A stretch of DNA of 37,269 bases from an uncultured Chlorobiaceae bacterium. Lineage in GTDB: Bacteria > Bacteroidota > Chlorobiia > Chlorobiales > Chlorobiaceae. Every line of letters begins with the position of its first letter. Position 1 is the first letter of the stretch. The stretch lies in NCBI GenBank assembly GCA_903869365.1, contig CAIPYV010000043.1, positions 1 to 37,269 on the forward strand. Direction: 5' to 3'. Position numbers and translations under genes: made by a program. Positions 1 through 37,269 of this stretch are shown in pieces. The notes under the pieces were generated by a model. That model was not told where the DNA came from, searched no databases, and saw nothing but the letters and a program-made list of their open reading frames with translations.

Positions 1-1652
1 ATGCTTCGATTGCTTCCGGATGCGGCGGTATAGATTTCTCTGAATTCACCGTTCGTCTGCGGGCATGCATAGTCCACACTAAAGGTTTCCGCCGCAGACC
101 GGACGTTGTAGTTTTGGGGTGTGGCAAAATGGGTTTCAAACACATCGCTGTATCCGGAAACCGGTAAAAAGGAGAAAATGCCTCCGCCGTTGTTGTTCAG
201 GACAATGATCTGAAGCGGAACACTCAGGGTGCCGAGCAGAGAAAGGGCATTGAGGTCGTGCAGAAAGGCGATATCCCCGATAATCAGTGTTGCCGGTTTA
301 CCGTGTCCCTCGGCAAATCCAGCAGTCGTGGAAAGAATGCCGTCTATTCCGCTGACTCCACGATTGATGCCGCTCCTTATCCCGTTATGATGGCTGGTAA
401 CCGCGTAGGTGTCCATATCCCTGACCGGCATGCTGTTTGAAATGAAGAGCAGCTGTTGTTCAGTGATAAGGCGTGAGGTCAGGCGCGCTGCAGAAATTTC
501 CGTAACAGGCTTGAGAGGGAGTGCTTCAGCATCAATCTCCTCACCGGCCCGTCTGAAAAACTCTTCAGCACACTCAGTGTTCATACCAGACAACATTGTA
601 CGGGAACCTTTGAGGCTTGCTGATGTCAGGATGAGAGAGGCTTCAATGCTGAGAGTTACGTTATGATCGGGAGAGAATCGGTTGGCATTCGATCGTACAA
701 CGATATAATGTTCTGGCTTCCATTCAAGAAGTGCAGCTGCCGGATGTTTAGCAATAAGATGACCGCCGAAATGCAAGACGATATCAGGCCTGAAATTCTT
801 GGTAAATCCTGACGATTGAAACGCCAGTTGCCAGGGCTGTACACCTCTTTTCAGTCGCAGCCCGGAAGAAAAATCAGCATAAAGAGGTACCTGCAGATCC
901 AGAGCAAGTGCCCTGACAGCCTCTGCCTCTTCAGCGCTCTGCATGCTTGCTGCGATAATCAGTGGCTGTTCTGCCGTAGAAAGCGCATGGCGCAGCATTT
1001 CTACCGTTGCGGCATCAGGATGTTTTTCAGGAAATGCTGACACACCTGATGGTTTGCCTGTTCTCAGCCACTTCTGCATTGGATCAAGCCACGCATCCTT
1101 CAGATCGGGGTTCACGGGCTCAAGAGGCTCTCTGAACGGCTGGTTGAGATGAACCGGGCCGGCCGGTGATCCAACTGTTTTAGCAACAGCGTATGCAATG
1201 GTGGAGAGTAGAGCTTTCAGCGGAACCTCTCTTGAAGGCAGAGGAAGCTGCATATTCCATCGAGTATAGCTGCCGAACATGCCCTCCTGCCTGATGGTCT
1301 GGTTTGCGCCGCACTCAAGCAGCTCGAAAGGGCGATCAGCCGAAAGAATAAGCATCGGTTGAAAGTCCATTGATGCCTCAACCACAGCCGGGAAGTAGTT
1401 TGCAACAGCTGTTCCCGAAGTGCAGATCAGAACCGCCGGTTTGCCGGTTGCCCTGCCATATCCAAGGGCAAAAAAGCCGGCAGAGCGTTCATCCGCAAAC
1501 ATTTTCCAGCGTGCTTTCGGGTTTCTTGCAACCGCCACAGTAAGCGGTGTTGAACGGGAACCAGGTGAGATACAGAAAAATTCTGCACCCTGCCTGATCA
1601 GTTCTTCAATGACAATGCTGCTCCACAGTGAGGTTATTTCGAGGCCGCTCAT
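1..1652 (-). CDS. menD: 2-succinyl-5-enolpyruvyl-6-hydroxy-3-cyclohexene-1-carboxylate synthase MenD (3' end cut by window)
   Basis: MenD is the thiamine-diphosphate enzyme that joins isochorismate to 2-oxoglutarate-derived succinic semialdehyde in cytoplasmic menaquinone synthesis. Reading the minus strand from the ATG at 1652 gives an open frame of 550 codons with no stop before the window edge, so only the extreme C-terminus is missing for a family of roughly 570-590 residues. The N-terminus carries family hallmarks: [10 protein letters not shown] near residue 28, [11 protein letters not shown], an [12 protein letters not shown] stretch, [18 protein letters not shown]. The start ATG overlaps the menF stop in an ATGA arrangement, so the two are translationally coupled. 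Menaquinone is the main quinone of green sulfur bacteria and the precursor of chlorobiumquinone. The identification is secure. Confidence 0.95.
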
Positions 1653-3073
1653 ACTTCCTGGCGGGTTATAGCCAGAATATCTCCGATTTTCTGGTCGACC
1701 TCTTCCCATTCCGAAAATGGATTTGAGCCCTGTACCAGTCCGGCACCAGAATAGAGATAGGCAAAACGACCATTGACCAGCGCGGAACGGATGGCAACCG
1801 AAAATTCAGCAGCATCTCGGCTTATCCAGCCCACAGGAGCAGCATACCAGCCGCGGCTGAACGGCTCCAGATCCACGATATGCTTCATAGCCTCGGTTTT
1901 TGGTACTCCGCCGACCGCTGGAGTGGGATGGAGAAGTTTCAGGACTTCGCAGTCATTCAGAAATTCAGGTTTCAGTTTAGCAGCACAACGGGTGTAAAGG
2001 TGTGCAAGCCGATTGAGTTGCAGTACCTGAACCTCTTTTTCCATATTGATTTCGCTGCAGATCTTGAGCAGCTCCTGGTAGATCATGTCCTTGACGAATT
2101 TATGCTCCCTGATATCCTTTTCTGAATTCAGGAGTGCTTCAGAAGCCTGAAGGTCTCCGCCCTGGATGGTTTCTTTCGAACAGGTACCCGCAAGGGCTTC
2201 AGTGAGAAGCATATTGTCGTCCCTTTTGTAAAGCCTTTCAGGGCTGAAACTGAAAAAAGCGTGATGTTCAGCTGGTTCAAAGTAGAACCTGTAGATCGCA
2301 TTTTGCGGATAGGGATACTGCAGGAGAAAAAGGAGTGGTGAAAAACTGCTGCTGAATTCAAGAACAGTCTGTCGGGCAAGCATAATTTTTTCCATACCAC
2401 TGGAATTAAAGGTCTGCAATGCTTTCTGACATTGTTCTATCCAATTTTTCTCATCCGGGTTATAGGAAAGATCCAGTAATTCTGGCAATTTCATTGCTGA
2501 ACAATCTGAATCGGTAATAACTCGGTCAAGCATTGCAGTGATCGCGCTGATTTTTGTTTCAGCTGCAACGCTGCTTTCAAGCAAGAGATGGCATGAAATG
2601 GAGAAAATGTTGTGTTCAAAGGTTAACTGGATAAGCGGCAGTACAAAGGAAAATGAGGAAAACTTCTCCCATATCGGGTTTTGTTGTTCCTGGTTATTGA
2701 AGTGGAAGCCGCCGAAATAGCGTGCTCCGTTTGTTTTGTCTGCAACAGAAACTCCAAACCGCTTGAAACAGGCATCATTATTTCCAGATCCGTCAAACGT
2801 GATGGTATCGGCAATCCCGATACCTGCAACAGAAAAATCCTTTTCCCTGTTCATCCAAAAAAGTTTTGGATATACCGCCTGACGGCACAACCACCCAGCT
2901 ATCTCCAGGGACTGAACAGGCTGAGAGAACGTTACAAGCAGGTTTCGATCAAGGTGACCCGATAAGGCACTTTTAAAATCAAAAACGCTTAAAGTCTCTT
3001 TAAGCCTTGAAACTGCCTTTTGTATGGATAAAGTTTCCTCTGAAGATGTAATGATATTATGGTACTCACTCAT
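1649..3073 (-). CDS. menF: isochorismate synthase MenF
   Basis: This 474-residue protein belongs to the chorismate-utilising enzymes (MenF/EntC/DhbC type) and should convert chorismate to isochorismate, the first committed step of menaquinone synthesis. The C-terminal half carries the conserved chorismate-binding core: [49 protein letters not shown], and the final [20 protein letters not shown] before QKIGDIL. The N-terminal 200 residues are variable, as usual in the family. The start ATG at 3073 opens the frame. Its TGA overlaps the menD ATG by 4 bp, which fixes the pathway assignment to menaquinone rather than siderophore or salicylate synthesis. About 160 bp of non-coding DNA separates it from the TPR gene upstream. 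Confidence 0.93.
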
Positions 3074-3235
3074 AGACGTTTGTCGGCATTGTAACTCTCA
3101 AACACTCCTGTCTTGCAACTCTCTGTAACAAACTGTACAACAAATCTGCAATAATGGTTTCCAATCGAAATAAATCTCTGGTTTCAGTATTTGGCTGCAA
3201 AAACTGTGCTGTGAGAACGATATGCACTCATCACG

Positions 3236-3832
3236 TTATTTATTTTTTTTGAAATGTTTTTGCAGTGAGACAGCAAGATAATTGTTTTTCTTAAGAAGCC
3301 ATTCATAAATCGCCTGAGCATCAGCTCTTTGTCCTGTATTGAGATAGCAGATAGCAAGGTTGTAATGAGCCGCTGTAAATGATTCGCTGTTGTCAATGGC
3401 TTCGCTGTATGATGTTGCAGCTTTTTCGAACTGTTTCAGCTGCATATAGGCGTTACCCACATCATAGAGTGTCAAAGAGTCTTTTGGAGAGTGTTCAAGG
3501 TGTTTTTGAAAATATTTGAGTGACTCGGCATAGTTTTTCTGATTGAAGGCAACAGCGCCAAGAGCGTGATTAATTTCTTCAAGTTCTGGATTTATCACCA
3601 GCGCATTCCGATATGCTTCTGCAGCCTCGCGGTAGCGTTCGCTGCGGGCATACGCGTTGCCGAGCCGCATGTAAGCTTCAGCATCTTTCGGGTTTTTCCA
3701 GACCTTCTGCTGCAGGACTTGAAGATCACTGGGTGAACGGCTGCATGAAGCCAGCAAGGTAATACTGACCAGCAGAACAATTCTTGGCATGCGTTGTATG
3801 CCGGCTCGTAAATGTGGTAAGGAATTTATCAT
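3236..3832 (-). CDS. TPR-repeat lipoprotein
   Basis: This protein of up to 198 residues begins with a lipoprotein signal: a hydrophobic stretch PRIVLLVSITLLASC with a lipobox (LASC), so the mature protein should start at that Cys and be membrane anchored. The rest is made of about four tetratricopeptide repeats, recognisable from motifs such as AYMRLGNAYARSERYREAAE, HALGAVAFNQKNYAESLKYF, LYDVGNAYMQLKQFEKAATS and HYNLAICYLNTGQRADAQAI. TPRs mediate protein-protein contacts; no enzymatic domain is present. Two starts are possible, ATG at 3832 or ATG at 3790, and neither has a clear ribosome binding site; the longer form gives a more basic n-region. It lies upstream of menF on the same strand, but 160 bp away, so co-transcription is uncertain. 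The specific function is unknown. Confidence 0.8.
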   Translation of the reverse strand: MINSLPHLRAGIQRMPRIVLLVSITLLASCSRSPSDLQVLQQKVWKNPKDAEAYMRLGNAYARSERYREAAEAYRNALVINPELEEINHALGAVAFNQKNYAESLKYFQKHLEHSPKDSLTLYDVGNAYMQLKQFEKAATSYSEAIDNSESFTAAHYNLAICYLNTGQRADAQAIYEWLLKKNNYLAVSLQKHFKKNK

Positions 3833-4009
3833 AGTTTTTCAATATACTCACTCCATGAGTGATCTGCCAATCTTGATCGAAGAGTACAGCGTATTTGGCA
3901 GAAATATTTCCGATTTGTCGGCAGTGTATGTAACTTATTTCTCATGGATAAATAACAACAAATCTGTTGAGTATTTCACTTGGTTACAACGAATATCATT
4001 ACCAATGTC

Positions 4010-4216
4010 ATGAAAAAAGAATTACAGGTAAGCGGCATGAACTGCAGCAGTTGTGAACTGCTTGTCAAGGAAGCACTTGAAGATCTTGAAGGGATCATAG
4101 AGGTTGATGCATCCCATCTCAAAGGTATTGTGGTTGTTGATTATGATGCCAAAATGCTCAGCATTCCAACCATTACAGCGGCTATTGAAGCTCAGGGATT
4201 CAGGGTACAATCCTGA
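4010..4216 (+). CDS. heavy-metal-associated (HMA) domain protein
   Basis: This 68-residue protein is a single HMA fold: MKKELQVSGMNCSSC followed by a ferredoxin-like beta-alpha-beta pattern (ELLVKEALEDLEGI, VVVDYDAKMLSIPTITAAIE, GFRV). The metal-binding motif is MNCSSC, corresponding to the GMxCxxC loop of copper chaperones and P-type ATPase N-terminal domains. I prefer the ATG at 4010 because it starts directly at the first beta strand; an upstream in-frame TTG at 3980 would add ten residues without domain meaning. There is no P-type ATPase or other metal transporter nearby, so it is an orphan chaperone-like protein. The next gene starts 46 bp downstream. Binding of Cu(I), Hg or another soft metal is known for the family but the metal here cannot be read from sequence. 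Confidence 0.85.
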   Translation: MKKELQVSGMNCSSCELLVKEALEDLEGIIEVDASHLKGIVVVDYDAKMLSIPTITAAIEAQGFRVQS

Positions 4217-4262
4217 TGCCTACTGATTTTCGTGCTCTTAACATAACAGGACGGACAATGTC

Positions 4263-5006
4263 ATGGCCGTAGAAAAAACAGAGCGTCTTGCAGTCCTTAT
4301 CGATGCTGATAACACGCAGGCAACAATTATAGAAGGTCTTCTGGCGGAGGTCGCAAAGTATGGTACATCCAGTGTTAAAAGGATATATGGCGACTGGACC
4401 TCGACGGCACTGAGAAGCTGGAAAGAGGTGCTGCTGGAATATTCGATTCAGCCCATTCAGCAGTTCGGTTATACTAAGGGGAAAAATGCAACAGACAGTG
4501 CTATGATCATTGATGCCATGGACCTGTTGTACACAGGAAAGTTTCAGGGTTTCTGTATTGTCTCCAGTGACAGTGATTTTACGAAACTGGCCTCCAGGAT
4601 CAGGGAATCAGGGCTGTTTGTTTACGGATTCGGAGAAAAAAAAACACCGGCCGCGTTTGTTTCAGCCTGCGACAAGTTCATCTATATCGAAGTACTGCGG
4701 GCAAAAATCAATGAAAATGAGCCGATTACAAAAAAGTCATCGGTAGAACTCAAGCAGGACACCAGACTTGTACGGATATTGAGAAATGCCGTCGAGGCCT
4801 CTTCAGACGAAAGCGGATGGGCTCACCTTGCAACAACAGGCAGTAATATCGCTAAACAGTCTCCGGAATTCGATCCGCGCAATTACGGCTATAGCAAACT
4901 TGGAGAATTACTCGCTGCCACAAAACTCTTCGATTTCGATGAGCGTCTTACCGGAGAAGGTCAGTCAAAAGCAATCTATGTTCGTGACAAACGCAAAAAA
5001 GACTAA
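4263..5006 (+). CDS. NYN-domain (LabA/DUF88-like) putative ribonuclease with C-terminal LOTUS-like domain
   Basis: This 247-residue protein has an N-terminal NYN (PIN-like nuclease) domain. Acidic residues expected at the metal site are visible in LAVLIDADNTQ (near residue 14), the KGKNATDSAMIIDAMDLLY segment, and IVSSDSDFTKLASRIRE. The C-terminal part (about 165-235) with SGWAHLATTGSNIAKQ and NYGYSKLGELLAA looks like an OST-HTH/LOTUS domain, a common partner of bacterial NYN domains that is thought to bind RNA. The ATG at 4263 follows a GGACGG-like ribosome binding site; an ATG at 4258 is out of frame and closes at once. Family knowledge suggests RNA cleavage or RNA-linked regulation, but substrates are unknown. 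The OmpA-family gene begins 31 bp downstream. Confidence 0.85.
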   Translation: MAVEKTERLAVLIDADNTQATIIEGLLAEVAKYGTSSVKRIYGDWTSTALRSWKEVLLEYSIQPIQQFGYTKGKNATDSAMIIDAMDLLYTGKFQGFCIVSSDSDFTKLASRIRESGLFVYGFGEKKTPAAFVSACDKFIYIEVLRAKINENEPITKKSSVELKQDTRLVRILRNAVEASSDESGWAHLATTGSNIAKQSPEFDPRNYGYSKLGELLAATKLFDFDERLTGEGQSKAIYVRDKRKKD

Positions 5007-5037
5007 GTCACTCTAATCCGAAGAAAACTTTTATCTC

Positions 5038-6051
5038 ATGAAACAACTCAAGGCTATTGTACTGCTTTTCATGCTTGCCACCCTATTACCGTTCACGGGA
5101 CTCTCCGCGGCCGATCTTCCAGGCTCGAAAGATCACCCATTACTCCGAAGGTTTGCCGGTTCAGAAATTGTCGGTTACCATGCCAAGCGGTTTGATGAGT
5201 ACGAACTACAGACATCCACATTCAACCGCTATAATTTAGAAACCAAAAAACGGGAGTATGTCAAGCCTCCGTTGAAACCGGAAGGCAGATTGACGCGAAT
5301 ATGGTATGAGGCCGCTGGCGATATAGGCTCTCTCGAAGTTTTCAGAAACTATCTCAATGAACTCCGGGCCAAAGGCTTTATTATCCTCTACGACTCCAAA
5401 AAAGATCAGGCAGCCACCATGTGGAACAATTATCTTGCTCCCTTCGGTTCCATGGATATTCAGACCAATCGCAGCAACTATATTTTTTTTGCAGCTGAAA
5501 GGGCAGGGATTTGTGTTGCCAGTGCAAAAAAAAGTCGTCCTGAAGGAGATGTCTATGTGCATTTGACCCTTGTAGAATGGGGAAAGAGTGATCAAGTCTA
5601 CAAGGCAAAGCGTGGAGCATACATTGCGGTTGATATTATTGAGACGCAGCCGATGGTTCAGCAGATGGTGACGGTAACAGCCGATCAAATGTCCAACTCC
5701 TTGACCGCTAACGGAAAAGTATCTCTCTACGGAATATATTTTGATACCAACAAATGGGAGATAAAGCCAGCTTCCCGTACATCCCTTCAGGAAATTGCGA
5801 AACTTTTGAAACAACAGCCAGCATTGAAACTTCATATCGTCGGTCATACCGACAATATAGGCGGATATGAGTTTAACCTTGGGCTTTCAAAACGCAGGGC
5901 CGATGCTGTGGTCGCCTCTCTTGTCAAGGAATACGGTATTCCGGCAACTCGTCTGACAGCAAATGGGGTAGCTTATCTTGCACCGGTTGCGCCGAATACA
6001 GCAGAATCTGGAAGGGAAAAAAATCGTCGAGTCGAATTGGTTCCAAGATAA
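5038..6051 (+). CDS. exported OmpA-family protein with N-terminal DUF4892-like region
   Basis: This 337-residue protein starts with a clear signal peptide (KAIVLLFMLATLLPF, then a likely cut after LSAA). Residues about 30-215 resemble DUF4892, a periplasmic domain of unknown function (GSKDHPLLRRFAGSEIVGY, FRNYLNELRAKGF, YVHLTLVEWG). The C-terminal 115 residues are an OmpA-like peptidoglycan-binding domain: YGIYFDTNKWEIKPAS, LKLHIVGHTDNIGGYEFNLG, LSKRRADAVVASL and GREKNRRVELV. It should sit in the periplasm or outer membrane and bind the cell wall non-covalently. It follows the NYN gene by 31 bp. Two strong hairpins lie immediately downstream, so the transcript ends here. Confidence 0.87.
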   Translation: MKQLKAIVLLFMLATLLPFTGLSAADLPGSKDHPLLRRFAGSEIVGYHAKRFDEYELQTSTFNRYNLETKKREYVKPPLKPEGRLTRIWYEAAGDIGSLEVFRNYLNELRAKGFIILYDSKKDQAATMWNNYLAPFGSMDIQTNRSNYIFFAAERAGICVASAKKSRPEGDVYVHLTLVEWGKSDQVYKAKRGAYIAVDIIETQPMVQQMVTVTADQMSNSLTANGKVSLYGIYFDTNKWEIKPASRTSLQEIAKLLKQQPALKLHIVGHTDNIGGYEFNLGLSKRRADAVVASLVKEYGIPATRLTANGVAYLAPVAPNTAESGREKNRRVELVPR

Positions 6052-6060
6052 AGGCCGCGA

Positions 6061-6096
6061 AAGCAATGCACCTCTTGTCATTGAAGTGCATTGCTT
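6061..6096 (+). other. hairpin downstream of the OmpA-family gene
   Basis: A perfect 11-bp stem (AAGCAATGCAC at 6061-6071 pairing with GTGCATTGCTT at 6086-6096) with a 14-nt loop begins ten bases after the OmpA-family stop codon. It has no T-run directly after it, so by itself it is not a classic terminator; it may stabilise the mRNA 3' end just ahead of the true terminator at 6104-6156. Confidence 0.6.
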
Positions 6097-6103
6097 ATGA
6101 TAT

Positions 6104-6156
6104 GAAAAAACAATAAAAAAGGGAGTGCATAGCACTCCCTTTTTTATTGTTTTTTC
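6104..6156. terminator. bidirectional rho-independent terminator
   Basis: A perfect 25-bp inverted repeat (arms 6104-6128 and 6132-6156, loop ATA) has a GC core GGGAGTGC/GCACTCCC flanked by A-runs on the left and T-runs on the right. Both strands therefore read as stem plus T-tract. It lies between the 3' end of the OmpA-family gene (plus) and the 3' end of tRNA-Asp (minus), so it can terminate both convergent transcripts. Confidence 0.9.
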
Positions 6157-6159
6157 TTG

Positions 6160-6234
6160 CGGAGCTGACGGGGTTCGAACCCGCGACCTCCTGCGTGACA
6201 GGCAGGCGCTCTAACCAAACTGAGCTACAGCTCC
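6160..6234 (-). tRNA. tRNA-Asp (GTC)
   Basis: Read on the minus strand the sequence folds as a full cloverleaf: acceptor GGAGCTG/CAGCTCC, D-arm GCTC/GAGC, anticodon stem CCTGC/GCAGG with loop CTGTCAC (anticodon GTC, Asp), and a T-arm with TTCGAAC. The discriminator base is G, as expected for Asp, and the CCA tail is not encoded. The gene ends four bases from the shared terminator at 6104-6156. No other tRNA is adjacent. Confidence 0.97.
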
Positions 6235-6527
6235 TTGAAAGAGGTAGTAAATGTATGGAGCCGGTACATAATATCCAAAAAGTATTTTCATTTTATTTCT
6301 TTTTATATTGACTGCAGAAAACTGGAAAACGCTCCATAGAGCCTTTTGTTATTTCCTGTATACTGTTAGGGGAGATCGTGGAGTACAGAGGATTAAAAAA
6401 ACAGTGATGAAAATTACCGGTAACGATGGGATTATTTCATAAATTCACCCTCGACGCGAGACAATATTTTTTCAGCAAGATCTCTTTTTTTGCATAAAGG
6501 TATTCAACCATCAAGATAGCTAACATT
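6235..6527. other. non-coding region upstream of citrate synthase and tRNA-Asp
   Basis: This AT-rich stretch of nearly 300 bases holds no open frame that resembles a protein. It must carry the divergent promoters for tRNA-Asp (leftward) and gltA (rightward). I do not see a well-spaced -35/-10 pair that I would defend, and no riboswitch-like structure. Confidence 0.4.
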
Positions 6528-7871
6528 ATGGACGTTACAGACTCCAGAAATTCTCTGACCGTTACTGATAACCGTACCGGAAAAAACTATGAAATACCGC
6601 TTGAACACGGCTGTATTAATAGTATGGATCTTCGCCAGATCAAAGTTTCGGATGAAGATTTTGGCCTCTTGGGATATGATCCCGGATTTTTAAATACCGC
6701 TTCCTGCAAAAGTCGAATCACATTCATTGATGGTGATAAAGGCATTCTGCGTTATCGTGGTTATCCTATAGAGCAGCTTGCCGAGAACAGCACTTTTCTG
6801 GAAACCTCATATCTGCTTATCAAAGGTGAGTTGCCTGACAAGGAGCGCTTGGCCGTATGGTCATATAACATCCATCATCATACCATGACCCATGCCAATA
6901 TTGTCAAGTTTATGGATGGTTTTCGCTATGATGCTCATCCGATGGGTATTCTGGTTGGTACTGTCGGAGCGCTTTCAACGTTTTACAGTGATGCGAAGGA
7001 TATTAACAATGAAGAGTCACGCAAACTCCAGGTACATCGTCTGATCGGGAAAATACCTACTCTTGCGGCAATGAGTTTTCGTCATAGCCTTGGGTTTCCC
7101 TATGTTCTGCCCGATAATGAATTGAGTTACAGCGGTAATTTTTTGTCCATGATGTTTAAGATGACCGAATTGCGCTACCAGCCGAATCCGGTGTTTGAAC
7201 ATGCCCTCGATGTTCTTTTTATTCTTCATGCCGATCATGAACAGAACTGCTCGACCAATGCTGTACGAGCTGTAGGCAGTTCCGGTGTTGATCCTTATAC
7301 TGCCATAGCTGCAGGTTGTGCTGCACTTTACGGACCATTGCACGGTGGAGCAAATGAGGCGGTTATTCACATGCTGCTGAAAATCGGTTCGGTAGCCAAT
7401 GTTCCTGCTTTCATTCAATCAGTCAAGGATGGTGAAGGACGTTTGATGGGATTTGGTCACAGAGTCTATAAAAACTATGATCCTCGGGCAAAAATCATCA
7501 AAAAAATCGCTTTTCAGGTCTTTGAGGAAACTGGTCGCAGTCCCTTGCTTGACATTGCGCTTGAGCTTGAGAGAATTGCGCTTGAGGACGAGTATTTTAT
7601 CAGCAGAAAGCTCTATCCCAATGTGGACTTTTATTCAGGTCTGATTTATCAGGCTATGGGATTTCCGCTGGATATGTTTCCGGTTCTGTTCGCTATTGGA
7701 AGGATTCCCGGATGGCTTGCGCAGTGGATTGAGCATGTCAAGGATAAAGAGCAGAAGATCGCCAGACCTCGGCAGGTTTACCTCGGCGAAGAACAAAGGG
7801 ATTTTATTTCGATGGAAAAACGTCCGAAAAATCGTCTTGATGAGCAGTTGACAGGTATTTGCAGACTATAA
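6528..7871 (+). CDS. gltA: type I citrate synthase
   Basis: This 447-residue protein condenses oxaloacetate and acetyl-CoA to citrate. The catalytic triad of the family is visible: His272 in GPLHGGANEA, His311 in GFGHRVYKNYDPRA, and Asp367 in NVDFYSG. Other hallmarks are ILRYRGYPIEQLAE, LHADHEQNCSTNAVR and the C-terminal IARPRQVYLGE. The length and the N-terminal beta domain fit the hexameric type I enzymes rather than short type II forms. In green sulfur bacteria carbon is fixed by the reverse TCA cycle using ATP-citrate lyase, so this enzyme runs in the opposite sense and is thought to serve oxidative flow of organic acids. The gatC gene starts 60 bp downstream on the same strand. Confidence 0.96.
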   Translation: MDVTDSRNSLTVTDNRTGKNYEIPLEHGCINSMDLRQIKVSDEDFGLLGYDPGFLNTASCKSRITFIDGDKGILRYRGYPIEQLAENSTFLETSYLLIKGELPDKERLAVWSYNIHHHTMTHANIVKFMDGFRYDAHPMGILVGTVGALSTFYSDAKDINNEESRKLQVHRLIGKIPTLAAMSFRHSLGFPYVLPDNELSYSGNFLSMMFKMTELRYQPNPVFEHALDVLFILHADHEQNCSTNAVRAVGSSGVDPYTAIAAGCAALYGPLHGGANEAVIHMLLKIGSVANVPAFIQSVKDGEGRLMGFGHRVYKNYDPRAKIIKKIAFQVFEETGRSPLLDIALELERIALEDEYFISRKLYPNVDFYSGLIYQAMGFPLDMFPVLFAIGRIPGWLAQWIEHVKDKEQKIARPRQVYLGEEQRDFISMEKRPKNRLDEQLTGICRL

Positions 7872-7931
7872 AAACTAATGTTCCATAAGTGATTTCAGGA
7901 AGATTATTTTTAATTTTGATCATATTATTTT

Positions 7932-8219
7932 ATGTCGGTTACCGCGAAAGATGTTTCCTATATCGCCGAATTGGCGAGGCTTCGGTTTACAGATGAAGAG
8001 ATGGTGACAATGACCACTGAGCTCAACAATATTCTTCACTATGTAGAAAAGCTCAATCAAGTTGATACCGAAGGTGTTGCGCCTCTCAGCAGTATTCATG
8101 ATCAGATCAACGTGCTTCGGGAAGATGTTGAGCTTCCGGCACTTGGCTCATCGTCGGTACTGCTGAATGCTCCAGATAAGCAGGATCGCTTTTTCAAAGT
8201 GCCCAAAGTAATCGGGTAA
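7932..8219 (+). CDS. gatC: Asp-tRNA(Asn)/Glu-tRNA(Gln) amidotransferase subunit C
   Basis: This 95-residue protein is GatC, the small stabilising subunit of the GatCAB amidotransferase that makes Gln-tRNA(Gln) and/or Asn-tRNA(Asn) by transamidation. The pattern is typical: [17 protein letters not shown] at the N-terminus, then [39 protein letters not shown], and a C-terminal [17 protein letters not shown]. Length matches the family. As in many bacteria, gatC is apart from gatA and gatB, which are not in this window. The next gene begins 8 bp after its stop, so the two are probably co-transcribed. Confidence 0.95.
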
Positions 8220-8227
8220 TCATCGGG

Positions 8228-8521
8228 GTGCTTGAGCTTCGCGAAAAAGACGGTAATGTGGTTTTTGTCGTCAAGGCAAACCCCCGTTCTTCCAAAAGGA
8301 GCATTTGCGGTGTCTATAACGGTGGATTAAAGGTAAGTTTAAAAGCCGCCCCCGTTGACGACGCCGCAAACAGGGAGTGTTGTGAACTTTTTTCCAAGGT
8401 TTTCCGTATCCCACCATCTCGGGTACATATCATATCCGGTAAAAGTTCACGTACAAAAACTGTTATGGCTACAGGTATCAGTTCAGAAGCCGCCGCCTTA
8501 TTTCTCAAATCCTATTGTTGA
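8228..8521 (+). CDS. DUF167 (YggU family) protein
   Basis: This 97-residue protein belongs to the YggU/DUF167 family, small alpha/beta proteins of unknown biochemical role found across bacteria and eukaryotes. Recognisable motifs are [37 protein letters not shown], and [16 protein letters not shown]. It starts with GTG at 8228, eight bases after the gatC stop, with a GGGG just before the start; the short spacing argues for a gatC-DUF167 operon. Its 3' end converges on the DUF4402 gene with 18 bp between stop codons and no visible terminator hairpin. Confidence 0.9.
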
Positions 8522-8539
8522 TTGCATGCTGTTTGCGGG

Positions 8540-9067
8540 TTATTGGTAAGCCACAGTCACATCAAAGGTGCCTGTGTAGTTCCCACTCGGCTGATTTGCG
8601 GGTACCTCAAGTCTGCCTCCAACCTTGAAGGTGCTCACTCCCTGACTATCCAGCGTTGAACTGCCGGGAGTTGGTGAGGCGCTGAAGCTGTTAACCGCCA
8701 TGGTGCTGTTGCCGCTCGATATAGTGGTTGTGCCGTTGTTTGGTAGGGTGACGGTGTAGGATGAGTTCGCAGCACCGGTGACATCAAACGCAGCCGGACC
8801 GGATATTGAATCAACAAGCTGTACCCCTCCTGAAGAATTGCGTGTTGATGTCGATGGGTTGATGGTCACGGTACCAGATGAGGAACCTGGAATTATTGTT
8901 CCAAAGGTCAAATCACCTCCGGTTGTTGTCTGAGTGTTTTTGTTTGCAGCGATTCCTGGTACTATTGTCACCGAGCATTGAGCCGAAGAACCTGCAGCAC
9001 TCACCTTGGTTGCAACAGCGACGAAAAACGCTATACATGACAAGGCAATGATTTTCATGGTTATCAT
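8540..9067 (-). CDS. exported DUF4402-domain protein
   Basis: This 175-residue protein has a signal peptide (MKIIALSCIAFFVAVATKVSA) and a mature part rich in Ser, Thr, Gly and Asn that matches the DUF4402 pattern: GDLTFGTIIPGSSSGTVTI, an SYTVTLPNNGTTTISSG stretch, FKVGGRLEVPANQPSGNYTG and a final FDVTVAYQ. The domain is predicted to be an all-beta, pilin- or adhesin-like surface protein; no chaperone-usher genes are visible here. The ATG at 9067 has a good ribosome binding site (GGGGGAG, 5 bases away). It lies 134 bp downstream of the response regulator gene on the same strand, which suggests but does not prove control by that system. Confidence 0.8.
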   Translation of the reverse strand: MITMKIIALSCIAFFVAVATKVSAAGSSAQCSVTIVPGIAANKNTQTTTGGDLTFGTIIPGSSSGTVTINPSTSTRNSSGGVQLVDSISGPAAFDVTGAANSSYTVTLPNNGTTTISSGNSTMAVNSFSASPTPGSSTLDSQGVSTFKVGGRLEVPANQPSGNYTGTFDVTVAYQ

Positions 9068-9201
9068 CTTATCTCCCCCTTATGTTGGTATAGTAAACAA
9101 AAAGGCAGAGAGATGATAAAGAAATCAGCGAGTGAAGGTCAATACTTCGTATTTTTTATGGTCTACACTTGATTTCTACTACATCAACAGAGTGTCGAAA
9201 G

Positions 9202-9945
9202 TTACATGGTAACAATATCAGCTGTGAAGCAGTATCCGATTCCATGGGTGGTTTTGATCGGTGAATCGTACCCGTTTGTTTTTGTTTTATGACGCAGGCG
9301 GTGAACCAAAGCTTCAAGAGCTGCACCACGGGATTCATCATCCTGATAGCCCAGGGCTTTGAGTATCTCCTTCCGTGTTACTACTTGTTTTTGGTAAGAG
9401 ATGAGGCAGGTAAGGAAGTTAAATTCCATCGAGGTAAGTTTGATCTTATCTTCTTTCGGTGTAAGGAGTATCCATTCATTGCTGAGAAGTGTCCAGGGTG
9501 CTGGTGTGATATCCGGGAGAAAGGCCTCTTTATCACCATGCGGAGATGGCGCAGGAAGTTCTTCATCCATCCGCATGAGAAGAGTGGCAATAGCCGCAGA
9601 GACTTCACGTAAATCTACAGGCTTGACAAGATAGATATCGGCACCTGAATTATAGCCGGCGAGCTTGTCTTCAAGGGTTGCGCGGGCAGTGAGTATGATA
9701 ATGCGCATATTGGTATTGCTTCTCAGATATTCAGCCAGGACGAGGCCGTTCTGATCCGAAAGACCTATGTCGATTATGGCAAGGGTATAGTGTTCCGAAG
9801 CAATATGCTGATAAAACTCCATCGCTGAGGCAACTCCAGTGATATCATGCCCGTTCAGCTTAAGGAATTTGATAAGGCTTTCGCGAAGATCCTGATCGTC
9901 TTCGACAATGATTATCTTGTTGAGAGGAGTATGTACTTGATTCAT
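9202..9945 (-). CDS. OmpR/PhoB-family response regulator
   Basis: This 247-residue protein has an N-terminal receiver domain (residues about 10-125) with acidic pocket residues in IIIVEDDQDL, the phospho-acceptor Asp59 in AIIDIGLSD, Thr86 in ILTAR and Lys108 in YLVKPVD. After a linker, residues about 150-245 form a winged-helix DNA-binding domain: LTSMEFNFLTCLISY, VVTRKEILKALGY, RGAALEALVHRLRHK and IKTTHGIGYCF. It is therefore a transcription factor switched by phosphorylation. The histidine kinase gene ends 29 bp upstream on the same strand, so the two form a cognate pair. Target genes are unknown; the exported DUF4402 gene directly downstream is the obvious candidate. Confidence 0.93.
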   Translation of the reverse strand: MNQVHTPLNKIIIVEDDQDLRESLIKFLKLNGHDITGVASAMEFYQHIASEHYTLAIIDIGLSDQNGLVLAEYLRSNTNMRIIILTARATLEDKLAGYNSGADIYLVKPVDLREVSAAIATLLMRMDEELPAPSPHGDKEAFLPDITPAPWTLLSNEWILLTPKEDKIKLTSMEFNFLTCLISYQKQVVTRKEILKALGYQDDESRGAALEALVHRLRHKTKTNGYDSPIKTTHGIGYCFTADIVTM

Positions 9946-9974
9946 GGAGATTCTTCAAGTTATTCTTCAAACGA

Positions 9975-12209
9975 TTATTGTAAGCCGAGAGCATCATCAG
10001 CCAAAGGAATGCGCACTGTTGTTATAACGTCTGGAGGATTGCTTTCCAGGGTTATTGAGCCGTTATGCTGCTCGATGATCTGTCGAACCAGCCAGAGTCC
10101 AATTCCTGCACCACTCGTATTGCTGCTGTTGGCACCCCGTTCATACTTTTTGAAAAGATCTTCTGCGTTGAAAGAGCTGATGACGGTGCTTTTATTGGTT
10201 ATCCTCATGACCAGTTGCTCTGCTTCTTTTTGGCAAGCGACCTCTATGGGTGAGTCTTGAGGAGAGTACTTGCGTGCATTATCAAGAAGATTAATAAATG
10301 CTGTCTTAAGAGACTGTCGGTCAGCGATAACATCATAACCCTCAAGGTCACCGTCAATACTCTGAAAATAACGGCCAGGCCAAAGTGCTTGGGTATTTGC
10401 AAGCTGAGAAAACAGGAACGGAGATATCTCAATACGCTGTGATGAAGTGTTAGCTGCTGAATCGACAGAATGGCTCTGTTCGATAGAGACTTCCATGATC
10501 TCGACCAGTCGTTTGACAGCCCGTTTCATTTTCTCCAACTCTACGGTGTGGACACAGGAGAGGTCTTTACCGCACAAGGCCATGATATCAAGGTTGTAGC
10601 TGATAATGGAAAGGGGAGTACGATATTCATGAGATATCATACTTTGAAAGCTTCGTTGCTGCTCTCCTGCCTTGCGTTCGGATGCAAGAGATTCTTCAAG
10701 TTGTTTTTCTCTTTCACGCAATGCTATGGTCATTTTACCCGCAAGATCCAGAGCTTGTTTTTTTGCTCTCCTCAGTCGATTCGCTTCAATTTTTTCTGAG
10801 TGCAGTAACTGCTTTTGTATTTTTTTATGTTCTTTTTCGGCTTTTTCTCCTGCCTTGCGGTTTCGTAACATGGTGATTCCAAATGCAAGATTGTCAGCCA
10901 ATGACTTGAGTAGCGTTGTCTCCTCTGCATCAAAGGCATCAGGTTTGGCTGCATATATGGTCAAGGCACCAAAAACTTCATTTTTAGATTTCAGCGGTAA
11001 ACTTAAAATGGATGCAAACCCATGATGTATGGCATCCAGACGCCATAGTTCAAAGAGTGGGTCATTAAGAATATTTTTTACCAAACAAGGGTTACCTGTG
11101 CGGATTGCTCGACCCTTCGGTCCTGATCCTTGTGGAATATCTGCCCATGAGATTTGCGGCATTTTAAGGTAATTTCCAACAAAACCGGCCTCGGCAACTG
11201 GATAAATACTTTTTTCCTTATCATGCTCAGCATATCCGACCCATGCCATCCGATACTCGCCTTCGTTAACAACAATATTGCAAATCTGTTGAAGCAATTT
11301 AATCTCATCAGTGGTATGAAGAAGTGCATTGTTGCATATATTGATTGCTTTTAATGATCGACTCAGCCTCTGTAGTTCAGCCTCAGCCTGCTTTCGCTCG
11401 GTGACATCATTGATAATCGAGTAGAGCAGGGGTTTGCCTTTAATCACGACATTGTTACTGAATACCTCGACATCCTTTATAGAACCGTTTGCTTTGCGAT
11501 GCTTGAAAGAGAAGAAATTCTTCTTACCCAAAAGACTTTTCTTCATTTCCGACTTCACTTTCGCAGGAGAAAGCGAATTGATCTGATTAATATTCATCCC
11601 GCAAAGTTCAGCAAGAGACCAGCCATAAAAGTCTGCTGCAGCCGGATTGGCTCTGATAATATTTCCACTCTTTGGATCAATGACCAACATGGATGCGGAA
11701 TGGTTTTCGAACAGTTTTCTGAATTGTTCTTCGCTTTCTTTCAGTGTTTCATTCGCTACCTTATGCTCCGTGATATCATCAATTATTACTGTAAAATACT
11801 CCTTGCGCCAGCTGTAGACAGAGATATCAAATAATTTATGCAATGCTGCAAAGGAGAACTCGAATCGATCAGGAATTCCTGTCTCAGCGACCCTTAAAAG
11901 TTTTTTGATAAACCCGGGATGTGAATGCTCTATATCAGGGAATGCCTCAGAAGCTTTGAGTCCAATAACATTATGAAGGCCGGTAAGTCTCTCATAACTT
12001 GTATTGGCATCTTGATGTATAAAATCAGTATAGCGACCGGCTTGGTCAAGAATTACCTCACAAAAGGCGAATCCACAGCGCATGTTGAGAAACAAATGAC
12101 GATAAAGATCATCTCTGGCTATGAATGACGTTGCAGCTTGTTGATGGTCAGCACGTGTTTGTTGGCTTATATTTTGATCCATCGGGGGCGATATAGAACT
12201 GTCTAACAC
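9975..12209 (-). CDS. PAS-PAS-GAF sensor histidine kinase
   Basis: This 744-residue kinase has no transmembrane segment and is probably cytoplasmic. In order: a divergent PAS domain (about 35-150), a second PAS (about 160-275, EQFRKLFENHSASMLVIDP), a GAF domain (about 295-450, AWVGYAEHD, LSLPLKSKNEVFGALTIYA), a coiled coil rich in charged residues (450-515), the dimerisation/phospho-acceptor domain with His527 in MISHEYRTPLSII, and an ATPase domain with Asn644 in NLLDNARKYS and GAGIGLWLVRQI near 700. The start at 12209 is a GTG; an in-frame ATG at 12182 is an alternative. It is followed closely by its response regulator. The ligand for PAS/GAF cannot be deduced; the PAS domains show no clear heme or flavin signature. 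Confidence 0.92.
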   Translation of the reverse strand: MLDSSISPPMDQNISQQTRADHQQAATSFIARDDLYRHLFLNMRCGFAFCEVILDQAGRYTDFIHQDANTSYERLTGLHNVIGLKASEAFPDIEHSHPGFIKKLLRVAETGIPDRFEFSFAALHKLFDISVYSWRKEYFTVIIDDITEHKVANETLKESEEQFRKLFENHSASMLVIDPKSGNIIRANPAAADFYGWSLAELCGMNINQINSLSPAKVKSEMKKSLLGKKNFFSFKHRKANGSIKDVEVFSNNVVIKGKPLLYSIINDVTERKQAEAELQRLSRSLKAINICNNALLHTTDEIKLLQQICNIVVNEGEYRMAWVGYAEHDKEKSIYPVAEAGFVGNYLKMPQISWADIPQGSGPKGRAIRTGNPCLVKNILNDPLFELWRLDAIHHGFASILSLPLKSKNEVFGALTIYAAKPDAFDAEETTLLKSLADNLAFGITMLRNRKAGEKAEKEHKKIQKQLLHSEKIEANRLRRAKKQALDLAGKMTIALREREKQLEESLASERKAGEQQRSFQSMISHEYRTPLSIISYNLDIMALCGKDLSCVHTVELEKMKRAVKRLVEIMEVSIEQSHSVDSAANTSSQRIEISPFLFSQLANTQALWPGRYFQSIDGDLEGYDVIADRQSLKTAFINLLDNARKYSPQDSPIEVACQKEAEQLVMRITNKSTVISSFNAEDLFKKYERGANSSNTSGAGIGLWLVRQIIEQHNGSITLESNPPDVITTVRIPLADDALGLQ

Positions 12210-12290
12210 AAGCGTGAATATCTTGCAATGTATCCAAGCCGATAAGTCTTGAAGTAGTTATAATGATCCGCCGGACACATAATCTTACAG

Positions 12291-12320
12291 CAAACATACA
12301 AAAACATATAAAAACATACA
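12291..12320. repeat. three tandem 10-bp A-tract repeats
   Basis: The sequence consists of CAAACATACA, AAAACATATA and AAAACATACA back to back, followed by AATTGTATATAAT. The 10-bp period places the A-tracts on one face of the helix, so intrinsic bending is expected. It sits in the 282-bp divergent region between the histidine kinase gene (leftward) and kdsB (rightward) and may belong to either promoter. A TATAAT at 12328-12333 is a possible -10 element on the plus strand, without a convincing -35. Confidence 0.45.
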
Positions 12321-12491
12321 AATTGTATATAATGGGTAGAGGCAGGCAGGCAGAAAGACACTCTACCAATATTTGGCTCATCGAAAAGTTATGCTCATAT
12401 ATATTAACTTCTCGGATATTACGATCGTAGAGAGGTTTTTGCCTTCCATGTATTCATCAACTTTTATAAAAATAACAGGATAGAGTTATTT

Positions 12492-13250
12492 ATGTCAAAC
12501 AGAAGGGTCAAAGCTGTTATTCTCATTCCCGCAAGGCTCGACTCAAGCCGACTTGAAAAAAAAATGCTTGCAGATCTTCAGGGGGAGCCGCTTATTGTGC
12601 GCACTTGGCGACAGGCACTGAAATCCAGACTTGCCGAAAGAGTGGTTGTCGCTACCGACAGCCTTGAAATTGCCTCTGTTCTTGAAGAGTGCGGGGCTGA
12701 GGTCGTTATGACATCAAAGGATGCACATTGCGGTACCGAACGAATTGCTGAAGCAGCCCGGCTGATCGGGGGAGATGTTTTTCTTAATCTGCAGGGAGAT
12801 GAACCCTTGATCAGTCCGGAAAATATTGATCTTGCTCTTGAACCATTTTTTTCAACCCATCCGCCCGATTGCTCCACACTTGTTTTTCCTGTCCAGCCGG
12901 ATGACCATGCACAGATAGAGGATCCTCATATCGTCAAGGTTGTTATGGACACAAACGGGTTTGCCCTCTATTTTTCACGATTTCCTATCCCATTCAGGCG
13001 TAACAGGAATTCAACAACCATGTTTTATCGCCACATAGGGATTTATGCGTTCAGTGCCGAGGTGTTGGCAAAGTTTGCAGCTCTTCCACCCTCGATGCTC
13101 GAAGAGGCAGAATCGCTTGAACAGCTTCGGTTGCTTGAGAACGGGTTCCGAATACAGTGTATCAAAACGTTGATAGATAACCCGGGAGTGAACACCATCG
13201 AAGATCTTGAATTGGTACGGCGAATAATCAGTGGCGTCTCTCCCGACTGA
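12492..13250 (+). CDS. kdsB: 3-deoxy-manno-octulosonate cytidylyltransferase (CMP-KDO synthetase)
   Basis: This 252-residue enzyme activates KDO with CTP for lipopolysaccharide inner-core synthesis, consistent with a Gram-negative outer membrane. Family motifs are [13 protein letters not shown] at the N-terminus (nucleotide-binding loop), [38 protein letters not shown] followed by [19 protein letters not shown], and [15 protein letters not shown], with [11 protein letters not shown] at the end. Length is normal (about 250). It reads opposite to xseA and the two stop regions overlap by 23 bp. Other LPS genes are not adjacent. Confidence 0.95.
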
Positions 13251-14436
13251 TCACGGCAGAAAGCGCTCCATCATGAAACAGAAGTTCCACATCATCGGCT
13301 GGGTGCAGCTTGGTTGCACCAGTCATGAATTCACCCTCTTTTTTTACCAGTACATATCCTCTTTCAAGTGTTTTTCTGTAATCCAGAAGGCACAACTGCT
13401 GATGGACTGATGCGAAGCGCACCACCTTTTCACGATAACCACTCTTAATTGTTTTTCCCATCAGATCGACCAGAGAGTTGAGGCGGTCGTCCAGCTTCTG
13501 CATCTGCAGCAGAGGACGGTTAAAAGCATAACTGCTGCAGATTGAATAAACTTGGCGGTCTGCACCCTCAAGCTTTCCGAGCAGCAGTCGCTCCTGTCCT
13601 GATTGCAGATTGTCGATCTGCCGAAGCAGCTCCTGGGTCTCCGGAACAGCAAGCTCAGCAGCAATGGAAGGTGTTCCTGCCCTGAGGTCAGCAACCATAT
13701 CGGCAATGGTCAGATCGGTTTCATGACCAATGGCGCTGATCACCGGTAGTGCAGAGTGATAGATGGCATGCGCAACAAGTTCCCCGTTGAAAGCCTGCAG
13801 ATCCTCCAGTGATCCGCCTCCTCTGGCGATAATAATCACCTCAGGACGATGGCTGATATTTTTGGTATTGTTGAAATAGGCTATCCCTGAAGCAACGGCT
13901 TCAGCAGCATTGACACCCTGAACACTGACCGGATAGAGAAGAACTCGTGCCGCCGGAAATCTACGTTCCAGCACATTGCTCATATCCTCAACGACCGCTC
14001 CGGTAGGAGAGGTGATAAGCCCTATGGTTTCAGGGATTTCAGGAAGCGTTTTTTTTCGTTCAGCACTGAAATAACCGGCTTTTGCCAGTTTCTGAAGCAG
14101 TTCGGCAAAGGCCTGCTGAAGCGCACCCTGTCCAGCTTCAGTGACCGATGTGCAGATCAGCTGATATCGCCCCGAAGGAGGATAAAGCTCAAGACGCCCC
14201 TCAGCAACAACGTCAAGACCATCCTCAAGAGTTACGGCAAGACGGCTCGCGGTAGTTTTCCAGATCACAGCAGCAATCTGGGCTCCCTTATCTTTCAGAG
14301 TCAGATAGACGTGACCCGAACTATGCCGTTTGAAATTTGATATTTCACCCTTGATCCTAACCAGTGGAAAAAGATTTTCAAGCCTGGTTTTGATCTGCAG
14401 TGTCAGTTCGCTGACAGAAAGAATCTCTACGCCCAT
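13228..14436 (-). CDS. xseA: exodeoxyribonuclease VII large subunit
   Basis: XseA forms with XseB the exonuclease VII complex that degrades single-stranded DNA. The N-terminus has the OB-fold region ([51 protein letters not shown]) and the catalytic domain shows [34 protein letters not shown] and [20 protein letters not shown] followed by [10 protein letters not shown] place the start at ATG 14436, directly before the conserved SVSELT; the frame can be extended to a TTG at 14484 but the extra residues have no counterpart I recognise. The C-terminal third is somewhat short of the long E. coli coiled coil. xseB is not in the window. Confidence 0.95.
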
Positions 14437-14634
14437 GCTATGCAAAAATAGAGTGGTGGATATGAAAAGCCCGGTAACGCTCAATTAAACGAAAAGATCG
14501 TGAAATCAACACTTTCTTCTTAACTTGCTTAAGGGGAATTGAGGCTCCAGGCTTGTCGAGCTTAACTGAGGAAGTGTTATATTCTTGGTTATTCACCATA
14601 CAGTCCAGAGCGCTCATTTCTCAAGGGCGATGTT

Positions 14635-15663
14635 ATGAAAAACCATGATCTGATAGAAGAACTCTCGAGGTTGCTTGATCTTGACACGCAAGAATCCGGA
14701 CGGCTTCTGAACGGCTTTTTCACAGCTATGGTTACTGAACTTCTTGCCGTACGTAAGCTTGCTGTCAAAGGACTTGGTTCGTTTACGGTAGTACATGTTC
14801 CTTTAAAAAAAATCAGTAATGCCTCGGGTATAACGTATTCTCCACCTTCCAACCGTTTGACCTACGACCGTAACATTTCTCGAGCTGATGATACTGCTCG
14901 TATTGCTTCGTCGAGGCTTATGTTGAATACAGCAGAAGCTGAGCGCTTGGGCAGGGCGCTTGCCACTGTTTTTTCCAGGGCGGTTCAGCAGCAGAGAGAG
15001 ATCCGAATCCCTGGGCTGGGTCGGTTTTCCAAAGAACAGGGAACTTATGGCTTTATTCCTGAAAGATCTCTTGAAGAGCTTTTGAACAGGGAGTATCATA
15101 ATCTGGATGATGTTGTGCTTCCATGGCATGAAACTGAACAAGTCAGGAAAAAACTTGTGAAGTCCCGATACTCAATTGCTCTTTCATTTCTTGTATTTAA
15201 CGGTTTATTGCTTGCTGTTTATTATTACGGGAAACCGGAGGCCATAGTTCCAGTTGCAGCAATTCCGCATAGGGAAAGCAAGATTGCCACAGTGGTTCAA
15301 AAAGAGAGAGTCAGGGTAAAGCCGCAGCCGGCTGAGTCAGTAACGGTAAAAGGGTTGTCCGGGGGCGTTGCCACTGATTCATTGGTTCTTGAAAAAGGAG
15401 AGTATACCATTGTGCTCGAAACGTTTCGATCAGAACGTACCGCACTCGAAGAGCTGGCACGTTTACATGCCGAGGGAATTACAGCCTATCTCTGGCCGGC
15501 ATATCTCAAGAAGATGAAATATTACAGGCTCATGACCAGTAAATTTGCAGACCGAGATGAAGCGGTAAAACATCTCAAGTCTATGCCCAAAAAAATTACT
15601 GGCACTGCATATATCCAACACGTGTCAAAGAAAGGTGTTTATTATGGACAAAAAGGATTGTAA
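14635..15663 (+). CDS. membrane protein with two HU-like DNA-binding domains and a C-terminal SPOR domain
   Basis: This 342-residue protein begins with two tandem HU-type (CCDC81-like) folds: residues 1-75 (LIEELSRLLDLDTQESGRLL, AVKGLGSFTVVHVP) and about 100-150 (RALATVFSRAVQQQREIRIP, GLGRFSKEQGTYGFIP). A single transmembrane helix follows near 182-198 (IALSFLVFNGLLLAVYYYG), then a charged linker, then a SPOR-like domain of about 75 residues (EYTIVLETFRSERTALEELA, YYRLMTSKFADRDEAVKHL). This predicts cytoplasmic HU domains and a periplasmic peptidoglycan-binding end. Similar HU-SPOR proteins occur in Bacteroidetes/Chlorobi. Its last 20 bases overlap the start of bchY, so the two are translationally linked. 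Confidence 0.82.
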   Translation: MKNHDLIEELSRLLDLDTQESGRLLNGFFTAMVTELLAVRKLAVKGLGSFTVVHVPLKKISNASGITYSPPSNRLTYDRNISRADDTARIASSRLMLNTAEAERLGRALATVFSRAVQQQREIRIPGLGRFSKEQGTYGFIPERSLEELLNREYHNLDDVVLPWHETEQVRKKLVKSRYSIALSFLVFNGLLLAVYYYGKPEAIVPVAAIPHRESKIATVVQKERVRVKPQPAESVTVKGLSGGVATDSLVLEKGEYTIVLETFRSERTALEELARLHAEGITAYLWPAYLKKMKYYRLMTSKFADRDEAVKHLKSMPKKITGTAYIQHVSKKGVYYGQKGL

Positions 15664-16882
15664 AACGTTGCACCCTCAGTCAATGTGTCCTGCTTTCGGA
15701 GGACTGAGGGTACTGACAAGAATTGACGGTGTTCAGGTTTGCCTGGTCGCAGATCAGGGTTGCCTCTATGGACTGACCTTTGTCTCCCATTTTTATGCTG
15801 CACGTAAATCAATTATATCTCCCCAATTGATGAATGTGCAGATTTCAGGCGGAACCATGATTGACGATCTTCGGCATACCATTGAGGGGATTGCCCTGGA
15901 TCCAGCGGTGAAATTTATTCCCGTTGTCACTACCTGTGTCGCTGAAACAGCAGGAATAGCTGAAGAACTCCTGCCACGAAAAGCCGGAAATGCAGAGGTA
16001 GTTCTGGTTCGCCTGCCCGCGTTTCAGATCAGGACGCATCCCGAAGCAAAAGATGTTGCTGTTGCAACGCTTGTGAAGCGGTTTGCAAGGTTTGACGCTC
16101 CGAAAAAAGCAAAATCACTGGTTGTCCTTGGAGAAATCTTCCCCGTCGATGCCATGACGATAGGCGGAATTCTCCAGAAAATTGGCGTAGAGTCGGTGAT
16201 TGTACTGCCCGGAACAGCACTTGAAGACTATATGGAGGCAGGACAGGCTCAAGCTTGTGCCGTGCTGCATCCTTTTTATGAAAGAACAGTGTCACTGCTC
16301 GAAGAGCAGGGGATGAGAATTATCAAGGGAAATCCGATCGGAGCAAACGCAACCGTACAATGGATCCGACGCATAGGAGAAGCTCTTGGTCTTGATCCTC
16401 TTAAAGTTCAGACCGTCGCAGAAGAGGAAGGGCAGAAAGCCCGTGATGTGTTAACCCAGTTTAAACACCTGAGGGGTAAAGTGATTGTGGCCGGTTATGA
16501 AGGCAATGAACTCCCGCTTGTCCGACTCCTGCTCGAAGCTGGTCTTGATGTACCCTACGCTTCAACATCCATTGCCAGAACCTCACTTGGAGAGGAAGAC
16601 CACAAGGTGTTGTCAACGCTTGGTACAGAAATTCGTTACCGGAAATATCTTGAGGAAGATATGCAGGCAGTTATCGACTATGAACCGGATCTGGTTATCG
16701 GTACAACCTCACTTGACAGCTTTGCCAAAGAGAGAGGCATCCCTGCTATCTATTATACCAACAACATCTCCGCCCGTCCCCTCTTCTTTGCAGCAGGCGC
16801 AGCCACAGTCCTCAGCATGATCAGCGCCCTTCTCGGAAAAAAAGCAATCTTCCAGAAAATGCAAAAATACTTCACAGAATAA
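15644..16882 (+). CDS. bchY: chlorophyllide a reductase subunit Y
   Basis: BchY pairs with BchZ to form the catalytic component of chlorophyllide a reductase, a nitrogenase-like enzyme of bacteriochlorophyll a synthesis that receives electrons from BchX. The N-terminus shows SMCPAFGGLRVLTRIDG, ADQGCLYGLTFVSHFYAARK and VVTTCVAETAGIAEELLP, which is the BchY form of the NifD/NifK-like fold. Cys15, Cys40 and Cys98 (counted from ATG 15644) are placed like the iron-sulfur cluster ligands of BchN. The ATG at 15644 is preceded by GAAAGG; a GTG at 15635 is the alternative. The start lies inside the preceding HU/SPOR gene. bchX and bchZ are not in the window. This gene is the best evidence for a phototroph. 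Confidence 0.9.
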   Translation: MDKKDCKTLHPQSMCPAFGGLRVLTRIDGVQVCLVADQGCLYGLTFVSHFYAARKSIISPQLMNVQISGGTMIDDLRHTIEGIALDPAVKFIPVVTTCVAETAGIAEELLPRKAGNAEVVLVRLPAFQIRTHPEAKDVAVATLVKRFARFDAPKKAKSLVVLGEIFPVDAMTIGGILQKIGVESVIVLPGTALEDYMEAGQAQACAVLHPFYERTVSLLEEQGMRIIKGNPIGANATVQWIRRIGEALGLDPLKVQTVAEEEGQKARDVLTQFKHLRGKVIVAGYEGNELPLVRLLLEAGLDVPYASTSIARTSLGEEDHKVLSTLGTEIRYRKYLEEDMQAVIDYEPDLVIGTTSLDSFAKERGIPAIYYTNNISARPLFFAAGAATVLSMISALLGKKAIFQKMQKYFTE

Positions 16883-16911
16883 TCCTCTTCTTTCAGCACT
16901 TAGCACTTTCT

Positions 16912-17472
16912 TTACACTTCCATAATCTCTTTCTCTTTCAAAACAATCAGCTCGGTAAGCTGTTTTTCAAACTTGTGCAGCAACTCGTCAGCCTCCTTTT
17001 TCCCCTTGTTTTTATCATCTTCGCTGATTGCCTTATCTTTTTCGAGTTTTTCAATCTCGTGAATCATATCACGGCGAAGATTGCGAAGGGAGATCTTTGA
17101 GTCCTCTCCGAATTTCTTGGTGAGCTTGACAAACTCTTTCCGGCGCTCTTCTGTAAGCGGCGGTATGCTGACTCTGATATTCTGGCCGTCAGCCGCAGGA
17201 TTGAGACCAAGGTTTGCATCACGTATGGCCTTTTCAGTAGCAGCCACCATGGATTTATCCCAGATCTGCACCATAAGGGTATGCACGTCCAGCACCCCCA
17301 CATTGCCGACCTGCTTCAGTGGCATCTGCTGTCCGTATGCTTCGACCTTGACACGGTCCAGCAGTGTCGTTGTAGCCTTTCCTGTCCTGATCGAGGCAAT
17401 TTCATGTTGAAATGCCTCGATAGTCTTTTTCATTTTGGGCTCAGTTTTCTTATAAACATCCCTGACACTCAT
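16912..17472 (-). CDS. frr: ribosome recycling factor
   Basis: This 186-residue protein has the usual RRF length and sequence: MKKTIEAFQHEIASIRTGKA, LLDRVKVEAYGQQMPLKQVG, KAIRDANLGLNPAADGQNIR, VSIPPLTEERRKEFVKLTKK, and the helical C-terminus ISLRNLRRDMIHEIEKLEKD. It releases ribosomes from mRNA after termination together with EF-G. The gene lies 47 bp downstream of rpmE on the same strand and converges with bchY, with 29 bp between the stop codons. Confidence 0.97.
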   Translation of the reverse strand: MSVRDVYKKTEPKMKKTIEAFQHEIASIRTGKATTTLLDRVKVEAYGQQMPLKQVGNVGVLDVHTLMVQIWDKSMVAATEKAIRDANLGLNPAADGQNIRVSIPPLTEERRKEFVKLTKKFGEDSKISLRNLRRDMIHEIEKLEKDKAISEDDKNKGKKEADELLHKFEKQLTELIVLKEKEIMEV

Positions 17473-17519
17473 AGCTGTTCTGATAGGTTAGTGCTGGTTT
17501 GCCGAAAATCAAGAGTTAA

Positions 17520-17747
17520 TTAATGAGCGTTTGCCTGCCCCACGGTAGCTTTAGCAAAGCGCTTGTTGAAGCGTTCAACGCGACCGGCGGTATCAACAAG
17601 TGTCTGTTTTCCGGTATAGAATGGATGGCAGTTGTTGCATATATCGACCTTGATGGTCGTCCTTGTAGAGCGGGTAACAAACGAGTTGCCGCAGTTCGCA
17701 CAGTTGACGGTAACCTCTTTATACTTTGGATGAATATCTTGTTTCAT
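17520..17747 (-). CDS. rpmE: 50S ribosomal protein L31, zinc-binding form
   Basis: The protein of 75 residues from the ATG at 17747 starts [20 protein letters not shown] and includes [20 protein letters not shown] and VERFNKRF, all typical of L31. The Cys pairs CANC and CNNC mark the zinc-containing (C+) form rather than the zinc-free paralogue. An upstream in-frame extension (to 17810) has no family counterpart and is probably not translated. The gene precedes frr with the same orientation; recG is transcribed divergently from the other side. Confidence 0.95.
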
Positions 17748-17846
17748 GACTTTCGTTGACTTTGTCGTACAATAAATGAAATGACCAGCAATAAAATTGT
17801 AAAGGTGCAAATATACAAGAATTTCAATCCAGTTACAACCATTAAT

Positions 17847-19967
17847 ATGACCGGTGCTACTTCAATAATCTACCTAAAGGGAGTCGGCACGAAGAAGGCA
17901 TCCATCCTGAAAGAGGTTGGTCTTGCAACCATCAATGACCTTTTTGATTACTTCCCGCGCCGATATCTCGATCGCCGTGCCATGAAAAGTATCGGAACTC
18001 TTGTCGAAGGTGAAACCGTTACGGTTGTCGGTAAGGTATTGAAGACCCAGCTCGAAGGTGATACTCCCGGTCGTGCACGTTTCAAGGCATGGCTTGGTGA
18101 TGCAACGGGCGTGCTTGAACTTACCTGGTTCAGGGGAGTACGATATTTTTCACGCACCGTGCTTCAGGGTGAAGCCCTTGCAGTCCATGGCAAAATCAGT
18201 TATTTCAGCCATCAGGCGCAGATGCAGCATCCCGATTTCGATCGTCTCAGTTTGAATCCTCATGATGCAGGCTATGGAGAGTCAAGCGATTTTGATCTCT
18301 ACCATACAGGCAAGATTATTCCGCTTTATCCGACAAATGAAGCCATGAAACTTGCCGGCCTCACCTCACGGCAGATGCGCAATCTGATCGTCCGGGCTTT
18401 TGAGGCCATAGTGCCGGGCATGGAAGAAAACCTCAGTCCCTCAATACTCTCGGCTTACGGCCTGCTCTCACTTGCCGAGGCATATCGTGAAATTCATTTT
18501 CCTTCATCGAAGGAAGCTCTTGCCAGGGCTCGTTACCGTATGAAGTGGACTGAGCTTTTTTATGCCCAGCTCTTGTTTGCGCTCCGCCACAACAAGATTA
18601 GGCAGATAAAATCATCCGTCAGCTTTACCCATTCCGGTCAAGTTACTGAAAAGCTCTATGCGAGCCTCCCTTATGAACTCACCGATGCCCAGAAAAATGC
18701 AATCCGTGAAATATATCGCGATCTGAAAAGCGGTGTTCCCATGAACCGTCTTCTGCAGGGAGATGTCGGCTCAGGCAAAACCATTGTAGCCATGTTTGCC
18801 ATGGCTCTGGCCGTTGATAACGGACTGCAGTCAGCCTTTATGGCCCCCACCGAGATTCTTGCTGTCCAGCACTATCTCGGCATGAAACGTTTTTTCCAGC
18901 CTCTCGGCCTTCAGGTCGCTCTTCTGACGGGTAAGCAGAAAAAAAAAGAGCGGGAGGCGGTTCTTTCATCTCTCGGCTCCGGGGAACTCAATATCGCTCT
19001 CGGCACCCACGCCATGATTGAAAAAGAGGTCAGCTATTCGAGCCTCGGACTGGTTATCATTGATGAACAGCACCGTTTCGGAGTGCTGCAGCGAAAAGCA
19101 CTCCAGGAAAAGGCGATCAATCCCCATGTGCTGCTAATGACGGCCACGCCTATACCGCGAACACTTGCCATGGGGGTGTTTGGAGACCTCGATGTATCGG
19201 TTATCCGTCAGATGCCGGCTGGTCGTACACCGGTGAAGACCTATGTCAAGAGTGAAAAAGAGAGCGTCAAGGTCTATGATTTTCTCCGATCGCAGGTGGC
19301 CGAAGGCAGGCAGGGTTATATTGTCTATCCTCTTGTTGAGGAGTCGGAAAAAATGGACATGAAAGCGGCAGTGGAAAGCTATCATCAACTCTCCACCGAC
19401 GTTTTTCCAGATCTCCGTCTTGGATTGATTCATGGTCAGATGACGCCAGACCAGAAAGAGGAGGTGATGGGCCAGTTCCGGAGAGGAGAGCTTCATATCC
19501 TGGTCGGCACGACGGTTATTGAGGTTGGCGTTGATGTGTCGAATGCCACAGTCATGGTTATCGAACACGCCGAACGATTCGGCCTCGCCCAGCTTCACCA
19601 GCTTAGAGGGCGGGTTGGCCGGAGTGAGCACCGCTCCACTTGCTTTCTCCTCTATGCCAAGCTTACGGACGATGCCCACGAAAGGCTTGAGGCAATGGAG
19701 TCAACGACTGACGGTTTTGTTATATCTGAAATTGATGCCAGAATAAGGGGGGCCGGTAATATTCTCGGAAAAGAACAGTCCGGAACCTTGAGCGGATTAA
19801 GGATTGCCGATCTCAACAGTGATTTTGATATAATGCAGTCAGCCCGTTCTGCGGCATTCAAGCTTGTTGAACAGGACGGGCGATTGCAGGATCCCGATCA
19901 CCGAATGATAAGGAGTTATTATGATTGCTATTATCGTGAACGCTCCTCTCTCGCTGATATCGGGTAG
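17847..19967 (+). CDS. recG: ATP-dependent DNA helicase RecG
   Basis: RecG remodels stalled replication forks and branched DNA. The N-terminal wedge/OB region begins [20 protein letters not shown] and [12 protein letters not shown]. The helicase core shows [17 protein letters not shown] (Walker A, near 18760), [27 protein letters not shown] (Walker B), [35 protein letters not shown] and the RecG C-terminal signature [17 protein letters not shown] favour the ATG at 17847, which leaves about 100 bp for the divergent rpmE/recG promoters; the frame can be extended to an ATG at 17781 (728 residues). The rsgA start lies 30 bp downstream on the same strand. Confidence 0.96.
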
Positions 19968-19997
19968 ATTTTCTGAAACAGAATGGAGTAGAGCAGT

Positions 19998-20963
19998 TTG
20001 AACATGAACATGAAAAACGAGCATGAACCGGCCGCCAGTGGAGTTGTCACTGAAGTTTCCGGCGCTTCTTATATTGTTATTGCCGAAGATGGCACTGAAT
20101 TTCGCGCCCGTACCTTTCCAGGAACGAAAACAGACAATGGAGATACCTCACTTGTTGCTGTTGGTGACCGGGTCGAACTGAAATTGATGCAGACAGGAAC
20201 AGCATTATCTGAAGCAGTTATAAGTTACGTGCACCCTCGAAAAAGTGCCCTTACCAGAAAAAGGGATGTGCGCCGCAACCGCAGCAAAGAGAAAACACAG
20301 GTCATTGCCGCCAATATCGATCAGCTCGTTGTTGTGGTCTCTGCTTTCGACCCTCTGCTCAGTACCCGCCTTATCGATCGCTATCTTGTTTTTGCCGAAT
20401 CCGAAAAGCTCGCAACGATTATTGTGGTCAACAAGATGGATCTTGACGATACATCAGAGACCCAGGAGATGATGAAGCCCTATAAAGCGCTCGGCTATAC
20501 CGTTTTCTATACCAGTGCCGAAAAAAAACGGGGTATGAAACATCTCAAGAAAGCGCTTGCCGGCAAGCTTTCAGCTTTCAGCGGTCACTCAGGCGTTGGA
20601 AAGTCGACCCTGATCAACCAGCTCTTTGGTCACGAGCGCTTAAAAACCGGTGAAACCAGTGAGAAGACCGGCAAAGGCCTGCACACAACCAGCAACTCCG
20701 TGATGCTCCTGCTTCCCGGTGGAGGGTACATCATCGACACGCCTGGTATACGAGAGTTCAATCTCTCCGATATCACCCGTGACAACCTGCGCTTTTACTT
20801 CAAAGAGTTTCTCACCTATATGCCTGACTGCGCCTACTCTTCATGCTCGCATACGGTAGAGCCGAAGTGCGGGATTATAGGTGCAGTTGAGTCCGGCCGT
20901 ATTGATTCTGAGCGTTATGAGAGTTATCTTGCTATCTATGAAAGCATTGACCGGGAGTCTTGA
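19998..20963 (+). CDS. rsgA: ribosome small subunit biogenesis GTPase RsgA
   Basis: This 321-residue protein is a circularly permuted GTPase that helps mature the 30S subunit. The G4 motif (IIVVNKMDLDD) precedes G1 (FSGHSGVGKSTLINQLF), G2-like TGKGLHTTSN and G3 (GGYIIDTPGIREFNL), which is the diagnostic permuted order. The N-terminal OB-fold and the C-terminal zinc knuckle (MPDCAYSSCSHTVEPKCGI) are both present. The frame opens with a TTG at 19998, nine bases after a GGAG; ATG codons at 20004 and 20010 are alternative starts, but further from the ribosome binding site. Probably co-transcribed with recG. Confidence 0.95.
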   Translation: MNMNMKNEHEPAASGVVTEVSGASYIVIAEDGTEFRARTFPGTKTDNGDTSLVAVGDRVELKLMQTGTALSEAVISYVHPRKSALTRKRDVRRNRSKEKTQVIAANIDQLVVVVSAFDPLLSTRLIDRYLVFAESEKLATIIVVNKMDLDDTSETQEMMKPYKALGYTVFYTSAEKKRGMKHLKKALAGKLSAFSGHSGVGKSTLINQLFGHERLKTGETSEKTGKGLHTTSNSVMLLLPGGGYIIDTPGIREFNLSDITRDNLRFYFKEFLTYMPDCAYSSCSHTVEPKCGIIGAVESGRIDSERYESYLAIYESIDRES

Positions 20964-21023
20964 TTCTCATGCTTCACCTGCATTTCTTACCTGGTTTCAC
21001 TCATCATTGAACCGCTTCAACCA

Positions 21024-22406
21024 ATGATTATTACCGTCAATCCAGCCACAGCAGAACCAATTGCCGAATATCCATCCATGACATCCGGTGAAGTTCGGGA
21101 AGCAATAACCCTCTCTTACTGGGACTTTATTGCCTGGCGGGAGCGCCCCCTCCCAGAGCGCGCCATGCTGATGAAACGCCTTGCCAAACTCCTTCGCCTC
21201 GAAAAAGAGCAGCATGCCGCACTGATAAGCCTTGAAATGGGTAAACCTCTCACACAGGCCTTAGCGGAAGTGGAAAAATCGGCATTAGTCTGCGACTTTT
21301 ATGCCAAACATGCGGCATCCTTTTTAAAGTCGGAGGAGAGCGAACTTGATGGCGGCATGCGAGGGGTGGTGAAATTCGAACCCATCGGTCTTGTTCTCGG
21401 CATCATGCCCTGGAATTTTCCCTTCTGGCAGGTCTTCCGCTTTGCCGCCCCCACCCTTATGGCCGGCAACGGTATTATTCTTAAGCACGCTCCTAATGTT
21501 ACCGGCTCAGCCATTGCCATCGAACAGCTTTTCCGCGACGCCGGATTTCCCGCACATCTCTACAGCGCAGTCCATATCGCACTTGACGACGTCGATCGTC
21601 TGACCGGCTTTATGATTGAGCATCCTGCCATACAGGGTGTCTCATTGACGGGAAGCACCGCCGCAGGTCGCGCAGTGGCAGCCAAATCAGGCAAAGCACT
21701 GAAAACAAGCGTCCTTGAACTCGGTGGAAGTGATCCCTACATTGTGCTCGATGATGCTGATATCCCTCAGGCAGTCGACATCTGTGCTGCAGCGCGTTTT
21801 CTCAACAGCGGACAAAGCTGTATAGCCGCCAAGCGTTTTATTGTGCACTCGCATGTTTTCAAGCAGTTTGAGCAGCTCCTTCTGCAGCGCATACAATCGG
21901 CTGTGGTTGGTGATCCTTTTGACCCTGCGGTTGAGGTTGGACCTCTTGCCCGCCACGACCTCCGCGAACAGCTGCATGGCCAGGTCACCCGGAGTGTTGC
22001 TGAAGGTGCACGCCTCCTGTGCGGTGGCACAATCCCTGAAGGAAAAGGCTTTTTCTACCCGCCAACCCTTCTCTCCGGGGTTCACAAATGGATGGAGGTC
22101 TATAGCGCAGAGACCTTCGGGCCGGTCGCAACCCTTATTGAAGCAAAGGACGACAGTGAAGCGGTGCTTATTGCCAATGACACCCCCTACGGACTTGGAT
22201 CAGCTGTTTTTTCCGGCAGCACTGAAAGGGCGCTTTCCATTGCCGATCAACTTGATGCAGGCTGCTGTTTTATCAACAGCATGGTAAAATCCGATCCACG
22301 CATGCCTTTCGGCGGAGTAAAACAATCCGGCTACGGTCGAGAACTCTCAAGCTACGGAATCCATGAATTCGTCAACATAAAGAGCCTTTGCTACAAAGAT
22401 CGGTGA
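21024..22406 (+). CDS. NAD(P)-dependent aldehyde dehydrogenase, succinate-semialdehyde dehydrogenase-like
   Basis: This 460-residue enzyme belongs to the ALDH superfamily. Visible motifs are LGIMPWNFPFWQVFRFAAPT (cofactor and substrate channel), GVSLTGSTAAGRAVAAKSGK, the general base Glu in LELGGSDPYIVLDDAD, and the nucleophile Cys in NSGQSCIAAKRFIV, followed by ETFGPVATLIEA and a C-terminal MPFGGVKQSGYGRELSSYG. The short N-terminus and the sequence INPATAE-like opening (VNPATAEPIAEYPSM) are most like succinate-semialdehyde dehydrogenases of the GabD/Sad group, but substrate cannot be assigned from sequence alone. Green sulfur bacteria could use it in organic-acid metabolism. It starts 60 bp after rsgA. 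Confidence 0.88.
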   Translation: MIITVNPATAEPIAEYPSMTSGEVREAITLSYWDFIAWRERPLPERAMLMKRLAKLLRLEKEQHAALISLEMGKPLTQALAEVEKSALVCDFYAKHAASFLKSEESELDGGMRGVVKFEPIGLVLGIMPWNFPFWQVFRFAAPTLMAGNGIILKHAPNVTGSAIAIEQLFRDAGFPAHLYSAVHIALDDVDRLTGFMIEHPAIQGVSLTGSTAAGRAVAAKSGKALKTSVLELGGSDPYIVLDDADIPQAVDICAAARFLNSGQSCIAAKRFIVHSHVFKQFEQLLLQRIQSAVVGDPFDPAVEVGPLARHDLREQLHGQVTRSVAEGARLLCGGTIPEGKGFFYPPTLLSGVHKWMEVYSAETFGPVATLIEAKDDSEAVLIANDTPYGLGSAVFSGSTERALSIADQLDAGCCFINSMVKSDPRMPFGGVKQSGYGRELSSYGIHEFVNIKSLCYKDR

Positions 22407-22482
22407 TTGTTTGATTATCCGGAGCCAGAAAGCATTATCAATTCATCGATAAATTGCCTTGTATTTTTAAACATCCAATGTT

Positions 22483-22950
22483 ATGCCACCCGAATCAAGG
22501 CACATGCTTCGATTTATTGATGACGATCTTCGGCGCTGGCAGGACGGAACACGCCGCAAACCTCTCATCCTCAGGGGCGCGCGTCAGGTTGGAAAAACCT
22601 GGTCAATCAAAGAGTTTGGAAAAAAACGATTTGAATACCTTGCTCTCGTTGATCTTGAGAAAAATCAGGCACTGCGCAAACTCTTTGATGGCGACCTTAA
22701 GGTAACGCGAATCTGCTCCGATCTTGAAGTTCTTTTGCAGCAAAAGATCACACCGGGCAAAACGTTGCTCTTTTTTGATGAAATACAGGCCTGTTCCCGT
22801 GCCATAACCGCCCTGCGCTATTTTTATGAGGAGATGCCGGAACTGCATGTTGTGGCTGCCGGTTCGCTCCTTGAATTTGCGTTTGAAGAGAGTTCTTCCT
22901 CTTCAGCTGGTGGAAACTGGTGCGCCAACCACCTGACAATTGGGGTATGA
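22483..22950 (+). pseudogene. truncated AAA_14/DUF4143-type ATPase
   Basis: The first 135 or so residues are a clear AAA_14 ATPase: LRFIDDDLRRWQDGTRRKPL, Walker A in LRGARQVGKTWSIKEFG, Walker B in LLFFDEIQACSRAITALRYF, and VVAAGSLLEFAFEE. Intact proteins of this family run to about 400-430 residues, with a DUF4143 domain after the ATPase. Here the similarity stops around 22890 and the frame ends 20 residues later in low-complexity Ser and unrelated sequence. The C-terminal two thirds are absent, so this is most likely a deletion remnant. An in-frame ATG at 22504 may be the original start. These ATPases are common and mobile in green sulfur bacteria. Confidence 0.75.
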
Positions 22951-23090
22951 ACGAGAATGTAACAAATTGCGGCTGTGAGATTCATCAACAAGAACGCCCA
23001 TGCAGCCTGTATTTCAGGCTCAGGACTGATTTTGGAAAGAAGCGCCAGCACCAAAGACCAAAAACTTCTGTTGTTCCTGTCGTAATTTAT
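22890..23090 (-). pseudogene. short relic frame on the opposite strand, of uncertain origin
   Basis: From the point where the AAA ATPase similarity ends, the minus strand carries an open stretch of about 65 codons including [36 protein letters not shown] and ICYILVHTPIVRWLAHQF. It has no convincing ATG start (an in-frame TGA lies just upstream, near 23100) and is fused to antisense ATPase sequence at its C-terminal end. The SPEPEIQAA...LL...CYIL pattern faintly resembles the C-terminal suffix of four-helix-bundle (S23/IVS-type) proteins, but this is a guess. It could also be a chance frame. Confidence 0.25.
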
Positions 23091-25204
23091 TGCATTACCT
23101 TGTCAAGAGCTTCTGCAAGTATCTCCGGATCATGGATGGGCAAAAAGCAGGTACGGTCGATACAGAGAGATGCTTGCGGCTTGACAGCACCGGTCTGAAC
23201 GCTTTCCGGAAAGCGTTGGATTGCGATAAGTTCATTCGAAGCATGCATGATGACGTTTCCCGGCAGGTATCGCTCATCAATTACAGCTCGCAGTTGAGCC
23301 ATTTCAGGTGCGAGAAGCTCTCCTGAAAGAATAACCCTGCTTTTTCTTTTGCGAGCAAAGTTCAGGGCAACCAGCATCTGAGGCAGAGCATGGCTGTTTT
23401 CAGCAAGCATGGTGCCACATGACTTGATGGTTTCTTCCCCTCTGATTGAAAACTTTTCATCTCCCGTTATTTCGCTCAACCGCAGAAGGTTGAGGGCAGT
23501 GATCGAGTTTGCTGAAGGCTCGGCACCATCATAATCTTCCTTGAGTCTCAACGGTACGGAATTGTCATCAACAGCAGTGCTGAAATAACCTCCATGCGTC
23601 GTGTCGTAAAACAGGATATCCTGCAGTTCTGCAACTTCAAGAGCTGTCAGGAGAAATTGAGGCTCAAAAGATGCTTCGTACAAGTCTATAAGTCCCTGCA
23701 CAAAAAATGCATAATCTTCAGCTTTTCCCGCTATTGCAGCGTTGCCGTCTCTGTATCGGCGCAGCAGCCGGCCTTTTTTACGGTCATAGAGGTTATCCAG
23801 AATAAAACCTGCAGCTTTTCTGGCAGCAGCAAGGTATGGCTCGTGACGCAATACTCTGTACCCCTTTGCCAGGGCTGAAATCATCAGACCATTCCACGCT
23901 GTGAGTATTTTATCATCAAGAAAAGGCCTCGGCTTCTTTGCCCTTGCTCTATAAAGTTTTGTACGAGCATCATCAAGAAGTGCGTTGATCTCTTCAGTTG
24001 ACTTTCCAAACGTATCTGCTGTTTCCTCAACAGTGGCCTGATGCATCAGGATGTTTTTGCCGACTAACTCTCCATGTGGATCGTGCATGGCATTTCCTTC
24101 AACCCTGATGCCGTAGGTAAAGGAGAAGATCGCTGTGAGCGTTTCATCTCCGAGAATCTTTCGCACCTCCTCAGCACTCCAGAGGTAGAATGCTCCCTCT
24201 TTTTTTATGGTGTCGGACCCATCCTCAAAGCTGTCTGCATCTTCAGCTGAGTAGAATCCTCCATCAGGGGAAGTAATGTCACACAGCACATAGTTAAAAA
24301 TGTCCTGCGCTACACTTTTGTAAAATGCATTGCCACTGCACTGAAAGGCTTCGAGATAGGAGACGGCAAGCTGAGCATTGTCGTAAAGCATTTTCTCAAA
24401 ATGAGGAACATGCCAGCGAGCATCGGTAGAGTAACGAGCAAACCCTCCGCCGCCTTGACCTGCGACACCAATATGATCGTGAATTCCCCCCTTAGCCATT
24501 GTTTTCAGGGTATTGAGCGCCATCCTGAGAGCTTTTTTGTTCTCGGTATAGTGAGCGTAGTTGAACAGAAATTGCAGCAATACTGGACGGGGAAATTTCG
24601 GAGCACCGCCAAAACCTCCAAACTGAGCGTCGTAGTTTGTTTCAAGCCATTCGAAGCACTTATTCTGCGCCTCATCTTCCCCGGGCAGTGCAGTAGGATT
24701 CGTTCTCGAAAATTGATCCAGAGAACTGAAAAAACTGCAGGAGCGGTCAATAAGAGTTTTTTTATCACTCTTCCAAAAGCGAACTATGGATAAAAGAATG
24801 GTTTTAAATCCAGGCAGGCCATACCGCTCTTCAGGCGGAAAATAACTGCCCCCGTAAAAAGGCTTTCGTTCTGGAGTAAGCCATACGGACATAGGCCACC
24901 CACCATTTCCAGTGCTTGACTGAAGATAGTTCATATAGAGACGGTCAACATCCGGAAGCTCTTCACGGTCAACCTTGACCGAAACGAAGTTACGGTTCAG
25001 CAGTTCGGCGATTTCTCTGTTTTCAAACGATTCCCGCTCCATGACATGGCACCAATGGCAAGTTGAATAACCCACGGAGAGGAACAACGGTCTGTTTTCA
25101 TGTTTAGCTTTTTCAAAAGCCTCATCTCCCCATGCAAACCAGTCCACAGGATTCAGAGCATGCTGCAAGAGATAGGGACTTTTTTCAAGACCAAGCCTGT
25201 TCAT
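23087..25204 (-). CDS. YyaL/SSP411-type thioredoxin-fold protein (DUF255 plus six-hairpin glycosidase-like domain)
   Basis: This 705-residue protein starts with the DUF255 thioredoxin-like domain: [20 protein letters not shown], the redox motif Cys49-x-x-Cys52 in [31 protein letters not shown] and [18 protein letters not shown]. Residues after about 200 form an (alpha/alpha)6-barrel region ([75 protein letters not shown]). Length agrees with the family (about 650-750). The biochemical role is not established; it is widely conserved from bacteria to man (SSP411/SPATA20). The gene stands alone, with the hybrid kinase 103 bp upstream on the same strand. Confidence 0.92.
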
Positions 25205-25307
25205 TTTTCTATGTTCTTGATTTCTAAAGTCATGTCGTAATAATGTCGTATACTATGAAGGGGAAAAACGTAGAGAAGGGGATGAGATGTTACTGTACCG
25301 AGTATGA

Positions 25308-27857
25308 TTACTCGCCTTTATCTCCAAGATATTTGGCAAGAACTCCTTCAAGATCCGATTTGCGGATAGGTTTGGAGATATAATCGTTCATTCCGGCATT
25401 AATACATTTCTCCCGGTCACCTGGCATGGCATGAGCAGTCATTGCAACGATCGGAACATCAGGCGTGGCGCAAAGCGCAGGGTCATTTCTTATGATCCTT
25501 GTGGTTTCATATCCGTCCATTTCCGGCATCTGGCAATCCATTAACACCAGATCATATACTTTATTGCGCATAGCCTCCAGAGCATCTTTTCCGCCAGAAA
25601 CAACATCCGGACATAATCCCAGCTTTTTAAGCATGGACATGATTACTTTCTGATTAACCGGATTGTCTTCAACAACCAGAATATTGAATGTTGTCGTATC
25701 AGGTTTTTGTTCAGTTATGCTGTTATTCTCATCTGGTTTTTCTTGCCCCTGCTTTTCAACATGGAGAATAGCTGCAATAGAGTCAAAAAGCTCCAGACGT
25801 TTGACAGGTTTGTGGAGTAATTCAAACACCTGTGTACTGAAACGTTTTTTAATTTCTCCCGAGTGAATGGGCGAAGCAAGTATTATGACTGGACAGCGGT
25901 GTACAGTATAAACAGCGTCCATAAAAAGGTCAAGTTCATCGCCCGGCTTCTGCTGGTTATTAATATCCAGAATAACAGCATCCCAGAATGCAAATGGCTT
26001 TGCTTCACTTAGCCCTCTGTTGATCAACGCAAGAGCAGTTTCTATACTGGCAGCAGGGGTGGTGAGACACTGCCATGAATCCAACAGATCACAGAGCATC
26101 TCCAGGGCGGTGGGATTACTATTGACAACAAGAACTTTGGCTCTGGCAGCTTCATTCACGCATAACCGAAGCATTCTGGACGATGTTTTCTGTTTTTCAA
26201 GCTTGACATCAAAACTGAAAACGGAGCCTTTCTCTGGTTGGCTTTCCACCGTGATGTTGCCGCCCATTTTGTTGACAAGATAGTTGGAAATCGACAACCC
26301 AAGACCTGTTCCTCCGTATTTCCTTGATGTTGAACCGTCTGCCTGAATAAATGGCTTGAATATCGAAGCTATCCTCTCATGATGGATACCAATACCTGTA
26401 TCTCTGACTGAACACCTGATCAACACATGACTCTCAGTTTCCTCATCAGGAGTGATGCTCACCACAATATCTCCATGATGCGTAAATTTTATAGAGTTAC
26501 TGATAAGGTTGACAAAAATCTGTCGGATTCTTACCGGATCACCTCTCAGAGCAAAAGGAAAATTTCTGCCCGTTACTACCGTTAATTCCAGCCCTTTCAT
26601 TTGTGCTGAAAAGTTCAGCATTCCGCAAACATTTTCAAGGAGTTCGAGGAGATCAAAATCAACAATGTCGAGTTCAAGACAGTTTGCTTCAATCTTTGAA
26701 AAATCAAGAATATCGTTAATGATTTCCAACAGGTTTTGACCGCTGCAGATAATGGTGTCAACATATTTGCGCTGTTCAGGATCAAGCCGGGTATCAATCA
26801 ACATGCTCGACATACCAATAACCCCACTCATTGGTGTCCGAATTTCATGGCTCATATTGGCAAGAAACTGGCTTTTTGCTTCATTTGCTTCACTTGCTTC
26901 CCTTACTTTATCCTCAAGCTTACGGTTTATTTCCTGCAACTCTTTCCGAGCAAGGTTAGCATCTTCAATGAGGCTGAGAAGAACAGTTCTTTGATGTTCC
27001 CTGTCTAATTGATTATCCGATTTACTCTCTCTCCCTTCAGCGGGTTCATGTTCGATTAAAAAATCCTCTTCAATCATTGAGTTCAGGAGTAACTCATCTT
27101 TGTCGTAAGAAAAATCGTCGGCAATAATACCGTTATATTTCCTGAGATCCCGCCTCAACTCGTTAACAAAAGTTTTCAGCTCGTTGATGCGCAATTCTCT
27201 GCCTATCATCACGCGGTTAAAGCGCTCAAGGTCGTTCAGCATTCTTTTGAGCTCTTTTTCCATTCTCTTTCGCTCAGAAATATCTGAAACAATTATAGTG
27301 ACAGAGGTTACCGGGCCGTTGATGAGAGATGGACCAAAACGTGATTCAATGACAAGCGTTTCCCCGTTCGGAAGAGAGAGCTCACACTCGATGATTGCCG
27401 GTTCACCAGTCATGAAAGCCCTGTCTATAGCCTGATGATAACTGTTATTGTGATTTGGCTCAATAATATGTTCACAGAGGTGTTCGCCTATCTGCAGCAC
27501 ATTGTTATAACCAGGCAGGGATCGGTTGATATAGGTTATACGGTGTTCGCTGTCAATGGCAATAATGGTATCGGGACTGTTGACAAGCACAGAATTGATG
27601 GTATTCTGGCTCTCGCGTAATGAATTCAATGCCTCTTCGAGTTTCGACTGCGACAACTCGAGTTCAAAATTTTTATCTTCTAACTGTCGTTTAATATCTG
27701 AGAGTTCAATAGATTTTTTGATCAGTTTGATATTCTGATCAAGGAGGGCTGTCTGTTTCTGCAGAAGTTCCTGTTCAATGCGGCTGCTTCGCAATGAAGC
27801 TTTTTCAAGCTCTATGATGCGCAGCTGAAGATTATTGATCTCGGTATTTATCATCAC
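25308..27857 (-). CDS. hybrid sensor histidine kinase with one canonical and one degenerate receiver domain
   Basis: This 849-residue cytoplasmic protein has, in order: a long coiled coil (1-85), a PAS domain (about 85-200, NSVLVNSPDTIIAIDSEHRI), a second coiled coil (200-330), the phospho-acceptor domain with His337 in LANMSHEIRTPMSGVIG, an ATPase domain (NSIKFTHHGDI, RDTGIGIHHE, YGGTGLGLSISNYLV), a first receiver-like domain (about 572-700) and a canonical receiver (about 725-845) with Asp774 in LVLMDCQMPEMDGYETT and Lys in YISKPIRK. The first receiver lacks the acidic pair (VVNSNPT in place of VVEDN), so it is probably not phosphorylated normally. It has no DNA-binding output. The start (GTG 27857 or ATG 27854) abuts the stop of the FIST gene, so the two are coupled. 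Confidence 0.92.
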   Translation of the reverse strand: MMINTEINNLQLRIIELEKASLRSSRIEQELLQKQTALLDQNIKLIKKSIELSDIKRQLEDKNFELELSQSKLEEALNSLRESQNTINSVLVNSPDTIIAIDSEHRITYINRSLPGYNNVLQIGEHLCEHIIEPNHNNSYHQAIDRAFMTGEPAIIECELSLPNGETLVIESRFGPSLINGPVTSVTIIVSDISERKRMEKELKRMLNDLERFNRVMIGRELRINELKTFVNELRRDLRKYNGIIADDFSYDKDELLLNSMIEEDFLIEHEPAEGRESKSDNQLDREHQRTVLLSLIEDANLARKELQEINRKLEDKVREASEANEAKSQFLANMSHEIRTPMSGVIGMSSMLIDTRLDPEQRKYVDTIICSGQNLLEIINDILDFSKIEANCLELDIVDFDLLELLENVCGMLNFSAQMKGLELTVVTGRNFPFALRGDPVRIRQIFVNLISNSIKFTHHGDIVVSITPDEETESHVLIRCSVRDTGIGIHHERIASIFKPFIQADGSTSRKYGGTGLGLSISNYLVNKMGGNITVESQPEKGSVFSFDVKLEKQKTSSRMLRLCVNEAARAKVLVVNSNPTALEMLCDLLDSWQCLTTPAASIETALALINRGLSEAKPFAFWDAVILDINNQQKPGDELDLFMDAVYTVHRCPVIILASPIHSGEIKKRFSTQVFELLHKPVKRLELFDSIAAILHVEKQGQEKPDENNSITEQKPDTTTFNILVVEDNPVNQKVIMSMLKKLGLCPDVVSGGKDALEAMRNKVYDLVLMDCQMPEMDGYETTRIIRNDPALCATPDVPIVAMTAHAMPGDREKCINAGMNDYISKPIRKSDLEGVLAKYLGDKGE

Positions 27858-29066
27858 TTATTCTTCTTTTCCAAGCACCCAGAGAACAACGGTTTCATTA
27901 TGAAATTTTACCGATGAAAGTTCTTTTACGGTTTTATCAATAGGACCGATTTCTCCGTAGGTATAAAATCCTATCAGAGGGACATCCAGACCGATACACT
28001 CACGGACTGCGTCAACCTCCTCCTGTATTCGACGTCCAAGAACAAGTTTTCTTCCAACACAACTGAACATGATTATTGCCTGGGGGGTTGCCCCTATGAG
28101 AGCTTTTTTCGCCTGAACTGCAGCTTCCCTCGCTCCGTTGATGATATCTCCTCTTGAGGCAATAGTCAGTGTTACTTCACTGCCTTCAGGAATGGATGCA
28201 GCAAGCGAAATTGTTCCCTGTTCATGATCGACGGATAAACCGCACCGTAATTGAAACATGTTTTCACTATTGTCAGAAGGATTACGGTCAATGATACCAA
28301 ACGGATATTCCAGACACACCGCCGGAAGCCTTAATGCTCTTTCTTCCCCCAGAAAATCTTTATACATTTCAAGAGCATTGGTGTGTTCAAATTCTTTCAC
28401 CACATTTCCCTCTGAAGCAGTACAGGTAAAACTGTTTCCAATAGAGGTAAAACCGCTCCTTACACCGATACCAGTCCTGAACCCCTTCTTTGTCATCACC
28501 ATAAGACCAACAATAGCGTCTTTATAGACCATCCCGTTATAATACTGAAATGTATTTTCGAACCGTTCGTCATCGCCAAGGTAGCCGCCGGTAATCTCAA
28601 AATCTTTACCTAAAACCGACTGCAGACCCTCAAGAACCTTTAGTCCATCACCACCCATTCCGTTTGGAAAAACCAGAAGAGAAGCATGAGGATCAAAGGT
28701 GACTTTTTTTAGAATATCATTCGCCATTTCCACACTGCATGCCGCTTCATCACGACTCATGTCATGTCCGATACCAGTCACAAACTCAAGATCTTCGTTA
28801 CTGAGGGCCATGACAACCACTGATCCTGTAGAAAAACCTGCGGTTGAAATTTCTCCGGCAGTTGTTCCGCCAACCATAGGCAGTTCTCCGACAACGGAAG
28901 AAATTCCTGCAATCAGTTCGCGATGATTAAACTGCATCGCACCGAACACAATAACGACCTTGGGTACTCCGTCAAGCTTTCCAATAGCGCGTTTGGCAGC
29001 CTCTATGCCTGCAGCAAATGAATTTGGAAGAGAGCTGAATCCAACTCCTACTGTATTGTTCGTCAT
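27858..29066 (-). CDS. FIST N- and C-domain sensor protein
   Basis: This 402-residue protein matches the FIST family (F-box and intracellular signal transduction), proposed to bind small ligands such as amino acids. The N-terminal domain shows VVIVFGAMQFNHRELIAGIS, PMVGGTTAGEISTAGFSTGS, and LLVFPNGMGGDGLKVLEGLQ; the C-terminal domain shows EMYKDFLGEERALRLPAVCL, YPFGIIDR and PLIGFYTYGEIGPID. No signal peptide or membrane segment is evident. Its stop codon directly abuts the start of the downstream hybrid kinase, so it likely supplies the sensory input for that kinase. The next gene upstream (LuxR-type) is separated by a terminator. Confidence 0.9.
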   Translation of the reverse strand: MTNNTVGVGFSSLPNSFAAGIEAAKRAIGKLDGVPKVVIVFGAMQFNHRELIAGISSVVGELPMVGGTTAGEISTAGFSTGSVVVMALSNEDLEFVTGIGHDMSRDEAACSVEMANDILKKVTFDPHASLLVFPNGMGGDGLKVLEGLQSVLGKDFEITGGYLGDDERFENTFQYYNGMVYKDAIVGLMVMTKKGFRTGIGVRSGFTSIGNSFTCTASEGNVVKEFEHTNALEMYKDFLGEERALRLPAVCLEYPFGIIDRNPSDNSENMFQLRCGLSVDHEQGTISLAASIPEGSEVTLTIASRGDIINGAREAAVQAKKALIGATPQAIIMFSCVGRKLVLGRRIQEEVDAVRECIGLDVPLIGFYTYGEIGPIDKTVKELSSVKFHNETVVLWVLGKEE

Positions 29067-29297
29067 AGCGTATATTCCCAGAAGATCAATTTTTTAAATA
29101 ACTATCATAAACCTTGTTTTGCCTCTGGAAGTCGAACAGTAAAGCTCGTGAAGACACACAAAAAATGTTTCTGGTATCCTGAGACAAGAAGAGTATCACT
29201 AAAGTGGCGGGCGAAATTTCTCCTTTAATATACAATCAAGGCAAGCAATCTTCAGTGAATTTTCCACCATGCGGAAAAATTAGTAAAAGTTTAGAAT

Positions 29298-29338
29298 AAA
29301 AAAAAGCCTCCTGCATCAAACGAAGAAGAGGCTTTTTT
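29298..29338 (-). terminator. rho-independent terminator of the LuxR-type gene
   Basis: Read on the minus strand, AAAAAAGCCTC pairs with GAGGCTTTTTT around a loop of about 17 nt, followed by further T residues. It lies 22 bp after the stop of the LuxR-type HTH gene and about 230 bp upstream of the FIST gene, so FIST and the hybrid kinase must have their own promoter in 29067-29297. Confidence 0.8.
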
Positions 29339-29360
29339 AGATTGGAAGACGGACTGTCGC

Positions 29361-29864
29361 TTAAAAAGAAACCGAAAGATCAGAAAGGTAGGTTTTGATT
29401 GACTGGTGTTTTCCAAGGCCAAGCTTCTTATGCATCCGGTAGCGAATGCTTTCCATTCCTCTGGTCGATATACCTACAGAACGGGCAATCTCAATAGTGT
29501 CATAGTTCAACTTGACTAAGAGGCTGATTCTAAGTTCACGCTGGTTCAGGTTAGGATGCTTTTTCTGTAGTTTTGACAGAAAGAAGGAATCCGTTTCAGT
29601 CAGTTCAATGTTTAGCCTTTTTTCGATTGTTTCGGTTTCAATAAGGCTCAGGCATGAATCGGTCATAAGCCTTTTTACGCCGGCATCAATGTCCAGTGCG
29701 TGTATCTGGTCGAGAAGATTTCTCAACGCATTTGTTTTTTCAGCGATTGCAGTCGACACTCTTGTCAGTTCCATATCCTGGGTTGCCACTCTTGTTTTTA
29801 GAGAGGCGATCTCTTTTTCAAAATCAAGAGGAGATTTTTGGTTCTGTATTGCTTCTGTTTTCAT
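29361..29864 (-). CDS. coiled-coil protein with C-terminal LuxR-type HTH
   Basis: This 167-residue protein has an N-terminal helical, probably coiled-coil region (residues 15-90, FEKEIASLKTRVATQDMELT) and a C-terminal helix-turn-helix of the LuxR/GerE type (about 103-160): LNQRELRISLLVKLNYDTIE, IARSVGISTRGMESIRYRMH, KKLGLGKHQSIKTYL. The form is that of the short LuxR-like regulators common in the Bacteroidetes/Chlorobi group, which often end proteins with sensory or TPR domains; here no receiver or ligand domain is attached. It should bind DNA as a dimer through the coiled coil. A terminator follows, so it is a single-gene unit. Confidence 0.8.
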   Translation of the reverse strand: MKTEAIQNQKSPLDFEKEIASLKTRVATQDMELTRVSTAIAEKTNALRNLLDQIHALDIDAGVKRLMTDSCLSLIETETIEKRLNIELTETDSFFLSKLQKKHPNLNQRELRISLLVKLNYDTIEIARSVGISTRGMESIRYRMHKKLGLGKHQSIKTYLSDLSVSF

Positions 29865-30173
29865 TGTACTATCCTATGGGTTATTCAATGTTCGAAGTAA
29901 TGTATACGGTGGGAAAGCACATTTCTTTTCCCCATCGCATGCTTCCCATTATCCGAATAAACGTAATCATCACTTCTTCGACGTGTTATCGGCTGTAATA
30001 TGGATTTTTTTTACAAAATACCAATGAAATTCGTTTTTTCTGTTTAAAAATACTTTTTTATAAGTCAAGTACGCCGAAAAAAGTACTTGTCTTTTCCTTT
30101 CTCATAAGCCATTGCACGCTCTTTTTGCTCCAATTATTTTTTAGTATCTCTGCTATTTTTTCAGTATTCACTT
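29865..30173. other. AT-rich divergent intergenic region
   Basis: These 309 bases separate the LuxR-type gene (leftward) from the lipid kinase gene (rightward). No credible coding frame is present. A short inverted repeat CAAGTAC/GTACTTG (30066-30089, 10-nt loop) could be a regulator site or a chance hairpin. Long A/T runs dominate the right half. Confidence 0.4.
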
Positions 30174-31082
30174 ATGAAGAACAGTTCTCGTTATCTGTTT
30201 ATTTTTAATCCAGCGGCTGATAAGGGACGTGCGGCGAGTAAGGTTGCCTGGCTTAACGCGCTCCTTTTAGGAGAGAAAAACTCCGAAATGGTGACGACGA
30301 CTCATGCCGGACATGCAGAAGATATTGCTCGTTCAACAATTCAGGAAAAAAACTGCCTGATATCATGTGGTGGCGACGGAACTCTTCATGAAGTGATTAA
30401 TGCGGTAGCCGGAAAAGGGGTAACGGTCGGAATTTTACCTGTTGGTTCGGCAAATGATTTCAATAAAACCCTGAATCCTCATCATGGCTCAAACGCTGGT
30501 ATCAGTCATTTGTTCAATGCGCAGAGTAAAAAAGTTGATCTTGGGAGCGTTTCCTTCGGCAGTGCGGATCACAGGTATTTTATCAATTCTATGGGTATCG
30601 GCTTTACCGGAAGAGTTGCTAAGGCCGTTCAAGGTGCGCCTTGGTTAAAAGGTGAGCTGCGTTACGTTTACGCGCTTCTCAAGGTGCTTGCAGGGTATAC
30701 CTCGGAAAAAATGAATATTAAAATTACTCTGAAAGACTCTTTTCTGGAGCTTCATGAGGAAATTTTTGCTTTTTCAGTTTCCAATGGAAAAATCGAAGGG
30801 GGGAAATTCAAGATTGCGCCTCATGCTGAATTGTCGGATGGGCTGCTTGATGTGTGTATTCTCAAGGCGATATCGAAACATGAAATTTTCCGCTATGTGC
30901 TTAAATATCTTAAGGGAACCCATATCAATGACTCAAAAGTTCTTTACTGCAAAGCAAAGTCCGTGGAGTTGACATTAACGAAAGCGGATGTTATGCATCT
31001 TGATGGGGAGGTTTATGATAACATTCAGGGTAAGCTCGCCATTGCAGTTGTTCCTGAAGGAATTTCAATGCTTTACGATTAA
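30174..31082 (+). CDS. YegS/diacylglycerol-kinase-family lipid kinase
   Basis: This 302-residue protein is a member of the DAGK catalytic-domain family. Motifs: FIFNPAADKGRAASKV at the N-terminus, the nucleotide-binding CGGDGTLHEVINAVAGKG, ILPVGSANDFNKTL, and the C-terminal KIAPHAELSDGLLDVCILKA and VMHLDGEVYD. These proteins phosphorylate diacylglycerol or related lipids; the exact substrate (diacylglycerol, phosphatidylglycerol, undecaprenol) is not evident. The ATG at 30174 opens the frame. It is separated by about 180 bp from the radical SAM locus downstream and is probably not part of it. Confidence 0.92.
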   Translation: MKNSSRYLFIFNPAADKGRAASKVAWLNALLLGEKNSEMVTTTHAGHAEDIARSTIQEKNCLISCGGDGTLHEVINAVAGKGVTVGILPVGSANDFNKTLNPHHGSNAGISHLFNAQSKKVDLGSVSFGSADHRYFINSMGIGFTGRVAKAVQGAPWLKGELRYVYALLKVLAGYTSEKMNIKITLKDSFLELHEEIFAFSVSNGKIEGGKFKIAPHAELSDGLLDVCILKAISKHEIFRYVLKYLKGTHINDSKVLYCKAKSVELTLTKADVMHLDGEVYDNIQGKLAIAVVPEGISMLYD

Positions 31083-31260
31083 CTCATCTCCCTGCTTATG
31101 ACGCCCTTCAATACAATAATCGCATCGTTTTTTCAGGATTGATCTACGTCAGTCTGTTTGAGGAAATTGGATTTAATAATATTATTTATTACCATGGAAT
31201 TGGTTGCTGAGATTGATTTGTTGTAACGAATTATACTTGTGTAACCACTACTCCAACAGT

Positions 31261-33243
31261 ATGATCATGCCGAAAACACTTGTTGATTTTCGTCTTCCTC
31301 TCGAGGCTACCATTGACCTGACGTATCGTTGTAACAACAACTGTCTTCATTGCTGGTTGAGAATGCACTCCACAGGTCATGAACAGAGCCGCGAGCTCTC
31401 GTTCGAGGAGATCAAAGGGATCGTTGACGAAGCCCGCGCTTTGGGCACACATCGCTGGTCAATATCCGGCGGGGAGCCGATGCTGCGGCCAGATTTTCCG
31501 GAGATATTCAATTATATTACAGCAAAGGCACTTTCCTATACACTCAACACCAACGGCACCCTCATTACCCCTAAGCTTGCACGGTTGCTCAAACGCAAGG
31601 GTTCCAAAATGGTTGCTCTCTATGGTGCCAGCACAGCGACCTACGACAAGGTCACCCGAAATTCAGGCGGTTTCGAGCATGTCATGCAGGGATTCCGTTA
31701 CCTCAAGGAAGCAGGTGCCGGATTTATCGTCCAGCTCATTCCAATGAAAGCCAACTGGCACGAGTGGGATCAAATGATTGAGCTTGCTCAATCCCTCAGC
31801 GACCATTGGCGAGTTGGTGCTCCCTGGCTGTACTTATCGTCGTGCCGGGACGCAGCACTCAATGCCGAAATATCCCGCCAGCGTCTCGACCCTCGGGATG
31901 TGGTGAACCTCGATAAACCAGATATCTCCTACGAAGAGACAATCTTCCATCAGTGTGGCCATACCGAAGGCGACAGTCGACTCTTTGCCAGCTGCATCGC
32001 AGTGCGGCGTGACTTCCATATAGATCCCTACGGGGGCATGACCTTCTGCTCTTTAATCAAAGACCCATCCATGCGTTACGATCTCCGCAAGGGCACACTC
32101 CGTGACGGATGGGAAAAATTTATCCCCTCGATTGCCGACCGCGAGTTCGGCAGGGAGGAACATCAAGAGAACTGCGGCTCATGTGAACTCAGCAAGGATT
32201 GCCGCTGGTGCGCGGTCTACGGCTGGCTGGAGCACGGCCGGTTTTCAGCCCCCGTTGAATACCTCTGCGAAGTTGCCCGCGAAAACAAGCGCTTCAAGGA
32301 TGAGTGGCAGGTGAACCATCGCCGTTACTTCAAGATCGCCGACATCACTATTCGTGTCGAAAGCGATCTGCCGATTGACGACGCCACCTTTAATTCGAAA
32401 TTCTCCTCTTTTCATGTTGACGCTCCCGGGCAAGACACGGTCACCATCCGCCACCACTTCGGCATACCCGACCTCAAAGGCCAGAATCTCGGCAAGGAGG
32501 TCTACAGGAAGGCGCCATGGGCTATTTACCGTAAGAATGGCTCTTCTATCTATCTTGGGATATCTTCTCAGACGGACGACCCTTCCCTGCACCGCGTTGC
32601 TACCTTTACAGCCGACCATACCAGTGTTCGCATCTATCATGATGATTTGCACGAAGAGAGCTGGCGCAAAGGCGACCTCCACTCCCTGACTCTGTTTTCC
32701 TCCGACCAGATCCTTATTGTAAGGTTGCTGGCCGATCGTCAGGGCTGCTGCCTTCAATCGACAGGTGCCATGATCAATGGAGCAGGAGTGCTTTTTGTCG
32801 GACATTCCGATATAGACAAATCAACGATCACAAACTTGCTGATTGAAGCCGGAGCCAAAGGAGATAGAGAGGTCGAAATTCTCTGTGACGCCTGCAATAT
32901 TGTCCGTCGTCATGGTGAAAGCTGGCAGCTTTATGGTACCTGGAACCATGGTGATGTCCCGCAGGTCTCTTCCGCTGATGCACCTCTTCGGGCAATCTGT
33001 TTTATTGAACAGGCCACGGAAAACAGCATCACGGATCTCACCGATCGCAATGAGGTTATGCGCAGGCTGCTTGCCTGCCTTATTCACCCCTTTTTCGCCG
33101 AGGACTGGTGGGAGAAAACCCTTGATCTGATAGAGCCAATGGCACGGCAGGTACCCTGTTATGTCATGCACTTCGACAAGGGCGGAGAGATTATTGGTGA
33201 AATAGAAAAAATCGTAACTGCAGAAACCGAGGCATCCCTATAG
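31261..33243 (+). CDS. radical SAM/SPASM peptide-modifying enzyme fused to an HPr-kinase-like domain
   Basis: This protein has 660 residues from ATG 31261; a TTG at 31204 gives a less likely longer form. Residues 1-345 form a radical SAM/SPASM enzyme: SAM-cluster Cys24, Cys28 and Cys31 in YRCNNNCLHC, GGEP at 70-73, and SPASM cysteines at 232, 245, 263, 305, 308, 314, 317 and 336. From about residue 350 to the end it matches HPr-kinase-like proteins of peptide-modification loci: NHRRYFKIADITIRVESDLP, PWAIYRKNGSSIYLG, ICFIEQATENSI and VPCYVMHFDKGGEI. The P-loop reads GHSDIDKST (514-522), with Asp where the family usually has Gly, and the following motif LCDAC (541-545) has lost the usual DD and R, so the kinase half looks inactive. 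A radical SAM gene follows 17 bp downstream. Confidence 0.88.
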   Translation: MIMPKTLVDFRLPLEATIDLTYRCNNNCLHCWLRMHSTGHEQSRELSFEEIKGIVDEARALGTHRWSISGGEPMLRPDFPEIFNYITAKALSYTLNTNGTLITPKLARLLKRKGSKMVALYGASTATYDKVTRNSGGFEHVMQGFRYLKEAGAGFIVQLIPMKANWHEWDQMIELAQSLSDHWRVGAPWLYLSSCRDAALNAEISRQRLDPRDVVNLDKPDISYEETIFHQCGHTEGDSRLFASCIAVRRDFHIDPYGGMTFCSLIKDPSMRYDLRKGTLRDGWEKFIPSIADREFGREEHQENCGSCELSKDCRWCAVYGWLEHGRFSAPVEYLCEVARENKRFKDEWQVNHRRYFKIADITIRVESDLPIDDATFNSKFSSFHVDAPGQDTVTIRHHFGIPDLKGQNLGKEVYRKAPWAIYRKNGSSIYLGISSQTDDPSLHRVATFTADHTSVRIYHDDLHEESWRKGDLHSLTLFSSDQILIVRLLADRQGCCLQSTGAMINGAGVLFVGHSDIDKSTITNLLIEAGAKGDREVEILCDACNIVRRHGESWQLYGTWNHGDVPQVSSADAPLRAICFIEQATENSITDLTDRNEVMRRLLACLIHPFFAEDWWEKTLDLIEPMARQVPCYVMHFDKGGEIIGEIEKIVTAETEASL

Positions 33244-33260
33244 TTAAGCCATTTCCTATT

Positions 33261-34463
33261 ATGGATGAAGTCGCAAATTACGTACAAAAGTTCAAGCCGC
33301 ATGAGTTCAGGATCTGGCAAGGCAAAAAACCGCTGTTGAGCCAGATAGACATCGAACTTACCGAGCGTTGCAACAACAATTGTCTGCACTGCTGCATCAA
33401 CCAGCCGGAGCATGATGCCGACGCTCTCAGCCGGGAGATGAGCACGGATTTTGTCAAAGGGATCGTAACGCAGGCTGCAGCTCTCGGGTGCCTTACCGTC
33501 CGTTTTACAGGCGGTGAACCGCTTCTTCGTTCCGATCTGGCGGAACTCTACCTTTTTGCACGCCGTCTTGGCATGCAGGTTATTCTCTTTACCAATGCTC
33601 GCCTGATCACCGCTGAACTTGCTCTTCTCCTTGCCAAATATCCCCCTGGCCGGGTGGTTGAAGTTTCCGTCTATGGTATTACCCCTGAGTCTTATGACCG
33701 TGTCGCAGGTCATGACGGTGCATTCGCGGAGTTCCATCGTGGTGTCGATTTGCTTTTGCAGCACAAGATTCCCTTTATTGTGAAGAGTCCAAAGCTCAAC
33801 ATACTCAAAGATGAGCAGGACGCCTTTGAAGTATGGGCAGCGACCATTCCCTCGATGGATAAACTGCCAGGCTACTCCATGAACTTTGATCTCCGTTTCC
33901 GTCGCGATGATCCCCTCAAGAACGCACGCATTGCAAAGCTTCGGGCAACCCCCGAAGAGACCGTAGCCGTGTTTTCACGAACTCCACACTATCTCAAAGA
34001 TATGGGTCAGTTCTGCGACAAGTTCATGGCTCCTCCGGGCGATAAGCTCTTCAATTGTGGAGCCGGTCATGGAACCTGCATCGACGCTTACGGTAACGCA
34101 CAGCTCTGCCTCCCGCTGCGTAATGAGGCAACTGTGGTAGACTTGCATGAAGTGCCCCTGAAAACAGCGCTTGAGAAAATATTTCCTGCTATGCGTGAAA
34201 TCAAGGCGACGAACTTCGACTATCTTCACCGCTGTGCCCGGTGTTTCCTTAAAGGCCTCTGCGAGCAGTGTCCGGCAAAGTCCTGGATGGAGCACGGCAC
34301 CCTCGATACGCCGGTAGAGTATCTCTGCACAATAGCTCATGCTCAGGCACGCTGTCTTGGACTTCTTGGCGAAGAGGAGCGTGCCTGGGAAGTCCAAGAT
34401 TGGAAAGATCGTGTGGCAAGCTTTGTCCATACAAGCAGCTCTGAAGGCAACACATCCACATAA
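33261..34463 (+). CDS. radical SAM/SPASM peptide-modifying enzyme
   Basis: This 400-residue PqqE-like protein has the SAM-cluster motif with Cys37, Cys41 and Cys44 in TERCNNNCLHCC, then FTGGEPLLRSDL (84-87 is GGEP). The SPASM domain has cysteines at 252, 266, 273, 283, 325, 328, 334, 337 and 356, enough for two auxiliary [4Fe-4S] clusters (CARCFLKGLCEQCPAKSW, DTPVEYLC). It is of the type that cross-links or epimerises residues in a ribosomal peptide with the help of a PqqD partner, which is encoded next. It corresponds to the ScmE/ScmF class of the SynChlorMet cassette, from memory and not by search. The start ATG is 17 bp after the fused enzyme, the PqqD-like start 53 bp after its stop. Confidence 0.9.
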   Translation: MDEVANYVQKFKPHEFRIWQGKKPLLSQIDIELTERCNNNCLHCCINQPEHDADALSREMSTDFVKGIVTQAAALGCLTVRFTGGEPLLRSDLAELYLFARRLGMQVILFTNARLITAELALLLAKYPPGRVVEVSVYGITPESYDRVAGHDGAFAEFHRGVDLLLQHKIPFIVKSPKLNILKDEQDAFEVWAATIPSMDKLPGYSMNFDLRFRRDDPLKNARIAKLRATPEETVAVFSRTPHYLKDMGQFCDKFMAPPGDKLFNCGAGHGTCIDAYGNAQLCLPLRNEATVVDLHEVPLKTALEKIFPAMREIKATNFDYLHRCARCFLKGLCEQCPAKSWMEHGTLDTPVEYLCTIAHAQARCLGLLGEEERAWEVQDWKDRVASFVHTSSSEGNTST

Positions 34464-34516
34464 GAGTGTTTTGCAAAAAGTTCAACTTTTGAAAGCTATA
34501 AAAATGAGATTCCTTC

Positions 34517-34831
34517 ATGGATATTACCCTTGACCAAATTTGCGTCACCTCGGAAGACGTTGTGGCTCGTGTTATTGAAGATGAATTGATCATTGTGCCC
34601 CTTGCGTCAGGTATCGGTGATATGGACGATGAACTCTACACCATGAACGAGACCGGCAGGGCAATCTGGTCGCGTCTTGACGGCGAAAAAACCTTGCAAA
34701 GCATTGCTGACGACCTTGCAGAAGAGTTCAGTGCAGCGCCCGAAGTCATCGAAAAAGACCTGCTCGGCTTGATAACGGAACTGGTACGCCGAAAAATGGT
34801 GATCGTCCACAAGGAGAATGCTCCTCAATGA
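34517..34831 (+). CDS. PqqD-like peptide chaperone (ScmD-like)
   Basis: This 104-residue protein has the PqqD fold pattern: an N-terminal beta region (ARVIEDELIIVPLASG), then YTMNETGRAIWSRLDGEKT, LQSIADDLAEEFSAAPEVIE and DLLGLITELVRRKMVIV, which is the winged-helix leader-peptide recognition element. PqqD proteins bind the leader of a precursor peptide and hand it to a radical SAM enzyme. One copy serves three radical SAM genes here. Its TGA overlaps the ATG of the peptidase gene (ATGA at 34828), so these genes are translationally coupled. The call does not depend on the exact cassette name. Confidence 0.92.
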   Translation: MDITLDQICVTSEDVVARVIEDELIIVPLASGIGDMDDELYTMNETGRAIWSRLDGEKTLQSIADDLAEEFSAAPEVIEKDLLGLITELVRRKMVIVHKENAPQ

Positions 34832-35340
34832 GCGACACCTACGTAAAATTAAACCATGAGCCGCATACCATGCCCGGCCTTGCCATTGCCGAATTGATGG
34901 AAGCTGTGCTGGAAAAGAATATTCCGTTTCGGTTTGCAGCGCCAGGCTTCAGCATGACTCCGTTTATCTCGGATGGAGATATAATTACCATTTCACAGCT
35001 TCCCCCGCGACTTCAGGCGGGGGATGTTGTTGCATTCATCAATCCCGGTTGCAGAAAACTGATCGTACATCGCATTGTTCATGTTTCTGAAAAAGGCTAC
35101 CTCATCAAGGGCGACAACAACCCTGAACCTGACGGGCGAGTACCGCGTTCAAGTATCATCGGGCGAGTTGTCAGGATAGAGCATCACGACCGGCAAGTTC
35201 GACTTGGTCTCGGTATTGAGCGTTATGTAATAGCCTGGCTCTCAAAACGAGAGTGGCTGAAGCCGCTCTTATGGCGAGTCTGGCGTTTTATCAAACCATT
35301 TTGTCGCAAAGAGAATTGTTTGAACCCTTCAAAATTATGA
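34828..35340 (+). CDS. soluble S24/S26-type signal-peptidase-like protein
   Basis: This 170-residue protein resembles the Sec11/SipW type of signal peptidase: Ser42 in APGFSMTPFISDGD, then AGDVVAF, the His81-Arg motif in LIVHRIVHVS and Asp96 (and Asp102) in LIKGDNNPEPDG, followed by IIGRVVRIE. A Ser/His/Asp set rather than Ser/Lys is thus indicated. Unlike true signal peptidases it has no clear N-terminal membrane anchor; the C-terminus (YVIAWLSKREWLKPLLWRVW) is amphipathic and basic. In this context it is a candidate leader peptidase for the modified peptide. The start overlaps the PqqD-like stop and its TGA overlaps the next ATG (both ATGA), so all three are coupled. Confidence 0.85.
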   Translation: MSDTYVKLNHEPHTMPGLAIAELMEAVLEKNIPFRFAAPGFSMTPFISDGDIITISQLPPRLQAGDVVAFINPGCRKLIVHRIVHVSEKGYLIKGDNNPEPDGRVPRSSIIGRVVRIEHHDRQVRLGLGIERYVIAWLSKREWLKPLLWRVWRFIKPFCRKENCLNPSKL

Positions 35341-36488
35341 CACATTGCACCTTACTTGAAATGCAGGACTTCACCCTCTGGGCAAAAATGAAGGAACGCG
35401 GCGCACTCCTCTCCTTCGACCTTGAAATAACTGCGCGGTGCAACAATGCATGCCGTCACTGCTACATCAACCTCCCTGCCGCCGACAGGGAAGCTCGCTC
35501 AAAAGAGTTGACGCTGCAGGAAATCAGCTCCATTGCTGATCAGGCTGTTGCACTCGGAGCCTTATGGGTGCTCATTTCAGGTGGCGAACCACTTCTGCGT
35601 GAAGACTTTGAGGAGATCTATATGCTCCTGAAAAGAAAAGGACTGCTGGTCTCTGTTTTCACCAACGCGACCTTGATTCGAGACGAACACATTGTCCTCT
35701 TTAAAAAATACCCCCCCCGCGATATCGAAATAACTGTTTACGGCGCTACCGAGGAGACCTACGAGAGAGTTACCGGATGCCCCGGATCATTCATTGCCTT
35801 TACAAACGGTCTCAACCGCCTCCTTGATGCTGGAGTCAAAGTCCGCCTCAAGGCAATGGCTATCCGATCCAACTTCCACGAACTTCCCGCAATAGCAGCA
35901 TTCTGTTGTACCCATACCAAAGACTACTTCCGTTTTGATCCCCAGCTCCATCTCCGTTTTGACGGCAATAAAGAGCGCAACCAACTTATCAAGTCTGAAC
36001 GACTCACACCGGAAGAGATTGTCGCGCTCGAAAAGGCGGACAAAGATCGGTTTGCCTCACTCCGAAAAAGGTGCAATACCCTCATTAATGATGCGGTTGC
36101 CCATAGAGGCTGCGACCATCTTTTTCATTGCGGGCTCGGTAACGGCAGCTTCACCATTGGTTACGACGGCACCTTCCGGCTCTGCTCGTCGCTCTGGGCT
36201 CCTGAGACAATCTACGACCTGCGTCGGGGAACACTCCGTGAAGCATGGGAAGAGTTTGTGCCACAAGTGCGTGACATGCGATCCACTCGGCCCGAGTATC
36301 TCGAGAACTGCTGCATCTGCCCGATCGTCAATCTCTGCCTCTGGTGTCCTGCACACGCATACCTTGAAACCGGTAAACTGGACACGCCTATAGAGTACTT
36401 CTGTCAGGTTGCTCGCGCAAGAGCTGCCGCTATTCAGGAAGCAACCCCGTCCTCTCCTGTTTTAGGCAATGCACAGCATTCGGCATGA
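35337..36488 (+). CDS. radical SAM/SPASM peptide-modifying enzyme
   Basis: The third radical SAM/SPASM enzyme of the locus has 383 residues from the ATG at 35337, which overlaps the preceding TGA by 4 bp; a frame extension to 35253 lies inside the peptidase gene and is unlikely. Cys35, Cys39 and Cys42 form the SAM-cluster motif in TARCNNACRHCY, GGEP is at 82-85. SPASM cysteines are at 265, 283, 325, 326, 328, 334, 337 and 356 (NCCICPIVNLCLWCPAHAYL). The C-terminal pattern DTPIEYFC parallels DTPVEYLC and APVEYLC in the two other enzymes, so the three are paralogues. A 418-bp non-coding region follows. Confidence 0.9.
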   Translation: MTHCTLLEMQDFTLWAKMKERGALLSFDLEITARCNNACRHCYINLPAADREARSKELTLQEISSIADQAVALGALWVLISGGEPLLREDFEEIYMLLKRKGLLVSVFTNATLIRDEHIVLFKKYPPRDIEITVYGATEETYERVTGCPGSFIAFTNGLNRLLDAGVKVRLKAMAIRSNFHELPAIAAFCCTHTKDYFRFDPQLHLRFDGNKERNQLIKSERLTPEEIVALEKADKDRFASLRKRCNTLINDAVAHRGCDHLFHCGLGNGSFTIGYDGTFRLCSSLWAPETIYDLRRGTLREAWEEFVPQVRDMRSTRPEYLENCCICPIVNLCLWCPAHAYLETGKLDTPIEYFCQVARARAAAIQEATPSSPVLGNAQHSA

Positions 36489-36534
36489 TTACAGCAATAC
36501 GGTTCATCCCGTAATTACAGTTCCTGAGAGAGGA

Positions 36535-36760
36535 TGTGTTTTGTTTTGAGACACTGTTGCTGAGGATAAAGGTAACAGTGCTCATTGCCATCGATTGCTG
36601 ATAGAAAACTCCCGATATCCTGTTATCAAGTTATAGAACGTTTTGGTTGTGTTTTATTTTGAAACAGCATCGCTGAAAGTAAAGCAACAGTGCTGACTGC
36701 CATCGATTGCCGATAGAAAACTCCTAACACTCTATTATTAAGTGATATAGCGGTTTTATT
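36535..36760. repeat. decayed tandem direct repeat, two units of about 112 bp
   Basis: Unit one begins TGTGTTTTGTTTTGAGACA at 36535 and unit two TGTGTTTTATTTTGAAACA at 36648. The most conserved block is CCATCGATTG followed by CTGATAGAAAACTCC or CCGATAGAAAACTCC, at 36588 and 36700. Similarity continues to about 36760 with substitutions and one small indel. It does not encode a peptide. It may be a duplicated regulatory element or a relic of a lost duplication of the locus. Confidence 0.7.
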
Positions 36761-36766
36761 TTCTTG

Positions 36767-36799
36767 TATACGATGTATATATTATATATGTTTCGTATA
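36767..36799. promoter_or_regulatory. AT-rich inverted repeat upstream of the precursor gene
   Basis: The arms TATACGA (36767-36773) and TCGTATA (36793-36799) flank 19 bases of alternating A/T (mainly TATATA). It lies about 110 bp upstream of the peptide start. A regulator binding site or part of the promoter is plausible; an overlapping TTGTAT could be a -35-like element, but no -10 is certain. Confidence 0.35.
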
Positions 36800-36906
36800 T
36801 ATGGCATAAAATTTGCAATGCTATTGTTGATAGTTAAATAGAACTCAGTTGTTAAGGTTTATAAGAAAACGATGTCGTTCAATCTTCGATGATAAAGGAG
36901 TCCAAC

Positions 36907-37098
36907 ATGGAACTGAAAAAAAAAGAGTGGAAGCATCCAGAGCTCATAGTTTTACTGAAGAGCAGACCGGAAGAGCGCATTTTAGATAATTGCAAGCTTC
37001 CACCTATGTATGCTCATCCTGGTCAATCGAACCTTCTCTGTCAAGATCACCAAGGCGGCAATGGTTGTGTTCACTGTACCGCATTGGGTGTGTCATAG
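36907..37098 (+). CDS. Cys-rich RiPP precursor-like peptide, 63 residues
   Basis: The gene starts at ATG 36907, six bases after a strong GGAG ribosome binding site (AAAGGAGTCCAAC); an ATG at 36889 in frame is less well placed. The N-terminal half looks like a leader: MELKKKEWKHPELIVLLKSR then PEERILDNCK, with a Trp, Pro-Glu-Leu and Pro-Glu-Glu pattern that I recognise from precursor peptides of radical SAM loci. The C-terminal half is a Gly/Cys/His-rich core with Cys29, Cys45, Cys54 and Cys57 (LLCQDHQGGNGCVHC) and ends in Gly-Val-Ser, so the last residue is serine. It has no membrane segment. Its position between three radical SAM genes and a HPr-kinase-like gene makes it the likely substrate. 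Confidence 0.78.
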   Translation: MELKKKEWKHPELIVLLKSRPEERILDNCKLPPMYAHPGQSNLLCQDHQGGNGCVHCTALGVS

Positions 37099-37152
37099 TT
37101 TTTTCTATAGTACATCTCTTTTGACGTTCAGTAATTGCTTATTCATTGAATT

Positions 37153-37269
37153 ATGCAGAATATACTCCTCAATCATCAGCTTCCCCAGTCAGGTCAACTT
37201 GGCCATTCCTTCGACCTCAGTAATGTTACCATAAATCATCGTCGCTATTTCCAGATTGCCGGTATGACG
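37153..37269 (+). CDS. HPr-kinase-like protein, free-standing (5' part only; window edge)
   Basis: Only 39 codons are inside the window. The ATG at 37153 has an in-frame TGA two codons upstream (37147-37149), which supports this start. The sequence ends with VTINHRRYFQIAGMT, which closely parallels NHRRYFKIADIT at the start of the HPr-kinase-like half of the fused enzyme. It is therefore a second, unfused copy of that domain (ScmC-like), 54 bp downstream of the precursor gene on the same strand. Whether its P-loop is intact lies outside the window. No clear ribosome binding site precedes it. Confidence 0.75.
   Translation, partial: MQNILLNHQLPQSGQLGHSFDLSNVTINHRRYFQIAGMT

Follow-up and report, generated by a model that had tools for sequence, protein, structure and literature searches.

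HPrK-like kinases are known from two kinds of RiPP pathway. PadeK, ThcoK and PsmK carry a His-Lys-Asp-Asp motif and act on lasso precursors, whose C-terminal Ser they phosphorylate (PMC9266682). In the LPP family (lpp cluster of P. alginolyticus), an RRE and an HPrK kinase are accompanied by an SpI-like enzyme that serves as leader peptidase and has a Ser-His-Asp triad, and the phosphorylated residue is Ser3 of the core, near the core N-terminus (PMC13381572); an HPrK-like kinase therefore need not act at the C-terminus. Phospeptin is also a RiPP with a poly-phosphorylated final product, but it depends on a phosphorylation-and-elimination (lanthipeptide) maturase with a mutated elimination site and involves no radical SAM enzymes (PMC9259500). 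In sactipeptides and ranthipeptides (SkfB, AlbA and RumMC types), SPASM enzymes act on Cys-rich cores, as is proposed for the locus described here. To our knowledge, neither a kinase fusion nor a C-terminal Ser is part of these two classes. PQQ and mycofactocin are likewise products of pathways with PqqD and SPASM enzymes, and the SynChlorMet cassette combines PqqD, SPASM enzymes, an HPrK-like kinase and a short W-x-x-P leader.

We examined a stretch of 37,269 nucleotides (the window), which is the whole of contig C43 of an uncultured Chlorobiaceae bacterium, and consider it likely that the cassette at its end represents an undescribed radical-SAM RiPP family, the products of which are probably phosphorylated at a C-terminal Ser. 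The cassette forms a single operon-like run (31261-37269) with all genes on the + strand. A fusion gene, rA-HK (31261-33243; Pfam Radical_SAM, 88 bits), encodes a radical SAM/SPASM enzyme with a C-terminal HPr-kinase-like domain and is followed, with gaps of 17, 53, -4 and -4 nt, by the radical SAM/SPASM enzyme rB (33261-34463; profile searches), a PqqD-type RiPP recognition element (34517-34831; Pfam PF05402, 59.7 bits with a cut-off of 23.4), an S26/S24-type archaeal-like signal peptidase (34828-35340; TIGR02228, 58.7 bits with a cut-off of 51.85) and a third radical SAM/SPASM enzyme, rC (35337-36488). For rC, the ATG at 35337 is preferred over the GTG at 35253, because homologues start there and the gene then overlaps that of the peptidase by 4 nt. 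The gene of a 63-aa precursor peptide (36907-37098; ORF, homologues and alignment) is separated by 418 nt from rC and by 54 nt from the next gene, of which the first part (37153-37269) encodes the start of a stand-alone HPr-kinase-like protein. Between rC and the precursor, sequence comparison revealed an 89-nt imperfect direct repeat (36569-36769, + strand), the two copies of which are 76% identical at a spacing of 112 nt and occur at this one locus only in the genome.

All parts listed in the initial annotation were thus recovered on the + strand by ORF calls and profile matches, and its view of the locus as a radical-SAM RiPP one, complete with PqqD, precursor, peptidase and a kinase-like domain in fused form, was borne out. 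Both of its HPr-kinase-like sequences exist, but just 39 aa of the second lie in the window, because the window ends with the contig. Positions 37131-37269 are identical over 139 bp to positions 25924-26062 of contig C48 and to nowhere else in the genome, and across this overlap the second kinase becomes a full protein of 332 aa (L003:18943-19941, - strand). The C43/C48 join is made through these 139 bp. There is no exporter gene at the window's locus.

With rB as the query, 79 related loci were found in Chlorobi, Desulfobacterota, Omnitrophota, WOR-3, Aminicenantes, methanogens and others. Within the genus, the cassette is present in only 3 of 37 genomes. Where both flanks are available (34 loci), rC occurs in 33, the kinase and PqqD in 32 each, rA in 24, the S26 peptidase in 23, an ABC exporter in 18 and an NTP-transferase in 16; in minimal versions, a single radical SAM gene is still accompanied by the kinase and by precursors with Ser or Thr as the last residue. 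As the initial annotation had supposed, the locus is conserved as a unit: neighbourhood comparison found the gene order kept in dozens of loci, and precursor homologues occupy the same position in a relative, so that the association of the parts is far beyond chance. Widespread but without a name, the cassette appears to cross-link small Cys-rich peptides and to phosphorylate them. We found no paper on radical SAM/SPASM, HprK and signal peptidase genes in one cluster in the open-access literature, which was incompletely covered.

SPASM enzymes, their cluster Cys residues invariant, number two or three in most loci and one in minimal versions; in rA, all radical SAM/SPASM Cys residues are invariant in 46 relatives. 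Among solved structures, SkfB, PqqE and SuiB come closest to the SPASM enzymes of the cassette, SkfB and PqqE being those nearest to rB. In the phylogenetic tree, rA, rB and rC each fall into a separate clade with full support, none of them together with ScmE or ScmF; they are three clean orthologous SPASM families. A search for phage homologues of rC returned nothing beyond generic weak radical SAM matches. PqqD is also a conserved family among the relatives, and the signal-peptidase-like protein has a Ser-His-Asp triad, in which Ser and His are kept in 45/45 relatives and Asp in 43/45.

The two kinase copies differ in their catalytic residues. In the kinase domain of rA-HK (about residues 345-655), Gln replaces His, the P-loop reads GHSDIDKS and Asp-Ala stands for Asp-Asp, giving a Q-K-D-A quartet in contrast to H-K-D-D in relatives; the protein is predicted to fold into two domains with a mean pLDDT of 88.8. 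The stand-alone kinase, on the other hand, retains both an intact His-Lys-Glu-Asp quartet, with Glu in place of the first Asp of the H-K-D-D found in most relatives, and an intact P-loop, GHSGVGKS. Its model (pLDDT 90.8) has an HprK/PEPCK-type fold, which matches PEPCK with a Z of about 13 over about 245 residues and for which Foldseek finds HPrK entries (E 3.5e-5). After removal of duplicate records, the His-Lys-(Asp/Glu)-Asp quartet is intact in 63 of 71 kinase domains; fusion of the kinase to rA is the arrangement in most relatives. We do not favour a recent in-place duplication as the source of the second kinase, because the stand-alone copy clusters with stand-alone kinases of one relative (G010) and the fused copy with L107, L042 and L044, both with moderate support. 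Three relatives have no intact dedicated kinase and precursors that still end in Ser, namely L038/G024 (quartet T-Q-D-R), L107 (S-K-A-E) and L049 (no kinase domain); a whole-genome search of these draft genomes found no other close kinase copy.

The leader of the 63-aa precursor, KKEWKHPELIVLLKSRPEERILDNCK, carries W-x-x-P and C-K, and its Cys-rich core terminates in C-x2-C-x5-Ser. The W, P and C are invariant in 48 aligned precursors; the cores are hypervariable across relatives, with the Cys residues and the last Ser alone kept. The C-terminal residue is Ser in 77 and Ser or Thr in 84 of 89 curated precursors, Thr being the commonest substitute (7/12). In 1000 shuffles of the cores, by comparison, the count with Ser last averaged 18 and never exceeded 30, and 10% of other small ORFs have Ser as the last residue. 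Cys is also found at exactly -7 in 64/89 precursors (shuffle mean 7.6, maximum 18) and is retained in three precursors with Pro or Cys as the last residue; a part of the C-terminal constraint is therefore not about Ser. The curated count excludes L059 and L110, the ORFs of which look broken or frameshifted in draft contigs, with leader and tail in neighbouring frames. Several different precursors per locus occur in 17 of 60 loci. No known precursor family in NCBIfam or Pfam gave a significant match, the weak match common to most precursors being the paeninodin family (E 0.036). The last Ser, encoded at 37093-37095 (+ strand), is the residue that the kinase probably modifies.

Compared with LPP, the cassette likewise brings together a discrete RRE, an HPrK-like kinase and an SpI-like, archaeal-type signal peptidase, and many loci also have an NTP-transferase and an MsbA-like exporter. 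LPP, however, is a family of Bacillota with Ser3 as the site, a linear product and no radical SAM enzymes or other maturase, whereas the present family spans many phyla with three SPASM enzymes and a C-terminal Ser; the LPP leader motif Y-x-x-P-x-V-L-x-H-Q is absent, all aligned precursors having W-x-x-P instead. Paeninodin-type lasso systems share an HPrK-like kinase with a His-Lys-Asp-Asp motif (H-K-E-D in our stand-alone copy), a precursor ending in a conserved Ser, a W-x-x-P leader and an NTP-transferase partner, but the lasso cyclase and B2 protease give way here to radical SAM enzymes and a peptidase of S26 type; no ORF of the size of an asparagine-synthetase-like cyclase or a B2 protease was found in the C43 cassette or its C48 continuation. 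None of the sactipeptide and ranthipeptide family models was matched by the window enzymes.

The initial annotation had described the locus as Scm-like with extra parts. The two cassettes indeed share PqqD, two SPASM enzymes, an HPrK-like protein and a W-x-x-P leader, a likeness of plan only, and all four Scm models (TIGR04248-TIGR04251) give weak matches in the window. These fall far below the cut-offs in profile searches: ScmD 28.6 bits (cut-off 100), ScmE 58-84 (400), ScmF 71-89 (400) and ScmC 19-34 (33.6 and 19.1; 125). A genuine, complete SynChlorMet cassette lies instead elsewhere in the genome, on contig C118 (ScmD 129, ScmE 628, ScmF 604/597 and ScmC 271 bits); this cassette also has an S26-type peptidase, as in the window, and an ABC exporter. 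Its SPASM enzymes belong to clades other than those of rA, rB and rC, and its precursors end in Val, even though ScmC retains a P-loop, and lack the C-x2-C-x5-S tail of the window precursor. Membership was rejected on the model scores and the tree, and we regard the locus as very unlikely to be a SynChlorMet cassette with additions; on sequence grounds the two are different families with a shared plan, with common ancestry possible.

It is also conceivable, albeit unlikely, that the HPrK-like protein is a scaffold or ATP-driven helper and that Ser is kept because the C-terminus is read by the exporter or by one of the radical SAM enzymes. The protein is retained in the window, L038 and L107 with a fused domain devoid of catalytic residues, the C-terminal Ser persists in loci with a degenerate kinase domain, and Cys -7 stays fixed relative to the C-terminus where Pro or Cys replaces Ser. 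The strong conservation of the full catalytic quartet noted above argues for a kinase, however, as do the intact copy that accompanies the dead one beside the precursor and the preference for Thr as the stand-in for Ser. A precursor of a redox cofactor (PQQ- or mycofactocin-like) or a metal carrier, rather than a secreted natural product, would accord with the PqqD and SPASM enzymes and with C-x2-C pairs that could bind metal; we hold it to be highly improbable in view of the hypervariable core, the several different precursors in 17 of 60 loci, the frequent exporter, the presence of the cassette in few genomes of the genus, and scores of at most 98 bits with PQQ and mycofactocin models, as opposed to cut-offs of 381 for PqqE and 265 for the mycofactocin maturase.

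Returning to a peptide phosphorylated at its C-terminus, alongside the observed gene content, orthology, catalytic motifs, Ser and Cys -7 statistics and predicted folds, we infer a pathway that includes phosphorylation and its site, cross-link chemistry, the order of steps and a shared exporter. PqqD would bind the 63-aa precursor at its W-x-x-P leader, and rB and rC, usually with the help of rA, would act on the Cys-rich core, where thioether or other radical cross-links at the conserved Cys residues are the most likely modification. The HPr-kinase-like protein would phosphorylate the C-terminal Ser once or several times; next, the leader would be cut off by the signal-peptidase-like protease, and an ABC exporter would secrete the product. 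In this genome, the stand-alone kinase 3' of the precursor would carry the activity, the fused copy presumably being catalytically dead, and the exporter of the Scm cassette, which is 71% identical to that of a sister cassette, may serve the present cassette as well. As a long shot, the fixed C-x5-Ser tail might be a ring site, at which the kinase phosphorylates Ser for Cys -7 to displace the phosphate, directly or via dehydroalanine, and close a seven-residue C-terminal thioether ring on top of the cross-links made by the radical SAM enzymes. If true, lanthionine-like rings would be reached by a new route, through an HPrK-type kinase that is in most cases fused to a radical SAM enzyme.

The last Ser and Cys -7 are specific residues predicted for what was formerly a vague "uncharacterised rSAM locus", and the cassette gives context for the unsolved SynChlorMet cassette with the same plan. 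Three SPASM families together with many variable-core substrates offer a ready system for the role of each enzyme. If the proposed phosphorylation is true, HPrK-like modification of RiPPs would extend past lasso and linear peptides, and phosphorylation would be built into a radical-SAM family of bacteria and archaea, often within one fused protein.

All of the parts named in the initial annotation were found in the window by sequence and family models; namely, from 31261 on the forward strand, a radical SAM/SPASM protein with a C-terminal extension (rA, 31261-33243), another SPASM protein (rB, 33261-34463), PqqD, a protein resembling signal peptidases, the last of the three SPASM proteins (rC, 35337-36488), a 63-residue peptide and the start of a kinase-like protein. 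The gene of the 63-residue precursor has a good ribosome-binding site (AAAGGAG) shortly 5' of its ATG at 36907, and the second kinase-like protein, which begins at 37153, has its first 39 codons inside the window. The window is one entire contig (C43) of a draft genome (2.93 Mb, 136 contigs), and its last 139 bp exactly match one end of contig C48, with no other copy found in a genome search. We thus infer that the two contigs are joined via this overlap; reading across it gives a 332-residue member of the family to which the extension of rA also belongs, and the resulting order of precursor and kinase is seen twice in a relative's genome, G010. Also, rC and the precursor are separated by 418 nt, in which lies an imperfect (76%) 89-nt direct repeat (36569-36769, spacing 112 nt); a genome search found no further occurrence of it.

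The initial annotation took the cassette for a SynChlorMet-like (Scm-like) locus with extra parts, but the NCBIfam models of ScmC to ScmF scored several times under their cut-offs. Indeed, a genuine Scm cassette is present on contig C118 of the same genome (ScmD 129.5, ScmE 628.5, ScmF 603.7 and 597, ScmC 270.8 bits), and, when 54 radical SAM sequences were placed in a tree, rA, rB and rC formed three separate clades (support 1.0 each) apart from ScmE and ScmF. These scores, the true Scm cassette and the tree together rule out a SynChlorMet identity. The Scm cassette is complete (C118, 3000-20000), with ScmD, ScmE, two ScmF, ScmC, two precursors, an S26-type peptidase and an ABC exporter; its nearly identical 66-residue precursors (MKLKWQKPKLVDLADGL...) matched no family model and are hence candidate Scm substrates.

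When a collection of 84,980 species genomes was searched with an rB alignment from three genomes, 79 loci were found in Chlorobiaceae, several Desulfobacterota, WOR-3, Omnitrophota, Aminicenantes, Methanomicrobia, Chloroflexi, Poribacteria and others. Neighboring genes were assigned with HMMs made from the window and its relatives, and most loci shared one set, namely precursor(s), the rA-kinase fusion, rB, PqqD, S26 peptidase, rC and an exporter, often with an NTP-transferase; the cassette is therefore kept as a unit, a point that the initial annotation had raised. In the 34 loci where rB is flanked on each side by more than 3.5 kb, we counted rC in 33, the kinase domain and PqqD in 32 each, rA in 24 (fused in 23), S26 in 23, ABC in 18 and NTP-transferase in 16. 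The CX3CX2C motif and the SPASM Cys residues are invariant across the rA, rB and rC families, and the peptidase triad is kept (Ser and His 45/45, Asp 43/45). A methyltransferase-like gene, a possible additional tailoring enzyme, lies within the G010 double cassette (L037:7329-8132). Since the cassette is present in 3 of the 37 genomes of the genus, and its G+C is 50-54% versus about 42% upstream (window 25000-37269), it was probably gained horizontally. No exporter was found at the window locus; the closest one in this genome belongs to the Scm cassette, is 71% identical to the exporter of G010 and perhaps serves the window cassette too.

Similarity of the kinase-like proteins to HPr kinase (HPrK) is weak by sequence models, with PDB profiles matched at the P-loop region (1jb1, 2qmh, 3tqf, 1ko7). 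The predicted structure of the stand-alone kinase, a confident model (pLDDT 90.8), matched PEPCK (Z about 13 over about 245 residues) and also HPrK entries; HPrK and PEPCK form one superfamily. The catalytic His, P-loop Lys and acid pair, which read His-Lys-Asp-Asp in lasso kinases (PMC9266682), are intact in 63 of 71 kinase domains after removal of duplicates. The fused domain in the window is a pseudokinase, given that its quartet reads Gln-Lys-Asp-Ala and its P-loop is broken (GHSDIDKS); the stand-alone kinase has His-Lys-Glu-Asp and GHSGVGKS. These two copies group apart, the latter with the G010 stand-alone kinases and the fused one with loci L107, L042 and L044. The window precursor is also nearest to a G010 precursor, and the precursor-kinase module may thus have joined an older cassette.

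HMM searches gave 89 curated precursors from 60 loci, with a common leader (K-x-W-x-x-P-x-L-x-V-L-x-R-x-x-P-E-E-x-V-L-x-x-C-K) and hypervariable cores, in which three Cys residues are typical. The C-terminal residue is Ser in 77 and Ser or Thr in 84 of the 89 (81/86 among representatives below 50% identity); shuffling each core in 1000 trials gave a C-terminal expectation of 18 on average and 30 at most. Cys is exactly at position -7 in 64/89 (7.6 on average and at most 18 after shuffling), a second Cys being common at -10, and the -7 Cys is retained in three precursors without terminal Ser (L037:2540, L042:18918, L100). The window peptide fits both tail features (...GCVHCTALGVS). Downstream of one cassette, five different precursors are in tandem on the opposite strand (L042:17534-19382), which suggests a single machinery with many substrates. 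Some loci, furthermore, are minimal (L108, L111, L113, L116, L117 and L118; all except L108 from Nitrospirae and Desulfobacula), carrying just one radical SAM gene, which is rC-like, together with PqqD, an HPrK-like kinase, mostly S26 peptidase, and precursors with a Ser/Thr terminus. Because L108, L111, L113, L117 and L118 keep both kinase and terminus, the latter appears tied to the kinase and not to how many radical SAM enzymes there are. Directly downstream of the L116 cassette is a set of Scm-like radical SAM and ScmC-like genes.

Most of the mechanistic logic follows from known systems. Paeninodin-type clusters encode an HPrK-like kinase that adds phosphate, in some cases more than one, to the precursor's C-terminal Ser, and an NTP-transferase homologue can add a hexose to the phosphate (PMC9266682). 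Clusters for linear polyphosphorylated peptides combine an RRE, an HPrK-like kinase and an SpI-like leader peptidase (PMC13381572). Our cassette has the components of these precedents together with SPASM enzymes, for which the closest solved structures are those of the peptide maturases SkfB, PqqE and SuiB, and we therefore propose that its product would be a cross-linked peptide phosphorylated at the C-terminal Ser. This reading of the kinase site has weak points: HPrK-like kinases can phosphorylate an internal Ser in linear polyphosphorylated peptides (PMC13381572), and L038, L107 and L049 have a terminal Ser with no intact dedicated kinase found in a search of each genome.

We found no report of such a cassette in the open-access literature, where absence is not proof of novelty. 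In terms of RiPP biosynthesis, one conserved unit would unite maturation by radical SAM enzymes with phosphorylation of the HPrK type and leader removal of the SpI type, and the cassette yields a precise, testable predicted kinase site.
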